Assembly (NCBI RefSeq): GCF_001542905.1
Contig: NZ_LOAJ01000002.1
Location: 1-64,000, forward strand
DNA: 64,000 bases
Direction: 5' to 3'
From: Halorubrum aethiopicum
GTDB taxonomy: Archaea; Halobacteriota; Halobacteria; Halobacteriales; Haloferacaceae
Shown piece by piece: positions 1-64,000 of this stretch. Under the pieces are notes generated by a model that had not been told where the DNA came from, ran no database searches, and saw only the letters and a list, made by a program, of their open reading frames with translations. The stretch's first letter is position 1; each line of letters begins with the position of its first letter. The position numbers and the translations under genes were made by a program.

Positions 1-61
1 CCAGCTACTATAGACAGAGATACATCGTTCAGTTATCCAACTCTGGACTTGTGTGTATTTT

Positions 62-870
62 GCTTTGTTGAATCCGATGATGGCGTGGGGTCACTGTTTG
101 AGAGCCTGTTCGAGGTAGGGACCCCCGAAGACGTAGCCCAACGCTAACGAGACCACGACAGCGGCCGCAGAAAGTCCAAGCATTCCTGTCCCGACGAGTG
201 ACCATATTTCACCGTGATAAACAACCAGTAACAGAACGATCAAACTGACGAATGAAATGTCCGACAGTCGTTGAATCGGCGTGTGGAGACGGTTACCTAT
301 CGACGTGTACACGTACGATAGTGCCAATCCCGCTAGGAGTGGGACGAGCTGGATACGAAGCACCATCCGCCCGATTGCGACGGCGTCGACGATCACGCCA
401 CCGGAAACGAGCGCGACCAGCGAGACGTGGATTGTAACGACCGATAGTAGACAGAGGATCACCATCAGACTGCTCGTGAACGCGATATCGCTGTCTGAAA
501 TCTCGGCGAACTTCGGACCGAACGGGGCACCGGGAGAGACAGCAAGCAACAAGAACCCGGTCGCATACGCCGGTCCGACTGGAACCGTTCGAATAAGGAG
601 ATACGCGACCAACGGCACGGCCACGAGATTCACTACTAAAGATTTCGTCAGGAGTTGTCGGTCTCGAAGTACACTGACAAGCTCGGTGACAGAAAGTTTC
701 AGTCCCATCGAGAACATCGTCGAAAGGACGAAGACTGCCGTCACAGTCTCGACAATCGTATCACCTGATATCGCCTCTATCTTGAAGATATACGGGTGTT
801 GGAATTCAGCGCATTTGTCTGCTGTTATATTGGAATAAGAACGCTGCTGAAGGGTACGATTTCAACAGAG
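62..870. mobile_element. unit bounded by inverted IS-end-like motifs
   Basis: GCTTTGTTGAATCC at 62-75 and its inverted counterpart GATTTCAACAGAG at 858-870 resemble the motif GGCTCTGTTGAAATCC that recurs between 6.9 and 37.4 kb. The two face each other and enclose a truncated transporter gene about 800 bp long. No transposase is present. That these are IS ends is inference; the left copy carries mismatches. Confidence 0.3.
91..744 (-). CDS. bile acid:sodium symporter (BASS) family fragment
   Basis: The 217 residues form about seven hydrophobic segments. The early stretch MFSMGLKLS and the late ALGYVFGGP resemble conserved segments of BASS-family sodium-coupled organic anion transporters of the cytoplasmic membrane. 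Family members are usually about 300 residues, and this protein stops just after the GGP segment, so the last helices are missing. The start is also doubtful: the first usable codon is GTG at 744, and the frame stays open upstream to about 862 without an ATG. IS-end-like motifs lie just beyond both ends (62-75 and 858-870). I read it as a broken gene left between insertion scars; a short functional variant is possible but less likely. Confidence 0.55.
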   Translation of the reverse strand: MTAVFVLSTMFSMGLKLSVTELVSVLRDRQLLTKSLVVNLVAVPLVAYLLIRTVPVGPAYATGFLLLAVSPGAPFGPKFAEISDSDIAFTSSLMVILCLLSVVTIHVSLVALVSGGVIVDAVAIGRMVLRIQLVPLLAGLALSYVYTSIGNRLHTPIQRLSDISFVSLIVLLLVVYHGEIWSLVGTGMLGLSAAAVVVSLALGYVFGGPYLEQALKQ

Positions 871-908
871 GTGAAGAGATCTATTGCGTGGAGAAGGCCG
901 GTACCTGG

Positions 909-2210
909 CTACGGCCACAGCCCTCGCGTTTCGTGTGCTTCGGCGATGCGAGACAGAGCAACGATATAGGCTGCCTCACGCCAAGTGACATCGCGTTGTT
1001 CGAATTCTGATCGAACCGCATCCCAAGCAGCCTCCATCTCGGTTTCAAGCTCATCATTTACCCGTTCGAGTGACCACTTTCGCCGATTGATGTCCTGGAG
1101 CCACTCGAAGTAGCTTACAGTGACTCCACCAGCGTTGGCGAGAATATCGGGGATCACTGCGATATCTCGTTCTACAAGAATAGAATCGCCTGTCGAGGTG
1201 ATTGGGCCGTTCGCACCTTCGACAACGAAATCTGCTGTAATTGTCTTGGCATTTTCCTTGGTGATCACGTTCCCCAATGCTGCTGGAATGAGCACATCGA
1301 CATCGAGCGTGAGCAGTTTGTCGTTCGAAATGACTGTATCAGCGTATTTAGTAACGGCTTCCGGCTCTTCGTCATGTGACGGGACTGAGCTTGTATCGAT
1401 CCCTTCTGGTTCGTACATCGCCCCATTCACGTCGCTGATCGCGACGATTGTGGCACCCCAGTCGTCAAGAAGTCGGGCAGCATTTGCTCCGACGCTCCCA
1501 TATCCTTGAACAGCAACCGTTGTCTCCTTGAGATCGCGGTCGTAGTATTCACAGACCAATTGCGTGACAATCGCAACGCTGCGTCCGGGAGCTTCTTCAC
1601 GGCCTTCACTTCCACCAACTACGGGTGGTTTTCCGGTGACGACGCCCGGCGTAGTCTCACCTTCCTGCATCGAGTACGCATCCATCAACCACGCCATCGT
1701 CTGGGGATCAGTACCCATATCAGGAGCTGGGATATCCTGGTTCGGGCCGATAACGTCGCGGATCTCTTGTGCGAACCGTCGGGTTAGTCGTTCCTTCTCA
1801 GCTGAACTCAGTTCCTTCGGATTGACCGCAATTCCACCCTTGGCCCCGCCAAACGGGAGGTCCATGACGGCGCACTTCCAGGTCATCCACATGCCAAGTC
1901 CGACACACTCGTCTCTACTCACCGCGGGGTGGAATCGAAGTCCTCCTTTAAACGGGCCTCTGACACTGTCGTGTTGGGCCCGGTAGCCAGTGAACACCTC
2001 AACCGTGCCGTCGTCTCGTTCGATCGGGACCGTTACTTCGTGGACCTTCTTTGGATGTTTGAGCCGTTCAACGATACTGGAATCGAGATCCAAGTGACTA
2101 GCAGCATGGTACAGCTGGCGACGAGCGGTTTCAAGTGCCGATTCAGATTCCGTTGATTCTGCCGCCTCATCGCCCGGTTCGTTGTGGGTACTCTTGGATT
2201 TCGATGCCAT
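909..2210 (-). CDS. gdhA: glutamate dehydrogenase
   Basis: The 433-residue protein is a complete Glu/Leu/Phe/Val dehydrogenase, which interconverts glutamate and 2-oxoglutarate plus ammonia in the cytoplasm. The substrate-binding part contains [11 protein letters not shown] (near residue 85) and PFGGAKGGI, where K124 is the expected catalytic lysine. The nucleotide-binding fold has GYGSVGAN near residue 236. The first 30 residues are a poorly conserved acidic tail common in haloarchaeal versions. It starts with ATG at 2210. A small zinc ribbon gene lies directly upstream on the same strand. Length and motifs are typical, so the family is secure; cofactor preference (NAD or NADP) cannot be read from the sequence with confidence. 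Confidence 0.95.
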
Positions 2211-2212
2211 GA

Positions 2213-2356
2213 TTATTCGAGTGACATGCGTCGGTTTCGCATCGAGCCGCTACAATCGGGGCACTGACCGGGGCTGTTTTCTGCGATAATGATGGTTCCA
2301 CACTCGAAGCACTCGTATGGAGTTTCTTCGTCGGATTCAGGGTCGATATCTATCAT
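2213..2356 (-). CDS. small zinc ribbon protein (rubrerythrin-like)
   Basis: A 47-residue reading frame begins at ATG 2356 and ends 2 bases before the glutamate dehydrogenase start. It contains two CxxC knuckles, YECFECG and GQCPDC, spaced as in a rubredoxin or rubrerythrin-type zinc ribbon, and ends in a basic stretch. Proteins of this type are widespread in haloarchaea but have no firm role. The tight spacing suggests it is transcribed with the dehydrogenase. It may be a metal-binding accessory or regulatory protein; that is inference. Confidence 0.75.
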
Positions 2357-2469
2357 AGTGTGTTCACGAGTGCCTGCCTGGAATCCACGGCACTCTATGT
2401 GGGTGTAATAAGTGTATTAGGGAATATCAAGTCGTTAACCACCAAACATTCATAGAAATTTAAGGTTAG

Positions 2470-5349
2470 TTATTGAACCCCAGAAATCCCCGGAATTGAG
2501 AAGTCATTCTCCTCGAAGAGCGTCTCAAACAGTTTGCGCTGGACTGTCCGAGAGTGCTTATAAAACGCAGGCGGGGAAATTCCGAGTGTCTCCGCAACAT
2601 CTTCGCCCGTGCTCTCGCGTGGTGACTCGAAAAACCCACTGTAGTATGCCGTCTGGATCACCTCCAGTTGCCGTTCAGTCAGCTTTTCGAGGAATTTTGA
2701 ATATAAGTCGGGTTCCATGGACTGATCCAGTGTCTGCTTCGAACGGAGGTCGACAGCAGAGAATGTCTCTCGAACGAGTTGGGTTATTGTCCGGACATCG
2801 ATACTGTCTGGGATGTCTATGACGAGAGTTGTAGATGTTGGGTCAGCAATTGCCTCACGGAAGACGGCACCGTGATCTGCCAGTTCTAAGGCGAGAAACG
2901 GCTGTGTGAGCCGAAGACGAAGAATACCACCCTCCCCATCGACGCTAATTTGTTGGATATCGTCAATTCCAACCAACTGTGAGGCAGCGTCTACAACGTC
3001 AGGTACTGCTCCGTCGTCGACAGTCACAAACACGTAGCTACCCTCTGTGGATTGCTGAACACCCCCCTGATACGAGAGCGTACATGCTGCGTCTTGAGCG
3101 AGTCGCGAAAGAATGAACGTCGAATCATCGATGACAAATTCTACACGTGTCATCGATGTCGTGAGCAGTGCATTCTTTCGCTCGATAGCACTAAGAGCAG
3201 ACGCGATGGTCTCACCAAGTTCAGCGAGGACAGCTTTCGTTGTGTCATCAAACGCGCCTTGATTCGGTGCGTAGACTGTCAGCACCCCGTGTGTGAGGTC
3301 ATTGTAGACGAGAGGGATACTCAATACAGAAAGATAGTCACGAGCGAGTGCAGCCTTCCGCCACGGATCTTTACGGAGTCTAGCCGCGACGTTTGTCACC
3401 ATCGTCACATCGCCAGTAGCGGCAGTCTGGCCGGCTGGCTCTACATCTGCCGCGTCGATAGCGAACGATTGGCTATCCAGATACCCCTGCTCCCTACCTG
3501 CCCAAGCCCGTGGCTCGATGGTGTCGGCTGTCCGGTCAATCGCACCGATCCAAGCGAACCGGAATCGGTCCTCGCTGGTTAACAGCTCACAGACAGTATG
3601 ATCGATTTCCTCTCTCGTTTCCGCTTGAACGAGGGCCTGATCGATTTCCCTGATCGTCTCGTTGATACGATTCAACGCCGTGAGTTGTTCGTTTTGCTCT
3701 TGGAGTGTGCGGTCTTGCTTTCGAAGTTGTGACTCTCGTGTGACGCGGTCAAGCGCTGCCTCAGCGGTTGCGGCGAGAAGATCAGTCAGTTCCCGGCTTA
3801 CGTCATCGAAGAAGCTGATTCGGTCCGAGCCAGCGACGAACACGCCGTGGTTACCGAGTGGAATGTACGCTACACTGCGAAGATCAGTTGCTCGGTTTTC
3901 GAGTCGATCCGCCTCGTGAACGTCATCGAAGAATAGCGCTTCGTCCTCAACGAAACTATAACTCGGTAACGTTTCACCATCGGCGTGTATGGTGGGGAGT
4001 GGACCATTGAGTTCTTTCATTATCGCCGAGTGGGCCGCAGGTCGAAGTTCGTTACCATCAACATCGAAGAGATAGACCGCACTTGCATCCAAATTAAGGA
4101 CACTGGGAGTGTCGTCGACGACATGCTGGGCAATTTCCTGATGCGTTTCGGCGTATAGGAAATCGCGGGCAGTCTCTTGGAGGGTCGCCAGCGCTTCCTC
4201 GCGCTGCTTGCGTTTCGTGATATCCCGACAGCTAAAGAGGAACGTTCCGTCCTGAATCGAGACTTCACGGATATTGACTAAGAGCGTGTGCTTGCGGCCT
4301 GCCTTATCCGTCGCAGTCGTTTCGATATTCTTGAGCACGCCGTCCTCTGCGAGCTCCTCACGGTCGAAAAGATCCGTGCCGAGGAGATCGTCGATTGTCC
4401 CTTGCTCGTGAATTTCGTCGGCCGTGTAGCCGAAGATGAAGTGGACGTTGGGACAGACATAGGTGTACTCACCAGCTTCGTTCGTGATGAGTACCGTATC
4501 AGTCATATTATTGAGCGTGACGCGGTGGAGTTCTTCTGATTGTCGGAGATCGCGTTCGAGATCGACGCGCTCGGTAATGTCGACGCCCTCAACGACGATT
4601 GAAACGAGGTCCCCGCGCTCGTTCTCGACTGGGCGCACAGAGAGATCGATGACCTGTGGGTTCTCGATGTGTGACGGCTGTTGGACGACCGCGTTACTGA
4701 ATTTCCCATCGAGCGCGTTCTCCACGATCTGTTGTATGTCCGCGTTCTTCGTATCAGTCTCTGCCCACCACGGGAGCATCCAGAACGGTTCACCGACAAT
4801 CGTTTCAACATCCACATCGACCATTTCCCGTGCTGTCTCGTTCACCCGAGCAAGTGAGCCATCCGGATTAAGCACCCATGTTGCGGTCCGTGAATCGTTG
4901 AATATAGCGTCGAATTGTCTCGCGCGATCCCGTTCTGTGGCCGACCGTCGTGCGGATCTGACGGCACGCTCGGTTCGTTCGATGAGTTCGTCAGTCATCC
5001 CTTCTATCGGCTCCGTGAGCGTGATGTAATCCATGACCCCGGCCTCGATGGCGTTGCTGGCGATGGCTTCACTCCCATCGGCGGTACAGAACACGACTGG
5101 AAGCGTCGTGGTTTCGGTGCGGATCTCCCTGATGAATTCCAGCCCTGTTGTCCCTTCGAGCGTGTCTCCGCTAATGAGACAGTCGGTGGTACGCTTCTGG
5201 ACGACATCACTCGCTTCCGCTTTGGTTACAACTGTATGTACAGTCGCGTCAGTCTGTGTCTCAAGCGTTGTAGCGAATTGCGTGAGCCAGTCATTTGTTC
5301 CGGCGAGCAGTATCGTCGATGAATTGAGGACGGATTGAGAAGTGGCCAT
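2470..5349 (-). CDS. Bat-like multidomain sensor/transcription regulator
   Basis: I start this 959-residue protein at ATG 5349 rather than at the upstream end of the frame, because the receiver-like domain begins there. Order of domains: receiver-like (1-130), PAS (about 140-260), PAS (265-385), GAF (390-540), GAF (560-710), a bacterio-opsin-activator linker domain (715-870), and a C-terminal HTH_10 DNA-binding domain containing LTERQLEVIQTAYY. Proteins of this build sense redox, light or small ligands and activate nearby genes. The receiver looks degenerate: where a phosphoacceptor Asp is expected the sequence reads CLISGDTLEG. It is divergent from the MFS gene at 5608, which is a plausible target. 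Confidence 0.88.
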   Translation of the reverse strand: MATSQSVLNSSTILLAGTNDWLTQFATTLETQTDATVHTVVTKAEASDVVQKRTTDCLISGDTLEGTTGLEFIREIRTETTTLPVVFCTADGSEAIASNAIEAGVMDYITLTEPIEGMTDELIERTERAVRSARRSATERDRARQFDAIFNDSRTATWVLNPDGSLARVNETAREMVDVDVETIVGEPFWMLPWWAETDTKNADIQQIVENALDGKFSNAVVQQPSHIENPQVIDLSVRPVENERGDLVSIVVEGVDITERVDLERDLRQSEELHRVTLNNMTDTVLITNEAGEYTYVCPNVHFIFGYTADEIHEQGTIDDLLGTDLFDREELAEDGVLKNIETTATDKAGRKHTLLVNIREVSIQDGTFLFSCRDITKRKQREEALATLQETARDFLYAETHQEIAQHVVDDTPSVLNLDASAVYLFDVDGNELRPAAHSAIMKELNGPLPTIHADGETLPSYSFVEDEALFFDDVHEADRLENRATDLRSVAYIPLGNHGVFVAGSDRISFFDDVSRELTDLLAATAEAALDRVTRESQLRKQDRTLQEQNEQLTALNRINETIREIDQALVQAETREEIDHTVCELLTSEDRFRFAWIGAIDRTADTIEPRAWAGREQGYLDSQSFAIDAADVEPAGQTAATGDVTMVTNVAARLRKDPWRKAALARDYLSVLSIPLVYNDLTHGVLTVYAPNQGAFDDTTKAVLAELGETIASALSAIERKNALLTTSMTRVEFVIDDSTFILSRLAQDAACTLSYQGGVQQSTEGSYVFVTVDDGAVPDVVDAASQLVGIDDIQQISVDGEGGILRLRLTQPFLALELADHGAVFREAIADPTSTTLVIDIPDSIDVRTITQLVRETFSAVDLRSKQTLDQSMEPDLYSKFLEKLTERQLEVIQTAYYSGFFESPRESTGEDVAETLGISPPAFYKHSRTVQRKLFETLFEENDFSIPGISGVQ

Positions 5350-5607
5350 TATTCGATCACGTGAACGAGAGACGGCTCCTCTGGATAGCCATTCGAGTTT
5401 GTCTACGATTCTGCTGCTGGCCTGGGCTGGAATACACGCACATAGACAGTTAACTATCAAACCAGTAGAGAACAAAAGAATTTGCTATCTAACCCTCAGA
5501 AGTATCCGGAGCGATACGTAATATGGAAGCACCATCACCGGAACTCGTTACAGGCACCTGTCGATTTCCGATTTCCGTGGTTCGGCGTCCGTTCACATTA
5601 TCGAGTA
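5350..5607. promoter_or_regulatory. divergent promoter region, regulator/MFS
   Basis: This 258-bp gap separates the divergently transcribed Bat-like regulator and MFS transporter. AT-rich patches near 5446-5490 could hold core promoter elements, but I see no clear palindromic operator. The arrangement suggests that the regulator controls the transporter; this is inferred from position only. Confidence 0.35.
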
Positions 5608-6843
5608 ATGACTACCCAACCTTCCGATCATCACAAAGAGACCACTAGCACCGAAGCGCGACAGATACATCAGTCGACATGGGGTATCGTCGCTGGAGCA
5701 AGCCTTATTTCGACTGGATTAGCTGCCTACGAGATCGTTCCTGCGAGCGTCACCCCGCTCATCCGTGACTCTCTGGGTATCGGTCCAACAATCGCAGGCT
5801 TCCTTGTCGGAATCATGTTCGGTACTGCAGTGATCGCAAGCCTCCCAGCTGGTGCGGTGCTCGATCGAACAGATTCTAGAAACGTGATGGCACTCGCCGT
5901 TCTCACACTACTTATCGCTGGAGCGTGGGGATGGATCGCTGGATGGCAAGAGGACTACAGATCAGTAATCGCCTCCCGAGCACTTGGAGGGATCGCCTAC
6001 GTTGTCGTCTGGAATGCTGGTATCGATATCGTGAGTCGAGCAACGACCAGCAAGAACCGGGCAACGGCTGTCGGCATTTTCACCGCAAGTGGACCGATCG
6101 GGTTTGCTCTTGGACAGGGGACTGGGCCACTGATTGCACGTGAATTCGGATGGCCTACGATCTTTATTGCGTTCACGGCACTCACAGTCGTCGGTCTTGG
6201 CGTTTTCTGGCCAGCCAGTCGGGGGATCGGGACGAGCGAGGGGGAGGCTCCCTCGGTTCAGGAGTTCGGAGCGGTTCTCCGGAACCGAAAAGTCTGGTCA
6301 GTTGGATTGCTCGGCTTCCTCGGCTATTCAGTATACCTATTCGTGAATAGCTGGGGTGCATCGTACCTTACGGCCGAACTTGGACTGTCACTTACAGTGA
6401 GTGGGCTCTTGGTGGCAGTCTTTCCCGCAATCGGTGTTATCTCCAGAATCAGTAGCGGACTCCTGTCTGACCGAGTCTTCGAGGGTCGCCGCCAACCCAT
6501 CGTTTTCGGATCCTTCGCAACTGCGGCTCCACTCATACTGGTGTTCACGCAAGTCCAGTCACTTCCACTGCTCATTACGCTCCTACTGCTCACTGGATTT
6601 GCGGTTCAGCTTACACTGGGTCTGTCCTTCACGTATGTTCGGGAAGTCGTCGATTCGCGAGTCGCTGCGACAGCTGTCGCGTTCCAGACGAGTGTTGGGC
6701 TAGCGGGGGCGTTTCTTGCACCGATCGTAGGCGGTGTTGTGATCGATCTGGCAGGATTCGATATGGCATTTCTACTCGTTGGTTTTCTCTCCATCTGCGG
6801 AATCGCGGTCGCATGGCGAGCACCAGAGCCTAGCTACCCATAA
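5608..6843 (+). CDS. MFS transporter
   Basis: This 411-residue integral membrane protein has about 12 hydrophobic segments in two halves. It carries the major-facilitator signature loop between helices 2 and 3 in the form AGAVLDRTDSRNVM. I start at ATG 5608; the frame extends upstream, but that extension is charged, histidine-rich and unlike a transporter start. Substrate cannot be told. It is divergent from a large Bat-type regulator that may control it. The gene is followed by a decayed stretch with IS-end-like sequence. Confidence 0.85.
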   Translation: MTTQPSDHHKETTSTEARQIHQSTWGIVAGASLISTGLAAYEIVPASVTPLIRDSLGIGPTIAGFLVGIMFGTAVIASLPAGAVLDRTDSRNVMALAVLTLLIAGAWGWIAGWQEDYRSVIASRALGGIAYVVVWNAGIDIVSRATTSKNRATAVGIFTASGPIGFALGQGTGPLIAREFGWPTIFIAFTALTVVGLGVFWPASRGIGTSEGEAPSVQEFGAVLRNRKVWSVGLLGFLGYSVYLFVNSWGASYLTAELGLSLTVSGLLVAVFPAIGVISRISSGLLSDRVFEGRRQPIVFGSFATAAPLILVFTQVQSLPLLITLLLLTGFAVQLTLGLSFTYVREVVDSRVAATAVAFQTSVGLAGAFLAPIVGGVVIDLAGFDMAFLLVGFLSICGIAVAWRAPEPSYP

Positions 6844-6849
6844 CTACAG

Positions 6850-6985
6850 GCTCAAATTTTTGGAAGCAGATAGGATAGTTGTATTGAAGACACTCTCTAT
6901 TCAGGCGCTGTTAAAATTCTTAGAGCCTGACAGGATCAGCGTGCGAGATACAGAGGATACAGTCAGCACAAGAGCCTCGTTATTT
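6850..6985. repeat. decayed IS-end-like repeat
   Basis: The sequence from 6904 (GGCGCTGTTAAAATTC) through about 6970 is roughly 70% alike by eye to 34363-34430, including the shared words TAGAGCCTGACAGGATC/AAGAACCGATAGGATC and a following AGATACAGAG/AGGTACAGAG. Inside 6853-6930 there is also an imprecise internal duplication (the same strand can be read as LKFLEADRI then LKFLEPDRI). It is probably the remnant of one end of an insertion sequence; no transposase remains. Confidence 0.4.
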
Positions 6986-7029
6986 CGTCATACAGCTTGA
7001 ATTAGCCGATAGATATGCCTACCAGCTTA

Positions 7030-8040
7030 TTAGGAAAAGGTAACGTTTCTAAATTCAAATCTCGCACCACCGTCCTTCCCTTCCGCAACATTCAGTGTCC
7101 AGTTGTGGTTCTCAGCGATCTCGTTCACAATACTGAGACCGAAACCAGTCCCGTTCCTTTTTGTTGAAAATCCGAATTGAAGAAGAGAGTCACGGGCGTC
7201 CTCGGAAATACCTCGACCATCATCCTCGACGTAGAATCCATCACTTAGCGCATTTATCGTGATTCTCACGTCATTCCCTCCGTGTTCAATCGCATTATGA
7301 AATAGGTTTTCAAGTACCTGCTTGAATTGACTATCATCTGCGAGGATCGTTCGCGCTGTCTCAACATTGAGGGTCGCCCCCTCCGTCTCAATATTCTGCC
7401 AGCATTTCTCACTTAGTTCCTGAATGTTCACAGCGTCTAATTCTGGATCTGTTTCCCCTTCTCGTGCTAATGTCAAGAGATCATCGATTAGCTCATTCAC
7501 TCTATCGATGGATCCTTCCATCGCATCAAGATGCTCGCTTTTACACTCCTCTTTGGCGAGTTCTAAACGTCCTTGTATCACAGTCAGCGGATTGCGGAGG
7601 TCATGAGAGATGACGCTGGCAAATCGGTCAAGCCGATCTCGTTCTTGCTTCAGTTGCTGTTCGTACTTCTTGCGGGCAGAAATGTCACGCGAAGAAACCA
7701 CATACCCATCAAGCGCAGTGGTCGTTTGATTACTCCCGCGAGTCTCAAGCCAGATCCACGATCCGTCCTTGTGTTGGAATCGCAATTCGACAGCCGCAGT
7801 GGTGTGGTCCACGTCTGCCTCAATAACCTCATAAAACGCTTCAAGAGCCTGCTGTCGGTCGTCCGGATGAATATACTCGAATACATTTTTGCCCTCAAGC
7901 TCGTCGGGTTCGTAACCGAGAACACGCTCGATTGACGGGCTTTCATACCGGATGGTCCCATCTTCATCCAGTACTGTTAGTGTATCGACAGTATGTATAA
8001 TGAGTTCTTCAAAAGCCTCTACCGTCAGATCCGTAACCAT
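7030..8040 (-). CDS. PAS sensor histidine kinase
   Basis: The 336-residue kinase starts at ATG 8040; a TTG 51 bases upstream is possible but adds only a hydrophobic tail. An N-terminal PAS domain (about residues 14-125) is followed by a HisKA dimerisation helix with SHDLRNPL, where H146 should be the phosphorylated histidine, and a HATPase_c domain with N box NLFHNAIEHGG, G1 EDDGRGI and G2 GTGFGLSIV. There is no membrane segment, so it is cytoplasmic and probably senses an internal signal. No response regulator is adjacent. Its catalytic half resembles the kinase at 32826. Confidence 0.9.
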   Translation of the reverse strand: MVTDLTVEAFEELIIHTVDTLTVLDEDGTIRYESPSIERVLGYEPDELEGKNVFEYIHPDDRQQALEAFYEVIEADVDHTTAAVELRFQHKDGSWIWLETRGSNQTTTALDGYVVSSRDISARKKYEQQLKQERDRLDRFASVISHDLRNPLTVIQGRLELAKEECKSEHLDAMEGSIDRVNELIDDLLTLAREGETDPELDAVNIQELSEKCWQNIETEGATLNVETARTILADDSQFKQVLENLFHNAIEHGGNDVRITINALSDGFYVEDDGRGISEDARDSLLQFGFSTKRNGTGFGLSIVNEIAENHNWTLNVAEGKDGGARFEFRNVTFS

Positions 8041-8295
8041 TACCAAAAAATCGTCAGGGGCGCTATTTAACAATAACTGTTGGATAATCAATTAACATGA
8101 TCTCGGATCAGCACGGTTATAGCCCAGTATTTGCTGTATAGACCGATCCAATCTGATCGTATCTGTAACTGATCCATACAAGATACGTGACCTCTATTCA
8201 GCACGGCCCCGACGAACTATCAGCAGGTGAGGATTTCGATAGAGCTGATTCATTCTAACGCTTCGGCAGATACCACTTCCACTTTCACTCCACGT

Positions 8296-8315
8296 CCATG
8301 GCTCACCCCTTTTAC
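8296..8315 (+). promoter_or_regulatory. leaderless promoter, repair-type motif copy A
   Basis: CCATGGCT (8296-8303), five bases, then CTTTTAC (8309-8315) lies 23 bases before the ATG at 8338. The same arrangement with near-identical spacing precedes the B-family polymerase at 10422. CTTTTAC sits where a TATA box is expected for a leaderless transcript. CCATGGCT is a candidate activator or operator half. A CACTTCCACT word lies upstream of both copies. Confidence 0.6.
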
Positions 8316-8337
8316 GAGCCTGTCCATCGTGGCTACC

Positions 8338-9036
8338 ATGTCCACCCGTTCCCGACGACCGACCGCGGATCTTCCGGATCTCACGCCAGGCGTCACCCTC
8401 GTCGATGTCGACGACGATCTCGGCGTCACCCCCGTCCAGGCGCTCCTCCTCGATCGAGTGCTCGCCGGCGACGGCCGAGCCTTCTGGGTCGATGGCGCAA
8501 ACAGGGCGAACACGACACGCCTCCGCGACCTCGCGCCGGCCGACCGCGTGCTCAACCGGATCGAGGTGGCCCGCGGGTTCACCGCACATCAGCACACGTC
8601 GCTGCTCGACCGACTCGCGGGCCGGCTCACCGCCCGAGAATCGCCGTCAGTCGTCGTCGCGACCGGCCTCGACGGGATGTACCGCACAGCCGACATCAGC
8701 GCCGAGCTCGCAGAACAGCTGTTCATTCGCGCGATCGCGTCGGTCGCCCGTATCGCTCGTGTCCATGACGTGCCGGTGCTCGTGACGCGGTGTCGCAAGG
8801 ATGACTTCTCGCGGCCGCTGCGCCGCGCTGCGGCGACGCACCTCCAGTGCCGGGCGACGCCGTTCGGACCACGCTTCAAGGACACAGCAGGCGGCGAGGA
8901 GACGCTCGTGTATCACACGGGAGACGGCTGGATGCAAACGACACTCGCATACTGGCAGGAAGTGCTCGAACACCGCGCCCGGATACACGAAGCGTCGACG
9001 CTCGAACTCGCCGCCGGACCCGTGGGTGTCCAGTAA
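8338..9036 (+). CDS. RadA-like protein lacking a P-loop
   Basis: The 232-residue protein aligns by eye with the core of archaeal RadA/RecA-superfamily proteins. AFWVDGANRANTTRLRDLAP corresponds to the strand and loop after the ATP site (VIYIDTE-type). RIEVARGFTAHQHTSLLDRL matches the following helix, and PSVVVATGLDGMYR and VPVLVTR match later strands. A Walker A motif is missing: the region before it has no GxxxxGKT. It is therefore probably a non-ATPase paralogue, a recombination mediator or polymerase accessory. I start at ATG 8338, set by the leaderless promoter 23 bases upstream. Its stop overlaps the next start by one base. Shared promoter sequence ties it to the polymerase at 10422. Confidence 0.6.
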   Translation: MSTRSRRPTADLPDLTPGVTLVDVDDDLGVTPVQALLLDRVLAGDGRAFWVDGANRANTTRLRDLAPADRVLNRIEVARGFTAHQHTSLLDRLAGRLTARESPSVVVATGLDGMYRTADISAELAEQLFIRAIASVARIARVHDVPVLVTRCRKDDFSRPLRRAAATHLQCRATPFGPRFKDTAGGEETLVYHTGDGWMQTTLAYWQEVLEHRARIHEASTLELAAGPVGVQ

Positions 9037-9311
9037 TGGGTCGGACGAATCCGACGTATCGAGACCAGTTGAGCGCGATCGAAGACGAGTGGGACGACTA
9101 CCGCCGCGCACTCCGGCGACGGGACCAACCCCGATTCGACCGGCTGTTCGTGTACGCTCGCGATCACGCCGACGCTGCGGGGAATCTCAACCATCCGGAC
9201 CCGCTTGCGCCCGTGTGGATGGCGATCGCGCTCGAACAGGAGCGACGAATACGGGAGTTAGAAGAAACAATTCAAGGATTAGAACAAGGAGATGAACGAA
9301 GAGAAGGGTGA
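9036..9311 (+). CDS. small charged coiled-coil protein in repair cassette
   Basis: This 91-residue protein begins at ATG 9036, sharing one base with the stop of the RadA-like gene, so the two are almost certainly co-translated. The first half is rich in Arg and Asp (DEWDDYRRALRRRDQPRFDRL), the middle reads PLAPVWMAIALEQE, and the end is a short heptad-like helix. I know no function. Its position suggests an adaptor between the RadA-like protein and another factor, possibly the polymerase; this is inference. Confidence 0.7.
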   Translation: MGRTNPTYRDQLSAIEDEWDDYRRALRRRDQPRFDRLFVYARDHADAAGNLNHPDPLAPVWMAIALEQERRIRELEETIQGLEQGDERREG

Positions 9312-9366
9312 CAATCTGGTACACGCACTGAGACAAACTCCTCTGTATCCGGAGACCATAGAGTGG

Positions 9367-9759
9367 TCAATTATTTCGTTCTTCAATTACGAGCTCTCGG
9401 GCCTCAGAAACGAGACCTTGACTCTCGGCAAATGCTTCTGCGTCTAAAGCGACAGCTGCCCCGACACCATCTTCTAGTACGAAGTTCATCTCGATCACGT
9501 TCTTGAAGCACTGGACGAGACACGTCAACTCGCCGTGATCCTCAGAAAACGTATTCTTGTAAATCGGAGCGGTAAGCGAGTCCATCCGTGAATCATCAAT
9601 TACATTCGTGATTTCGTCTTCGGTGTACTGGGCCGCCACATCATCTCGCAAATAGACGATGTCGTGACTTACATGATCGTACTTCACGATGCTTCGAAGG
9701 TTGTCATCTGTCCTGTGCTTGAAAAAATCCTCCAACCGCGAGGCCATTTTAACAGCCAT
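9367..9759 (-). CDS. conserved haloarchaeal-type hypothetical protein
   Basis: The 130-residue soluble acidic protein has no motif I recognise. The N-terminal part has charged helices (LEDFFKHRTDD). The centre alternates strand-like segments such as ELTCLVQCFKNVIEMNFVLED, which suggests a small alpha/beta sensor-like fold. ATG at 9759 and another four codons in (9747) are both possible starts. It is convergent with the repair cassette gene ending at 9311 and divergent from the small membrane protein at 9821. Confidence 0.6.
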   Translation of the reverse strand: MAVKMASRLEDFFKHRTDDNLRSIVKYDHVSHDIVYLRDDVAAQYTEDEITNVIDDSRMDSLTAPIYKNTFSEDHGELTCLVQCFKNVIEMNFVLEDGVGAAVALDAEAFAESQGLVSEARELVIEERNN

Positions 9760-9820
9760 AAGTTTCGCTATCGCCGTATCGATAAATAACCAAAGGTTGA
9801 TTCATTCCGCAGTAGAATGA

Positions 9821-10069
9821 ATGAATGATCGAATGCCGGATTATCCGTTTAGAGTTACTCAGCGGGTCGCTCTCTGGCACTTTATCCGGAGTCTGACGGC
9901 AGTGAGTTCAATCGCTACAGTGATCTTTTTGATGGGGTTCTATCCGAATGGCGAAGCAGTACTCCCCGAAGGTGATTATTTTATCGTATACCTCCTCATC
10001 GGCTTCGCAATTATCACAGGATATCGGCCTCTATTTTTGTCATATAAAATTCAACGACAGCGTTGGTGA
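9821..10069 (+). CDS. small two-helix membrane protein
   Basis: This 82-residue frame encodes two hydrophobic segments (SSIATVIFLMGF and YFIVYLLIGFAIITGY) separated by a short polar loop, and a basic C-terminus KIQRQRW. An in-frame stop lies just before the ATG, fixing the start among clustered ATGs. It has no recognised family and is likely a small cytoplasmic-membrane protein. Confidence 0.55.
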   Translation: MNDRMPDYPFRVTQRVALWHFIRSLTAVSSIATVIFLMGFYPNGEAVLPEGDYFIVYLLIGFAIITGYRPLFLSYKIQRQRW

Positions 10070-10154
10070 GGCATTCTACATGTTCTCCGTCAACGTCCGA
10101 CGCTCAGCGGAGAGCTAGCCGTGATTGATATCCAACTCTACTCCTGCCGTACAC

Positions 10155-10174
10155 ACATGGCTCAATCCTTTTAC
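10155..10174 (+). promoter_or_regulatory. repair-type promoter motif, orphan copy C
   Basis: ACATGGCT (10155-10162), five bases and CTTTTAC (10168-10174) repeat the element found before the RadA-like gene and the polymerase. No start codon or open frame follows at the 23-24 base spacing. It lies about 220 bp upstream of copy B in a 352-bp gap that otherwise contains no gene. It could drive a small RNA, serve as a second regulatory site for the polymerase, or mark a lost gene. Confidence 0.45.
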
Positions 10175-10378
10175 TGGATCATTTTCGTGCCGAGTATACA
10201 CGCTGTACGTCCCACGATTATCTTAACACCATTCTGAGGTGGTAGAAATTTTATCGTTCAATACGCAGTCTTCAGTGATCGGCTGTTTCAGGCGAGAATA
10301 TAACTGGAGAATAGGATCCAACAAAGCCGATAGTGTTCTCAATTCTGTTTATAGTTCAGTTCCACTTCCACTATACAC

Positions 10379-10398
10379 CCATGGCTGACTGCTTTTAC
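10379..10398 (+). promoter_or_regulatory. leaderless promoter, repair-type motif copy B
   Basis: CCATGGCT (10379-10386), five bases, CTTTTAC (10392-10398), then 23 bases to the polymerase ATG at 10422. Copy A has the same CCATGGCT-N5-CTTTTAC geometry. The word TTCCACTTCCACT lies just upstream, as in copy A. It is best explained as a TATA-type element with a shared regulator site, making the two genes a co-regulated pair. Confidence 0.6.
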
Positions 10399-10421
10399 AC
10401 TGGGTTCGAATTCTAATTGAA

Positions 10422-12608
10422 ATGGTCTTCACGCTGGACTATCTCGGAGGCGGTCGCGTTGCCGCGTGGACGCTCACACCGAACGGAGTGGCTCGCGAGG
10501 TCCACGAGGACCACCGGCCGACGCTGTTCGTCGGTGACGCGCCGAGCGACCTCTACGGACGGACCGGTGGTTCCAACCCAACACCGCCGGCTCGGGACGG
10601 ACTCTCGGAACCGCTGGCCGACCTCCGTTCGTTCCTCGATGGACAGGCAGCCGTCGCCGACCTCAGCGTCGAATCCCACCGACAGACGTTCCGGACGGAC
10701 GCCCGGCCACTCCTCCGCGTCGACGCCACATCGATCGACGCCGTCCGGGCGATCGCAAAGCGTGTCCGGCAGTTCGACCAGCCGGATACGTACACCTGCT
10801 ACAACGTCGATTTCACGCGGCAACTGCGCTTCTGTCTCGAAACAGACACGCCGGCCAGTCCCGATCGGTCGGTGCGTAACCTTCGGACGCTTCATCTAGG
10901 GTTTCCGAGTCACGAATCCGGCATCGATTCACTCCCCCAACTCGCCGTCGAGGGCGACCGGATAGGGGCGACACCACCGGCGGTGGTCGCCGGCGTCCAG
11001 GCGATCCTCGACGAGCGCGACCCCGACGTGCTGGTCGTCTCGACTGCCGACCTCGTCCCGCTGCTGTTCGAGGCGGCCGACGCGTACGGGGTTGCCCTCG
11101 AACTCGGTCGGCTGCCGGGGTACACGAAGCTCGCCGGCGAGTCGACGTACACTTCCTACGGGAACGTGGGCCACTCCCCGGCTCGGTATGCGGTTCCCGG
11201 TCGCGCCATCATCGACGAATCCAACTCGTTCTTCTATCACGAGTCGGGGCTAGAGGGCTGTCTCGATCTCGTTGACCGGTCCGGGTTGCCGCTACAAGAA
11301 CTCGGGTGGGCATCCATCGGGCGGGTCTTGACGGCGATGCAAATTCGAGAGGCCCGGAGTCGTGACGTGCTCGTCCCGTGGCGGGCGTGGCGGCCGGAAC
11401 TGTTCAAGACGGCCTCGACGCTCGATGACGCCGACCGCGGTGGGACGACCTTTGCCCCCGATGTCGGTGTCCACGAGGATGTTCACGAACTCGATTTCGC
11501 GTCGCTCTATCCGAACATCATCCGGACGCGCAACATCTCGCCCGAGACCGTCCGGTGCGGCTGTTGTGAGACCGACGACGTGCCGGGGCTTGACTACTCC
11601 ATCTGCGAGCGCGACGGCTACCTGCCTGACGTGCTCGGCCCGCTCATCGACGCCCGGAGCGAGATTAAATCAGAGATTCCCGATGCCGACGGCGACGAGC
11701 GCGAGCGGCTAGAGGCTGCCTCCTCAGCGATCAAGTGGATCCTCGTGTCCTGCTTCGGGTATCAGGGCTTCTCGAACGCGAAGTTCGGGCGCATCGAGTG
11801 TCACGAAGCGATCAACGCCTTTGCTCGTGAGCTCCTTCTCGATGCGAAGACGGCGCTGGAAGAAGCGGGGTGGCGTGTCGTTCACGGCATCGTCGACTCG
11901 ATCTGGGTGACGCCCGCTGACGGTCGCGAGCAGCGTCCGTTAGCAGAGGTCGCAAGGGAAGTAAGCGAGGAGGCCGGCATCGAGTTGGAGTACGAGTGTG
12001 CGTTCGACTGGGTGGCATTCTGTCCGATGCGGAACTCGGAGTCGGGTGCGCTAACTCGGTATTTCGGGAAACGACGCGGTGAGGAGTACCCCGATGTGGG
12101 GCTCGGCGACGCGATCAAGACCCGCGGTATCGAGGGGCGACAGCGATCGACGCCGGCGTGGGTCGAAGACGTCCAGCGCGAGGCACTTCGCGTGTTCGAC
12201 GAGACGCGATCGCCAGAGGCGGTCTGTGACGTGCTCCGGCGTCGCCTCCGAAAGCTACGGGATGGTGAGGTGGATGCCGCCGGGCTCGTCGTCGACAATC
12301 GTGTGTCGAAGGACGTGGACGACTACTCGATGGAGACGCTCACCGTGGCGGCGTTGAAGCGAGCGCGGATCGAGGGGACCGGGTTGTCACCGGGGCAAGC
12401 GATCCGGTACGTCGTCGTCGACACGGACGCACGCGGCGCTGCGCGGGTTCGGTTGGAGTTCGAGGACCTGGGGCGGTATGACACCGAATGGTACGAGGAG
12501 GCCGCCGTACGCGCCGTCGAGAGCGTGCTGGCTCCAGTCGGGTGGCGTGAGGGGGAGATTAAGCAGTACCTCAGCGGGACGAGCGACGAGACGCTAGCGA
12601 GCTACTGA
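10422..12608 (+). CDS. B-family DNA polymerase, exonuclease-inactivated
   Basis: The 728-residue protein is a family B DNA polymerase. Motif A is DFASLYPNII (D358), motif B KWILVSCFGYQGF (K438), and motif C HGIVDS (488-493), where the usual YGDTDS has lost the first Asp but keeps the second, D492, which is the main metal ligand in this family. The N-terminal exonuclease region is preserved in length but not in motifs: instead of FDIE there is LRTLHLGFPSHESG, and neither the NxxxFD nor the YxxxD signature is clear. The last 170 residues are a long thumb-like extension. I infer an active but non-proofreading, perhaps translesion, polymerase, co-regulated with the RadA-like gene. A partial copy of its 3' end lies at 13315. 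Confidence 0.85.
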   Translation: MVFTLDYLGGGRVAAWTLTPNGVAREVHEDHRPTLFVGDAPSDLYGRTGGSNPTPPARDGLSEPLADLRSFLDGQAAVADLSVESHRQTFRTDARPLLRVDATSIDAVRAIAKRVRQFDQPDTYTCYNVDFTRQLRFCLETDTPASPDRSVRNLRTLHLGFPSHESGIDSLPQLAVEGDRIGATPPAVVAGVQAILDERDPDVLVVSTADLVPLLFEAADAYGVALELGRLPGYTKLAGESTYTSYGNVGHSPARYAVPGRAIIDESNSFFYHESGLEGCLDLVDRSGLPLQELGWASIGRVLTAMQIREARSRDVLVPWRAWRPELFKTASTLDDADRGGTTFAPDVGVHEDVHELDFASLYPNIIRTRNISPETVRCGCCETDDVPGLDYSICERDGYLPDVLGPLIDARSEIKSEIPDADGDERERLEAASSAIKWILVSCFGYQGFSNAKFGRIECHEAINAFARELLLDAKTALEEAGWRVVHGIVDSIWVTPADGREQRPLAEVAREVSEEAGIELEYECAFDWVAFCPMRNSESGALTRYFGKRRGEEYPDVGLGDAIKTRGIEGRQRSTPAWVEDVQREALRVFDETRSPEAVCDVLRRRLRKLRDGEVDAAGLVVDNRVSKDVDDYSMETLTVAALKRARIEGTGLSPGQAIRYVVVDTDARGAARVRLEFEDLGRYDTEWYEEAAVRAVESVLAPVGWREGEIKQYLSGTSDETLASY

Positions 12609-12632
12609 GAACGTATCGGATGTATCGGTGGA

Positions 12633-13136
12633 TCAATAGTCGCGTGTGTATTCGAACAATCTGTAGGGCACTTCGGTTTGCCATCCGGTATGGATATCAA
12701 TCGTCTCGGTGGCTTCGAAGCCAACGTCTTCATACAGGCTAATTGCTGCTTCCAGTTCGTCGACGGTCCAGAGAAACACGCGTTCATATGCGTGCTCGTG
12801 ACAGAACTCCATCGCTCGGTTGAGTAATTCGCGTCCCAACCCCTGCCCCTGGAATTCCGGATCGAGAATGAAGTATCGAAGTTGTGCGCCCTCGGTCTGA
12901 ATGTCCCGACTATCGATGATGATCCCACCTCGAACCTGATCTGTGTCGTCAAGAACGAGCCAGAGCCCATCCTTCGACGGGTCATATCGATCGACGAATT
13001 CGGCGATTCCTTCGGCGATTTCAGCCTCGAATGCTGTATCGAGCTCCCAGAGATCGCCATAATACGTCGCGTGAAGTGCCGTGAGTCGTCCGACAGCACC
13101 AGGCGCATAGCCGTCGTGAATTGTCGCGCTGTCCAT
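12633..13136 (-). CDS. GNAT-family N-acetyltransferase
   Basis: The 167-residue protein has the GNAT fold: LRYFILDPEFQGQGLGREL contains the acetyl-CoA pyrophosphate-binding loop QGQGLG (residues 96-101). The following helix and the late AISLYEDVGFEATET are the family's typical C-terminal strand and helix. The substrate is unknown. It is convergent with the polymerase gene, 24 bases apart, and upstream of it lies a region of duplicated sequence. It has no evident link to the repair cassette. Confidence 0.88.
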   Translation of the reverse strand: MDSATIHDGYAPGAVGRLTALHATYYGDLWELDTAFEAEIAEGIAEFVDRYDPSKDGLWLVLDDTDQVRGGIIIDSRDIQTEGAQLRYFILDPEFQGQGLGRELLNRAMEFCHEHAYERVFLWTVDELEAAISLYEDVGFEATETIDIHTGWQTEVPYRLFEYTRDY

Positions 13137-13182
13137 CGGACTTCGATAGGATGTGCGCTCACATAGTTGTCCGTATCTGGAA

Positions 13183-13308
13183 GAAGGCGTCGCGGTGAAA
13201 GCCCGACGACGCCGTTGCCGGCGTTCGTGCGGATAGGACCGGGCGTAGCGGGCAGTCGCGGTCGTGCGGTCGAATCGGATGTTTCAGAACCAGCGAGGAC
13301 GACGTAGA
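13183..13308. repeat. 126-bp dispersed repeat, copy 1
   Basis: Roughly 126 bp here match 14273-14398 at about 90% identity by eye, in the same orientation. Differences are scattered and would change amino acids in every frame, so I see no sign of coding constraint. It is immediately followed by a fragment of the polymerase 3' end. The gap from 13137 to 13486 holds no other gene that I can support. Confidence 0.75.
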
Positions 13309-13314
13309 CAGCAC

Positions 13315-13344
13315 TTCAGCGGGACGAGCGACGAGACGTTAGCG
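13315..13344 (+). pseudogene. fragment of the B-family polymerase 3' end
   Basis: Thirty bases here match 12570-12599 near the end of the polymerase gene with two differences, reading CAGCGGGACGAGCGACGAGA in common. It is out of context and untranslated. It indicates that a second copy of the polymerase locus, or a recombination event involving its 3' end, once existed here. Confidence 0.65.
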
Positions 13345-13486
13345 GGATTCGTGGACGGGTGAGGTAGAGTCACGAATCCGGCGTGATTCTATTGAACGTC
13401 TCGGAGGCACAGGAGACGGATATTGAATACAAAAGGTGGCCATCCAATTCGGCGTATTTTTGCCCTCATGGATGGAACGAGGACCT

Positions 13487-13831
13487 ATGACAGAGAGTAT
13501 CTCACTCGATGGTCGGACGCTTGCTGGCGTTACAAACAGCGATACTGGAGAAGTGAGTGAGGATACTCGCTTCGAGTTTGAGCAAGAGGGTGACCGGATT
13601 TACGCACACTATACAGGTGGGGACATCGTCGATGGACATCTCGTTGGAACGTTCGATGGTCGTGAATTGGATATCAGGTATTCACAGATCAATTCAGAGA
13701 ATGAAACGGCGAGTGGCCACTCCGTGGGCACCGTCGAACTGCTTGACGACGGTCGCGTGCGTATCGAAGACGAGTGGGAATGGGAATCACAGGATGGCAG
13801 TGGCGAGTCAGTGCTCGAAGAGATCGCCTGA
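13487..13831 (+). CDS. small beta-rich protein of the 'N-acetylglutamate synthase-like' group
   Basis: The 114-residue protein starts at ATG 13487. It has the pattern LDGRTLAGVTNSDTGEV, then FEFEQEGDRIYAHYTGG, then GHLVGTFDGRELDIRY and a closing RIEDEWEWESQDGSGESVLEE. This matches a family of about 110-residue proteins in bacteria and archaea, often labelled N-acetylglutamate synthase without solid proof. It is probably a small lipocalin-like beta barrel. I would not assign the enzyme activity. An upstream extension to 13436 lacks family features. Confidence 0.75.
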   Translation: MTESISLDGRTLAGVTNSDTGEVSEDTRFEFEQEGDRIYAHYTGGDIVDGHLVGTFDGRELDIRYSQINSENETASGHSVGTVELLDDGRVRIEDEWEWESQDGSGESVLEEIA

Positions 13832-14610
13832 TACGAGTCTCGACTCTGACCGAAACGCACCCCGTGTTGCGCAATCTTCCATTCTGCGACCATCAACTGG
13901 GGATTCAACAGAGCGACACAGCAGTCGATCTGAGTTGTCACTGACCCCCTTTACATGAGTTCCAGAGTTCGGTTGAGACGCGCCCGCAGTAGGCCAGCAC
14001 GACCAACACGACCCGCAATCAGCCAGCAGTTCGGTGCGTCCGTCGGTCACCCGAGATCGCGGGGGAGGTACCGAAGACGACTCGCTCAGTAGTCCCGAAA
14101 TCCTGTCGTCGCAACGAGACGCCGCGTTTTGGACACGCGGTCGTCGGTGACCGCGACCGGGGCGACCGGAACAACGTCGAGGGAAAACCTGCGGTCGACG
14201 GTGGCGGCGTGAGGCCCGGAACGCTGTCACGAGTGGCGGTCCACGATCTACAGCGAGCCCCTCTTACCCGGCAGAAAGCGTCGCGGTGAAAGCCCGACGA
14301 CGCCGTTGCCGGCGTTCGTGCGGATAGGATCGGACATGGCGGGCAGTCGCAGTCGTGCGGTCGATCCGGGTGTTTCAGAACCAGCGAGGACGACGTAGGC
14401 CGTATCGAGCGTGTCGTCGACGGAGGCTGCCTGATAGTCGTAGGTTGGGACGCTCCGTTCCTCGCAAGAAGGGCTACAGGAGTATCCGAAAAGCACCCAC
14501 TCCGGTCACTACAAGACAAGAATACTCACCTAGGCAACCCTGTTGAAATCCTCCTCTTCAGACAAACTCTCGATTGAAACAGTCAATTAATGAGAGGTGT
14601 GTATTGAACA
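13832..14610. other. 779-bp gene-poor stretch with a repeat copy
   Basis: I can support no gene here. Several frames are open because the DNA is GC-rich, but their predicted proteins are Arg/Ser/Pro-rich and look like shadow translations. The stretch contains copy 2 of the 126-bp repeat (14273-14398) and an IS-end-like CCTGTTGAAATCCTC at 14539-14553. It looks like a graveyard of recombination debris. Confidence 0.5.
14273..14398. repeat. 126-bp dispersed repeat, copy 2
   Basis: This is the second copy of the element at 13183-13308, same orientation, about 1.09 kb apart. Unlike copy 1 it is not joined to polymerase sequence. The two bracket the gene at 13487. They could be remnants of one duplicated gene end or of a mobile element that I cannot name. 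Confidence 0.75.
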
Positions 14611-15135
14611 TCACTCTGTTTCCTGTTCATGGTAGCGCGGGTGAGAGTCGCCGACAAGTCGCTTGAAGATGAGGATCACGATGTTGTGGAACAGAACTAG
14701 AATAGTGACGCTCCCAACGATGATGCCAACACGAAGAGGCGTTGAAAGCAATCCAAGTGAGACGATAAGTGTAGTCGCACAGGCCGGTGGATGAATGGTA
14801 TCGGTGGTAATCATCGCCCAACTCGTCAGTATAATAGAGACGGTCGCGCTTGCGGCCAGTCGAAAGCCATCACCTGAAAATGGCAGTGGTGTCGCCGTAA
14901 TCGAAACGCCAGACGCTACAACAGTCCATGCGAACAGGCCAGCGAGACCGCCGATGAGATGACTCCCAATAATGAGGCGAGTCTGTGTTCGGTCGCTTTG
15001 GCGATCAAATGCGAGAACAAACGCCGTCGGCCCGAGACTTGGAAAAATAAACGGTTGCCCACTTCCCCACGCAGTTACGCCGAGGACAGTAAACAAGAGG
15101 CCGGCATATAGGCTTGTACCGACGCGCCGTCGCAT
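14611..15135 (-). CDS. HPP family membrane protein
   Basis: The 174-residue protein has about five hydrophobic segments. It contains the family signature in the form IHPPACATTLIVSLG, preceded by FPSLGPTAFVLAF near the N-terminus, which matches the conserved SLGPTA box of HPP proteins. HPP proteins lie in the cytoplasmic membrane and some have been linked to nitrite transport. Size is normal for the family. Neighbours give no pathway. Confidence 0.85.
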   Translation of the reverse strand: MRRRVGTSLYAGLLFTVLGVTAWGSGQPFIFPSLGPTAFVLAFDRQSDRTQTRLIIGSHLIGGLAGLFAWTVVASGVSITATPLPFSGDGFRLAASATVSIILTSWAMITTDTIHPPACATTLIVSLGLLSTPLRVGIIVGSVTILVLFHNIVILIFKRLVGDSHPRYHEQETE

Positions 15136-15345
15136 AGCGGGTGGTTCAGGCCTGCGATATAAACCAACCCCGTTCTCTATTGATTGTGGTGGCTGCTACG
15201 TCTCTCCCCTGGTCTGACCACAAGTCGTCCTAGTGTATCAGCTACCGAGAGATCAACAGAGCCACTTGGCCTAATTGGACCCAATGAAATCCGCCTATCT
15301 CTCCGTCATCTATTTGTGGGCAGTGAAATGTGGAGATAGTATCAC

Positions 15346-18300
15346 ATGAGCCAAGCCACACTCGGCAGTGGCCCCTATCGAAACTCCAACCTCTTTTCCG
15401 GGTACTACCTCGACGAGCGCGTCGACGACCTCGACGACTGGGAGTCCGACGACGAGGCCGAAGCCGTGTTCGAGGATCTTCGCGAGTTGTGGGAACTGGA
15501 GGGCGATCTCGTCAGCTCCTACGGCGAGGACGAATTGCTTGACCAGTGGATAAGCAAGGTCCTCGGTTCTCTCGGTTTTGACACGATCTCCGAGGGAACG
15601 CTTCCCGATGGTGGCGGGTACGTCGACCGACTCCTCTACGAGTCCAGTGAAGCGAGACGCGGTGCGGCAGAGCGGAAGCTCCAGCACGATCAAGAGGGGA
15701 TGTTCTCACGGGCGTCCGCACTGCTCGAAGCTAAACAGTGGGGGCACGATTTCGAGAAGCGATTCAGCGAGGAACGCTCCTACCGCGACGCCTCCCATCA
15801 GGTGAAGTACTACCTCGAACGGACGCCGGGCGATCTCCAGTGGGGGATCCTCACCGACGGGCGAAAGTGGCGGCTCTACGGCACCAAAGACTACGAGACG
15901 CAGACCTACTACGAGGTCGACTTGCCAGAGCTATTGGAATCCGGCGACCTCCAGCAGTTCAAGTACTTCTACTGTTTCTTCCGGCCGGAGGCGTTCGTCG
16001 AGGTGGCTGGCACGTCCTTCCTCGAAACCGTATGGTCGGAGTCCGAGACCGCCGCACAGGAACTCGGTGAGGATCTCCAAGACAACGTGTTCACCGCGCT
16101 GCGGGTGCTCGGCAAGGGATTCGTCGAGAGCAACGACCTCAACATCGATCCCGAAGACGAGACCGAGCGCGAGGAACTGAAAGAGCAGTCGCTCGTGCTG
16201 CTCTACCGGCTGATGTTCGTCCTGTACGCGGAATCGCGCGGGCTCATCGATCCCGAAGCCCCGAGCGCGAACGTAGAGTACCACGAGAATTTCAGCCTCG
16301 AAGAGGTCCGAGGCGACATTATCGACGCGGTCGAGGGCGGTGATGTCGAGTCGGGGGCGGCGTTCCACGAGGAGTACAGTGAGTTCTCGACGACGATTTG
16401 GAACCGGCTCTCGCGGCTGTTCGAGTTGATCGACGAGGGAGAGGAGGCGCTCGACATCCCGCCGTACAACGGGGGGCTGTTCGATCACGATGACCACGAG
16501 TTCCTGGCCGAGAACGAGGTGTCGGACCCGGCGATCGCGGAGGTGATCTTCCGGCTATCAACGACGCAGAATGAGGCAGGGGAGTACGTTCCGGCGGACT
16601 ACGCCGACCTCGACACGCGGCACCTCGGGTCAATCTATGAGGGCCTGCTCGAACACGAGTTCCGGATCGCCCCGGAAGAGGGCATGGCCGCGGTCGCGGA
16701 GGACGGCGGACAGGTGTGGAAGCCGGCGAGCGAGGTGTCGGTCGCGGACGCGGTCGAGACGGTCGAAAGCGGCGGGCTATATGTCGTGAACGACGAGGGC
16801 GAGCGTAAGGCCACGGGGGCGTACTACACGCCGGATTACGTGGTGACATACATCGTCGAGGAGACGGTCGATCCGCTGGTCGACGAGATCCACGCGGACC
16901 TGGAGGCAGACGGGCTCTCCCGCAGCGACGGGGAGTACTTCCGGCGTTTCTACGACCGGGTGACGGACCTAACGATCCTCGACCCGGCGATGGGGTCGGG
17001 TCACTTCCTTACGAAGGCGACGGGGTATCTCACCGAGCAGGTGATGGAGGTCGTTCGTGAACAGGAGATCCAGTCGTACGACGAGCAGGACATCCGCCGC
17101 GAAATCTCCAAAGAGGCGATCTACGGGGTCGACCTGAACGGGATGGCGGTCGAACTCGCGAAGCTGTCGATGTGGCTCGAAACACTCGCGGCTGACCAGC
17201 CACTCGCGTTCTTAGATCACCACCTGAAAGCGGGGAACTCGCTCGTCGGGAGCGACATCACGGAGGTCCTAAGCGAAGACGGCCCGGACGGTGACGACGG
17301 ACAGATCACGCTGACACAGGCGTTCGCAAGGGTTCGCCAGGACACGCTCGAACACGTGATGGAGTTGATGGCGGATTTGCTGGCGTACGACAACGAGACG
17401 CTAGAGGACGTGAAATCGATGGAGGAGCTGTACGACGAGATCCGCGAGGACCCGCTGTACACGCGGCTGTTCGAACTCGCGAACGTCCACACTGCCGAGG
17501 AGTTCGGTGTCGACGTGCCCGAGGGTTCCTATGAGCAGATGGCAGGCGCGATCGACGACGAAGACGACTGGGCGGAGGTTCGTGGAGAGGATTGGTTCAC
17601 GGCGGCACAGGCGACCGCCGAAGAGCAGGATTTCTTCCACTGGGAACTGGAGTTCCCCGAGGTGTTCTTCAATGCAGAGGGCAAAATGAAGACGGAAGCC
17701 GGCTTCGATGCAGTTGTCGGGAACCCACCGTATCTCCTTCTTCAAGGAACCAAGCAGCAGGAGATAATGAGATCATTTTATCCGCAAATATTCACAGGCA
17801 CTAATGACATACTACACTTTTTCATTAAACGTGCCTCTGAAGTCGTTTCTGACAACAGGAGTATAGGATATGTCACCTCAAGATACTGGTTAGAATCAGA
17901 GCATAGTGACTCTCTTAGGGATTATGTTGCTGACAGTATGCCACCTGCCAAAATCCTAGACTTCGGTAATCTTCAGATTTGGCCAGAAGTTAGTATATTA
18001 TGTGTCGTTTCAATCTTCCACACATCAGATCGAACTGATACGGAGGTTTTTATTGACTCTGAGGAGCAGTACGACGGTACAGAGCAGTTTCTCTCAGACA
18101 TCTCAAATGGGTCAAAGGAACCGCTCAAAATGCCCACAAAACACCTCGGAGCTAGCCCGTGGAATCTTCGCGCACTGAGTGCGGGGGAACTCTGGGAGTC
18201 AATGAGAGAAGACACGGTAGCACTGAAAGAGGTTTCAGAAATCACTCAAGGAATCAAATCGGGAAATAACGAGGCATTTACTGTGACACAGGAGACGATA

Positions 18301-19554
18301 GATGAGTATTCTCTAGAAGTAGCCGATTTGCTTCCGTTATCACGTGCAAAGGATATCAGGCCGTATGATATTAAATCAGATAGGTACGTGATTTACGCAG
18401 ATAATGAATTTGATCCTGGGGAATACCCGAATATAATATCTTATCTAGAATCGCATAAGTCGGATCTAGAGAATCGTACCGAAGCTGAACGTGGAAAATA
18501 TCCTTGGTGGAGACTCCAGCGCCCACATGAACGAAGGCTAATTGAAGCATCTGAGAAGGTTTTGGTTCCTCATTATGCCAAAATAAACAGATTTGCCTAT
18601 ACAAATGACGGGACAGTGGGAATGACAGATACATTTCTTATTGTCCCAAATGGAGAATACAATATTAAATCCCTAACCGCAATTCTCAACAGTTCGCTTC
18701 TGAACCTGTATATGCGCGTATTTGGTAAACAAAAGCGTGCGGGCTATCTCTCTTATGCCGGGAATAGGCTTGAGTCAATTCCGATTCCTGATATCAATCA
18801 AGATTCGTTCCAGTTTGATCAAGGTCTATTTGATTACTTCTCAGAGAAATTAGTTGATATTCATTCAATCGAATCAAAGTCTGTGTTGGATTCAGAGATG
18901 GTGTTGTTATCAAAGGCGTCTGAAAAGAGAACTCAAATAACAAATCAGAGAACGAGGCTAAACACATCTGTTTTAGATTATCTATCAACTGATGTTGAGA
19001 TCCAGCTTTCCGAGGTTGGATTATATCAACCGACTCAGGGGACGCATGACACCATATTGAGCAAAACAGCCTCGGAGAGAGCATCTCTTCGGGTCGGTTC
19101 AGCAGATGTGGCGAGAAAATCTCCGAACACGGTCCTGATCGAGGCCACCGCTCGCTACAAGCCCGACGAAGAGGACGCACACGAGACGGACCAGTGGGGC
19201 TACACGGAGACGGAGTACCTGCCGGCGTTCCGGATCACGGATCTCACCGAAACGGAAGCAGACCTGATCGAACACTTCGTGCCGGTCGCCGTCGACGAGG
19301 CGGGCGGGTTCGCGAACTTCCGAGAGACCGCGACGAAGACGAACTCGCTTATCGATCGGCTGAAAGCGATCGAGTTGCCCGACATCGACGACGTAGCCGG
19401 CGACCTGGAGAACTACCTCCGGACGAAGGAGCGCGCCGAGGAGCTTGACGAGAAGATCGAAAAGACGGACGAGCTGATAGACGAGATCGTCTACGAACTG
19501 TACGGGCTGACCGATGAAGAGATCGAGATCGTTGAGGAGGCCGTCAAAGAATAA
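15346..19554 (+). CDS. type IIG restriction-modification enzyme (Eco57I-like)
   Basis: The 1,402-residue protein joins an endonuclease and an adenine methylase. Near the N-terminus YVDRLLYES followed by ALLEAKQW (E128, K130) fits a PD-(D/E)xK nuclease core. The helical middle is typical of type IIG/IIL enzymes. The methylase has SAM motif I ILDPAMGSGHF (D546) and catalytic motif IV NPPY (793-796). From about 20 bases after the NPPY codons to about 19105 the DNA turns clearly AT-rich and the codon use changes, then returns to GC-rich. That segment covers the target-recognition region. The end (SERAEELDEKIEKTDELIDEI-like) is a coiled coil. No BREX, DISARM or type I partner genes are nearby, so it probably acts alone in defence. 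Confidence 0.88.
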   Translation: MSQATLGSGPYRNSNLFSGYYLDERVDDLDDWESDDEAEAVFEDLRELWELEGDLVSSYGEDELLDQWISKVLGSLGFDTISEGTLPDGGGYVDRLLYESSEARRGAAERKLQHDQEGMFSRASALLEAKQWGHDFEKRFSEERSYRDASHQVKYYLERTPGDLQWGILTDGRKWRLYGTKDYETQTYYEVDLPELLESGDLQQFKYFYCFFRPEAFVEVAGTSFLETVWSESETAAQELGEDLQDNVFTALRVLGKGFVESNDLNIDPEDETEREELKEQSLVLLYRLMFVLYAESRGLIDPEAPSANVEYHENFSLEEVRGDIIDAVEGGDVESGAAFHEEYSEFSTTIWNRLSRLFELIDEGEEALDIPPYNGGLFDHDDHEFLAENEVSDPAIAEVIFRLSTTQNEAGEYVPADYADLDTRHLGSIYEGLLEHEFRIAPEEGMAAVAEDGGQVWKPASEVSVADAVETVESGGLYVVNDEGERKATGAYYTPDYVVTYIVEETVDPLVDEIHADLEADGLSRSDGEYFRRFYDRVTDLTILDPAMGSGHFLTKATGYLTEQVMEVVREQEIQSYDEQDIRREISKEAIYGVDLNGMAVELAKLSMWLETLAADQPLAFLDHHLKAGNSLVGSDITEVLSEDGPDGDDGQITLTQAFARVRQDTLEHVMELMADLLAYDNETLEDVKSMEELYDEIREDPLYTRLFELANVHTAEEFGVDVPEGSYEQMAGAIDDEDDWAEVRGEDWFTAAQATAEEQDFFHWELEFPEVFFNAEGKMKTEAGFDAVVGNPPYLLLQGTKQQEIMRSFYPQIFTGTNDILHFFIKRASEVVSDNRSIGYVTSRYWLESEHSDSLRDYVADSMPPAKILDFGNLQIWPEVSILCVVSIFHTSDRTDTEVFIDSEEQYDGTEQFLSDISNGSKEPLKMPTKHLGASPWNLRALSAGELWESMREDTVALKEVSEITQGIKSGNNEAFTVTQETIDEYSLEVADLLPLSRAKDIRPYDIKSDRYVIYADNEFDPGEYPNIISYLESHKSDLENRTEAERGKYPWWRLQRPHERRLIEASEKVLVPHYAKINRFAYTNDGTVGMTDTFLIVPNGEYNIKSLTAILNSSLLNLYMRVFGKQKRAGYLSYAGNRLESIPIPDINQDSFQFDQGLFDYFSEKLVDIHSIESKSVLDSEMVLLSKASEKRTQITNQRTRLNTSVLDYLSTDVEIQLSEVGLYQPTQGTHDTILSKTASERASLRVGSADVARKSPNTVLIEATARYKPDEEDAHETDQWGYTETEYLPAFRITDLTETEADLIEHFVPVAVDEAGGFANFRETATKTNSLIDRLKAIELPDIDDVAGDLENYLRTKERAEELDEKIEKTDELIDEIVYELYGLTDEEIEIVEEAVKE
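17745..19105 (+). other. AT-rich recognition-domain insert within the IIG enzyme
   Basis: Within the restriction-methylase gene, this 1.36-kb stretch uses many AT-ending codons (ATA, TTA, AGA, AAT), unlike the GC-rich sequence on both sides. The change comes directly after motif IV and ends before the C-terminal coiled coil. The reading frame is intact throughout. This is the part expected to choose the DNA target, so it is best explained as a domain acquired by homologous recombination from a lower-GC relative. Confidence 0.7.
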
Positions 19555-19610
19555 CAGTTCGAGACCGAACGAAGAGACAAGACTAACCCCTCGGCTGGCG
19601 ACCCTCCTGT

Positions 19611-21083
19611 ATGTCTCGGAGACGACTTCTCTCACTCTTGGCGGTCGTCACTCTCGTCGTACTCGCAGGCTGTGCGACAATCCCCAGTGACGGTGGTCAG
19701 CAGGGGCCAACGATCGAAACGAACGGCGACATCGGAAGCGAGAACAACGAGACGATCCCGGACGGTGAAAGCACCGTCACGACACCCGAAGGAAACCTCA
19801 CGGTCCACATGCTGAACGTCGGGCAAGGCTCAAGCACGCTTATCATCGGGCCGACCGGCGAGACGATACTGATCGACTCGGGTGATTGGCGGGACGACGG
19901 CGCAGACGTGATCGACTATCTCGAAGCGCGGGGAATCACGCGGATCGATCACCTGGTGACCTCTCACGCCGACGCTGATCACATCGGGGGACACGCCGGA
20001 GTCATCGACCATTTTGAAACGGACGGCGACGGCGTCGGAGCGGTCTACGATCCCGGAATTGCCGCCGGCTCGGCCACTTACGAGTCGTATCTCGATGCGA
20101 TTGAGGAGCATGACGTGACGCTGTATCAGACGCAGGCGGGCGATTCGATCGCTATCGAAGACGTCGAGGCACAAGTTCTCGCGCCACCCGACGACTACCT
20201 CGCGAACGACGATCGCAACGAGAATAGCCTCGTCATCCACCTCCAGTTCGGATCCTCCAGTTTCCTGCTTCCCGGTGACGGCGAGACCGAGAGCGAGGAA
20301 TACCTCGTTGAAACGTATGGGAGTGAGCTCAATTCGACCGTGCTCGCGGTCGGACATCACGGGAGTCAATCCAGCACGAGTGACGTGTTCCTCGATACCG
20401 TCTCGCCACGAGTCGCGCTCATATCGAGTGCGTACGACTCCCAGTACGGCCACCCGCACGAGGAAGTGCTTTCCCGACTCGATCAGCGGTCGATCCCGAC
20501 GTACTGGACGGGGACGCATGGACACGTTCGACTGACGAGCAACGGCTCGGCCGTCACCGTCGCGACACAGCAGGACGCACCCAGTAGAGCGTCGGCGCTT
20601 CGAGATGGCGAGCCGGTTTCAGACGACGCTGACGGCGGCTTCACAGACCGGTTGGTCGTCCCGGCGACCGGATCGGCTGCGCCCTCGACGCCCGACGACT
20701 CCACCTCCGAAGACGACACGTCGGATTCAGCCGAATCCACGGAGGACACGAATACGACGCTCGCGATCGTCGAGATTCACGCCGACGCCGACGGAAACGA
20801 TAACGAGAATCTCAACGACGAGTACGTCGTGCTCGAAAACACGGGCGAGACGACGCTCGATCTCTCGGGGTGGACGGTCGCGGATAGTGCCGATCACACC
20901 TATACGGTTCCGGATGGCTTCAAGCTCGGTGCTGGTGAGCGCGTGACCATCCATTCGGGAAGCGGCACCGACACCGAGACCGACCTGTACTGGGGACGGT
21001 CGACAGCCGTGTGGAATAACGGCGGGGACACAGTTATCGTCACGGATGCGTCAGGAACAGTCGTGATCGAGGAGTCGTACTAA
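19611..21083 (+). CDS. secreted lipoprotein, ComEC-like metallo-beta-lactamase plus lamin-tail domain
   Basis: The 490-residue protein starts with RRRLLSLLAVVTLVVLAGC, a lipoprotein signal with cysteine in a lipobox, so it should be anchored outside the membrane. The metallo-beta-lactamase domain (about 60-310) has VGQGSSTLI, the metal motif SHADADHIGGH and the late GHHGS, as in the ComEC/Rec2 catalytic domain. After an acidic Ser/Thr-rich linker comes a lamin-tail-like beta sandwich (EIHADADGNDNENLNDEYVV to the end). In related proteins this domain pairs with nucleases. An extracellular nuclease or phosphodiesterase role is plausible. The DUF3006 gene starts one base after the stop. Confidence 0.85.
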   Translation: MSRRRLLSLLAVVTLVVLAGCATIPSDGGQQGPTIETNGDIGSENNETIPDGESTVTTPEGNLTVHMLNVGQGSSTLIIGPTGETILIDSGDWRDDGADVIDYLEARGITRIDHLVTSHADADHIGGHAGVIDHFETDGDGVGAVYDPGIAAGSATYESYLDAIEEHDVTLYQTQAGDSIAIEDVEAQVLAPPDDYLANDDRNENSLVIHLQFGSSSFLLPGDGETESEEYLVETYGSELNSTVLAVGHHGSQSSTSDVFLDTVSPRVALISSAYDSQYGHPHEEVLSRLDQRSIPTYWTGTHGHVRLTSNGSAVTVATQQDAPSRASALRDGEPVSDDADGGFTDRLVVPATGSAAPSTPDDSTSEDDTSDSAESTEDTNTTLAIVEIHADADGNDNENLNDEYVVLENTGETTLDLSGWTVADSADHTYTVPDGFKLGAGERVTIHSGSGTDTETDLYWGRSTAVWNNGGDTVIVTDASGTVVIEESY

Positions 21084-21084
21084 C

Positions 21085-21369
21085 ATGGCTACGGAACAGT
21101 TCATCGGCGTCGTCGACCGCTTCGAGGACGATCTCGCCGTGGTCCTCCTCGAACAGGACGGTGAGGTCGTCGACGAACTCGTCATCGACCGAGACGCCCT
21201 CCCAGATGCGGCGAATCACGTCGATGCCGTCCTCCAGATCACACGAGGTGACGACGGGTCGGTTCGTGAGATGTCGTACGACGCAGAAACGACGACAGAG
21301 CGCAAAGAACGAGCGCAGTCGCGGTTTGACCGGCTGTCCAAGCGACCACCGAAAGACGACGACGCTTGA
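21085..21369 (+). CDS. DUF3006 family protein
   Basis: This 94-residue acidic protein has FIGVVDRFEDDLAVVLLEQDGEVV followed by IDRDALPDAANHVDAVLQ, the small beta-barrel pattern of DUF3006. Genes of this family are commonly found beside ComEC-like metallo-beta-lactamase proteins, and here it begins one base after such a gene, so the two form one transcription unit. It has no signal peptide and is presumably cytoplasmic. Function unknown. Confidence 0.8.
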   Translation: MATEQFIGVVDRFEDDLAVVLLEQDGEVVDELVIDRDALPDAANHVDAVLQITRGDDGSVREMSYDAETTTERKERAQSRFDRLSKRPPKDDDA

Positions 21370-21513
21370 ATCGAGAGAAAGTTCGATCGGAATGGTCGAT
21401 GAGAAGATTTTGTTAAAATATCCTAGGAGTCATCGACTTCCTGATGTTCCAGCAATAAGGAAATGAATGGGGTTTCAATATCGCTGCCTAGTAAGGACTA
21501 ACCACGTAGGCCA

Positions 21514-22428
21514 ATGGCAGAGGATAATTCGGCGAGGGATATCTTCCGACTGTTATCCGATCAGACTCGCCTTGAGATCCTTCGCGCTGTTGCTATTGCC
21601 CAACATGAATTCGGAGATGTCGGATCCGGAGCTGCTGAACTTGCGTTTTCTGAAATTTATGAGTATGTAGAGGTAGAAAACACGTCGAAGCTATCGTACC
21701 ATTTAGGAGAGCTTACTGGGACGTACCTGCGAAAAACCGACGACGGGTACTCGCTTACACACGCTGGTGAACGCATCGTTCGATTCATTTTATCGGGAAA
21801 TTATGAACAGCCGGATTCATTCGGTCCGAAACCAGTCGATGGAATATGTATCTTCTGTGGGGAAGAGGCACTTGAGGCATCACTCTCCCACCAGTTTTTC
21901 AGTATCGAGTGTTCGGTGTGTGAACAACCAGTTACAGGACACCCGATAACCCCTGCTCAGGTTAAGACCCATGACGATGACGCGCTGATCCAAAGCGTCA
22001 AGCGACAAAGTGCGGATGTTTCCAAGCAAATTCGAAGCGGAATGTGTCCGGAATGTGGGGCGCAGCTCTCTACGGATATAATCGAGGTGTCAGAGAATTC
22101 GCTACCCGTCGCTGACTCGTTCTTGGTAACAAGTACTTGTGAGGAGTGTCTGCGGGAGTACAATAGTCCACTAACCTACAGCGTTGTCTACCATCCAGCA
22201 TCGATAGCGTTTCACTGGGATCGCGGGTTCGATGTGACCACACGAGGAATCTGGGAGTTCAACGAATACCTCTATGATGGGCACTGGACTTCCGAACAAA
22301 TCACGACGGATCCCGATGAGTACGAGGTTGTGCTGCGTCACGAAGACGACGCAATTCGATTGGTTCTTGATGCGACTGCGACAGTGATCCGGTCTGAGCG
22401 CGTGCGACGAAATACGGGCAAAAATTAG
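21514..22428 (+). CDS. ArsR-like winged-helix regulator with zinc-binding C-terminal region
   Basis: Of the 304 residues, the first 90 form a winged helix-turn-helix (DIFRLLSDQTRLEILRAVA and VENTSKLSYHLGELTG), typical of ArsR-type repressors. The rest carries paired cysteine knuckles: ICIFCG, IECSVC, GMCPECG and TCEEC. These suggest two zinc ribbons and perhaps a metal- or redox-sensing part. Haloarchaea have many such fusions with unknown ligands. It stands alone, with a 207-bp gap before the methyltransferase, so its target is not evident. Confidence 0.8.
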   Translation: MAEDNSARDIFRLLSDQTRLEILRAVAIAQHEFGDVGSGAAELAFSEIYEYVEVENTSKLSYHLGELTGTYLRKTDDGYSLTHAGERIVRFILSGNYEQPDSFGPKPVDGICIFCGEEALEASLSHQFFSIECSVCEQPVTGHPITPAQVKTHDDDALIQSVKRQSADVSKQIRSGMCPECGAQLSTDIIEVSENSLPVADSFLVTSTCEECLREYNSPLTYSVVYHPASIAFHWDRGFDVTTRGIWEFNEYLYDGHWTSEQITTDPDEYEVVLRHEDDAIRLVLDATATVIRSERVRRNTGKN

Positions 22429-22635
22429 CGTTTCTAACAGTAATCTTACGGGATTAGTGTTGAGTAGATAGCGATATCGATAGAGAGATCGCCATATTGC
22501 CTCCATAAGTCGTGAAATCCCCCGTATTTTGCTCAATCTGAGTTTTGAAGCCGGATTGATAAATAGTCATATTTCCGATATATTTATTGGTGTTGTTGAT
22601 CCGACTCGAATTCGAGATCAACGGAGGCACTCAGT

Positions 22636-23337
22636 ATGGAGTCAAGAAATTCCCACGACCCGACAGACCAGCCCAATCAAGTATACGAAACGACAGAGGA
22701 CCGAAACCAATCAGGAGAAAGACCTCTGAAATCGGCAGAGGAGATCGCCGATGCGTATGCCAGTGTAGCTGACAAACTTGCCCGGTGGCAGTGGCTCGAC
22801 CAGTTCTTCGCGGGTTCATATCGTCGTCGTCAATTCGAGAACACGGACGGCCGAGTTCTTGATGTGGCCTGTGGCACTGGGAAGAACTTCCGCTATCTCT
22901 CGTCAGCAAGCGAGATCGTCGGAATCGACATTAGCGAGGAGATGCTCTCACACGCTCGAACCGAACTCAACAGCCTCGATCTGGATGGGACCGTCTACCA
23001 GATGAACGCTCAACAACTGGAGTTCCCCGATGATAGCTTTGAGACGGTCATTTCGTCGTTTTCGACGTGTACGTTCCCCGATCCAATTGCCGCATTACAC
23101 GAAATCGAACGAGTCTGTGCTCCCGGTGGCGAGATCCTCCTGCTCGAACATCGACGCAGCGATACAGCACCTCTTGCTTGGCTCCAAGACTGGCGTGCCG
23201 AGGCTCAATACGAAAAGAACGGCTGTCGGCTGAATCACGAACCGGTGAAGACAGTCAAACAGGCCGGCTTAACACTCGAAAACGTATCAACCGAATTCTT
23301 CGGTCTCATCACGGCTATCGAGGCTATTCCGAGGTGA
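22636..23337 (+). CDS. class I SAM-dependent methyltransferase (UbiE-like)
   Basis: The 233-residue protein has a complete Rossmann-type methyltransferase core: motif I VLDVACGTG (residues 74-82), VGIDISEEML, and YQMNAQQLEFPDDSFETVISSF, then APGGEILLLEH as post III. The N-terminal 35 residues are a charged tail. The pattern fits UbiE/COQ5-like enzymes that methylate small molecules. No quinone-pathway genes are near, so the substrate is unknown. A serine hydrolase follows 113 bases downstream. Confidence 0.85.
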   Translation: MESRNSHDPTDQPNQVYETTEDRNQSGERPLKSAEEIADAYASVADKLARWQWLDQFFAGSYRRRQFENTDGRVLDVACGTGKNFRYLSSASEIVGIDISEEMLSHARTELNSLDLDGTVYQMNAQQLEFPDDSFETVISSFSTCTFPDPIAALHEIERVCAPGGEILLLEHRRSDTAPLAWLQDWRAEAQYEKNGCRLNHEPVKTVKQAGLTLENVSTEFFGLITAIEAIPR

Positions 23338-23450
23338 TCATTCGATGCCGTTGTTACATGAGATCGATGACGAATTCACTCCCTCAGTGACCAGTAACGT
23401 GACCGCCCTACTCACGGCCGTTTCAACTAGTAATATCACAAAACACCATC

Positions 23451-25118
23451 ATGATAGACGATAGAACGACGCGTCGATCGGTTCTGACCGCTCTCGGTGG
23501 TCTTGGATTCAGTGGTACTGGAACCATGGTCGGCCGTACAAGCGCCGCGACAGACTCCAGAGGCAACGACCTACAGCGAAGTGACCCCTCTGTACATCCC
23601 GACGAACTCGAAGCATTCGTCGACGACGTGTTGGCCGAACGGATCGGGACGACGACTCCCGGAGCTGTTGTAGCCGTCGTTAGCGGTGACACACCCCTCC
23701 TGACCAAAGGATATGGCGTTGCTGATGTCGATTCCGGTGAGCAAGTTCGAGCCGATGAAACAATGTTCCGAGTCGGATCTGTCGGGAAGCTCGTAACGTA
23801 CACTGCCGTCATGAAGGGAGTCGAACGAGGTGTACTTGATCTCGATGTTGACGTAAACACATATCTCGACGACTCCGAAGTTGCGGTTCCAGACACGTAT
23901 GAGGCCCCCGTGACACTCAGACATCTCGGAACACACACCGCAGGATTTGAATCCACGCTCGATCCCGGCATTATCTCCGATCCGGCCGCTCTTGATTCAC
24001 TGGAGAAGGTTCTCACCGATCAACAACCCTCACGTATCCGGCCACCCGGTGAACTCGTTGGATACTCCAACTACGGTGCGGCTCTCGCGGGTCACGTTGT
24101 TGCTGAGTCGCATGACACCGCGTTTGAGGAGTTCCTCCAATCAGAGATATTCGGTCCACTGGGGATGTCCTTCAGTTCGTTCGCTCAGCCGATTTCGAAT
24201 TCCCACCCAGGCGAACTCGCCGCACCGCACGTCCGTGGTGATGGGTCGTTCATAGTAGCCGACGACGTGTACATCAATATGCGTCCGGCGGGCTCGTTGA
24301 GTTCGACAGCAACGGATATGGCGACATTCATGAGGGCGCACCTAGGTGGCGGTGCGATCGGTGACCAGCGAGTGCTCGATCCGGAGACTATAGACACGAT
24401 GCACAGTCGCCACCACCTGCGTCACCCAGCAGTCACCAACTGGCGGTATGGCTTCCATGAATACGGGAGCTCAGACGCGAATCTCATCGCTCACTCAGGT
24501 GCGACAGTCAACTTCACGAGTTACATGCTGCTCGCTCCCGATCAGAATGTCGGGATCTTCGTCGCTTTCAACAGTAATCCGAGTGAGGGTCCGAAAGCGG
24601 TCGTTGATGAGATCGTTACCGAGTTGGATCTCCAGCACGCACCGAGTACCCCGATACCGACTTCGAGACCGGGCAGTCAGAAGCGCGCCGAAACCGTTGC
24701 TGGCGAGTACAGCCTCACGTATCTCCCGCAGAGTGGACCACTCCAGGTCGTCGATCTGCTCGAACACCTGACTGTTGAGCCCGCAGCTAACGGCCACCTA
24801 CAGACAACGACTCTCGAAGGAGACGCTCGACAGTGGGTCGAGACGGAACCGTACGTGTACGAGGAAGTTGGCGGTCACGATGTCCTTGCCTTCGAGGTCA
24901 CAGATGGCGAGGTCGACTTACTGAAAATGAGCAGCGAACCTACTGGTGTCTACCAGCCCATACCGTTTCACGAACGCCAACTCGTCACCGGTGGTGTTCT
25001 CGGGACTGTACTATCGGGATTTGGTCTTTCGCTCGCCGGATGGGGCGGACGCAGTACTTGGCGGCAGTTGAAGCAGTATCGGACCGACAACGGATCCGGT
25101 GTGGAGGGCTCCGAATGA
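23451..25118 (+). CDS. Tat-exported serine hydrolase (class C beta-lactamase family)
   Basis: The 555-residue protein begins with a twin-arginine signal (TTRRSVLTALGGLGFSG). The beta-lactamase/transpeptidase-like domain has its catalytic residues: S110-V-G-K113, Y205-S-N207 and H348-S-G350. Such archaeal proteins act outside the membrane as peptidases or esterases rather than on peptidoglycan, which haloarchaea lack. The C-terminus has a beta domain and one membrane helix (GGVLGTVLSGFGLSLAGWGG). The stop overlaps the start of the next gene by four bases, so the two proteins probably work together. Confidence 0.85.
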   Translation: MIDDRTTRRSVLTALGGLGFSGTGTMVGRTSAATDSRGNDLQRSDPSVHPDELEAFVDDVLAERIGTTTPGAVVAVVSGDTPLLTKGYGVADVDSGEQVRADETMFRVGSVGKLVTYTAVMKGVERGVLDLDVDVNTYLDDSEVAVPDTYEAPVTLRHLGTHTAGFESTLDPGIISDPAALDSLEKVLTDQQPSRIRPPGELVGYSNYGAALAGHVVAESHDTAFEEFLQSEIFGPLGMSFSSFAQPISNSHPGELAAPHVRGDGSFIVADDVYINMRPAGSLSSTATDMATFMRAHLGGGAIGDQRVLDPETIDTMHSRHHLRHPAVTNWRYGFHEYGSSDANLIAHSGATVNFTSYMLLAPDQNVGIFVAFNSNPSEGPKAVVDEIVTELDLQHAPSTPIPTSRPGSQKRAETVAGEYSLTYLPQSGPLQVVDLLEHLTVEPAANGHLQTTTLEGDARQWVETEPYVYEEVGGHDVLAFEVTDGEVDLLKMSSEPTGVYQPIPFHERQLVTGGVLGTVLSGFGLSLAGWGGRSTWRQLKQYRTDNGSGVEGSE

Positions 25119-25522
25119 CGGACCAACAAGTCTCTCAACACCGAACCGAACAGCAGCACGAGTACAACAACCGAAACGGGTTCAAGCACCGCGTGAGACG
25201 CCGATTAAAGAGCCCACAGTGGCTCTCCCGTGCCGCAGGTGTCGGCCTGAGTAGCGTCTCGATTGGATTCGTCATACTCTTCATGTTCGTCTTGGAGACC
25301 GGCGGCGACCTCACGCTCTTCACACGACCGCTGCCAATGCAAGTCGCACTCACGCTCCCGTATCTCATCGGTATCCTGACGTTGGGGACGACTGTCGGCA
25401 CATTGATGGCGTGGCGGTACCGCTTCTGGTCGGTTACTACACGCATCCACCAGACGGTACTAGCACTATTGGGGCTCGTGTTCAGCTGGCAACTCTCAAC
25501 ACTGGGAATGCTACCATTGTGA
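25115..25522 (+). CDS. membrane partner of the serine hydrolase
   Basis: This 135-residue protein starts inside the stop of the serine hydrolase gene (ATGA overlap). It has a basic, Gln-rich N-terminus and three hydrophobic segments (SIGFVILFMFVLE, LTLPYLIGILTLGTTVGTLMAW, TVLALLGLVFSWQLSTLG). Some members of the serine hydrolase family carry a polytopic tail fused to the enzyme; here that tail seems to be a separate gene. This is an inference from gene order. Confidence 0.65.
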   Translation: MTDQQVSQHRTEQQHEYNNRNGFKHRVRRRLKSPQWLSRAAGVGLSSVSIGFVILFMFVLETGGDLTLFTRPLPMQVALTLPYLIGILTLGTTVGTLMAWRYRFWSVTTRIHQTVLALLGLVFSWQLSTLGMLPL

Positions 25523-25590
25523 GTGCTAACTGAGCGTGTCAAAGATTTGCGAGCCGAGTATTTTTGATTGGCATATAAAGAATCGAAATG

Positions 25591-26124
25591 TTAGCCGAGT
25601 CGAACCAACGCAACACACCGTATCCAGTTCGAGCCTCTCGGATTCGGGACCTCGATACTCGCGGTGTACGTTCCTACACCAAGGGGTACTTGCTCGTTGA
25701 TAGACTCGACCACTTCTTCGAACGTCCAAGAATGTGTTTCACCGGCAGCAATCACAAGACTGCCGTTCCCAGAACTGCGTTTCTCTACAGGCATCCAGCC
25801 TGACGACTCTTGTTGCATTACCGTCCACTGGAACGGATTGAATTCGAGGTCCGATGAAGAGTTGTTATACAGCGTCAGTGTCGGCGTCTCGGATCGCGTC
25901 GTCGGGTCCGTGAGGAGGTAGATATCGGCCGAATCCGTATCTACGGTGTAGGAACACACGACTGGCTCCTCACTAGAGCCGTGTGGTGGACAGTCGTATT
26001 CGGACAGCGGTACGGTCGCGTCTTCTGGTGGAGCGGTGTCATTCGGCTGTGTATCTGAAGTGCTACAGCCGCTGAGGCCTGCGACGGCTGTAGAGGTGGC
26101 GACGAGTAGATCCCGGCGTTTCAT
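25591..26124 (-). CDS. secreted lipoprotein, hypothetical
   Basis: The 177-residue protein starts MKRRDLLVATSTAVAGLSGC, a Tat-type signal ending in a lipobox, followed by a low-complexity acidic linker. The mature part is beta-rich (TPTLTLYNNSSSDLEFNPFQW and WTFEEVVESINEQVPLGVGTYTASIEV) and resembles small immunoglobulin-like lipoproteins common in haloarchaea. No catalytic motif. It is convergent with the membrane protein gene ending at 25522. Confidence 0.75.
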   Translation of the reverse strand: MKRRDLLVATSTAVAGLSGCSTSDTQPNDTAPPEDATVPLSEYDCPPHGSSEEPVVCSYTVDTDSADIYLLTDPTTRSETPTLTLYNNSSSDLEFNPFQWTVMQQESSGWMPVEKRSSGNGSLVIAAGETHSWTFEEVVESINEQVPLGVGTYTASIEVPNPRGSNWIRCVALVRLG

Positions 26125-26202
26125 AGATCGGATTATTTCTGTGTTGGTGAAAAACTCGGTATAGCTAATAGGCCGATTTGAGCATTGTCGAGCCCTTATA
26201 GG

Positions 26203-26994
26203 CTAGTTGCGAAGGAATACATCGACTTCCGCTGCGATCCGTTCCGGTGCTTCACCTGGACCGCTGTGGCTAACACCATCGAATTCGACGAGACGGCTGT
26301 GCGGAAGCACTTCATGAACGTCACGAGCGCTCTCGCGAAGGAATTCCGGCCCATCCGTTCCGGTCATCACGAGAACGTCCGCTTTGACATCCAGCGTACC
26401 GGGTAACTGGTACTGTTCGACAGCACGATTCATCCGGACAACCTCCTCGGCGAGTTCGACACAATCCGGCCAGACCGGCCACTCAGCCAACCACGCATCG
26501 AGGTCGTCGATTCCGTCGGGGTGGAGGACCTGCTCGATGTAACGTTTCACGGCCTCCTGGCGTTCACCTTCATCGATGAGTGTAGCCATCCGGCCAGCGA
26601 GATCAGCCTCTTTTCGGTAGCCATCAGGGAGGACTGCTGGTTCGTACGCGAGGACCGCTTCAATCGCTACATCGGTCGCAGCTTCGACTGCCGTCAGTGC
26701 GCCGTATGAGTGACCGAACAGAATCGGATCGCCGTCGACGGTATCGGCGAGTGTCTGGACGTACCGCACCTCACGGTCCAGTACCTCGTCGGCGCGGGTC
26801 TCTGCTGGATCCGCAAGACACGTGCCAAATCCCGGTCGCTGCGGGATCACAATCCCGTACTCTTCGAAGTACGGTAGGACTGGATGCCAGTATTCTCGGG
26901 GAGCCATTCCACCGTGGAGAAGGATCAGTGGTTGACCGTCGCCATGTCGTTCGTACACTACTTCAGTACCATCAGCGGACTGGGTCGTCACCAT
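26203..26994 (-). CDS. alpha/beta hydrolase, paralogue 1
   Basis: The 263-residue protein has the alpha/beta hydrolase fold: oxyanion segment LILLHGG near residue 24, nucleophile elbow GHSYG (S96), acid in VMTGTDGPE, and the catalytic His in VSHSGPGEAP. It is clearly homologous along its whole length to the protein at 27902, with shared words such as YERHGDGQPLILLHGG/FERHGEGPPLILLHGG and RAVEQYQLP/RAIEQYQLP. The two genes lie on opposite strands around an HTH_10 regulator. Substrate unknown. Confidence 0.85.
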   Translation of the reverse strand: MVTTQSADGTEVVYERHGDGQPLILLHGGMAPREYWHPVLPYFEEYGIVIPQRPGFGTCLADPAETRADEVLDREVRYVQTLADTVDGDPILFGHSYGALTAVEAATDVAIEAVLAYEPAVLPDGYRKEADLAGRMATLIDEGERQEAVKRYIEQVLHPDGIDDLDAWLAEWPVWPDCVELAEEVVRMNRAVEQYQLPGTLDVKADVLVMTGTDGPEFLRESARDVHEVLPHSRLVEFDGVSHSGPGEAPERIAAEVDVFLRN

Positions 26995-27124
26995 ACAACG
27001 CTGTGTTCGATGACGACGGGGCTAAGCCATTCTCTCAGTCATTGGGCTATTTATAAGCAGAGACGTATTCTTCTCACAATCGAGTCTTCAACACCCCCAT
27101 TAACAATGGCATCAACTATCGCGT

Positions 27125-27811
27125 ATGAGGCTTGTCGCTGAATTCGAGATCTACTGCGACGCGCTTCCGCTCGTTGAGGTAGCAGCGACAGTACCCGAGG
27201 CGACGCTGATCCTCGAACTACAGTTTAACCATGGGGAACGCCCCCTGTTTCTAGTCACCATAACAAACGGTTCTGACCAAGCGGTTACAAACGCGCTTTC
27301 TGACGCCTACGATGTCGGTGAATGGACGCTTGTCGGAGAGGCCGGTGACACGCGTCGCTACCAAGTAATGCCAGCACTCAGCTTCGAAGAACAACTCGGC
27401 GGTCACATAGACGATCTCGCGGGTCTTGAGGCGCTCGCTACGGCGGATGCAATCATCGAGCGGATCGAGGTATTACCGGACGGCTGGCGACAGACCGGAT
27501 GGTTCGCCGACCGAGAAGCGTTCAATAAATTCTCGACGTTCTGGCAACAGAACGCCGATTTCAGATTGTTTCGTCTCACCCGTAATCGGGAGTCTAAACC
27601 ACCTGGAGATGGGCTAACCAATCATCAGCAGGAGGCGCTTCGGACGGCGTACGAAATGGGTCATTTCGACATCCCGCGGCGGGCATCACTGGAAGACGTC
27701 GCTACGGAATTGGATATCTCTGCGTCATCGCTCTCTGAGCGGTTGCGTCGCGCGGAGACGCAGCTCATCGAAGAGACGGTAGCGACAACGTGGCCGCCCC
27801 TCCCCGATTGA
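27125..27811 (+). CDS. HTH_10 (Bat-type) transcription regulator
   Basis: The 228-residue protein has an N-terminal ligand-sensing-like domain (MRLVAEFEIYCDALPLVEVA) and a C-terminal HTH_10 with LTNHQQEALRTAYEMGHFD and a recognition part ELDISASSLSERLRRAE. This is the short form of the bacterio-opsin activator family. It lies between two paralogous hydrolase genes, one divergent (ATG at 26994) and one 90 bases downstream on the same strand, and is the obvious candidate to control both. Confidence 0.85.
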   Translation: MRLVAEFEIYCDALPLVEVAATVPEATLILELQFNHGERPLFLVTITNGSDQAVTNALSDAYDVGEWTLVGEAGDTRRYQVMPALSFEEQLGGHIDDLAGLEALATADAIIERIEVLPDGWRQTGWFADREAFNKFSTFWQQNADFRLFRLTRNRESKPPGDGLTNHQQEALRTAYEMGHFDIPRRASLEDVATELDISASSLSERLRRAETQLIEETVATTWPPLPD

Positions 27812-27901
27812 ATCACTACGCACGGAACAGGTCCACACTTAAATGGCCGAATGATTGAGAGATGGAGGTTCCCCAATCCCACTCGAACGAAGAAACGCAC
27901 A

Positions 27902-28708
27902 ATGCAGACGGTCACGTCAGCCGATGGCACCAGTATCGCGTTCGAACGACATGGAGAAGGACCACCACTAATCCTTCTTCATGGTGGCTCCTCACCCCAG
28001 TATTGGAAGCCGGTGATTCCTCGATTCGCCGACGACTACACCGTCATCATTCCCCATCGACGTGGAGTTGGGGAAAGCGACGACTCCGAGGAGTATAGCC
28101 TCGATCGAGGAGTCGAAGATATCTGTGCGATTATCGATGCGGTAGACGGAACCCCGGTTCTATTCGGGCACTCATTCGGCGGTCTGTTGGCGATTGAAAC
28201 CGCCCGTACCGCAGCAGTCGAGAAACTCATCGCGTACGAACCGGCTGTCCTCGTTGGTGAGTACAGACAACAGGCCGACCTCGCCTCACAGATGCAGACG
28301 CGAATCGACAACGGAGAACGCCGACAGGCAATGAAGTTCTACATCCGCGAGGTCATGCACGGTGGCGATATTGATGATCTCGACGGGTGGCTCGCCGAGT
28401 GGCCGCCTTGGCCGGACATCGTCGCGTTGACTGAAAACATCGCGCGGATCAACCGTGCCATCGAACAGTACCAACTCCCCGACTCGCTATCCATCGACGC
28501 GCCAACGCTCCTGTTGACCGGAACCGAAGGTCCACCTCACCTCAGGGACGGCATCCGTGCGGTTGACGAAGCTCTCACTGACAGCACGTTCGTCGAGTTC
28601 GAGGGTATCGGTCACGGCGGGCCGACAGAGGCACCAGATCGCGTCACTTCCGAGGTTCGCGGGTTCATCGAAGGGAAGAAGACACCCACTCCAAAAAGTA
28701 GCGACTAA
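27902..28708 (+). CDS. alpha/beta hydrolase, paralogue 2
   Basis: I start at ATG 27902, which aligns with the start of paralogue 1; an upstream in-frame ATG at 27851 adds a basic tail not shared with it. The 268-residue protein has LILLHGG, nucleophile GHSFG (S91), TGTEGP and the catalytic His in GIGHGG. Identity with paralogue 1 is high over the whole length, indicating gene duplication or two insertions of related genes. Its stop overlaps the end of the oppositely directed small gene at 28705. Confidence 0.85.
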   Translation: MQTVTSADGTSIAFERHGEGPPLILLHGGSSPQYWKPVIPRFADDYTVIIPHRRGVGESDDSEEYSLDRGVEDICAIIDAVDGTPVLFGHSFGGLLAIETARTAAVEKLIAYEPAVLVGEYRQQADLASQMQTRIDNGERRQAMKFYIREVMHGGDIDDLDGWLAEWPPWPDIVALTENIARINRAIEQYQLPDSLSIDAPTLLLTGTEGPPHLRDGIRAVDEALTDSTFVEFEGIGHGGPTEAPDRVTSEVRGFIEGKKTPTPKSSD

Positions 28709-28881
28709 GTGATAGCATCGCCCTCAGGGCCAGATCCTGAGGTACTCGCCTTGTTTCCTCTGTAGACGGTCGTCAATTCATCCGGATTCAAGTCCTCTTC
28801 GAGAACGAGCTCGCCGAGTTCTTCGCGAGTCCCGCCCGGATAGGCGGCGATCAGATCGAGGAGCGCGTCGTATTCATCCAT
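28705..28881 (-). CDS. 58-aa acidic protein, element operon
   Basis: A 58-residue frame runs from ATG 28881 to TAG at 28705. It starts inside the last codons of the gene at 28874 and so looks translationally coupled to it. The sequence MDEYDALLDLIAAYPGGTREEL followed by LEEDLNPDELTTVYRG has the look of a small helical, winged-helix-like fragment. It overlaps the hydrolase stop tail-to-tail. This marks one end of the operator-bearing element. Function unknown. Confidence 0.55.
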   Translation of the reverse strand: MDEYDALLDLIAAYPGGTREELGELVLEEDLNPDELTTVYRGNKASTSGSGPEGDAIT

Positions 28882-29320
28882 CGTACTCGGTATCGATCGC
28901 CTGCGTCCGTCTTGTCTCTAAGAGTTCACGCTTCCCGACCGACGCGTCGAGTGGAGCCATGACGAGCATACCGGGAGCGGCGTGACATGGGACGCGGTCG
29001 CCGGCGTAAAAGCCCGTACTCGTCGTCGGAACTTGGACACGATACCCGTTCCCGGAGTGCTGGATCCGAGTGTCGATCCCACGGTGAATCGAGTCAGTCG
29101 TCTGCGTCGCGAGCGCGACGAGTTCGGCTCGGTCGGCCATCGGCACGCGGTCGGGATCGCGATCGATCACGAGCATGAGGTCGTCGAAACCGTACGCGAC
29201 GACCTCCGAACGGTGGATCGTGTCGCCGTCGGCGGTCTCCTCGACGAGCCCGGCACTGCGGGCAGGCTTCGTTACCTGGAGCGCGAGGCCGTCGCCCGTT
29301 TTGGTCAGTTGGTTCGCCAT
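28874..29320 (-). CDS. hypothetical element protein, AbrB-like C-terminal segment
   Basis: The 148-residue protein is the second gene of the unit reading left from 30 kb; its ATG directly follows the stop of the upstream gene. A stretch SGNGYRVQVPTTSTGFYAG with DRVPCHAAPGMLVMAP resembles a SpoVT/AbrB swapped-hairpin strand pattern, which would suggest DNA binding, but this rests on pattern alone. The first half has no motif I know. Confidence 0.55.
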   Translation of the reverse strand: MANQLTKTGDGLALQVTKPARSAGLVEETADGDTIHRSEVVAYGFDDLMLVIDRDPDRVPMADRAELVALATQTTDSIHRGIDTRIQHSGNGYRVQVPTTSTGFYAGDRVPCHAAPGMLVMAPLDASVGKRELLETRRTQAIDTEYDG

Positions 29321-30010
29321 CTACTCGATCACCTCCTGAATCGTCGCGATCGTCCCGATAACCGGATACTCCCATCTGAGGAACTCGCCGTCCTCAACGT
29401 GTTCAACCGTGGCGTGAAGCATCGGCGTTCCCCATCCATCCTCCGTCTCGACGACACCAATCTCACCGAGCTTCGTCAATTCCTGTTCATCGCCAAGATC
29501 AACTGCCGGCGGCTCGGAAAACTCGACCGTGAATTGGAGAAAGCCCTCGCCGTATTCGTCGACCGATTCGTACTCGAAGTCGTCCGTCGTGACCTCGAAC
29601 GCTCGTTCGTCATCGAGTGTGATGCGGAAGGTCTGTCGCTCCGTCTTGGTCTCGAAGAGTGCTTCGGCCACGTCGTCACGTTCGACGCCGCGCGTTTCGA
29701 CGCGATACACGTAGCCGGTATCCGGTGATCCATGAACGTCCTCGATGGCGTCCCACCACTGCTTCGGCGTCCCAAATCCCGACTGTACCGCCCACTCGTA
29801 TCGAAGGCTATCAGCGTCAGGATCCTCGATCGACGCGACCTGTTCGACCGTCACGTCGACGAGCTTCTCGCCCGTCCGGGTCGCCCGCGCCCAGGTGTCG
29901 CCCGTGGTCCGGTCGCTCGTCCGGAAGGTGTACACCTCGCCCTCGTCGAGAAGCTGTGCGCGGGCTGTCGGATTCCCGAAGATGATCGGGCCGACGTGGT
30001 TACTCGACAT
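29321..30010 (-). CDS. ASCH/PUA-like domain protein, hypothetical
   Basis: I start at ATG 30010 (MSSNHVGPIIFGNPTARA); an in-frame ATG at 30037 is the alternative, and the longer frame beyond it runs through promoter DNA. The 229-residue protein has an N-terminal region GEVYTFRTSDRTTGDTWAR followed by KLVDVTVEQVASI and FGTPKQWWDAIEDVHG, which has the order of strands and helix of an ASCH domain, an RNA-binding or RNA-processing fold. The second half is beta-rich. It leads a three-gene unit and has a palindromic operator about 76 bases upstream. Confidence 0.55.
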   Translation of the reverse strand: MSSNHVGPIIFGNPTARAQLLDEGEVYTFRTSDRTTGDTWARATRTGEKLVDVTVEQVASIEDPDADSLRYEWAVQSGFGTPKQWWDAIEDVHGSPDTGYVYRVETRGVERDDVAEALFETKTERQTFRITLDDERAFEVTTDDFEYESVDEYGEGFLQFTVEFSEPPAVDLGDEQELTKLGEIGVVETEDGWGTPMLHATVEHVEDGEFLRWEYPVIGTIATIQEVIE

Positions 30011-30085
30011 CGGTTCCTCCGTGTTCGCGTGTCTCATCCATATATGGTCACCTGCGCGCCGTGGGTCTCCCCGCAACGCTCGTCT

Positions 30086-30104
30086 GTTACTATAGTATAG
30101 TAAC
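30086..30104. promoter_or_regulatory. palindromic operator O1
   Basis: GTTACTAT-AGT-ATAGTAAC, a perfect 8-3-8 palindrome, sits in the 164-bp gap between divergent genes starting at 30010 (minus) and 30175 (plus). It is one of five copies in the window and could control both genes. Confidence 0.75.
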
Positions 30105-30174
30105 CTAAAAGCATACCGGCGGACCTCAGGTTGCCGACCGCCCGTTTTTCCAACTCCCGGACAAATCAGCGAAT

Positions 30175-30402
30175 ATGAGCGACTACACGCCGGCGTCGGA
30201 GCGATCATTCCCGGAGGTCGTCGTCAGGATCGTCGAGCACAACCGAGGCGTTCCGGAATCGGGTATCCGAATTAATCTCACTCACCGGAATCGAGCGACG
30301 AAAGGATTGGATGACACGCTCGATCAGCTCGTCGACGAGGGGCGGCTGGTCGAACGCAACGGGAAGTACTGGACGCCGGAAGATGCGCCCGACGACGTGT
30401 AA
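30175..30402 (+). CDS. small winged-helix-like protein, candidate regulator
   Basis: The 75-residue protein reads as a winged helix: RSFPEVVVRIVEHNRGV, then a turn and helix RATKGLDDTLDQLVDEGRL, then a wing LVERNGKYWTPED. Such small proteins act as transcriptional regulators or assembly factors in haloarchaeal plasmids and viruses. It is divergent from the ASCH-like gene and separated from it by operator O1, an arrangement typical of an autoregulated repressor. That it binds the five palindromes is a hypothesis. Confidence 0.6.
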   Translation: MSDYTPASERSFPEVVVRIVEHNRGVPESGIRINLTHRNRATKGLDDTLDQLVDEGRLVERNGKYWTPEDAPDDV

Positions 30403-30406
30403 GTGA

Positions 30407-31081
30407 TTACAACGTGTCGAACGACTGTTCGCTCCCCAGTCGATCAGGCGTGAACGAGACACCACGGTCGGCGTAGTAGAGCGCAAGGTTCGCTTCGAGG
30501 TCTGTGATCAGGTAGTGGTCGAGTACGTCGCGAAGCCCGGCGACGGCAACGCTATCGCCGGCAGAGACGGATCGAAGCCACTCTGGCCCAAGTTCCTCAC
30601 CGAAGCGCGTGTTGTCTACAGGTGCGCCGTTCCAGATTGTCTTCGGGACCGGGTAGTCGTAGGCGTCAAGACAGTCCTCCAGCGAGGGCCACTTATCGTT
30701 CGGGCCACACGCCGCTTTTCGGTCGGCGAAGAGGTCGACGTGCGGGCCACGGGTGTGAATCTCCGGCGTCGACACCTCAACATCGAAGTTCGCACTTCGC
30801 TTGTACAGAAAGTCCATATCGAACCCGATGCCGTTGTAGCTCACGAGCGCATCCGGATCGATCGCGTCGATCGCCTCGAACGCCTTCTTGACGAGCTCGT
30901 CTTCATCGTCGTCGCTCTCACGGACGAACGTCTGATACTCGGCGTCACTCGCCGGGTTTCCGTAGGGATGGCTCCCGACGCCGATGGCGACCGTCTCGCC
31001 CTTCGTCGGATCGAAGTGGGTTGTCTCAATGTCGAACGTCGCGAGTCGGTCGCACGGATCGGATTCTGCGTCGTATTTCAT
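30407..31081 (-). CDS. stand-alone 3'-5' exonuclease, PolB/RNase H type
   Basis: The 224-residue protein is a DEDD-type exonuclease resembling the proofreading domain of B-family polymerases: ExoI FDIET (D17, E19), ExoII SYNGIGFDMDF (N83, D88) and ExoIII YLITDLEANL near residue 190. It has no polymerase part. It is convergent with the small winged-helix gene, four bases apart. In plasmids such proteins may serve replication or repair. The polymerase at 10422 lacks exactly these motifs, although the two genes seem to belong to different segments. Confidence 0.8.
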   Translation of the reverse strand: MKYDAESDPCDRLATFDIETTHFDPTKGETVAIGVGSHPYGNPASDAEYQTFVRESDDDEDELVKKAFEAIDAIDPDALVSYNGIGFDMDFLYKRSANFDVEVSTPEIHTRGPHVDLFADRKAACGPNDKWPSLEDCLDAYDYPVPKTIWNGAPVDNTRFGEELGPEWLRSVSAGDSVAVAGLRDVLDHYLITDLEANLALYYADRGVSFTPDRLGSEQSFDTL

Positions 31082-31548
31082 ACGTCCGCACGATAGCCCG
31101 ACTCTATATGAATGTTTGGTGAGACAAGCCCGCTTTTTAAGCTATGTGTTATACACAGATCGGGCGTCTCGGTGACTGTATGAACATGTACAGACACACA
31201 CGACGAGTACAGTAGTGTATATCGAATTTCAGACTGTTTTCAATTCTCGTGCGCGAATTGCTGGCGTTGTGATCCATCGATATTTCGGCCATCAAATTCT
31301 GGATAACTTGTTCAAGTTGATCGGTGTTTCCGATAGTTTGGACTGTCGTGTAGCAGGTAATGGTGACTTTGGGTTCTGTGGCTCTGTTGAAATCCTCAGA
31401 AGCTGACATATTCACTCCTTCAATCGATAGTACAGTGTGTGAACCTTGTAGATTCGCTACCTATATTTTGCCGACGTAGATCCGTCTCCTTTGTTCTCTA
31501 CGTATTGAATACAGGGTCTTTTTGACGCCGTTCTTTTATGCCTGATAT
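31082..31548. other. 467-bp gap at the edge of a probable insertion
   Basis: No gene is well supported here. A minus-strand frame (31149-31415) includes TDQLEQVIQNLMAEIS, which faintly recalls the N box of a histidine kinase, but it runs across the IS-end-like motif at 31380. It may be a decayed kinase fragment cut by an insertion. This gap marks the change from operator-bearing element to the 31-37 kb segment. Confidence 0.35.
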
Positions 31549-32205
31549 ATGCCCTCCATGAATCGGCGCGCAGTTCTTACAGCAGTTAGCACGGCGTCTC
31601 TCGGAAGCATCGCAGGATGCTCACTCGATCAGTCTGATGAGCCACCGACTGGTAGCCTCAGGTTCGTCAACAACGACGAGACTGTCCCGCACTCATTCAC
31701 AATGCGTGTCACGGATGTCGGCACTGCGCCGGGCGAGGAAACGTATGGGGTTTCTGGTCAGACGACAGTCTCACCGGCACAGCAGAACCTCACAGCCTCG
31801 GCAACGCTTGAACCTGGCAGCAGTGAGACGTACGACTCTGTTTTCACCGAACCCGCGTGGTACGCCATTGAGTTCACGGTGGACGATCAGCCACCAGCTG
31901 ACGAAGGCGGCCACGTGGTCTACTCACCCGTACCGGATGACGAACCGATCGGACGCATGTTAACCGGGAAAGTGGGAAGTAATGGTGGCTTCTGGTGGAC
32001 GATCAGCGCAACCGAAAACGCGGGTACATTCGACTTCTAGCACGTACTGTATTTGTAGGCGGAAACAGTCACCATCATCAACTAGACTGTTTGTATTGAC
32101 GAATCTTTTTGGCCACCTTGAGGAGACCTCATACAAGATACGCACTCTTGAGCAACCATATATTCAGTCGATGATATATCCGAAGAATAGGATTTCAACA
32201 GAGCC
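31380..32205. mobile_element. inverted-repeat-bounded cassette carrying a lipoprotein
   Basis: GGCTCTGTTGAAATCCT at 31380-31396 is repeated as a perfect 17-bp inverted copy at 32189-32205. The 826-bp unit contains the lipoprotein gene and no transposase. I see no convincing target-site duplication. The ends resemble terminal inverted repeats of haloarchaeal insertion sequences as I remember them, but I cannot verify the family. It may be a non-autonomous element or two independent scars. Confidence 0.5.
31549..32040 (+). CDS. secreted lipoprotein, hypothetical
   Basis: The 163-residue protein has a Tat-type lipoprotein signal, MNRRAVLTAVSTASLGSIAGC, with start at 31549 or the ATG three codons later. 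The mature part is a beta-rich domain with conserved-looking SLRFVNNDETVPHSFTMRV and TASATLEPGSSETYDSVF. This is a common haloarchaeal immunoglobulin-like lipoprotein type with unknown role. It is the only gene inside an inverted-repeat-bounded unit. Confidence 0.75.
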   Translation: MPSMNRRAVLTAVSTASLGSIAGCSLDQSDEPPTGSLRFVNNDETVPHSFTMRVTDVGTAPGEETYGVSGQTTVSPAQQNLTASATLEPGSSETYDSVFTEPAWYAIEFTVDDQPPADEGGHVVYSPVPDDEPIGRMLTGKVGSNGGFWWTISATENAGTFDF

Positions 32206-32209
32206 TGAC

Positions 32210-32644
32210 TTAGGTGTCTCTAGAGGCCGCACCACCGACAACGAGCGTCGGAATGTCAGTCATTCTGACGACTCGCTCTGTAGTACTTCCGGCGGTCGCG
32301 ATACGTGAGAATCCAGTTCGACCCTGCGTCCCCATGACGATCAAATCAATCCCGTAATCGGTGGCAGCGTCGATGATCTCCTCGCTGGGTATTCCACGCC
32401 GGAGATGGGGTTTGACCTGGATGTTGCGGTCTGACCCTCGGGCAACCACCGCATCTAATGCCTCCTCACCGATGGCCTCCTGTTTTTCGACCGCAAAATC
32501 CCAGTGACCGCTCGGCCCTGCCTCTTCGACGACGAACAGTGCGTGAACCATCGCATTGAATTGGACTGCGAGATCCATCGCGTGGTCAACAGCCAGGTCA
32601 CTGTGATCGCTCCCATCGGTTGGAACGAGAATCCGGTCGTACAT
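32210..32644 (-). CDS. universal stress protein (UspA family)
   Basis: I start at the second methionine (ATG 32644), giving the standard N-terminus MYDRILVPTDGSDHSDLAVD; length is 144 residues, typical for a single Usp domain. The ATP-binding loop is present as GTQGRTGFSRIATAGSTTERV in pattern Gx2Gx9GS/T. It is a cytoplasmic nucleotide-binding stress protein. The stop lies five bases from the IS-end-like motif ending at 32205, and another such motif (32689-32707) lies just upstream, so the gene is bracketed by these scars. Confidence 0.92.
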   Translation of the reverse strand: MYDRILVPTDGSDHSDLAVDHAMDLAVQFNAMVHALFVVEEAGPSGHWDFAVEKQEAIGEEALDAVVARGSDRNIQVKPHLRRGIPSEEIIDAATDYGIDLIVMGTQGRTGFSRIATAGSTTERVVRMTDIPTLVVGGAASRDT

Positions 32645-32688
32645 ACAGGCCTCAGCGGGCGGCATGAGAATAAGATTTCAGCTAATCG

Positions 32689-32707
32689 GCTCTGTTGAGA
32701 CCCTCAC
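32689..32707 (+). repeat. IS-end-like motif
   Basis: GGCTCTGTTGAGACCCTCA matches the left end of the cassette at 31380 except for a few bases. It lies between the universal stress protein and the histidine kinase gene. Confidence 0.4.
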
Positions 32708-32825
32708 TCTGCGAGATGTCCTTGAGGCCGTGTCGAATCCAGAGCGTATAATCAGAACAAGATATTATCCGGGTGAGCGAGTATTAACAAAAATAGTTTA
32801 TGTGAATAGCAATAAATGAGCGGCT

Positions 32826-34244
32826 GTGAAATGGAAGCAAGTTGAGGAAGTCGGCCTATTTCACAACGACGCTAACGAGAACGGGGAAACTCTAGTTCTC
32901 CATGTCGATGACGATCCCCAGTTCGGAAATATGGTGTCACTCTATCTCGAAAAAATCCGAGACAATCTCACTGTAGTCACTGAAACTGATGCCGGAAGTG
33001 GTCTTGATCGAGTCGAAAACGATCCAATTGACTGTATCATTAGTGATTACCAAATGCCCAAGATGGACGGGCTTGAATTTCTGGAGGCTGTCCGTGACGA
33101 ATATCCCAATCTTCCGTTTATCCTGTTTACAGGTGAAGGTAGCGAGAGAATCGCATCCGAGGCAACCACCCATAATGTAACTTCTTATCTCCAAAAATCT
33201 GGAACTGAAACATACGAACTCCTCGCACAACAAGTTGAAAACGCAGTTAATCACCACCGCTCGAAACGATTGGCGAAAGTAACCGAAGACCGCTTATTCG
33301 GACTCTATGAGCAGGCAGACGGTTTCTATATGCTCGATGAAAACTGGACGATTACTTACTGGAATCCTCGAATTTCAGAGCGGACTGGGCGTGATCCTGA
33401 AGATGTTCTCGGACGGTCATATTGGAACGTATTTCCAGAGGCAAAAGAACTGAAGACGGAACCTCATTTTCGGGAGGCGATGGAGACACGCAATCCTGTC
33501 AAATTCGAAGTGTGGTATGAGCCTTGTGAGTACTGGGCTGACGTTCGCGCATACCCGATTGATCGGGGACTGTTCGTCCACTCTCGAAACATATCCGACA
33601 TCAAAGAGCAAGAACGCGAAATTGAGCGACGTAACCATATCCTCGAATCGTTTGCGAATACAGTTTCACATGATCTCCGGAATCCGCTTCAGGTCGCTGA
33701 GGGACGGTTACAGTTAGCAGAGAAAACTGGTGATTTCGAGCATCTGAATGAAGTCAAACAAGCACATAATCGGATGCGAAATTTGATTGATAACTTACTC
33801 AGTATCGCTCGTGGTGAGGATCTAGATATTTCTGAGATTTCACTTCAGGAGAGTGCTTCAGAAGCTTGGTCAACAGTTACCTCGAAAGAGACGAAACTGG
33901 AGATCGACGATAGTGCCCGCTTCGAGGCACAGCCCAGTCAACTCCGCCGCTTGTTTGAGAACCTATTCTGGAACGCCCTGGAACACGGTGACGCGGATGT
34001 CGTGAGAGTTGGTGTGATGGACGATGACGGAATTTATATCGAAGACGATGGCCAGGGTATTCCGACGAGTGAACGAGACAGAATCTTCGACACTGGCTAT
34101 TCAACGACTGAGGATGGGCCAGGTTACGGACTTCACATCGTCGAAAGTATCGCGGACCTTCACGACTGGACCATTCGTGTTACAGAGGGCGACACGGGAG
34201 GAGCTCGATTCGAGATACGCGGAATCACTTTCGTGGATCAGTAA
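32826..34244 (+). CDS. hybrid receiver-PAS histidine kinase
   Basis: The 472-residue protein starts with GTG at 32826. A receiver domain (about 20-135) has the acidic pocket D28/D29, phosphoacceptor D74 in IISDYQMPKMDG, and K124. A PAS domain follows (about 155-260), then HisKA with SHDLRNPLQV (H282) and HATPase_c with NLFWNALEHG, EDDGQGIP and GPGYGLHIV. No membrane segments. A receiver at the N-terminus is common in haloarchaeal phosphorelay kinases. Codon use is more AT-rich than in many neighbours. The catalytic half resembles the kinase at 7030. No partner regulator is adjacent. Confidence 0.9.
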   Translation: MKWKQVEEVGLFHNDANENGETLVLHVDDDPQFGNMVSLYLEKIRDNLTVVTETDAGSGLDRVENDPIDCIISDYQMPKMDGLEFLEAVRDEYPNLPFILFTGEGSERIASEATTHNVTSYLQKSGTETYELLAQQVENAVNHHRSKRLAKVTEDRLFGLYEQADGFYMLDENWTITYWNPRISERTGRDPEDVLGRSYWNVFPEAKELKTEPHFREAMETRNPVKFEVWYEPCEYWADVRAYPIDRGLFVHSRNISDIKEQEREIERRNHILESFANTVSHDLRNPLQVAEGRLQLAEKTGDFEHLNEVKQAHNRMRNLIDNLLSIARGEDLDISEISLQESASEAWSTVTSKETKLEIDDSARFEAQPSQLRRLFENLFWNALEHGDADVVRVGVMDDDGIYIEDDGQGIPTSERDRIFDTGYSTTEDGPGYGLHIVESIADLHDWTIRVTEGDTGGARFEIRGITFVDQ

Positions 34245-34362
34245 CCCGTCTTGTCCTGTGATGGTATCCTGTATCGGAAATACACTGAGTAGCTGATCCG
34301 ATAGAGAGTGTTCGAAAGAACCACCTCAATCCCGGTATTCAGCAACCAGTATCTACGAATCT

Positions 34363-34430
34363 GGCTCTATTGAAATTTAAGAACCGATAGGATCGGCGTG
34401 AGAGGTACAGAGTGTGTATTCAGCACCCTG
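34363..34430 (+). repeat. IS-end-like repeat
   Basis: GGCTCTATTGAAATTTAAGA opens a stretch similar to 6904-6970. An inverted version of the core (GAATTTCAACAGAACC) lies at 37371-37386, so the two could bound the 3-kb block holding two polytopic membrane proteins and a cupin. No transposase is present. Confidence 0.4.
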
Positions 34431-34462
34431 TCCGTATTCGTCTTACACCACCATCGGTCACA

Positions 34463-35206
34463 TCACTCCTCACGAAGGTACGCGGACGCCTCACGACCAC
34501 CTGCGCCTAGTAGGAGGACGCCGAGAGCGACGAACCAGACGATCTGGGTCAGCCCGAAGACGCCACCGCCGATCTCACCGAGTGCTGGAATCGCCGAGAG
34601 GATGCCTGCGGTCCCGACCACGAACCCGAAGTAGTTCACCAGTCGGTGGAGCGCGCGCGTCCGTAGCGCCACCACACTCACGAGCAGTGTCCAGAGACCA
34701 CCGATGACCTCGTTACCGCCGCCCAACCCGTCGATGACCGGGCTTACTGCCAGCCAGACCGTGGTCGCTTGCGCCGAGTCGGTACTGTAGAGGTCGATGA
34801 CTACGCCCGTCGCAAGGGTGGCAATCATCCCGCTAGCGATGACCAGACCGGCCCAGATGAGGCCGAATGTAGTCGTCGCACGCATCAACATTGGTGCGTC
34901 GGCTTTGAGGTGTTCGTGGAGCGCTAGAACGAGCCCCACCAGCACGATACCGAAGACCACGTAGATGAGCAGGTACATCGCGTACAGACTCGTCTCGTTC
35001 GCGACGAACAGTTCGACCTGTTCGAGCGCCCCGGTGACGCCCGCGAAATCGAGGATGACGAGGAAGTACGCGATACCGGCCACGTAAATGGCCGCTTCGG
35101 TGATCGCGGCCAGACCTCCTACGCGAAGGTAATTCCACCGACTCACACCGGTCGGCCGCTCAATACTTTCGACTGCTTGGTTAGTAGACGATGCCACTTT
35201 TATCAC
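34463..35206 (-). CDS. DUF4386-like polytopic membrane protein 1
   Basis: The 247-residue protein has about seven hydrophobic segments, starting with RVGGLAAITEAAIYVAGIAYFLVILDF and including LYAMYLLIYVVFGIVLVGLVLAL. The order and lengths suggest the DUF4386 family, whose function is unknown. A related but divergent protein is encoded at 36361, with a cupin gene between. The start ATG at 35206 precedes a short charged N-terminus. Confidence 0.65.
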   Translation of the reverse strand: MIKVASSTNQAVESIERPTGVSRWNYLRVGGLAAITEAAIYVAGIAYFLVILDFAGVTGALEQVELFVANETSLYAMYLLIYVVFGIVLVGLVLALHEHLKADAPMLMRATTTFGLIWAGLVIASGMIATLATGVVIDLYSTDSAQATTVWLAVSPVIDGLGGGNEVIGGLWTLLVSVVALRTRALHRLVNYFGFVVGTAGILSAIPALGEIGGGVFGLTQIVWFVALGVLLLGAGGREASAYLREE

Positions 35207-35369
35207 CGATGTTACAATAGCCGTCTGAGAAGATATCCGTGTCGAAGGTTTCTCATCCGCTAGTCAGACTGTCTTCATCCGTTCGGACGGTACAGGATAC
35301 GCTCGTCACCGCACTCGACGGTCAGACAAAGACTGTGTCACTACCAGTCGGCCACGACAGTACAGCGGA

Positions 35370-35948
35370 TTACGTGAGTGGATTTCGACCGAGCATCGTT
35401 ACAATGCCGGCGAGCGCACTCAAGAGCGGTCGCTGAACAAACCACGGGATGCCAGCGAGACGCACGTCCGCACGGTAGTGAGAGAGGACTGCCACTATCA
35501 CGAATAGATCCGGTTGGCCCCCTGCCCCGGCCTCGTAGAGCGCCCGAATTGCGGCTTCGAACTCGCCGGGCGGGCGGAGTGTCGTCCGAACGACGAGGGT
35601 ATCGTCGCCGCGGTTTCGGATGCTATGGGCCTCTCCGGGTGCGATTGGCAGCGATTCTCCGGGGAGCAGGACGTAGGAGTCACTGCGAACCGTCACGTCG
35701 GCCCGACCCGCTATCACCTGCGAGCGTGCCTCCGATCGTGGGTGTAGACGGGCGGGCCCGCTGTCGGTTCCCGGCGGAAGAACGCCGTCCATGATCAAGT
35801 ACGTCCCCTGTTCATCAACACCGCGTTCGAGGAACGTGATGGACGCCCCTGTTGACAGGTCTTCGATGGTGTTCGGATAGGCACCAGTGTCGATTTCTGG
35901 GGAACGCTCCGATTCTGACAACAGCTGCTCGTCTGGCAGTGAATTCAT
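35370..35948 (-). CDS. cupin-domain protein
   Basis: I start at ATG 35948 (MNSLPDEQLLSESE). The 192-residue protein has a cupin barrel: RLHPRSEARSQVIAGRADVTV, YVLLPGESLPIAPGEAHSIRNRG and DDTLVVRTTLRPPG. The first metal-binding motif lacks some usual histidines, so metal binding is uncertain. The C-terminal 60 residues are hydrophobic in places. It may be a small-molecule binding protein or enzyme. It lies between two membrane proteins. Confidence 0.75.
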   Translation of the reverse strand: MNSLPDEQLLSESERSPEIDTGAYPNTIEDLSTGASITFLERGVDEQGTYLIMDGVLPPGTDSGPARLHPRSEARSQVIAGRADVTVRSDSYVLLPGESLPIAPGEAHSIRNRGDDTLVVRTTLRPPGEFEAAIRALYEAGAGGQPDLFVIVAVLSHYRADVRLAGIPWFVQRPLLSALAGIVTMLGRNPLT

Positions 35949-36360
35949 CCGTTCTATTACGACTCTAATGGTACTAACCATTCCGCAGGCTCCGTCAGAT
36001 AACGAGGCAGGGGCCTTCTTCCCACCTTCTGTGTTCGGTACGGCGGCGTATCCGGCTGGTCACAGTCTGGTAGGTAGCATCCCAACCACATTCCTACGTG
36101 AGAAGTACAGCCGAGATTGGTGAACGGATTGTGTCGATCGAGACACGTCCGCTATACAACGTCGGCTGAACAAGTCCCTGTCGTGCTGTCGGGCGGTGGT
36201 TTCGAGAGCCAGTTGGTTACGCATCATTCCGTCCTCGTTCGTATTCTACGCGTTCGTTCGCCGTCCACACCACTCGTGACGAGTGTTCCCTTTTGAGCAT
36301 CTGATGTGCTTGAAGGTCTGATGTGAGTAGGTTATGCTGGTTGGGCACCTCTAGAGACGA

Positions 36361-37158
36361 ATGGCTGGAACATCTGTTACTCCAGATCAGGAGCGGAGCA
36401 TAGAGTATCATCGACCGTCCACGACGGAGACGTCCGTCGGGCGAGCGAGCGTAATCGCCGGGCTCGCACTCTTGTTGATGACTGTCCTCGCTGTGTTCGC
36501 TAACTTCGTCGTGTTAGACGGACTCGTCACACCGGGGGATGCGACCGCAACAGCGACTGCCGTCGCGGAGGCCGAAGCCACGTTCCGACTCGGCGTCGCG
36601 AGCCTCTTCGCGGTCGCCGTACTCGATTTAATCGTTGCGTGGGCGTTGTACACCGTGTTCAAGCCGGTACACGCTGGTATCGCGCTCCTCTCTGCGTGGT
36701 TTAGAGCCGTCTTCGCTGGCATCTTCATCGTCGCGATCAGTCAGCTCATGAGCGTCCCGCAGCTACTAGGTGCGATCGGGTCTGGATTCACCACCGAGCA
36801 ACAGTACACCCAGGCACTGCTGAGCATCGAGGCGTTTTACAACATATGGGATGGCGCACTGATTCTGGTCGGCCTCCATCTGGTGATGGTCGGCTATCTG
36901 CTGTACAAGTCTAACGCTGTTCGGTCGTACACTTCGGGCCACGTGCCGAAGGTATTGGGACTTCTCCTCGTTCTCGCTGGAGTTGGCTACGTGGTAGATA
37001 GTTTCGGGCGGGTACTCTTTGCTGGCTACACCTTCGAGGTAGCTGTGTTCACCTTCGTGGGTGAGGTGTTGCTGATTCTCTGGCTGTTCGTCTACGGGCG
37101 TCGAATCAGCCAGGAGGAGGAAAACATGGACGATGCGTCGGCGTCCATGATGACCTGA
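36361..37158 (+). CDS. DUF4386 family membrane protein 2
   Basis: The 265-residue protein has about seven membrane segments. It contains GRASVIAGLALLLMTVLAVFANFVV near the start, LDLIVAWALYTVFKPVH, and a long loop FTTEQQYTQALLSIEAFYNIWDGALIL, all of which fit DUF4386. The late stretch VPKVLGLLLVLAGVGYVVDSFGR is also typical. Function unknown. It follows about 400 bp of DNA in which I see no gene. Confidence 0.8.
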   Translation: MAGTSVTPDQERSIEYHRPSTTETSVGRASVIAGLALLLMTVLAVFANFVVLDGLVTPGDATATATAVAEAEATFRLGVASLFAVAVLDLIVAWALYTVFKPVHAGIALLSAWFRAVFAGIFIVAISQLMSVPQLLGAIGSGFTTEQQYTQALLSIEAFYNIWDGALILVGLHLVMVGYLLYKSNAVRSYTSGHVPKVLGLLLVLAGVGYVVDSFGRVLFAGYTFEVAVFTFVGEVLLILWLFVYGRRISQEEENMDDASASMMT

Positions 37159-37441
37159 GACTGGAACTGACCGTTGGAGAAGTGATACGAGACCGGAACG
37201 TCACGTGGGTCTTGTTCACCGTGGTCGACTCGTGTGTGCGTACAGTACGAAAGAAGCCGTCCGTTCGCGATCGGCCGAGATATACACCTACTACTGTGTG
37301 ACTCCGATTCTATCGCCTCCACTGACCGACACGCGCGCTGTATTCAGTCAAAGACCATATTATCAATTGAGAATTTCAACAGAACCACGAATATCTAAAG
37401 AATTCAACAAATCCGATTTCAGCAAATTTGAAGATCGAATC
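37159..37441. other. 283-bp gap with IS-end-like motif
   Basis: No gene is supported. An inverted IS-end-like motif GAATTTCAACAGAACC lies at 37371-37386, facing the one at 34363. It marks the right edge of the 31-37 kb segment, next to the replication gene. Confidence 0.4.
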
Positions 37442-38638
37442 TCATGCCGATTTACACGCTTCCATGACGAGTTCGGGTGCGTCAACGAGTTGATTCACCG
37501 TATGCGCGCCTTTTCCCTTTCCGCGACCCTTTCGGTCCTGCTCGATCAACGAGAGGAACGCGAGTTCGGAAAGTAGGTCGCGGACGCGCCGAATTTTCAG
37601 CGGGTCAGTTCCCTCACGTTCACAGACTACTTCATAGGCGGAATACACCTGCTTCGAGGGGATCATCGCGTCATCGTCAGTCGATTGTTGCATCTGGAGG
37701 GCGAGCCCTTGGAGGAGATACTTCGAGTGCTCAGGTTGCTTCCCAATGAGTTCGGCTAGTCGAGCCTCTTCCTCGCGTTCGTGAGCTTCATCGACGTACT
37801 CAACGCGAACGTGGTCGTCGCCGTGTTCGTCGGCGATCTCGCCGGAATATCTGAGAATGTCGATCGCCTTCCGGGCGTCGCCGTGTTCTTTCGCCGCGAG
37901 TGCTGCGACCTTCGGGATCACGTCGTCGTCAAGGACATCTTCCCGGAATGCGTCGGCCCGGGAGTTGAGGATATCGCGTAATTGATTCGCGTCGTACGGT
38001 GGGAATACGAAGTCTCGCTCGGAGAGACTGGATTTGACACGCTCGTTGAGCGACTCCTTGTACCGAATCTTGTTGCTGATCCCGATGATTCCGAGTGTAC
38101 TGTCTTGGACCTTTCCGGCTTCCGCCGCTCGCGAGAGCTGCATGAGAACGTTGTCGTCTTCGAGTTTGTCGATCTCGTCGAGAATGATGATACCCACGTC
38201 AAGAAGAGCATCGAGAATTTTCCAGAGACGGCGGTAGTAATCGGACGTAGAGACGCCCGACGCCGGAACGCTCACGCCCGTTTCGTCCTGGTTGTTGAAC
38301 GATTCAGCGATAGTCCGGACGGTTTGTGTTTCTGTCGAGTCTTGAAAACAGTCGATGTAGGCGACGGCGACGTCGACGCCATTCTCGGCAGCGGCCTCGG
38401 TGAGATCCTGCGTAATGTACTTCGAGCAGAGGCTTTTGCCGGTGCCCGTCTTGCCATAGATCAACACGTTGTTCGGCGTCCCCCCTCGCTGGGCGTCCTT
38501 GATCGCGTTCGCGAGGTTCGCGAGTTCTTCTTCGCGACCAATGATCCGATCACCTTCGGGAAGGTGGCTCACACGAAGGAGCTCCTTATCAGCAAAGATG
38601 GGGTCGGGATCCCCGAAGAATGACTCCGTATCGCTCAT
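37442..38638 (-). CDS. cdc6: Orc1/Cdc6 replication initiator
   Basis: I start at ATG 38638 (MSDTESFFGDPDPIFADKELL). The 398-residue protein is an AAA+ ATPase with Walker A GKTGTGKS (62-69), Walker B IIILDEIDKLE (D154, E155) and a sensor segment TLGIIGISNKIRY, followed by a C-terminal winged helix (KQVYSAYEVVCEREGTDPL). This is the archaeal origin-recognition protein that loads the MCM helicase. It reads away from an origin with seven boxes (38682-39329) directly upstream, the standard arrangement for haloarchaeal origins. It probably defines the replicon to which 37-64 kb belongs. Confidence 0.95.
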   Translation of the reverse strand: MSDTESFFGDPDPIFADKELLRVSHLPEGDRIIGREEELANLANAIKDAQRGGTPNNVLIYGKTGTGKSLCSKYITQDLTEAAAENGVDVAVAYIDCFQDSTETQTVRTIAESFNNQDETGVSVPASGVSTSDYYRRLWKILDALLDVGIIILDEIDKLEDDNVLMQLSRAAEAGKVQDSTLGIIGISNKIRYKESLNERVKSSLSERDFVFPPYDANQLRDILNSRADAFREDVLDDDVIPKVAALAAKEHGDARKAIDILRYSGEIADEHGDDHVRVEYVDEAHEREEEARLAELIGKQPEHSKYLLQGLALQMQQSTDDDAMIPSKQVYSAYEVVCEREGTDPLKIRRVRDLLSELAFLSLIEQDRKGRGKGKGAHTVNQLVDAPELVMEACKSA

Positions 38639-38778
38639 GCGAAGTCGCACTCACCCGACCCATATCAATCTTCGCCACCGTCTTGCCGCTGTAAACACGA
38701 GTCCGTACTAGACGCTCCGGTGATGTATGGTTGAACCCCGTGGTTTCCCACGGTTTGAGGACCACGGTCTCATAGCGG

Positions 38779-38844
38779 ACCCCTCGTTGCCGCTGTAAAC
38801 GCCGTATCGGGGTCGGTCCCACACCCCGGATTGCCGCTGTAAAC
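38779..38844 (-). repeat. ORB cluster, left (two strong boxes)
   Basis: On the minus strand both boxes read GTTTACAGCGGCAA followed by a GGGGT tail. A third, weaker box without the G tail lies nearer the initiator gene at 38682-38695. The boxes are 20 bp apart. Confidence 0.85.
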
Positions 38845-39123
38845 ACGGATGGTGTCTGACCTCCAGATGAAACCACGGATGAAGCGGCAAATGTCGCCAG
38901 AGAAACGGTCAGCTACTCGATCTAGGAGAGAACACGACGGTAGCACGACGAGCGGTTCACGTCTTCGACGCCAAAACGTCGTGGCGTCTCAGTATGCCAA
39001 AAGCGTGGTACGGTAGCAAACAACACGCTTTGTCATAAAGCTACTGGTTGAAGACGAGTTGATGGCGAGGTCATGTGAGGAGGTTCTTTGGGATTTCACG
39101 TGAATGAACCGCTCTCTCGCCGT

Positions 39124-39329
39124 CTTACAGCGGCAACGAGGGGTCCGTCTCATCCGTCACGCCATACTGTCGTTCTGGGAGAGGGTTACAGCGGCAACGT
39201 GGGGTGTGTCTATTCGAACATCGTCTCCGTGTTTCGAGACGACTCTTTACAGCGGCACTCCGGGGTGCCGTCTACACGTCTCATCAAACCGCGATCGCCG
39301 GAGGTGTTTACAGCGGCAACGAGGGGTGT
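39124..39329 (+). repeat. ORB cluster, right (four boxes)
   Basis: Boxes at 39124, 39185, 39246 and 39306 read TTACAGCGGCAAC or, in the third, TTTACAGCGGCACTC, each followed by GGGGT. Starts are spaced at 61, 61 and 60 bp, close to six helical turns, so bound initiator proteins would sit on the same face of the DNA. Confidence 0.9.
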
Positions 39330-39779
39330 TTCATCGTGTCGCCTCGCTATCCCGATAGCGTCACCGAGTTTACTTTCACTTCCACTACGCCTTTGGCTCT
39401 CTCTTAACCGTCTGGCACCAGTAGGTAGAGTCGCGGCTCGGCCGGTCGCTATCGGCGCAACCCCCTACACGTCTCCCAGGTCATCGGCGCTTTTCTCGTC
39501 GATGGCCTATTCCCCCTCAGTACGTGCCTGAAAATCGTGGATCCGTGGAATGTAATTTCGAGTATTCGTCGAGACAATCGCTGTTGCTTCGTGAAAATGC
39601 CTTCACAGTAAGGGGGTGTGCCGAGGAGCGACAAACACCGGTGTTGCCGCATTGATACGCTATTTTGCCCTACATAATAAACACTTTGGACAACGTATCA
39701 CGAATGGTAACACAACTCTATTTCGGCATGAAACTTGTCAGGGACCACTTTTACCATTTCATGTAACGGCGGATCAATC
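39330..39779. other. 450-bp gap between origin and TOPRIM gene
   Basis: I see no gene. CTTTTACC at 39748-39755 lies about 25-31 bases before the ATG at 39780 and is a likely TATA element for a leaderless transcript. The stretch 39372-39407 (CACTTCCACTACGCC then TTGGCT) loosely recalls the promoter elements at 8.3 and 10.4 kb but lacks the same spacing. Confidence 0.4.
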
Positions 39780-41405
39780 ATGACGAATAAGTCTCGTGAC
39801 ACACTCGATTCAGTTCGATTTGCTGATCTCATCGATTCTGGTGACGACATCCCTGCGCTCGCGGATCGACTCAAATCGATCGCCGCCGCCGAACGCGACC
39901 AGGGACTAGAAACGACTGTCGACGAGCTGCTCGCACAGAGTCGCCGGAATGATGCCGCGTATCTGATGCCATCGGACATCGAGAAGGCCGAGTGGGTCGC
40001 CGATCTGTACGAGCGTGAAGACCGACCCGACGAGCACGCTCGCGACTTTCACTATCGGCTCGTCAGTGGGGAGTACGAGCGGCGCAACGGCGAGCCGTAC
40101 GTGAATAGTGATACGTGCTGGAAAGAACTGAATGAGGCGTTGAAGTGGGCAAGGATCCTCCGGTATATCGAGCCCGGCGAGATGGAGAACACGCGGAATC
40201 ACACCGTCACGCCGACTGCCTTTGACGATGTCGAGCGACCTCTTCCGGAGTCGGGGCCGAGTCTCGATGACGCGAGTACTGACGTCGACGTGGACGATGG
40301 GTTCCGATCACCGCGCATCCCACAGGAAGTAACACTCGCGCGGGCGTTGTTCGAAGACGCCGACGAGTTCATCGCGACGGCCGCGAAGATGATCGCCGAT
40401 CAGACCTTCCGTCGGGTGTACTTCTCCGAAAGCGCCGAACAGCGGTACTACATCGAGATATGGTGTGAGAAATCCGGCGTCGTTCCCGAGGATCTGGCCG
40501 GCGAGTACGGGGCGACGATCCGCGAGTCCGGGCAGGGTGAGTTCTCACTCGGGATGGTCGAGGAAGCGATCACGATCGCGTCAAAACGCGATCAGGATCT
40601 GGCCGTGATCGTCGTGAGTGACTACGACGCCGCAGGAAACGACATGCCGCTTTCGGCTTCGCGAAAGCTAGAGGTCCTCGGCGCGCTCGATGACGTGGAA
40701 GTCGAAGTGACGCAGGGCGCGATCACGAAAGACCAGGTCGAAGAGTACGGCATCCCCGGCAACCCGTCGGCCTCGAAGGTACCGAAGGGACTGGAGGAGG
40801 GCGTCCGCGGGGCGAAAGGCTACGAGACGCAAAAAGAGCTGTTCCGCGAGTATGCCGGCCAATTTCCAGTGGAACTCCAGGGGTTCACGTCGACAGAGCC
40901 CGAGGCGTTCGAGGACGAACTGGAGTCGTCGCTCGCGACGTTTTACGATGCCGAGCTCGGCGACCGGATCAAATCGGAGGTTCGTGAGGCTCGCGAGCGA
41001 GCGCAACGCCGACTCGTCGACGCGTTCGGGCAGCACCGCGAGGAGATACAGACCGCGCTCGACAAATTACACCAGGGCCTCGATCGCTACGATGACGAAA
41101 TGACCCCACATGTGAACGCCACGATCGACGGGCTTGAACGGCTCGCGGCTCGGGAGCAACAGGTGCGCGACGAGTGTGAGATTCGCGAGCGACGCGATCG
41201 CGTTGAGGACGTGGTCGACCGCGTGGATCACCGCGCCGTCGTCGCAGAGGTGGCCGTGCCGGTCCCCAACCCCGAGACGCCGGGGATTGATGATCCGATC
41301 CTCGACACTCGCCGGTCGTTTCTGGAACAGTTGAACGCGTACAAGCGACACAACATGCGCTCTGAAAGCGACGACGACAGCGGAGGTGGCGACACCCGAG
41401 AATAG
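39780..41405 (+). CDS. TOPRIM-domain protein (topoisomerase VI A/primase-like)
   Basis: The 541-residue protein starts at ATG 39780, set by a TATA-like element about 27 bases upstream. The central region has a TOPRIM signature: YYIEIWCEKSG (E230) and, after a strand, IVVSDYDAAGNDM (D281, D283). Such domains bind magnesium in topoisomerases, primases and OLD nucleases. The N-terminal 200 residues are mostly helical. The C-terminal third is a long Arg/Glu-rich coiled coil. The position beside the origin suggests a role in replication or partition. No Tyr-type topoisomerase active site can be assigned with confidence. Confidence 0.75.
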   Translation: MTNKSRDTLDSVRFADLIDSGDDIPALADRLKSIAAAERDQGLETTVDELLAQSRRNDAAYLMPSDIEKAEWVADLYEREDRPDEHARDFHYRLVSGEYERRNGEPYVNSDTCWKELNEALKWARILRYIEPGEMENTRNHTVTPTAFDDVERPLPESGPSLDDASTDVDVDDGFRSPRIPQEVTLARALFEDADEFIATAAKMIADQTFRRVYFSESAEQRYYIEIWCEKSGVVPEDLAGEYGATIRESGQGEFSLGMVEEAITIASKRDQDLAVIVVSDYDAAGNDMPLSASRKLEVLGALDDVEVEVTQGAITKDQVEEYGIPGNPSASKVPKGLEEGVRGAKGYETQKELFREYAGQFPVELQGFTSTEPEAFEDELESSLATFYDAELGDRIKSEVREARERAQRRLVDAFGQHREEIQTALDKLHQGLDRYDDEMTPHVNATIDGLERLAAREQQVRDECEIRERRDRVEDVVDRVDHRAVVAEVAVPVPNPETPGIDDPILDTRRSFLEQLNAYKRHNMRSESDDDSGGGDTRE

Positions 41406-41435
41406 GTCGACCTCGACGACAGCAAAAGCGGGATT

Positions 41436-41454
41436 GTTACTATTCCATAGTAAC
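41436..41454. promoter_or_regulatory. palindromic operator O2
   Basis: GTTACTAT-TCC-ATAGTAAC lies 31 bases after the TOPRIM gene and 93 bases before the ATG at 41547. The arms are perfect. Confidence 0.75.
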
Positions 41455-41546
41455 GATGGTTGTACGTGATAACCAGCAAAGGTCGGATTGACCCTTCGAT
41501 ACACACCGAAGAACTGTTTACCTCTTCTTGAGCAGGTTACGAGAGA

Positions 41547-41984
41547 ATGGCCGACCGAGTGGATCTTAATCGTCTCAAATCACCTGGGTCTCTTCTCGTA
41601 CTTGGGACGGTGGGGTTTATCCTACTCATTCTCACCTTCATCATCGAGGTCCGGATCATATTCGAGAATCCTGCGTTTGGTGATATCACGGATGTTTTTC
41701 GTGTATTTTGGAGTCTTATTCTCGCAGTGGCGACTCTTGGTTCGTTTGCTCTTGCTGTACACAGCTACCGACGCGACGATGATCCGAGTGGCCCCCCGAC
41801 GCAATTCAGTGTCAGGGGCAGAAACCACGATATCGACTTCCATGTACACATTGGTGAATCCGATGACTCGGGTGAGTCAGAACAGCCTCAAGAAGAACAT
41901 GAGGAAGCTGAAGAAGATAGCGAGGAACTGCGTCCAGATCCAGTCCCTGAGTCCGAAAAAGCAGAGGATTCAGACGAGCGTTAA
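41547..41984 (+). CDS. small membrane protein with acidic tail
   Basis: The 145-residue protein has two hydrophobic segments (SLLVLGTVGFILLILTFII and FWSLILAVATLGSFALAV). A long cytoplasmic or external tail follows, dominated by Glu, Asp and Ser from about residue 95. No family is recognised. Its stop overlaps the end of the convergent gene at 41981. Operator O2 lies upstream, so it is probably part of the element's regulon. Confidence 0.65.
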   Translation: MADRVDLNRLKSPGSLLVLGTVGFILLILTFIIEVRIIFENPAFGDITDVFRVFWSLILAVATLGSFALAVHSYRRDDDPSGPPTQFSVRGRNHDIDFHVHIGESDDSGESEQPQEEHEEAEEDSEELRPDPVPESEKAEDSDER

Positions 41985-42295
41985 AGGTCGATTTGTCGGG
42001 TTAGCCACTCTCGTGCGGCCGCCGAAAGCATGGCTTCCCACGAACTGAATCCCGTGTGCTTGTCAACGTATCTGTCAAATTCAGCCTCGTCGATCTTCTC
42101 AAAGTCCTCTTCTGATTCGACGGTCCAACGGCTTTCCTCGAAGAACTCAGAAATCGAATCGAAGTCCGTATTCGTGGCCATGAACCCGTCGGTGAACAGC
42201 TCCTCCATCGGGATGTCCTGCTCGACATCGAGGGAAGTGGATAGCTCGTCGAACTGATCAGCGAGTTCTTCGAACCCTTCGATCTGGACGCTCAT
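41981..42295 (-). CDS. hypothetical acidic protein
   Basis: I start at ATG 42295 (MSVQIEGFEELADQFDELS). The 104-residue protein is very acidic and mainly helical, with FDSISEFFEESRWTVESEEDF and a C-terminal WEAMLSAAAREWLTRQIDL. The first 20 residues loosely recall the beginning of HK97 gp10-like phage proteins, but the rest does not support that. It is convergent with the small membrane protein. Operator O3 lies 157 bases upstream. Confidence 0.6.
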   Translation of the reverse strand: MSVQIEGFEELADQFDELSTSLDVEQDIPMEELFTDGFMATNTDFDSISEFFEESRWTVESEEDFEKIDEAEFDRYVDKHTGFSSWEAMLSAAAREWLTRQIDL

Positions 42296-42451
42296 ACTCG
42301 GATAATAGCCGAGGAATGTATTAAAATACAGGGCTGTGGGTTTCCTACTCTCATTCCTACAGCGTTCCTCTGGGGTTGGTGTGAGCCACATCATGCTCTC
42401 TGGGAACGAGGATAACGATAATGGCGACGCTGTCGACGGCGTGTGACGCTT

Positions 42452-42470
42452 GTTACTATCTGATAGTAAC
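42452..42470. promoter_or_regulatory. palindromic operator O3
   Basis: GTTACTAT-CTG-ATAGTAAC lies 16 bases before a 12-bp repeat array, in the 650-bp gap between 42296 and 42945. Confidence 0.75.
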
Positions 42471-42486
42471 GTGTGAATGTCGGAAC

Positions 42487-42606
42487 GGTATCCGTTCCGG
42501 TACCGCTACCGGTATCGATATCGGTACTGTTGACGGTAGCGCAAGCGGTACCATGAGCGGTATCGATATCGGTATCATATACGGTACCGTAATCGGTATC
42601 GTCTAT
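42487..42606 (+). repeat. ten-unit 12-bp tandem repeat array
   Basis: Ten consecutive 12-base units each begin GGTA; the consensus is about GGTATCGNNATC, and units 3 and 7 are identical (GGTATCGATATC). Each unit is partly self-complementary. The array lies next to operator O3, with no convincing gene from 42296 to 42945. Candidates are iterons for a replication initiator, a partition site, or a regulator-binding array. A frame crosses it but also runs through the operator, so I do not regard it as coding. Confidence 0.8.
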
Positions 42607-42945
42607 AGATGTGCTTGTGAGTTACTCTTAGACTGTATTAGATGGTGATTGTTGGCGGCCTGAAATCGAGTAAAGTCGTCGCGCGGTGATCGTGGGTGTC
42701 TGTGTGTCCCTTCGGAAGCAACAGAAACAAACGAACACCGTGGTGTCACCTGGGAATATTCTGAGGAACGGCCGCGCGAAGGATACTGCGTACGCGGGTC
42801 GTCCGGTCGCGCGCCTGAGATGCGAAACTGCCCTTCGTCTAGACACGGAATGGATGAAATTCGATGGTAGTGAGGCGTGCTCCAGTTGAAACCCCGGTTT
42901 CGTGTCGAGCGCGAAATGACGATCGCGCTCACCAATTCTGAGTAG
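42607..42945. other. 339-bp gap upstream of the repeat array
   Basis: No gene is supported. A perfect short palindrome, GAAACC-CC-GGTTTC, lies near 42890-42903, about 45 bases beyond the stop of the TRAM gene on the minus strand. It could be a transcription end or a protein site. Confidence 0.35.
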
Positions 42946-43389
42946 TCATATTCCGCGAGGATTCCGATCGACCACAGTCGCGAAGGCGACGTTCTCCTGT
43001 GTCCGATCAATCTCTACAGTGACGTAATCACCGACTCTCGTGTCGGGGACGATCACGACGTACCCACGTTCGATTTTCGCGATCCCGTCACCTTGTTCGC
43101 CGATGGCCTCGATTTCGACCTCACAGCGATCGCCCTCCTCAACTGGCGGCCCTGCTGATTGTTGCGATCCTGCCGATGGAGATGTTGGCTGATCTGTGGA
43201 TTCAGTCGATGTCTCCGCCGTCGACGACGACGAGATTACCGCGACTCGGTATGTCTCTCCAATTTCAAGAGAGCCGCTCTCGATTTCTCGTGCCGGAACC
43301 GTGATTTGATACTCACCATCTCGTTGCTCAATTGTCTCAGAATACAGTGTACGAAGCGACTCGGAGAGTTCCATTGTAGCGTTCGACAA
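42946..43389 (-). CDS. TRAM-domain protein
   Basis: The 147-residue protein has an N-terminal beta segment (YQITVPAREIESGSLEIGETYRV), a Ser/Thr/Pro/Gln-rich linker, and a C-terminal TRAM domain: GDRCEVEIEAIGEQGDGIAK, YVVIVPDTRVGDYVTVEI and VAFATVVDR. TRAM domains bind RNA; haloarchaeal single-TRAM proteins may act as RNA chaperones. It is the last gene of the long minus-strand run, 35 bases downstream of the ATPase gene. Confidence 0.85.
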   Translation of the reverse strand: MSNATMELSESLRTLYSETIEQRDGEYQITVPAREIESGSLEIGETYRVAVISSSSTAETSTESTDQPTSPSAGSQQSAGPPVEEGDRCEVEIEAIGEQGDGIAKIERGYVVIVPDTRVGDYVTVEIDRTQENVAFATVVDRNPRGI

Positions 43390-43424
43390 TCTATGCGTAC
43401 CATCTTGATTCTACGGTACGAAAT

Positions 43425-45929
43425 TCAGCCGATCAGGCGATCAAGTTTCTCCCAGTTGATTTGAATCGCCCGGTGGCCGACCTTCGTGAGCTTCCACGCG
43501 TTGTCGTGGCGTTCCATACAGGCGGCAAAGTCGTGTCGCTCCGACCGCCATCGACCGATCGTCCCCTTTGGGATCCCACACTGGTCAGCAACGTCATCGA
43601 GCGTTCGGAGGTCCTCCGGATCGGCCAATTGGACGCCCTCAAGCGTCTGAATCATATTCGAGCGCATTGATTTCATGTTCTTGCCGATCCACATCTCCAG
43701 CGGCTTCGGGACGTTGTTCTCGTCGAGGACACGCCGCTTCTCTTCGTCCATCTTGTCGTCCATGTTCTGAAAGGAGAGACTCCGCTCGCTGGCTTCGCGA
43801 TCGCGAGTGAGCGAGAGGTCGCTCCGGATCGTGGCGTCGCGACGACCCTCGATGGCAGTTTCGATGAGCTCGGTCGGAATCGGGCCGGGGGGCTCGACGT
43901 CCTCGGCCGTCATCGTCACGGGAACGTTTTGTCGAATGTCCTCCCACAAGAGGTGCCACTCGCCGTTCTCGGGAAGGTTGTCGTTCTCGACATCGATCGG
44001 CTTCACGTAGCCCGATCGCGTGTTGATGTACACGTCCTTGTCTCGGTGAGCAGTGATCCACCCGGTGCCCCGACCTTCGTATACACGAGCGCCCCATGCC
44101 TTCGCGTAGCGGTCGCGCCAGTGTTCATCACCGAGTCCGAGCCCGCACCGTGCTCCGCGCCAGTTTATCGGCCAGTGTTCGTCGCCGTCGTTGATCAGCA
44201 TCCCCCAGCCGACGTTGAACGACGCGAGTTGCTCCTTCTGTCGCGGCGAGAAGTTGTACGACCGGTCGAGCGTCATGATCTCCTCTTCGCCCAACTGGAG
44301 GAGGATCTTGATCGGCATGTTCGTCCGAACGGGCTTGTACACGTCGTTGAGTTTCTGTGTCGAGCCGAGCATCATCACGCGCCGACTCCCGCCTCGCGTG
44401 GCGATTTCGTAGATCGTCGTTTGGAGCGCCTTCACCTCGGTCTTGTACTTCGCGTTCCCGATGACCGACGGAGCGATGTCTTTGAGCTCCCGGATTTCGA
44501 GTAGCGCCCGCGGCAGCCGGGAGTTCTCGTCACGCTTCCGGAAGATGAGCCGGAGCCACAGATTGAGAACGATGTACTTGAGCGCCTCATTCCGCGGTTT
44601 CAGGAAGTTACAGTTGAGAACGGCGACGCGGTCCTGGTCACGGAACACCTCGCCGATGTCGAGGTTCGTGGTGGCGTCGGGGCCGGCGATCAGGCCCTCG
44701 CCGGCGAGCATCAACAGCGACTCAGCGGCGTCGTTGAGCGCCTTGTCGGCGTCCATCTCGTAGGTGACTTCACGCACCGTCGGATCGGCCTCGACGGCCT
44801 TGGCGTCCGTTACTTCCCCGCGGTCGGTGTCGTCCGCGAACTCGTCCTGTTCGAGATCGGTGACGGTGATCGTCGCTTCGAGTTCCTCGCTGTACTCTTG
44901 GAGCCGTTCGACGAGATGTTCGACACCCTGCCCGGAATCGAGAGTCTCCGAGAGCGCCTGTCCGATCCGTCGCATCGTGTTACTGTCTGCGGATTTGAGT
45001 CCGGCGAGCCGGATAATGAGCCGTGGCGTGAGGTCGTCGATCCCGATTGTGAATCGCGTGAAGTTGCTCGGGAGTACCTCGGGGACGCCCGCGGTGTCGG
45101 GGACGAACACCTCGCTGTCGTACGCCTTCGGTTCCTGTCCAAACTCTGCGAGGTTCTCTTTGATCGGGGCTTCGTCGTTCGGGATGGCCGTCATGGGCGT
45201 CTCGTTGCGGCCGTCATCGAGACAGGAGAACCACTTGTAGCCGTGTTCGTCCTTGAGATTTCCGCAGATACTCGTGATCGTCGAGTCTTTCCCCTTCCTC
45301 GGGAGGGCGATCACGAGCGCGTGCTCGCAGTCCTCGTGACTGATCGTGATCTCTTCGCTCAACTCGTCGAGCGTCTCGTCTTTGCCGACGCGCCGGCGAC
45401 CGATCGGCGTCGGGTCGCCCTCGACGGGCGAGGTCGCACCGGGGATGTCGAGTAGTTCCATCCGCACCGGAAGGTATCGCGTCTTATTCGCATATGAGTA
45501 GATGTACCGGAGGGCCTTCGCGATCTGGACCTGGGTCTGAAACTCCTGTTTTGGAGGGGGCGTCTGTCCGGCCGCTCGGGTGTCCCGGTGGTCCTCGAAC
45601 CGGATCTTCGTCGCCGTATCAAGCGTGTCGTCGTACGGGGAGAGTAAGTCGTCGATCCGGTCGTCGTGGATCAGGAAGTAATGGATCGTCTCCAGAACCT
45701 CGCCGGCGTCGTGTTTACTGTCGCCGGCGAGCGCGTTCTCGGCCTCGGCGATCAGGTTACGAACGACCGCCTCGATGGAGCGATTGTCGCGCTCGACGCG
45801 TTCGAGCAGGCTATCCGTGATTCGCTGGTCGATCGCTTCGGCGACGCTGATGGTATCCTCGGGTTGGACGCTACTCGCGTTACTGGGGTCGTGGTCGGTC
45901 GGTTCGGAATCGCTGGTATTGGAACTCAT
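43425..45929 (-). CDS. HerA/VirB4-like P-loop ATPase with C-terminal HTH
   Basis: The 834-residue protein has a variant Walker A, ALPRKGKDST (K214), in which GKD replaces GK(S/T); this is seen in some HerA/FtsK-type ATPases of archaeal plasmids. A probable Walker B is PRALLEIRELKDIA near residue 480, followed by a sensor-like RRVMMLGSTQ. The C-terminal 80 residues contain a helix-turn-helix (LDDVADQCGIPKGTIGRWR). The N-terminal 150 residues are acidic and helical. There are no membrane segments. In the long operon this is the only motor, so it may pump DNA or drive assembly. The substrate is inferred. Confidence 0.75.
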   Translation of the reverse strand: MSSNTSDSEPTDHDPSNASSVQPEDTISVAEAIDQRITDSLLERVERDNRSIEAVVRNLIAEAENALAGDSKHDAGEVLETIHYFLIHDDRIDDLLSPYDDTLDTATKIRFEDHRDTRAAGQTPPPKQEFQTQVQIAKALRYIYSYANKTRYLPVRMELLDIPGATSPVEGDPTPIGRRRVGKDETLDELSEEITISHEDCEHALVIALPRKGKDSTITSICGNLKDEHGYKWFSCLDDGRNETPMTAIPNDEAPIKENLAEFGQEPKAYDSEVFVPDTAGVPEVLPSNFTRFTIGIDDLTPRLIIRLAGLKSADSNTMRRIGQALSETLDSGQGVEHLVERLQEYSEELEATITVTDLEQDEFADDTDRGEVTDAKAVEADPTVREVTYEMDADKALNDAAESLLMLAGEGLIAGPDATTNLDIGEVFRDQDRVAVLNCNFLKPRNEALKYIVLNLWLRLIFRKRDENSRLPRALLEIRELKDIAPSVIGNAKYKTEVKALQTTIYEIATRGGSRRVMMLGSTQKLNDVYKPVRTNMPIKILLQLGEEEIMTLDRSYNFSPRQKEQLASFNVGWGMLINDGDEHWPINWRGARCGLGLGDEHWRDRYAKAWGARVYEGRGTGWITAHRDKDVYINTRSGYVKPIDVENDNLPENGEWHLLWEDIRQNVPVTMTAEDVEPPGPIPTELIETAIEGRRDATIRSDLSLTRDREASERSLSFQNMDDKMDEEKRRVLDENNVPKPLEMWIGKNMKSMRSNMIQTLEGVQLADPEDLRTLDDVADQCGIPKGTIGRWRSERHDFAACMERHDNAWKLTKVGHRAIQINWEKLDRLIG

Positions 45930-45980
45930 GAATGTGAATGGGTGGGATGAATAGCGGTGGGTCGCCCCGAGACGTGTCGG

Positions 45981-47948
45981 TCAGTCCGACAGCGACGCCT
46001 CAGGGGCGTGAAGGTCGACCGCCGGCAGGTCGAAGTCGGGTTCGTACTCCGGCTGATACAGCGACGAGAACTGCGCGTCCGTCGCGATCGCTTCGGGTGT
46101 CACGCGTTCGGTTCGGAGTCGGACGACCGACAGCGGCTTTGCGCCCTCGGTCGGCGTTTCGACCTCGACGTCTTCCTCGACGAGCGCGTACGGGACGACC
46201 GCGGCGTACGCCTCGGCGACGAGTCGAGGGTCGTACCCGACGCCACCGATCCGCTGAAGATCGCGGTCGATGACACGGTCGGCGAGACGGTTCTTCGGTA
46301 GGCGGGCCGATGACGACTCGGCCACCTCCTGAATCAGTCGGTCGCGAATCTCGGGCTTCTCGACGGCCTCCTCGTAGCCTTCTAGGTTCGGGAGGTACTG
46401 CTGGAGGTTCCGCGCGAACTTCTGTTGGATCGTCGGCGGGACGGGCTCGCCTTCGATGTGAGCGTGGGCGACCTCGGAGAGCGTCCACGCGAGTCGGAGC
46501 TCGTTGTAGTCGGCGTAGACGGTGCCGCCGACCCAGCCGTAGTAGGCGGTCACGTCTTCGGTCTCGACTTTCTTCGCGAGGACGGCAATATCGTCGTAGC
46601 TCGCTCGCTGGCTGGGGTTCCGAACGGCCTTCGCACGGCGGCGTCGCCAGTAGTGACTCCCGATGTACCACGCCGAGCCGGCGACGACTGCGCCGAGTGC
46701 GATCAGGCCATAGACCCACAGGGCGGCCCAAAACTGGACGAGAATGAGCCCGGCGAGCGCCGTAATGCCGGCCGGGATGGCGGCCGACCAGAAGAGATCG
46801 CGGAAGTCGATCGTACTCGCGATCTCAAGTCGGGTGAGGCGGGCGTGCTCACTGGGGTCGGCGTTAGCGCGATCGTGAAGCACGAGGTCGGTCTCGTCGG
46901 CAGCCTCGGCACTCGCGGCAGCGGCGTCAACGATGTCGTCATCGAGAACGTGCGTAGAATCCCATTCGATATCGAGCGCGCTGTAGGGCGTCTCGAAAGC
47001 CGAGAGGATGCGCTCACACGCGGAGTCGACGCTGTCCGCCGGCGACACCACGATGGTCGAACAACCGTCGGCCGTCCGGGCCTCGGCGGCGAGTCGGTGA
47101 CACGTCTGTTCGGCGAATCCCGTTCGGGCGGCAGCCTTTGAGGCGGCTCGCGAGCGTTGCGTCACCCGGAGAACGGCGAACAGCAGGAGCAGGACGAGCG
47201 CGTAACTCCACACGCTCGTCGCGGCCCCGACCAACTGCGCCATGAACCACGAGGAATCTCCGCCGGCGTCGACGCCCGAGGAGAGTGCGAGAAAGCCAGC
47301 CGCCGCGAGGACGGCCGTCGCGAGCAGCATGACGAGCGCGCCGACGCGCGTCCCGATCGTATCCGACGGGCCGAGGACGAACAGGATCGCGCGTTCTTTC
47401 GCTCGCTTCGGGAGCGTCCGCGAGTTGGCTGCCTGATCGCGAAGCCACGGGATGACGTGCGTCCGAGTGAGGACGACCATCGTCTCGACGTACGAGCGCA
47501 CGGCCGCCGAGGCGGTCCGTGCGGTCGCCTGTGCGCGTTCGGCCGCTACGGTGGCCCACGAGACGAACACGTCCTTTCGCGTCCGTGTGTCGTCGTCTAT
47601 GGGTCCGACCGGGAGACCGGTCGAGCCGTCCGGATTCTGGTCAGCGGCTTCGGAGTCGTCAGCAGGACCGTCGGGGTCGACGTCTTCCGGTGAGTCGGGT
47701 TCATCCGGCGTCTCTTGGTCCGAACTCGTGTCGAAGGGTGTGAGCCCGTCATCGGATTCGGTATCGTCGTCGGGCGTGTTGCCGAACAGGTCGGGTTCGT
47801 CGTTGCGATCGTCGTCGCCGAACAGGCTCGGCTCGTCGTTGCGATCGTCGTTGCCGAACAGGTCGGGTTCGTCGTTGCGATCGTCATCGCCGAACAGGTC
47901 GGATTCGTCGTCGTGGTCACCCACGTCGTGAGGATCATCGTCGGCCAT
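45981..47948 (-). CDS. four-helix membrane protein with acidic repeat N-terminus
   Basis: The 655-residue protein begins with four copies of a 12-residue acidic repeat (DLFGDDDRNDEP and variants, about residues 17-60) within a disordered region of 130 residues. Then come two membrane helices (VGALVMLLATAVLAAAGFLAL and YALVLLLLFAVLRV), a soluble loop of about 120 residues, two more helices (about 390-440), and a large soluble C-terminal domain. Its start overlaps the stop of the upstream gene by one base. Large loops with four helices would suit a scaffold in a membrane complex. No family is recognised. Confidence 0.7.
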   Translation of the reverse strand: MADDDPHDVGDHDDESDLFGDDDRNDEPDLFGNDDRNDEPSLFGDDDRNDEPDLFGNTPDDDTESDDGLTPFDTSSDQETPDEPDSPEDVDPDGPADDSEAADQNPDGSTGLPVGPIDDDTRTRKDVFVSWATVAAERAQATARTASAAVRSYVETMVVLTRTHVIPWLRDQAANSRTLPKRAKERAILFVLGPSDTIGTRVGALVMLLATAVLAAAGFLALSSGVDAGGDSSWFMAQLVGAATSVWSYALVLLLLFAVLRVTQRSRAASKAAARTGFAEQTCHRLAAEARTADGCSTIVVSPADSVDSACERILSAFETPYSALDIEWDSTHVLDDDIVDAAAASAEAADETDLVLHDRANADPSEHARLTRLEIASTIDFRDLFWSAAIPAGITALAGLILVQFWAALWVYGLIALGAVVAGSAWYIGSHYWRRRRAKAVRNPSQRASYDDIAVLAKKVETEDVTAYYGWVGGTVYADYNELRLAWTLSEVAHAHIEGEPVPPTIQQKFARNLQQYLPNLEGYEEAVEKPEIRDRLIQEVAESSSARLPKNRLADRVIDRDLQRIGGVGYDPRLVAEAYAAVVPYALVEEDVEVETPTEGAKPLSVVRLRTERVTPEAIATDAQFSSLYQPEYEPDFDLPAVDLHAPEASLSD

Positions 47949-49243
47949 CAGTACGACGCCTCCTTCTCGCGGACCTGTTCGAGCAACGTCTCGACAGCGT
48001 CACGGGTTTCGGTGTACTCGTGGCCGAGCCCGTACTTCGCTTCCATCCGGACGCACGCCGCCCGGATACACGTCAACGCCTCCTGTGCGTCAGCGAGTCG
48101 ATTCGTCGAGAAGGCTTTGGCGAGCCACGAGTTCTGGATCTCGTCGGGGTCGATAGTCGCGATCGCTGGCCGGGTCTCCCCGCCGTCCGTCACGGTCTCG
48201 CCCGACGGATCGTGTGGGCCGCGCTTTGCGAGTTCGGCGAGTTGCCGGACGGAGTACACGTCGAAGCTATCCCGCCAATACTGCGCCTGCTGATCGTTCA
48301 CTTCGTCCATCTTCCCGATGTACTCCTCGTTCGACGCTTGGACGTGTTCGGCGAAGGCCGACCGGAGTTGCTTGTCCTTGCGAGCGGTCTCGCCGGCGTC
48401 GTTTTCGATCCGGTCGAGCATCCACCCGTGCTGCTGTTCGCGCTTGAACGCCGCGAGCGCGAGGGCCATGAGCGCGAGTACCCACGCGAGCGGGTTCTGG
48501 ACCGCGAGGACGATGACGCCGAACAACTGTTCCGCGCGCTCGACGAGGAACGACTCGATGATCTCGACGCGATCTTGTTGCCACGAGTGGTACTCGATCA
48601 GGCCCTCGGGGGTTGCCTCGAAGCCGCGCTCCGTGGCGGGCTCTTCCATCTCCTCGATGAGCGGTTGGTACTTGGCGTAGTCCGAGGCGGCGACGCTCAC
48701 CCCGGTCTGTGAGGCGGTGAGGCCGATCGTCTTGGTCGACCCATCGGCGAAGAACAACTCGATCTCGTAGTAGCTCTCGCCGTCGACTGGCGCGGCGTCA
48801 TCCTCGAAATCGACGCGAAGCGTTTGCTCGCCTTCAAGCAGTTGGGCGTCCGCAGCCGACTGCGGAACGCGTGCGCTCTCGGCGGGGGCGGACAGCGAGA
48901 ACACAGCGAACGGACCGGTGGTCGCGTACTCGGCATCCGAGTCCGTGGTCTCGACGCCCATCCACTCTTCGCCGAAGTCGACCGGCGTGATACGAAGGCC
49001 GGCGGCGGCACCGGGTGTGCCGTCATCGGCGTACTCGGCCGGCTGGTCGTCGTTGAAGTCGGGGTTCTCTCCGTCGCTCTCACCGGAGGACGTTTCGTTT
49101 GTCTCGGTCTCGTCGCCGGCTTGATCGTCCGTCTGATACACCACGCCGTCGGGAGTGTCCGCCGTCGGCTGTGCGGCGACCGCCCCGACGGGGAGCGTCG
49201 CCGTCACCACCAACAGGGCGGCCAGTAGCACTCGGTAGTTCAT
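47948..49243 (-). CDS. exported single-pass membrane protein
   Basis: The 431-residue protein has a Sec-type signal (NYRVLLAALLVVTATLPVGAVA) and an acidic Ser/Thr linker. An outer beta-rich domain follows (about 85-200), then a membrane helix near residue 250 (VQNPLAWVLALMALALAAF) and a charged helical cytoplasmic part (HGWMLDRIENDAGETARKDK). The topology of an outside sensor or structural domain joined to an inner helical domain suggests a structural part of a membrane complex. Its start overlaps the upstream gene by four bases. Confidence 0.7.
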   Translation of the reverse strand: MNYRVLLAALLVVTATLPVGAVAAQPTADTPDGVVYQTDDQAGDETETNETSSGESDGENPDFNDDQPAEYADDGTPGAAAGLRITPVDFGEEWMGVETTDSDAEYATTGPFAVFSLSAPAESARVPQSAADAQLLEGEQTLRVDFEDDAAPVDGESYYEIELFFADGSTKTIGLTASQTGVSVAASDYAKYQPLIEEMEEPATERGFEATPEGLIEYHSWQQDRVEIIESFLVERAEQLFGVIVLAVQNPLAWVLALMALALAAFKREQQHGWMLDRIENDAGETARKDKQLRSAFAEHVQASNEEYIGKMDEVNDQQAQYWRDSFDVYSVRQLAELAKRGPHDPSGETVTDGGETRPAIATIDPDEIQNSWLAKAFSTNRLADAQEALTCIRAACVRMEAKYGLGHEYTETRDAVETLLEQVREKEASY

Positions 49244-50265
49244 GTGGATCCTCCGTCGGTCGCCGCGGCCTGCCCGCTGCCGTTCCGATCCGTCTCGTTC
49301 AGATTCACGTGCGTCGACCGCTGCTCGGACGGCCGCTCCGTCTCTGAGGACGCTTGACTGATGATCTCGCTTACGTGCTCGATCTTGCCGAGCACCTCCT
49401 GTTCCTCCTTATACTGCCCGCTCTTGAGGCGGCGTTCGAGCTTTTCGAGTTCCTTTTCGAGGACGGCGACCGTCGACTCCAACGACGTGAGTTGGATGTC
49501 CTTGCGCCGGTTCGCCTCCTTCATGTCGACGAACTTGTCGTAGGAGAGTTCGATCGGCGACGAATAGACGTAGTCCGCTTCTACGTCGGGACTCTGCGTC
49601 GGCGTCTGTTCGGCCGTCCGCGTGACCCACTCGTTGTCGTCGATCGCGACCGCGTGCTGGGGAATCTGGTGTTTGATGGGCTTGCCCGGTGCGCGGTGCG
49701 TCCCGTCGAGCGTGGCGTCCTCGGCGACGTGTTTCGTCCGCCGGAACAGCCCGAGGACGCGCGTCCGGGCGTACTCGGTCACGACGGTGTTGCCCTCGGT
49801 GTCGGCTTCCATCCCGCTCACGTCGACGGGGACGGATTCGGTTTGGACGTCGCCGCTTTCGGTCTCGAACACGACGTGATGCCAGCCGACGGATTTCTGC
49901 GCCATGTTGACGCCGATGATCCCGACGACGACGCCCACCCCGACCTGCCCGGCGGTGATGAACTGGTCGGCGAACATCACTTCGGCGGGGGACCCGGTCC
50001 GGATGGTTTGGAAGGCGAAGACGGCAACGACGATGAAGATGCCCGCGATCGCCGTGAAGAGTACTTTTGCCGTCATCGAGAGCCCGCTCGCGCGAGCCCG
50101 GATGGGGATCGATGAACTCCCCTTGACGTGTGTCGCGTCGGGATCGCCGCTCTCGATGTGTTCGGTCGCTTCATCGAAGTCCTCGCGCACCTGTCGGCGA
50201 AGATACCACAGCGCAGCGAGGATGACCAGGACGGCGACCGTGACGGCTGCGATCGTCTCGATCAT
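49240..50265 (-). CDS. membrane protein with C-terminal coiled coil
   Basis: The 341-residue protein has an N-terminal helix (IAAVTVAVLVILAALWYL) and two further hydrophobic segments (VLFTAIAGIFIVVAVFAF and VGVGVVVGIIGVNMA). A beta-rich soluble domain with FETESGDVQTESVPVDVSG follows, then a coiled coil (SLESTVAVLEKELEKLERRL, about 265-300). It shares one base with the stop of the upstream gene and overlaps the next. No recognised family. Confidence 0.7.
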   Translation of the reverse strand: MIETIAAVTVAVLVILAALWYLRRQVREDFDEATEHIESGDPDATHVKGSSSIPIRARASGLSMTAKVLFTAIAGIFIVVAVFAFQTIRTGSPAEVMFADQFITAGQVGVGVVVGIIGVNMAQKSVGWHHVVFETESGDVQTESVPVDVSGMEADTEGNTVVTEYARTRVLGLFRRTKHVAEDATLDGTHRAPGKPIKHQIPQHAVAIDDNEWVTRTAEQTPTQSPDVEADYVYSSPIELSYDKFVDMKEANRRKDIQLTSLESTVAVLEKELEKLERRLKSGQYKEEQEVLGKIEHVSEIISQASSETERPSEQRSTHVNLNETDRNGSGQAAATDGGST

Positions 50266-50879
50266 CAGTACCCGCCCCCGTCGTCGTCATCCTCGGAGAG
50301 ATCGACTTTGACCTCCGCGCCGGGGCTGTCCATCATCCCCACGTCGATCTCGATGCTCAGGTAGATGTCCCACCCTTCCTCGACGAGTCCCTCGTACCGC
50401 GTCTCCCACTCCGAGATCCACGTCGGGATGCGGTGACAGTCGTGAAGGGTCGCGAGCCCGCGGATCTCCCGTTTGAACGCCGCGCCGTCGGCCGTCGATT
50501 CGGCGATCCGATCCAGCTCTTCTTGTGGCGATCGCCACGTAGTGATCGGACACCCCCCGCCGTAGTGGGGACACCCCTCACAGGAGTCAGGGAAGGCGTC
50601 GGTCGGGTCGTCGACGCCGTCGTGGTTGTACATCCGATATTCGGCTTCCATGCCGGAGAGTTGGTGGTCGATGTAATCCGAAACGGTGCTCGCCGGAACT
50701 TGGAGCGACCGCTGGATCCACCGGACTGCGCGGTGTTTCAGATCGTCGTCCTGAATGTGTTTGACTCGGCGTTGGAGCGTCTCGCGGAGCCATTCGAGGT
50801 TGGCTTCGAGACCGGGGCTGTTCATCTCGCTCATGTCGTCGATGTCGGGTGGTTCTGTGCTCATGATCTGGTTAGTCAT
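50265..50879 (-). CDS. cysteine-containing soluble protein
   Basis: I start at ATG 50879, which overlaps the stop of the upstream gene; ATG 50864 is also possible. The 204-residue protein is helical and acidic and has a cluster DSCEGCPHYGGGCPITTW followed by LHDCHRI. The four cysteines and nearby histidines could bind zinc or an iron-sulfur cluster. The C-terminus is IYLSIEIDVGMMDSPGAEVKVD with a Gly/Asp tail. There are no membrane segments. It may be a cytoplasmic adaptor for the membrane complex. Confidence 0.65.
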   Translation of the reverse strand: MTNQIMSTEPPDIDDMSEMNSPGLEANLEWLRETLQRRVKHIQDDDLKHRAVRWIQRSLQVPASTVSDYIDHQLSGMEAEYRMYNHDGVDDPTDAFPDSCEGCPHYGGGCPITTWRSPQEELDRIAESTADGAAFKREIRGLATLHDCHRIPTWISEWETRYEGLVEEGWDIYLSIEIDVGMMDSPGAEVKVDLSEDDDDGGGY

Positions 50880-51105
50880 CGGAGGGGGTCGGGATCGAGG
50901 CGCGTACGTCGGCCTCGATCGCGGGGAGATCCAGCGTCTCGCGGTCACACGTCGGTGGCGTGATCACGACGGCGTCGTCGACGACGCGGACGACGTACGG
51001 GTCGTGCGGGTCGAACGGGAACGCCGAGTCACAGGCCGTCGCGACGGAGACGTAGAACTGGATCGCACGGTTGACGGGCGTCACACGACCGGCGTCTTGA
51101 AGCAT
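50872..51105 (-). CDS. small hypothetical protein in long operon
   Basis: This 77-residue frame (MLQDAGRVTPVNRAIQFYVS) is followed, with overlapping stop and start, by the cysteine-containing protein. It has short strands and two cysteines but no known motif. A minus-strand TTTAAA at 51222-51227 within the 147-bp gap upstream may be an internal promoter. Confidence 0.55.
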   Translation of the reverse strand: MLQDAGRVTPVNRAIQFYVSVATACDSAFPFDPHDPYVVRVVDDAVVITPPTCDRETLDLPAIEADVRASIPTPSDD

Positions 51106-51252
51106 AGTCGGTGGCCCGCGGGTGGTCGGTGGCGATACGACTCGCTGGGTGGGTGTGTTCTGGTCATGTCGTGAGGAACAGGCCGCTACGGCGGTTGTAA
51201 GACGATTACAAATCTCCGGCGTTTAAAGAGAGACACGGCGTTACGGCGTGGA

Positions 51253-51543
51253 TTAGGAGTTGCCATTTGCGAGGATCGCCCGCAGGCCGCCCTCCTTCTG
51301 GAAGCGTCGGTAGTTTCCCCGGGTGAGAAACCACGCGATCGCGATGATCAGGCCGCCGATTATCTGGAGCCCGCCGACGATCATGAACACGCCGACGAGC
51401 GTCCAGAAGACGCCCGTTACGGTGCCGTAGCCGGCAGTCGCGGCGACCGCCCCTGCGCCTCGCTGACGGAACAGGAGGTGACCCACGGCGAACGCGACGC
51501 CGATGGGAACGAGGATCATCAACAGCGAATTGAGCGTGGTCAT
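51253..51543 (-). CDS. small membrane protein
   Basis: The 96-residue protein starts at ATG 51543, overlapping the stop of the preceding gene. Three hydrophobic segments (SLLMILVPIGVAFAVGHLLF, TVTGVFWTLVGVFMIV, QIIGGLIIAIAWFLT) precede a short basic end. No family is recognised. Chains of such proteins fill 51.2-55.0 kb. Confidence 0.65.
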   Translation of the reverse strand: MTTLNSLLMILVPIGVAFAVGHLLFRQRGAGAVAATAGYGTVTGVFWTLVGVFMIVGGLQIIGGLIIAIAWFLTRGNYRRFQKEGGLRAILANGNS

Positions 51544-51782
51544 CGATCCCTCTCGTCGTCGTTTCGTCGCATGGTGTCGCGGATCTTTCGTTGAGCCTTG
51601 GCCTGCCCGACGCCCGTCTGTCTCGTGCGAATGTAATCGCCGATGAACGGGAGGCCGTACCGCCCGCCAAGCAGGAGAAACGCGATCGCTGCGCCGATGA
51701 TGAACCCGCCGGGGTTCGCAAATGAGATGAGGACGGCGAGCCCTGCGAGCGACCAGAGGAGCCAATCGGCCGTACTCGTCAT
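51540..51782 (-). CDS. small membrane protein with basic tail
   Basis: The 80-residue protein starts at ATG 51782, four bases inside the stop of the upstream gene. Two hydrophobic segments (WLLWSLAGLAVLISFA and GGFIIGAAIAFLLLGG) are followed by a strongly charged tail, TRQTGVGQAKAQRKIRDTM. It likely faces the cytoplasm with its tail. No family is recognised. Confidence 0.65.
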   Translation of the reverse strand: MTSTADWLLWSLAGLAVLISFANPGGFIIGAAIAFLLLGGRYGLPFIGDYIRTRQTGVGQAKAQRKIRDTMRRNDDERDR

Positions 51783-52690
51783 GGATTCCACCCCCCACCG
51801 AACGGCCCCCAATCGAAGCCGTCGAACACGCTCGATCGGTAGCTCGTCACTTCGTAGCCGAGTTTCTCGGTGGCCGTCGGTTCGACCGTGAGGGTGACAG
51901 TCGCGGCCTCGTTGAAGGTGACCTGAATGGCCTCGACGTCGCCCTCATCGTTCTCGATCGGCCGGTAGAACACCGGCTCGCCCGTCCCCTCCGCGAGCGG
52001 CGTCGGGCGAGCGTCGGGTTTATCGCTGAGAGCGTAGGTAGCGTGCCATTCCTCGACGCGCTCGCCCGTCTCGGGATTCTGGAGGTCGACGGTGACGATC
52101 TCACCCTCGCTGCCGGTCACGTCGTATTCTCGCTGTTCGAGACGATTCTCTTCCCATAGTTGCGTGACGCGCTCACGGATCGTCTCGGCCGAGCGTTCTG
52201 CTTCGCCGGTCCACGAAAGGGATTTGACGCGGAGTTGACTCGGCGTGAAGAGCACGTCCGTCTCCGCGGGGACGACGACCGTCACCTGCGTATGTGTCTC
52301 CTCGGCCTCGAAGTCGTGATTGGCTTCCCAGTTGGCCGTCACGGTATCATTATCGACGGCCCGGACCGTTCCGAGCGTCGCCGGCTTGACGATCGCCTTG
52401 TCGAGTTGGACCTCGAAGGCGACGGCGTAGGAGTTCGGGTTTTCGAGCCCAAGTCGGACGAACGCGTCGTCGTCTTCGACGGTCGCCCGCGTGTTCTGTT
52501 TGGTTATCTGTGTGCTGCCGGTCGTGTTGGCGTTCTCAACGACGGCCTCGTCAGTTCGGAACTCGTCGAAGACGACCTCCATTTCCGGATTCAGGGTGTC
52601 GTCCTGTGCGAGCGTCCCGCCGGCCGCGAGGCCGACGAGACAGACGACGAGGACTGCCGTGAGAATCGCTCGAAACGTGTTTTGTGTCAT
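51779..52690 (-). CDS. secreted beta-rich protein ending in a WGPFG motif
   Basis: The 303-residue protein has a Sec signal (ILTAVLVVCLVGLAAGGTLAQ). The beta-rich mature part has no membrane anchor, and the end reads FDGFDWGPFGGGWNP. The same WGPFG motif occurs near the end of the secreted protein at 55039. It is the first gene after operator O4, which lies 13 bases upstream of its ATG, so its expression may be set separately from that of upstream genes. Confidence 0.7.
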   Translation of the reverse strand: MTQNTFRAILTAVLVVCLVGLAAGGTLAQDDTLNPEMEVVFDEFRTDEAVVENANTTGSTQITKQNTRATVEDDDAFVRLGLENPNSYAVAFEVQLDKAIVKPATLGTVRAVDNDTVTANWEANHDFEAEETHTQVTVVVPAETDVLFTPSQLRVKSLSWTGEAERSAETIRERVTQLWEENRLEQREYDVTGSEGEIVTVDLQNPETGERVEEWHATYALSDKPDARPTPLAEGTGEPVFYRPIENDEGDVEAIQVTFNEAATVTLTVEPTATEKLGYEVTSYRSSVFDGFDWGPFGGGWNP

Positions 52691-52702
52691 GGTTCTGTGG
52701 TC

Positions 52703-52721
52703 GTTACTATCAGATAGTGAC
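52703..52721. promoter_or_regulatory. palindromic operator O4 (one mismatch)
   Basis: GTTACTAT-CAG-ATAGTGAC has one changed base compared with the other four copies. It lies between the genes starting at 52690 and ending at 52737, within the long operon, and would overlap the core promoter or leader of the downstream gene. Confidence 0.7.
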
Positions 52722-52736
52722 CTGAGTGGAGGGTGG

Positions 52737-53054
52737 TCATCGAGAGAATCGTCGCCGGAGTGTGCTGTACTGGTCGAGAAGCCACTCGTAACTCCGGATT
52801 CCGGCGTCGCCGGTGAGGAGGTTCGAGACGAACGCGTCGATGCGTTCGGCCGGGAGCGCGGCCCTCAACATGAAGAAGAGGACGAACGTCGCGAGCGCTG
52901 CGACGACGACCGATCCGGCCGTGAACGCCGCGAACACGGTGAGCCCGAGCAGGACGACGAACGCTGTGATCGACGCGAGTCGAGCTCCGGTTCGACCGCC
53001 GCTCCGAAGCCACCCCCGGATGTCGACTGATGGGATAGAATCGCGCCAAGTCAT
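52737..53054 (-). CDS. small membrane protein
   Basis: The 105-residue protein overlaps the upstream gene by four bases. A basic amphipathic N-terminus precedes two hydrophobic segments (SITAFVVLLGLTVFAAFTAG and VVVAALATFVLFFMLRAAL) and a charged helical end SYEWLLDQYSTLRRRFSR. No known family. Confidence 0.65.
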   Translation of the reverse strand: MTWRDSIPSVDIRGWLRSGGRTGARLASITAFVVLLGLTVFAAFTAGSVVVAALATFVLFFMLRAALPAERIDAFVSNLLTGDAGIRSYEWLLDQYSTLRRRFSR

Positions 53055-53434
53055 ACGGGCCGGTCACCTCGGGAGTTCGTGAGCGGCCACGCCCGGTCGA
53101 CCGGCGGTATCAGACGGGCTGCGCCGATCAGGAACGGAAAGAGGAAGATCGGCGCGACCCACGTCAGAAATCCGATCGAGACGATGACGAGCATGACCGC
53201 GAGGACGATACTGGCCGTCATTTGCTCGTAGGGCGTCGCCCGGTAGCCGAGAGCGCGCGGGAACTGGATCTTGACCCACGCCCACGTACTCGTCAGTTGC
53301 TCCCAGATCCACGGTGGGATCAGGTCCTCCGGGGTGGCCTGTCCGAGTACGTCCCGGAGATTCGCAAGTGTCTCGGCGGCGAGTCGGAACGGGTAGGCGA
53401 CGATGGCCCACACCGTCGCGAACAGCGAGGCCAT
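53051..53434 (-). CDS. small membrane protein
   Basis: The 127-residue protein has an N-terminal amphipathic helix (FATVWAIVAYPFRLAAETL). It also has a Trp-rich segment IPPWIWEQLTSTWAWVKI and a hydrophobic pair (ASIVLAVMLVIVSIGFLTWV and APIFLFPFLIGAARL). It shares one base with the upstream stop and overlaps the next start. No known family. Confidence 0.65.
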   Translation of the reverse strand: MASLFATVWAIVAYPFRLAAETLANLRDVLGQATPEDLIPPWIWEQLTSTWAWVKIQFPRALGYRATPYEQMTASIVLAVMLVIVSIGFLTWVAPIFLFPFLIGAARLIPPVDRAWPLTNSRGDRPV

Positions 53435-54165
53435 TACGAACTCGCCTCGTCCTCGAACCCGTCGAAGCCGTCATTGAGGAGTGTCGATTCGGCGTCCGAG
53501 CCGAACGGACCAGCGTACCGCGAGAGCACGCCCGCGTTGTACGCCCGGTCGCTCGCGATCGGCTTGTCCTCGGCGACGTACTCGGAGACGAACCGCTCCG
53601 TCTCGTCCGCGGTGTTCGTCGCGAGGAAGCCCGAGAATCGGTGCTCGTAGTCGACTGCGCCGTCGTAGCTCTCGCGTGCCGTGAGGCTCGTCCATTCGCC
53701 GGCGTCCTTGTCGTACTCGAACACGAGGAAGATGGACTCCGAGAGCGCGTGGTCTTCGTCGACGAGTCGGAGCTCGTGAACGGTCGTCGTGTCGACCGTC
53801 GCGTTCTCCGCGTCCGTCTGATTGTTGAGGTACGCGACGATCTGCGTCGAGTTGTTGTTGAGTGTCTCGCGGGTCGTGGTGGCCTCTGCGCTCAGATTCG
53901 GCGGGTCGGCCCACGGCGTCGACTGTGACGCCTCATAGGAGACGCGGTCGGCGAGCCCGCCGCCGACGCCTACACCCCACGAGCGGGCCATGTCGAGCGT
54001 CTCTTCGAGTCGGTCGGTCAGCGTGCGATTCTCGTCGGTGTCGTCGTCATCGGACCAGAGGTCTCCGAACGGGCTGTCCGTGGCCGCCGCGGGCGCGACC
54101 GCGACGGTGGACAGCATGAGGACCGCGAGTCCGACTGCGACGACTCGGGTATGAAGTCGTGTCAT
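53434..54165 (-). CDS. secreted protein, hypothetical
   Basis: The 243-residue protein has a Sec signal (VVAVGLAVLMLSTVAVAPAAA). An acidic segment follows, then helices rich in Asn and Thr (ETLNNNSTQIVAYLNNQTD), and a C-terminal part with YAGPFGSDAESTLLNDGFDG. Several NxS/T sites suggest N-glycosylation outside the cell. The GPFG near the end recalls the WGPFG motif in two other secreted proteins of this operon. Confidence 0.65.
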   Translation of the reverse strand: MTRLHTRVVAVGLAVLMLSTVAVAPAAATDSPFGDLWSDDDDTDENRTLTDRLEETLDMARSWGVGVGGGLADRVSYEASQSTPWADPPNLSAEATTTRETLNNNSTQIVAYLNNQTDAENATVDTTTVHELRLVDEDHALSESIFLVFEYDKDAGEWTSLTARESYDGAVDYEHRFSGFLATNTADETERFVSEYVAEDKPIASDRAYNAGVLSRYAGPFGSDAESTLLNDGFDGFEDEASS

Positions 54166-54392
54166 GGATTGAGGAGTTGGTGAGCGACGATCGCCCCGCC
54201 CGCACAGAGCCCGAGAGCGGCGAACAACGCGGTCGCGCCGGGCGTCGCGAGCGTCGGCGGCGACGCGTAAAGGACGACGAGTCCCGACCCGAGCGCGGTG
54301 AGCGTGCCCGGGAAGGCCACGAACGCCACGAGGGCGATCGCGGCCAGTTGCCGGGGCGATCGGTTGTCGTCGCCGGCGTGTTCGTGTGACAT
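54162..54392 (-). CDS. small membrane protein
   Basis: I start at ATG 54392 (MSHEHAGDDNRSPRQ), giving 76 residues with two to three hydrophobic segments (AAIALVAFVAFPGTLTALGSG and ATALFAALGLCAGGAIVA). It overlaps the next gene by four bases. No known family. Confidence 0.6.
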   Translation of the reverse strand: MSHEHAGDDNRSPRQLAAIALVAFVAFPGTLTALGSGLVVLYASPPTLATPGATALFAALGLCAGGAIVAHQLLNP

Positions 54393-54427
54393 CGTCGAGG
54401 AAGGCGAATCGTCGGTATCTGTGTGTG

Positions 54428-54583
54428 TTACCACGGTTTGATCCAGTGGTACAGATCGTAGCACCGCCAGTAGACGCGTCTCACGACGGTCCCGAGGCGG
54501 CTCTCGTGTGCTTGATGGCCCGAATCCGACCGGATCCGGGATTTGAACCGGCCGCGGTCGTCTCGGTCTGGTCGATTCGGCAT
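54428..54583 (-). CDS. possible 51-aa basic protein
   Basis: A 51-residue frame from ATG 54583 to TAA at 54428 would encode a very basic peptide with an aromatic end, VRRVYWRCYDLYHWIKPW. It is the first frame after operator O5 and lies 35 bases before the next gene. Its strongly basic character differs from the acidic neighbours, so it may be a DNA- or membrane-binding peptide, or not translated at all. Confidence 0.4.
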   Translation of the reverse strand: MPNRPDRDDRGRFKSRIRSDSGHQAHESRLGTVVRRVYWRCYDLYHWIKPW

Positions 54584-54664
54584 GGGTAGGTGGTCACCTC
54601 CACACCCGCCCGCGGCGTCGCACCGCGGCGTCGGCGTGGGTACCGAAGCGGGTCGCCGGTGGAC

Positions 54665-54683
54665 GTTACTATCAGATAGTAAC
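54665..54683. promoter_or_regulatory. palindromic operator O5
   Basis: GTTACTAT-CAG-ATAGTAAC lies in the 163-bp gap between the small membrane gene ending at 54747 and the frame starting at 54583. It has the same centre as O4 and likely marks an internal promoter of the long gene run. Confidence 0.75.
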
Positions 54684-54746
54684 GATCAGCCGGCCGGGTA
54701 GGGGATTTTGACTGTTGGCGTGCGATACACTGCGTGTCGGCTCAGA

Positions 54747-55037
54747 TCAGGGCGTCCAGCCCATCCAGCCTGGCCAGTCCTCGACGCCGAAGATCCAGAG
54801 GATCAGATCGTAGTTCCACACGAGCGTGGACCGCGCCCACGGTTTGAGGAACTCCATCCGGCGATTCACGGTCAGCTTGAGCGTGATGTCGCCAAGGAAG
54901 TACACCGCGCCGATCACGAACGCGATCGTCGCCGGGATCCACCCGAGGATGATGTACAGCACGGCCATCCCGAGGCGTGCGAGCGCCCACGCTCGATTCG
55001 AGCCGATGCTATTCTCAAGATTACCAAAGGTGCTCAT
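54747..55037 (-). CDS. small membrane protein
   Basis: I start at ATG 55037, one base after the stop of the upstream gene; 96 residues. It has two hydrophobic segments (RLGMAVLYIILGWIPATIAF and VIGAVYFLGDITLKL) and an aromatic C-terminus, DLILWIFGVEDWPGWMGW. No known family. Confidence 0.65.
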   Translation of the reverse strand: MSTFGNLENSIGSNRAWALARLGMAVLYIILGWIPATIAFVIGAVYFLGDITLKLTVNRRMEFLKPWARSTLVWNYDLILWIFGVEDWPGWMGWTP

Positions 55038-55038
55038 T

Positions 55039-56550
55039 TCACACCCCGGCCTGTCCGAGAACGAAGGCGTTGTCCTCGTCGCTGTCGTCGTCACCGAACG
55101 GCCCCCAACTTAACGAAGGAATCTCCCACGAGAACGGCGAGTCCGCCACGCGGAAGGCGTCGAACCACCCGAGGTCCGAACTCAGCGACCGAATGCCGAG
55201 TTCCGAGCCCTCGTACGCGCTCGCGACGCTGGAGACCTCGACGTCTTCGAGGTCGGTCGCCGGCGTCGTCGCGAACGTCACGTCAACGCTGTCAGCGTTC
55301 TCGTACTCGTCGCCCGTCGTGAACTCGATCTGGTCAGTCGAGGAATCGTACACGGCGTAGGAGTCGCCATCTGAGAGGTGGTCGGCACGTTCGTTGTAGC
55401 TGATCAGCGCGACGCCCTCATCGTGGGCAAGCGCGAGGCCGTGGATGATGTCACCATCCTCGGCGTCCTCGGTGGCGGCGTCGATCTCCTCGGAGACGCC
55501 GTCATCGCTCGCAAAGACGGTCACTGTCGAGTTCGCGCCGTTGATTCCGCGGGTCGCGGACACCTCGTAGCTCGTCTCGTTCTCAACGTCGCGGTACTCC
55601 GCGAGCCACGGCTCGTCCGTCTCCGTGGTCACGTCGAGCACGTTCGGCGAGTCGATCTCAGCCGCCGAGATGTGGATCTGCGAGCGGTCGGCCTGATTGT
55701 CCAGCGTCACCGTGAACATGTTGGCCGGCGCGTCAGTCGCGTCGAGGTTCTCCACCGCGAACGTGACGTTCGCCGTGTCGTTGTAGTCCACGCCGACGCC
55801 CGAGTAAGCACCCTGCGTGACGTTGAACTCGTAGGTGCCGGGCGTGGAGTCACCTGCCGCAGTCACTACGGTGAAGGCGTCGCTGTTCGAGTCGTACGTT
55901 TCGAGCGTCGCGCCATCGTGGCGGACTTGGAGTTCGAGGTTGTCCGTATTCGCCTCCAGTTCGAGCACGTCGCCCATCGAATCGTCGGCTTCGTATGTGA
56001 CCGTCGCGTCCTCCGAGAGCGTAGAAGCGGACGTGACCGACGCCGTATCACCCTGCGTCACCGTGAACGTCCCTGAGGCCGGTCCGAGGTCGGTGCTCGT
56101 CGAGGTGTCCGTGAGCGTCACATCGACCGAGTAATCGCCCGTGTTCTTGGGGTTGATGACGCCATCGAGCTCAACGTCGGCCGTCTCGGAGGTCGCCCCA
56201 TCGAGTGTGTACGCCGTATCGAGGGTGAGGGTGAGCGTCGTGTCGTCGACGACCTCGACGTTCGAGACCGTCTGAGCCGTTCCACCCCACGTCACCGTGG
56301 CGTCAGCGGCCGACACGTCGGTCACGTCGGTCGCTTCGTAGTCGATCGTCACTTCATCGATATCCCCAGTATCCGTGTCGTCGCTGAAAGACACGGTATG
56401 GGTGGTCGTTGCGCCTGTGCCGCTGTCGGTCGCCGAAACTGTCACCGTGCTCACGGCCGCGGCCGGGGCGGCGAACGCGCCCAGCAGCATGACCGTTGCG
56501 AGTGCGACAGCGACGGCTATCGTCGTGGATTTCGTATTCGTGTTGAACAT
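55039..56550 (-). CDS. secreted beta-sandwich protein, surface or coat candidate
   Basis: I start at ATG 56550 (MFNTNTKSTTIAVAVAL), giving 503 residues with a Sec signal ending AAPAAA. The mature protein is very acidic, Thr/Asp-rich and made of repeated strands like an S-layer or immunoglobulin-type surface protein (for example STVTVSATDSGTGATTTHTV and GTFTVTQGDTASVTSA), with several NxS/T glycosylation sites. It has no C-terminal membrane helix or PGF sorting signal; the end carries FSWEIPSLSWGPFG. I infer it is a surface subunit of whatever this operon builds. Confidence 0.7.
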   Translation of the reverse strand: MFNTNTKSTTIAVAVALATVMLLGAFAAPAAAVSTVTVSATDSGTGATTTHTVSFSDDTDTGDIDEVTIDYEATDVTDVSAADATVTWGGTAQTVSNVEVVDDTTLTLTLDTAYTLDGATSETADVELDGVINPKNTGDYSVDVTLTDTSTSTDLGPASGTFTVTQGDTASVTSASTLSEDATVTYEADDSMGDVLELEANTDNLELQVRHDGATLETYDSNSDAFTVVTAAGDSTPGTYEFNVTQGAYSGVGVDYNDTANVTFAVENLDATDAPANMFTVTLDNQADRSQIHISAAEIDSPNVLDVTTETDEPWLAEYRDVENETSYEVSATRGINGANSTVTVFASDDGVSEEIDAATEDAEDGDIIHGLALAHDEGVALISYNERADHLSDGDSYAVYDSSTDQIEFTTGDEYENADSVDVTFATTPATDLEDVEVSSVASAYEGSELGIRSLSSDLGWFDAFRVADSPFSWEIPSLSWGPFGDDDSDEDNAFVLGQAGV

Positions 56551-56670
56551 CGTCTTCAAAACCGGGTGGTGAGCGAGCGATACTGGTGATCGTTAGAAGG
56601 GGGTGGAACGGGCGGCGGCGGTCGGTCCCACGCTCCGTAGGTTCGGTTGATCATGGTGTGTGTCGGTGAC

Positions 56671-57471
56671 TCAGCGGTTTATCTCCCCCGAGCCCGCGAT
56701 ATCGATGTACTGCCCGAGTCGGAGGTATAGTTGCGCGACCTGGTAGTCGGTCGTCGATTCGTCCCACCACGACCCGCGGTCCTGTACGGTGCGAGGAGAC
56801 CACACCGCCTCATCGGCCGTCGGGTCGAACACGCCGCGCGTCTCCCACGTCCGGAGGTGTGAGGCATCGGCGTCGCCCTCGACATCGAGGAACGTCACCG
56901 GCTGGTTCGGCGTCCCCTCGACGACGGCGTAGTTGTGCCATGGCGCGATGATCCGGAGTTGAACGTGCGTCTCCTCGCCAACCGCTCGCGAGCGAAGGGC
57001 TCGGGTGAGTCGTTCGCCCTCGATGGTGTCCGCGAGGTGGTGATAGAACGTGTACGTCACCCGGTCGATCGTGCCGTCCGAATTGACCCGAACGATACAC
57101 GGCTCGGTGTCGCCGAGATGACTGTCCTGGTCGAACAGGATGCCATCCTGAAAGCTCAGCCGATGCCAGTAGTACGCGTACTGGTGGTCGCTGTCGTCGT
57201 ACTGGACGCGGTGAGCGAACAGGCCGATCGACTGTTGTATCGTCTGTCGATCAGCGATGAACGCCGGCCGGTATCGCTGGAGCCACTCCTCCGGGTAGTC
57301 GATCGTGATTCCGTATTGGTCCTCGCGCTCGGCCGTCGTCGGTGTGCGGTCATCGGTGTTCTCAGTCTCGTCCGTGTCGTCATCCCCGCCGAGGAACGGG
57401 AACCAGCCCGGTAGCAACGTGAGGCTGGCGGTGCCGCCGCTCGCGAGGAACTGGCGTCGGGTTCGTGTCAT
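56671..57471 (-). CDS. Tat-exported protein, hypothetical
   Basis: The 266-residue protein begins with a twin-arginine signal (TRTRRQFLASGGTASLTLLPG). An acidic linker and a soluble domain rich in aromatic residues follow (QYAYYWHRLSFQDGILFDQD, EETHVQLRIIAPWHNYAV). No catalytic motif is recognised. It starts 10 bases after the subtilase stop, so the two Tat substrates are probably made and exported together. It may be a substrate, inhibitor or partner of the protease. Confidence 0.7.
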   Translation of the reverse strand: MTRTRRQFLASGGTASLTLLPGWFPFLGGDDDTDETENTDDRTPTTAEREDQYGITIDYPEEWLQRYRPAFIADRQTIQQSIGLFAHRVQYDDSDHQYAYYWHRLSFQDGILFDQDSHLGDTEPCIVRVNSDGTIDRVTYTFYHHLADTIEGERLTRALRSRAVGEETHVQLRIIAPWHNYAVVEGTPNQPVTFLDVEGDADASHLRTWETRGVFDPTADEAVWSPRTVQDRGSWWDESTTDYQVAQLYLRLGQYIDIAGSGEINR

Positions 57472-57480
57472 GGATACCCT

Positions 57481-59157
57481 CTAGAGTAACGTCGCGATCC
57501 AACTCCCACGGGCGGTCGCCTCACTCCGGAACATGTCGTCACGAAGCTCGGCGTCGCTCGTGAGCACGTCCGCGGGCTCGTCTTCGGGTTCGTCGTTCTG
57601 GAGTGCCGCCTGTATGTCGAGCAGGCCGTGCTTGGATTCCGCGGGAGCGAGGTTCGGGACGGGTCGGGCCGTCTCGCGAAGGCGCTCGCTCGGGTTCTCG
57701 ACGCCCTGTGCCGCAAGGAGTGCGGCCGCGCCGGCCACGTCGGGGGCAGCCATGCTCGTCCCCGAGAGCGTCGTGTCGCCGCCGGCGAGCCGCGCCTGTT
57801 GGGCCATCCCCGGCGCGGCGATATCGACTTCGACGCTGCTCGTCTCGCCTTCCGAGAAATTGATCGTCCCCGGCGACGGGCCGACGTTCGCGAACGCCGC
57901 GCTTCGAACTGCGGTCGGGTCACCGTCAGAAGGTACGTCCGTCGCGCTCACGGCGAGCGTGTTCGGGTCGGCTGCGGGGTATGCGACGAACCGCGAGACC
58001 ATGCGGTCGTTCCCTGATGCGACGACGATCGTGTTGTCGAACTCGGTCGCGTACGCGATCGCGTCCGCGAGTTCAGCCGAGTACATCGGCGCACCGAGGC
58101 TCATACACGTCGCGTCCGCGCCGGCGTCCGTGGCCGCCCGAACCGCGGTGGCGATGTCGGCGACGGCCCCCGAACCGTCCTCGTGGTCGAGCGCACGCCC
58201 GATGAACAGGTCGGCGTCCGGCGCGACGCCGCGGTCGGGTTCGGCCGCGCTCGATGCCGCGGCGGCCGTCACCCACGACCCGTGTCCGGAGTCGTCGTTG
58301 AGGATGTCGACGCCCTCCTCGGCGACCGTCGGGTCGCCCGCGGCCGTGAAGTCCGTCGAATCCTCGTGAACGCGGGATTCAGTCGTCGTCTCGCCGTCGA
58401 CGTCGACGGTTCGCCCGTAGATGCTGGCGTCGTAGGTCAACCCGGTGTCCACGACTGCGAGGAGGGCGTCCGTTCCGTCCTCGCTCGTATCGTTGATCAC
58501 CTCCCGGCCGGCCTCTAGCGTCGTCGTCTCGGCGTCGAACGCGATCGCCGACTGCTCGCTGTCGTCGTCGCCGGCCTCGAACTCGGTCGGGTCGAACGGC
58601 TCGTCCTGCTGGATCGTCGTGAGGATCAGCGACTCGATCCCGGCGAGCTGCTCGAACTCGCGAGCGTCGATCGGAAGGTTCGGCGTCTGGACCAAACTCG
58701 TCACGACGTTGAGGTCGGCCGCCGCCACCCACGATTCCTCGGTGATTCCGCCGCCGAGATACCCGCCGGCGACCGTCGCGATCGGAGCTCCGATCGTGAC
58801 GGTGCCGCCGTCGCCGCGCTGGTGCTGGTACTCGCGAACGAGCGTCACGTCCTCATCCTCGTTCGCCCAGTCGGTGAGCGCGGCGTAGTCGTCGTCGCTG
58901 TCCGCCCGGAGCGTCCACGACGGGTCGGTCGCGTACCGCCGGATGGAGTGCTCGAACGTCCCGATCCTTGCCGGCCGCTGCGCTTTGATGAACTGCTGGG
59001 CGAGCGGGGTGAGCGTTCCGCCGCCGATTCCAAGGACTCCCGTTCCGAGTCCGATCGGGAGCGTCGTTGCGCCTGCCGCGCCTGATCTCAGGTAGGTTCG
59101 ACGTGTGACTCGGTGGTCGTCGGTCGGCTCGCTCCCGTCGGTGGGCTGGTCGCTCAT
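57481..59157 (-). CDS. Tat-exported subtilisin-like protease (S8)
   Basis: The 558-residue protein has a twin-arginine signal (VTRRTYLRSGAAG) and an N-terminal prodomain-like region of about 200 residues. The catalytic domain has all expected residues: D237 in AVVDTGL, H292 in SGHGSW, oxyanion N383 in ASGNDR and S468 in SGTSMAAP. This resembles halolysin-type haloarchaeal proteases but lacks an obvious C-terminal extension. Its start overlaps the stop of the 1,434-residue gene by four bases, so it is likely part of the same assembly and may process its proteins. Confidence 0.92.
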   Translation of the reverse strand: MSDQPTDGSEPTDDHRVTRRTYLRSGAAGATTLPIGLGTGVLGIGGGTLTPLAQQFIKAQRPARIGTFEHSIRRYATDPSWTLRADSDDDYAALTDWANEDEDVTLVREYQHQRGDGGTVTIGAPIATVAGGYLGGGITEESWVAAADLNVVTSLVQTPNLPIDAREFEQLAGIESLILTTIQQDEPFDPTEFEAGDDDSEQSAIAFDAETTTLEAGREVINDTSEDGTDALLAVVDTGLTYDASIYGRTVDVDGETTTESRVHEDSTDFTAAGDPTVAEEGVDILNDDSGHGSWVTAAAASSAAEPDRGVAPDADLFIGRALDHEDGSGAVADIATAVRAATDAGADATCMSLGAPMYSAELADAIAYATEFDNTIVVASGNDRMVSRFVAYPAADPNTLAVSATDVPSDGDPTAVRSAAFANVGPSPGTINFSEGETSSVEVDIAAPGMAQQARLAGGDTTLSGTSMAAPDVAGAAALLAAQGVENPSERLRETARPVPNLAPAESKHGLLDIQAALQNDEPEDEPADVLTSDAELRDDMFRSEATARGSWIATLL

Positions 59158-62100
59158 GTCATCACCCCCGTCGGCGCGGCCGTCATGTCGCCAGGCCCGA
59201 ACACGATTTCGCCGGGCGTTGCCTCATCGACGGCTGGCGTGTAGGTGGACATGGTGAGGATGGCATCGCTCGGGGCCGCTGGCAGCACGATCGCCGCGAA
59301 CGGAAGATCGATCCCCCAGATCGCAATCTGGTAGCTCGCACGATCAAGCAGCCCCGGATCGCGGTTGACCTGGACGGTCGCCGTGCCGTCGGCCTCAGTG
59401 TAGGTCTCGACGACCTGGTGTTCATCTCCCTGCTCGGACGTTCGCGTCTCGAACGCCCCGTATGGCGTCTCTTCATCGGCGGTAATCGGCTGGCCTGCCT
59501 GTCGGAGTACGAGCGCGTCCTCGATGTCGAAGTTCGCACGTACGCGGAGTGAGACGTGCCGGTCGACCGACTGCTGGTTCGCTCCCGAGACCACCGACAC
59601 GTCCAACCGATCGACATCGAGCTGTTGTGCGCGGATATCGAGCGTCGTCGGTGACTCGCCACCGGGTGCCTGTGCGACTAGTTCGGCGTCCTCGCCATCG
59701 ACGCTGATCGACCCGCTTTCGAGGCCATCCGCTGCCAGCACGAACTGCCCGCCGATGCCGTCCGTCACGCGGATGGTCGGCGGGTCCGACCGTGGTGTCT
59801 CGCGAACCTTGACCCGGACCGTCTCGGTGAACTCCCCACCGATGTCGTTCGTGTACGTCATCCGGATCGTGTGCGTGCCCGTCTGCTCGGGCGTCCAGCG
59901 GAAGCGATCGTCTTCTTGTGAGACGTTGAGTTGTTGGCCCTCCGGGCCGTACACGACTGCGTTCTCGGCTCCGGCGAAGCCCTCATCCGACGAGCGCACG
60001 CTCATGCCGACCGTCTCGCCGACGCCCGGCCGGAGCGCGCTGATGTCGATCGCGTCGATTTCGGGGATCGTCCCCTGATACGCGGGGTTCGTGATCGAGT
60101 CCCGCGACGTGCCAAGTGCGCCCTCAGTCGAGACGCCCTTCACTTCGAGGTCGGCGACGGCACGGTCATCCGAGATGTTGAGCCCCTCGACGACCACCTG
60201 GTCGCCGCCGAGCACGCTCGCCGATTCGACGCGCCAGTACTCGTCGCTGATCGTCTCCGTTGAGCCGTCCTGATAGTGTGCGAGAACCGTGATCGCGTCC
60301 GGGTTGAGGTCTTCGGCGAACGGGAACTCCGCGAATATCTGGCCGCTGTCGACCTCCGAGGTCGGTGGCTCGGCAGCCAGTTGGCCCTCAACGTCCGCAA
60401 GTGCCTGCTCCATCGCGGAGAGTTGTTCTTGGAGGTCCTCGTCAGTCGTGTTCTCGGGCGTTTCGAGTTCGCCAACGAGTTCCTCGACTCGGCTCTCCAG
60501 TTGGTCGTTCTCCTCGACGACCTTTTGGAGTTCTTCCGAGCGTTCCTCTTTGATCGCTCGCTCCATGTCCTCCAGTTCTCCCCGGAGTTCTTCTTCCGTG
60601 AGATCGCTCGGATCGTCGAGTTCGCCGCTGATCCGATCGAGGCGCTCGGTGAGTTCCTCGTTGGTCCCGAAGCGGTCTTCGAGGTCATCGAAGCGAGATT
60701 CGAGTTCGCTTTCGTTGAGCCCGCCGAGGTCCGCCTGTCCGATCAAGTCGCGGAACTGACCTTCCAGTTCGGCCGTGGACTCGTTGAGGCGTTGATTCAG
60801 GAGGTCATCGATCCGTTGCTCGTAGTCCTCCATTCCGGAGAAGCGCCCGATGTCGACCTTCCGCAGTTCGATCGTGACGCTCTCGTTCTCGCCGAGGTCG
60901 TTCGTGTTGAGACGTTGTGGCCCACTCGGGAGATACACCGCACCGTCGTACCCCGCTTCGGCGGCGTCACGCAGGTCGCTCGCGGTGATCTGACTCGGAT
61001 CCTCGGCGTTGAAGAAGCTCGCGTCCGGTCCCTTGTACGCCTGAATCGCCACCTCGCCCTGCGGAAGCGAGAAGTCCTGCGGGACGCCCGATGCGTTCGT
61101 GAAACCACGCTGGCGCGTGAAGATCCCGCTGTCGAGGCGATTCTGGAGGTTCTCGGCGCGTTCCGAGAGTTGGCCGGCTTCGGTTTCGAGGTTCGTTTCG
61201 AGGATGTCTGCGGCGTTGCCCACCTCGATGACGTATCCCGGCGCGTCCGAGCCCTTCACTGAGACGCGGTAGTAGCCATCCGGAACGGTTGTTTGTGCGT
61301 AGTCGTGCTCGAACGTCGTCGGCCACGCACCGCCCGAGTACGTTTGCGTCGCGTTGATCTCTCGGGACTCGATCTCGTCACCGAATGCGTCGAGTTTGGT
61401 GAGCTCGAACGTCGCATTGCTGTCGACTGACCCGACGTGTTGGCTCGTCACGCCGTCGTCCGTGAATCCCATGGCTGCGCCGTCGCTCGGGTCCCACGCG
61501 TACAGGTAGATGGATTCTCCCGACTCGTAGGTGAGTCTCGGCTGAAGGTCGGGTGAATCCACGTAGCCCGCGAGGCCCATGTCGGCCTCGGTGTGCGTGG
61601 TCGGGTAGATCCCCGTGGGCTCGCCGTCGGAGAAGATCGCGTCCATGTTACCCGGCGAGAGGTCGTACTCCTCGAAGGATTCAGGGACCGGATCGGTGGC
61701 TTCGTCGAGAAGGCGGTCGGCTTCGGCTTCCGCAGAGGAGATGGAATCGCCGAACTGGGCTTCGATTTCGTCTTGGTCGGCTCGGTAGGCCTCGACGGTG
61801 GCGTTTTGGATCGGATCGCCGTTTTGGTCGGTGACTTGTGTTTGTGGACCTTCTCCACCACTATTTGCCCCAAGACTCACATCCTCACCTGTCGCAACAT
61901 CAGTCAAGTCAGAAGCTCCATATGAATTTGTCCACTCAACAGTTTTAGTGTCCATATTATAAGCTCTCAAACTGTAGTCATCACCTGGTTCAGTGATAAA
62001 CACAGTATTTTTGTCTGAAAGAATTGCTGAGGGTCCATTGAATTTAAGACTTCCAGAACCGCCAGTTGAATATCTATTTAACAAATCACCAGCAGGACCA

Positions 62101-63458
62101 AATTCAAGCATATTTCTTTGTTCATCACTGACAAATTCAGTATCACCAGGATAAATTATCCGTTCCCCACCATCTGCCAAAAGCATACTAAAACCTTCTT
62201 CATACCCACTATCCTCAGTCAAATTCTCATAGGTCCAGGCCTCTGTACCAGTTTCTAAATCATACGCTAGAAAATCTTCACCGTTATCTCCAGTAAATGA
62301 ATATACTTGCTTCCGTACTGGATCTATTTTAGATATATATCGATATGATGGCATTGTAAAGGATAAAACATTTCCGTCATATATCTCAGTGGAATCACCA
62401 CTATTTACAGAAGTGTATCCATCAGCATAATCGATTCCATTTACACCGTCTCCACTCCCTCTGCGAAGATTCGTCAAAGTGTTTCCATTAGAAGTGGACA
62501 CATGCTTAACATGTCCATTATCTGTTCCTATTGCGGTTAAAGATCCATCTTTATTGATATCTAATGCTGTGATGGTATCCGTCGTTGAGTTTGCCACAGT
62601 ATACGAACTTAATGTTGATCCATCTGTGGCATCTAAAGTATGTATATCATATCCACCATTCACAATCAGTTTGTCTTCGTCGGGGAATTTTTTGATTTGC
62701 GTGACATCATCGGCACTAGATCCGGATATTGTTGTACTCCAAGCAAGTGATCCGTTATTTGGATAAACAGCATAGACTTCAACATTTGTTTGATATTCAC
62801 CGGATGACAAATATACTAAATTGGCTGTGTTAACTCCAGAAGATTGGGCACTGGCTGTACCACTATATTCTGAATCATCAATTGGATGCGTCCCAACAAA
62901 CGCCACCGCCCCTACCATGCTCGTCACCATGAGCACTGAGAAGGCGACCGCGAACACATCCTCTCGACGTCTGTGAACCTGGAGACCCGCGGCCCGAACC
63001 GACGACCGCTCGAAGGCGACGACGTAACCACAGAACACACCCACGAGGACGCCGACACCGACACCAATCGCCGACACCACACCCCCATCCAAACCAACCC
63101 GAACCACGGCCCCGACGTTGCTCACAACAACAGCGATCCCGAGCGTCGCCGCGACCCCGAGCCCGATGATCTCACCGCTATCCATCGACCGAACCACTAC
63201 CGTCACGACCGCAACCAACGCGACCTGCGTCGCGATCAGCCCCCACGGGCCACCGACTCCAAGAGCCATCTCGATGACGGGATTCGCTTCCGAGAGCCCC
63301 GCTGAGAGCGCGAGACTCGTCGAAGCGGCATCGAGCGCCGCGAGTGTGACGACGACGAGCCACAGCCCGGCCCCCCGTGTCGAGGTGCCGAGCGCGTCGG
63401 CAACGTGATCGAGTACCCGAGCGATGCGACTCTGCGATGACGTACTACTGGTGAACAT
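59154..63458 (-). CDS. giant membrane-anchored beta-propeller/coiled-coil surface protein
   Basis: I start at ATG 63458, giving 1,434 residues. About five membrane helices occupy residues 25-187. A beta-propeller of PQQ/WD type follows (about 190-535), with repeats such as NNGSLAWSTTISG, LDATDGSTLSSY and DLETGTEAWTY. A carboxypeptidase-like segment DQNGDPIQNATVEAYRADQ comes next, then a mixed domain, a long coiled coil (about 870-1035) and Ig-like domains to the end. The DNA for the propeller (61855-62885) is markedly AT-rich compared with both flanks. As first gene of the 20-gene run it probably sets the apparatus in the membrane and displays the propeller outside. No family name is known to me. 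Confidence 0.75.
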   Translation of the reverse strand: MFTSSTSSQSRIARVLDHVADALGTSTRGAGLWLVVVTLAALDAASTSLALSAGLSEANPVIEMALGVGGPWGLIATQVALVAVVTVVVRSMDSGEIIGLGVAATLGIAVVVSNVGAVVRVGLDGGVVSAIGVGVGVLVGVFCGYVVAFERSSVRAAGLQVHRRREDVFAVAFSVLMVTSMVGAVAFVGTHPIDDSEYSGTASAQSSGVNTANLVYLSSGEYQTNVEVYAVYPNNGSLAWSTTISGSSADDVTQIKKFPDEDKLIVNGGYDIHTLDATDGSTLSSYTVANSTTDTITALDINKDGSLTAIGTDNGHVKHVSTSNGNTLTNLRRGSGDGVNGIDYADGYTSVNSGDSTEIYDGNVLSFTMPSYRYISKIDPVRKQVYSFTGDNGEDFLAYDLETGTEAWTYENLTEDSGYEEGFSMLLADGGERIIYPGDTEFVSDEQRNMLEFGPAGDLLNRYSTGGSGSLKFNGPSAILSDKNTVFITEPGDDYSLRAYNMDTKTVEWTNSYGASDLTDVATGEDVSLGANSGGEGPQTQVTDQNGDPIQNATVEAYRADQDEIEAQFGDSISSAEAEADRLLDEATDPVPESFEEYDLSPGNMDAIFSDGEPTGIYPTTHTEADMGLAGYVDSPDLQPRLTYESGESIYLYAWDPSDGAAMGFTDDGVTSQHVGSVDSNATFELTKLDAFGDEIESREINATQTYSGGAWPTTFEHDYAQTTVPDGYYRVSVKGSDAPGYVIEVGNAADILETNLETEAGQLSERAENLQNRLDSGIFTRQRGFTNASGVPQDFSLPQGEVAIQAYKGPDASFFNAEDPSQITASDLRDAAEAGYDGAVYLPSGPQRLNTNDLGENESVTIELRKVDIGRFSGMEDYEQRIDDLLNQRLNESTAELEGQFRDLIGQADLGGLNESELESRFDDLEDRFGTNEELTERLDRISGELDDPSDLTEEELRGELEDMERAIKEERSEELQKVVEENDQLESRVEELVGELETPENTTDEDLQEQLSAMEQALADVEGQLAAEPPTSEVDSGQIFAEFPFAEDLNPDAITVLAHYQDGSTETISDEYWRVESASVLGGDQVVVEGLNISDDRAVADLEVKGVSTEGALGTSRDSITNPAYQGTIPEIDAIDISALRPGVGETVGMSVRSSDEGFAGAENAVVYGPEGQQLNVSQEDDRFRWTPEQTGTHTIRMTYTNDIGGEFTETVRVKVRETPRSDPPTIRVTDGIGGQFVLAADGLESGSISVDGEDAELVAQAPGGESPTTLDIRAQQLDVDRLDVSVVSGANQQSVDRHVSLRVRANFDIEDALVLRQAGQPITADEETPYGAFETRTSEQGDEHQVVETYTEADGTATVQVNRDPGLLDRASYQIAIWGIDLPFAAIVLPAAPSDAILTMSTYTPAVDEATPGEIVFGPGDMTAAPTGVMT
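61855..62885 (-). other. AT-rich beta-propeller segment within the giant protein gene
   Basis: The 1.03-kb part encoding the propeller switches to AT-ending codons with long A/T runs, then returns abruptly to GC-rich coding at both sides. The frame stays open throughout. It is limited almost exactly to one predicted external domain, which suggests exchange of that domain by recombination with a lower-GC source. Confidence 0.75.
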
Positions 63459-63515
63459 GACTGGAAACCTCCGTTCTGCTACCTCTCGGCGATCAGCCAC
63501 CGCCGAGACCGTGAA

Positions 63516-63540
63516 CGCCCCGGCCCGGACTCGAACCGGA
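63516..63540 (-). other. tRNA 3'-end-like fragment (T arm)
   Basis: On the minus strand, TCCGG-TTCGAGT-CCGGG forms a perfect 5-bp stem with a standard seven-base T loop, followed by CCGGGGC-G as if it were the 3' acceptor strand and discriminator. The matching 5' acceptor GCCCCGG and an anticodon arm are not found within 100 bases, so this is not a whole tRNA. It could be an attachment-site remnant of integration into a tRNA gene, or chance. Confidence 0.35.
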
Positions 63541-63624
63541 CTGCCTGCCGGACGGGGTACTAGTCGTCAAACCACTGTATCGCGAGGACAGCCGTCACTC
63601 CCGATGAGAAAACCGCGTATGAAT

Positions 63625-63729
63625 GTGACCCGGCAAAACGGACACCGTACCGTGTCATACCGGCACAACCCCCTTACAAGTTGTGTCGCTCAATATGACA
63701 CGGGTCGGGACGCCCGCTCACCGGGTCAC
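63625..63729. promoter_or_regulatory. three-tier nested inverted repeat upstream of the long operon
   Basis: Outer arms GTGACCCGG (63625-63633) and CCGGGTCAC (63721-63729) enclose ACCGTGTCATA (63649-63659) and TATGACACGGGT (63694-63705, one extra base). These in turn enclose CACAAC (63664-63669) and GTTGTG (63680-63685). The structure lies 167-271 bases upstream of the giant gene in a 339-bp gap with no supported gene. It may be a multi-site operator, an att or origin-type site. Confidence 0.65.
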
Positions 63730-63797
63730 TACCATATCATAAATGGATTCCTAAAGGTGTTTGCGATCGGTCCGCTCGACGCGACGCCGTTGGGCGG

Positions 63798-64000
63798 TCA
63801 GTAGTTCCCGGTCGCGACGAATTCTCGGATCGAGTCGTTGCCGAGTATCTTCCGGACGATCAGCTCGCAAATCGCTGAATCGCTCCGGTCGCCACGCGCT
63901 TTCAATTCGGCAGCGAGTTCGAGGGCGGCGTCACACTCGTCGTCTAACACCTCGGTCTCGATCGCGGCAATCAGTTCTTCGACGAACGACTCGAACGCGT
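63798..64000 (-). CDS. hypothetical protein, 3' part only
   Basis: A minus-strand frame enters from the right edge of the window and ends with TGA at 63798, giving 66 visible residues: FESFVEELIAAIETEVLDDE near the edge and ELIVRKILGNDSIREFVATG at the end. It is helical and acidic with no known motif. The start lies beyond the window. A gap of 340 bases separates it from the giant gene. Confidence 0.6.
   Translation of the reverse strand, partial: AFESFVEELIAAIETEVLDDECDAALELAAELKARGDRSDSAICELIVRKILGNDSIREFVATGNY

Follow-up and report, generated by a model that had tools for sequence, protein, structure and literature searches.

A very probable PolB2 mutasome in Halorubrum aethiopicum with a split operon and a copied, damage-box-like promoter element

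The closest described relative of the locus considered here was reported in Makarova 2014 (PMC4104785), where an inactivated PolB2, an inactivated RadA and arCOG07300 were found to be linked, haloarchaea included, with lexA joining some of the bacterial versions. The polymerase was predicted there to be inactive, and arORC2 was a frequent neighbour. The trio was later modelled as a TLS complex and named the PolB2 mutasome (Timinskas 2025, PMC11791011). According to the accessible portions of that paper, the published models depict a heteropentamer, in which PPB2 is a small helical protein in a Pol V-like arrangement, and cover 40 complexes, the species studied here not being among them. The same portions mention DNA-damage induction, and in them no conserved cis-element common to split units appears.

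The Sulfolobus PolB2, known as Dpo2, is a damage-induced mutagenic TLS extender that is active and exonuclease-free (Feng 2020/2022; PMC7390963, PMC8764526). Carrying a motif C that reads IID, it polymerises approximately as well as the replicase, and it is both required for targeted mutagenesis and the source of it (PMC8764526, PMC7390963). Dpo2 belongs to the same polymerase subfamily as the PolB2 of our locus and shows the same kind of change in motif C; however, it is crenarchaeal and under Orc1-2 (PMC9738581). The ImuA-ImuB-DnaE2 set resembles our trio in joining a RecA-like accessory protein to a non-proofreading polymerase, but DnaE2 is a family C polymerase and ImuB an inactive member of the Y family, and neither has a homologue in the trio. 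Membership in this set was rejected, as the polymerase found here belongs to family B and PPB2 is not a homologue of the Y-family ImuB, giving no significant family match in profile searches (Pfam, NCBIfam).

The window, that is, the whole stretch of DNA analysed, comprises the initial 64 kb of C2, a replicon of 165,936 bp existing alongside a 3.05-Mb chromosome (Table 1). We conclude firmly that its iRadA, PPB2 and PolB2 are a haloarchaeal copy of the published PolB2 mutasome. The arCOG07763-arCOG07300-PolB2 neighbourhood (PMC4104785) is the same haloarchaeal trio, with a RadA as severely degenerate as in the window. With the PolB2 mutasome, as presented in the accessible portions of PMC11791011, the window has in common the three components, the order iRadA-PPB2-PolB2, the MGRT arm, the D(K/R) motif, the His and second Asp of motif C, a degenerate exonuclease and an iRadA without an ATPase site; it differs in that ~1.1 kb separates PolB2 from iRadA-PPB2 and that PolB2 is preceded by a promoter-element copy of its own. 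Hence, the original prediction of an archaeal counterpart of the bacterial mutasome was right in substance, but the trio had already been described (PMC4104785, PMC11791011), the presence of the machine in this genome is ordinary, and the likeness to ImuA/ImuB/DnaE2 is a functional analogy only. Overall, the locus is very probably a PolB2 mutasome whose operon has been split and whose PolB2 half carries a copied damage-box-like promoter element.

Table 1. Features of the PolB2 mutasome locus and its surroundings, in window coordinates
Feature	Position	Strand	Remarks
Promoter element of the iRadA-PPB2 unit	8274..8315	+	CACTTCCACTTTCACT - CATGGCTCAC - CTTTTAC, ~23 nt before ATG
iRadA (arCOG07763-type), RadA/Rad51-fold protein without Walker A, 232 aa	8338..9036	+	Pfam, alignment, AlphaFold and Foldseek
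PPB2 (arCOG07300-type), 91 aa	9036..9311	+	MGRT N-terminus, Arg3 and Arg9
Segment dividing PPB2 from PolB2	9312..10356	.	Absent from 5 close relatives
DUF7522-like gene inside the segment	9367-9759	-	Pfam DUF7522 E 3.6e-5, below the family cut-off
82-aa ORF inside the segment	9821-10069	+	
Third, partial element copy ACACACATGGCTCAATCCTTTTAC	10151..10174	+	UV box not recognisable; not directly followed by an ORF
PolB2 promoter element, copy of 8274-8315	10357..10398	+	33/42 identical, no gaps
PolB2, exonuclease-degenerate family B DNA polymerase, 728 aa	10422..12608	+	NCBIfam, motifs, predicted structure
polB2 3'-end remnant, 35 nt	13315..13349	+	~80% identical to relatives' polB2 3' ends over 40-45 nt

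iRadA shows Rad51-domain similarity (Pfam E 2.4e-4), and its predicted fold is that of RecA/Rad51 (AlphaFold pLDDT 86; top Foldseek match DMC1, E 5e-11). It retains the RadA core fold and lacks both the N-terminal domain and Walker A, which is a hallmark of the PolB2 mutasome. The pattern GxxxxGK[ST] is absent from the window protein and from 19 relatives, and across these 20 aligned sequences the idea of a hidden P-loop was discarded. Thus, the RadA-like protein without Walker A had been recognised correctly, and the same holds for the 91-aa gene said to overlap its stop codon (TAATG, ATG at 9036). The latter gene encodes a protein with the published PPB2 signature, namely, a length of ~90 aa together with MGRT, Arg3 and Arg9.

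The original prediction had named phyletic co-occurrence as a check on the trio, and co-occurrence turned out to be strong. Taking a near-complete match as presence of PolB2 and E below 1e-40 as presence of iRadA, we found both in 75 of the 119 genomes of the family and neither in 38. PolB2 alone was seen in 4 genomes, two of them with internal stops and one with a partial gene; iRadA alone was seen in 2, one being an incomplete genome and the other having a PolB2 fragment. iRadA therefore accompanies 75/79 PolB2 genomes vs 2/40 of those without full-length PolB2 (Fisher p 4e-24, calculated over related genomes that are not independent events). Gene order was assessed at the 76 haloarchaeal PolB2 loci for which the upstream sequence sufficed: in 62 of them, PolB2 is preceded by iRadA and PPB2 on its own strand (51 contiguous, 11 with an insert), and the remaining 14 have either PPB2 only (6) or neither partner (8).

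The usual adjacency of the three genes in one operon is broken in the window and intact in 5 close relatives, where iRadA-PPB2-PolB2 are contiguous and a single promoter element stands ahead of iRadA. The gap between PPB2 and PolB2 measures 1110 nt and contains an opposite-strand gene and a small ORF; in blastn comparisons with these relatives (L006-L010), the alignment covers only 8272-9250 and 10423-12613. One promoter for the whole trio, as had been claimed for all three genes, is ruled out by the ~1.1 kb and the opposing gene in between, each unit having its own copy of the element. The split is not a defining failure of PolB2-mutasome membership, since adjacency is usual rather than obligatory and interspersed gene arrangements have already been described for this family. 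The insert as a single recurrent mobile element was also considered and rejected, the window insert matching no other locus insert. The polB2 remnant downstream is, to judge from its similarity, a trace of a second copy or of a rearrangement, and together with the partial third element it suggests that a second copy of the operon may once have been present here.

In the element of the iRadA-PPB2 unit, the CACTTCCACTTTCACT block is UV-box-like and contains ACTTTC, and the CTTTTAC block is TATA-like. Its comparison with the PolB2 element gave a local score of 24 vs a shuffle maximum of 15 (0/1000 shuffles as good). Genome motif scans were run as pattern searches with reversed-pattern controls; the core CATGGCTNANNNCTTTTA, at <=2 mismatches, has 3 occurrences in the 3.33-Mb genome, all of them at this locus. 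One might suppose that such similarity is a mere trace of past duplication devoid of regulatory meaning, given that the locus has clearly undergone a duplication or rearrangement. We find this unlikely, however: the UV-box, TGGCT and TATA blocks of the two copies have stayed alike whereas the stretch from TATA to ATG has diverged, the element is kept upstream of iRadA across Halorubrum relatives and, in its composite form, precedes unrelated genes by the same distance, and the pattern is found again in separate splits, also with another type of element.

This recurrence was seen at nine split loci, the window included. Seven of them scored 0/1000 shuffles, L057 scored 5/1000 and L065 scored 52/1000, the last not being significant by score when taken alone; 12 contiguous control operons showed no element similarity before PolB2. 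Within the CGGAA group, the loci have insert sequence in common, so the nine splits were counted as roughly four separate cases. Outside the window, the split PolB2 repeats the element that stands before iRadA: the UV-type element in Halorubrum alkaliphilum (L057) and Halobaculum (L065, L066, L013), and a CGGAA-type element at the remaining split loci. The CGGAA-type element is also located 59-76 nt upstream in 10/11 PolB2 genes without iRadA/PPB2 nearby. In other words, a split or lone PolB2 in other haloarchaea usually bears the element of its lineage. Co-regulation of the trio via copied elements is well supported by these comparisons, and in the literature searched, which reached few subscription papers, we found no account of shared-element co-regulation. 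What adds knowledge here is that a split locus is a natural experiment: PolB2 loses its operon yet keeps its operator, and this counts as evidence for a need to co-express the three parts. The copied promoter suggests that all three genes must still be turned on at the same time, probably in response to DNA damage.

It could also be argued that we are looking at a decaying plasmid copy of a system on its way out, a reading fed by the split, the third promoter fragment, the polB2 remnant and the abundance of degenerate PolB2 fragments and pseudogenes across the family. This seems to us quite improbable, considering that all three reading frames are intact, that catalytic and interface residues are kept, that a TATA-like box stands where expected in the promoter copy of PolB2, and that the genome has no other PolB2.

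The polymerase matches over its full length the family B polymerase model (NCBIfam E 8e-286), and its predicted structure agrees with archaeal B-family polymerases; its nearest PolB2 relatives are from Halorubrum (84-88% identity). Conservation was judged on 22 sequences, with motif residues invariant or at least 90% conserved. The motif A Asp (D358), the motif B Lys (K438) and the second Asp of motif C (D492, in HGIVD), all three correctly read beforehand, are invariant in the aligned relatives, as are D338-R339 of the D(K/R) motif; motif C has another residue in place of its first Asp, and H488 is conserved. In the PolB2 mutasome, a Rad51-like oligomerisation loop comes before the D(K/R) motif; here, D338-R339 are preceded by an FxxA-like F328-K-T-A331, whose position 331 varies among relatives. 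Against PolB3 of the same genome as reference (FDIE, NFEDFD, YSIRD, YGDTD), PolB2 lacks ExoII (NFEDFD) and ExoIII (YxxxD), which rules out an intact exonuclease; the signatures announced as lost are gone in these two cases, but ExoI, changed from FDIE to YNVD, is degenerate rather than wholly absent. By analogy with its Sulfolobus relative, PolB2 is probably an active, non-proofreading translesion polymerase. That PolB2 and iRadA lack catalytic activity and serve instead in a regulatory or structural complex, e.g., at stalled forks or origins, would accord with the lost first Asp, the missing P-loop, the view of Makarova 2014 (PMC4104785) and the arORC2 neighbours reported there, but is very unlikely given that Sulfolobus PolB2 with a similar motif C polymerises and is needed for targeted mutagenesis (PMC8764526, PMC7390963), that the invariance of D358, K438 and D492 would be needless in a dead domain, and that no orc gene adjoins the trio, the nearest one seen being at 37442-38650.

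For the translesion machine with a copied promoter, which we prefer, the following scenario can be drawn, its PolB2 biochemistry and complex model being taken from the literature. iRadA, unable to bind ATP in the usual way, would dock on a loop of PolB2 in the way RadA subunits dock on each other, and PPB2, probably a trimer, would insert its MGRT arm between PolB2/iRadA and DNA. After DNA damage, the complex would extend past lesions at the cost of mutations. In Haloferax, deletion of polB2 is possible (PMC7776575), so the role of the gene is conditional. In the window genome, an insertion or rearrangement has split the ancestral operon iRadA-PPB2-PolB2, and the PolB2 half bears a copy of the damage-box-like promoter element of the iRadA unit; as both halves carry the same element, both could respond to one regulator.

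The link to damage comes from Halobacterium, where TTTCACTTTCA is a motif found in front of genes induced by UV-B, radA1 among them (Boubriak et al. 2008, PMC2556686); in the accessible parts of that paper, polB2 and iRadA are unnamed in the UV-B gene lists. The UV-type element of the window is like this motif in lying upstream of TATA, ~50 nt before the start, and in the core CACTTTCA, and unlike it in having a second conserved block, TGGCTSA, after the UV box. Relative to the 11-mer TTTCACTTTCA, there is one mismatch in the iRadA promoter and two in the PolB2 promoter, and radA of the same genome is preceded by an exact TTTCACTTTCAC, ~55 nt from the start of the gene; 12-mers with <=1 mismatch number 12 in the genome vs 5 for the reversed control. 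By similarity, then, the elements resemble the UV box. Sulfolobus Orc1-2 binds ANTTTC (PMC9738581), which the ACTTTC of the UV-type element would fit; the match is short and only a lead. We found no regulator of the element, and the orc1/cdc6 gene at 37442-38650 could not be tied to the promoter. We infer damage induction, a regulator and a mutagenic output in H. aethiopicum.

It is tempting to generalise to a haloarchaeal SOS-like mutagenesis regulon, a proposal to which we give about even chances. Such a regulon would have two lineage-specific operators (CACTTYCACT-TGGCTSA and GAAAYSCGGAARCGACACGCC) following PolB2 whenever it is severed from its partners, in Halorubrum would also drive a 58-65-aa chromosomal protein and plasmid genes, and would point to a damage-responsive regulator. 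A concrete, testable operator is hereby offered for a haloarchaeal DNA-damage response, with Haloferax, Halorubrum and Halobacterium as hosts with good genetics. Across 52 Halorubrum genomes, the composite element has ~66 matches vs 36 for the reversed control, and it stands 34 nt before the ATG of the conserved 58-65-aa protein.

As a side observation, the composite element also precedes plasmid or mobile-element genes in Halorubrum.

Several copies of PolB2 per genome are found in the family, in many cases on plasmids. These genomes also contain numerous PolB2 fragments, as well as pseudogenes interrupted by internal stops; taken together, this points to fast turnover of PolB2. In one clade, the split loci, where inserted DNA separates PolB2 from iRadA and PPB2, carry a conserved ORF of 180-209 aa 3' of PPB2 (loci L093, L097, L108, L122, L123), possibly representing a fourth component.

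The UV-type (composite) promoter element also precedes other genes. An additional copy in the window lies near an orc1/cdc6 gene and repeats resembling a plasmid origin; no ORF was found at the usual distance from it. Another accompanies an 86-aa plasmid gene (L046), whose sole relative in the plasmid collection, L132 from Halorubrum lacusprofundi pR1SE2, likewise bears the element and is followed downstream by a sliding-clamp gene.

Coordinates of composite elements and neighbouring or associated genes in Halorubrum aethiopicum
Feature	Location	Locus
Additional element	window 39374-39398	
orc1/cdc6 gene	window 37442-38650	
Element at 86-aa plasmid gene	G000:C2:72119-72146	L046
58-65-aa protein	G000:C1:17278	L037

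On Halorubrum chromosomes, a conserved 58-65-aa protein (L037, L134-L161; pattern MSA..RPRYATPTRVDVT.CRTDR...) has the element 34 nt from its ATG, a spacing constant in many species. The element also occurs at a 309-aa gene (L144, L147) encoding a nucleotidyltransferase-like GS...DLD motif; in genome G131, an iRadA-type promoter lies about 1.7 kb downstream of this gene. Finally, at L148 it is found at a TnpB-like gene with zinc-ribbon CxxC motifs, recalling Halobacterium npa, a UV-B-induced putative transposase gene.
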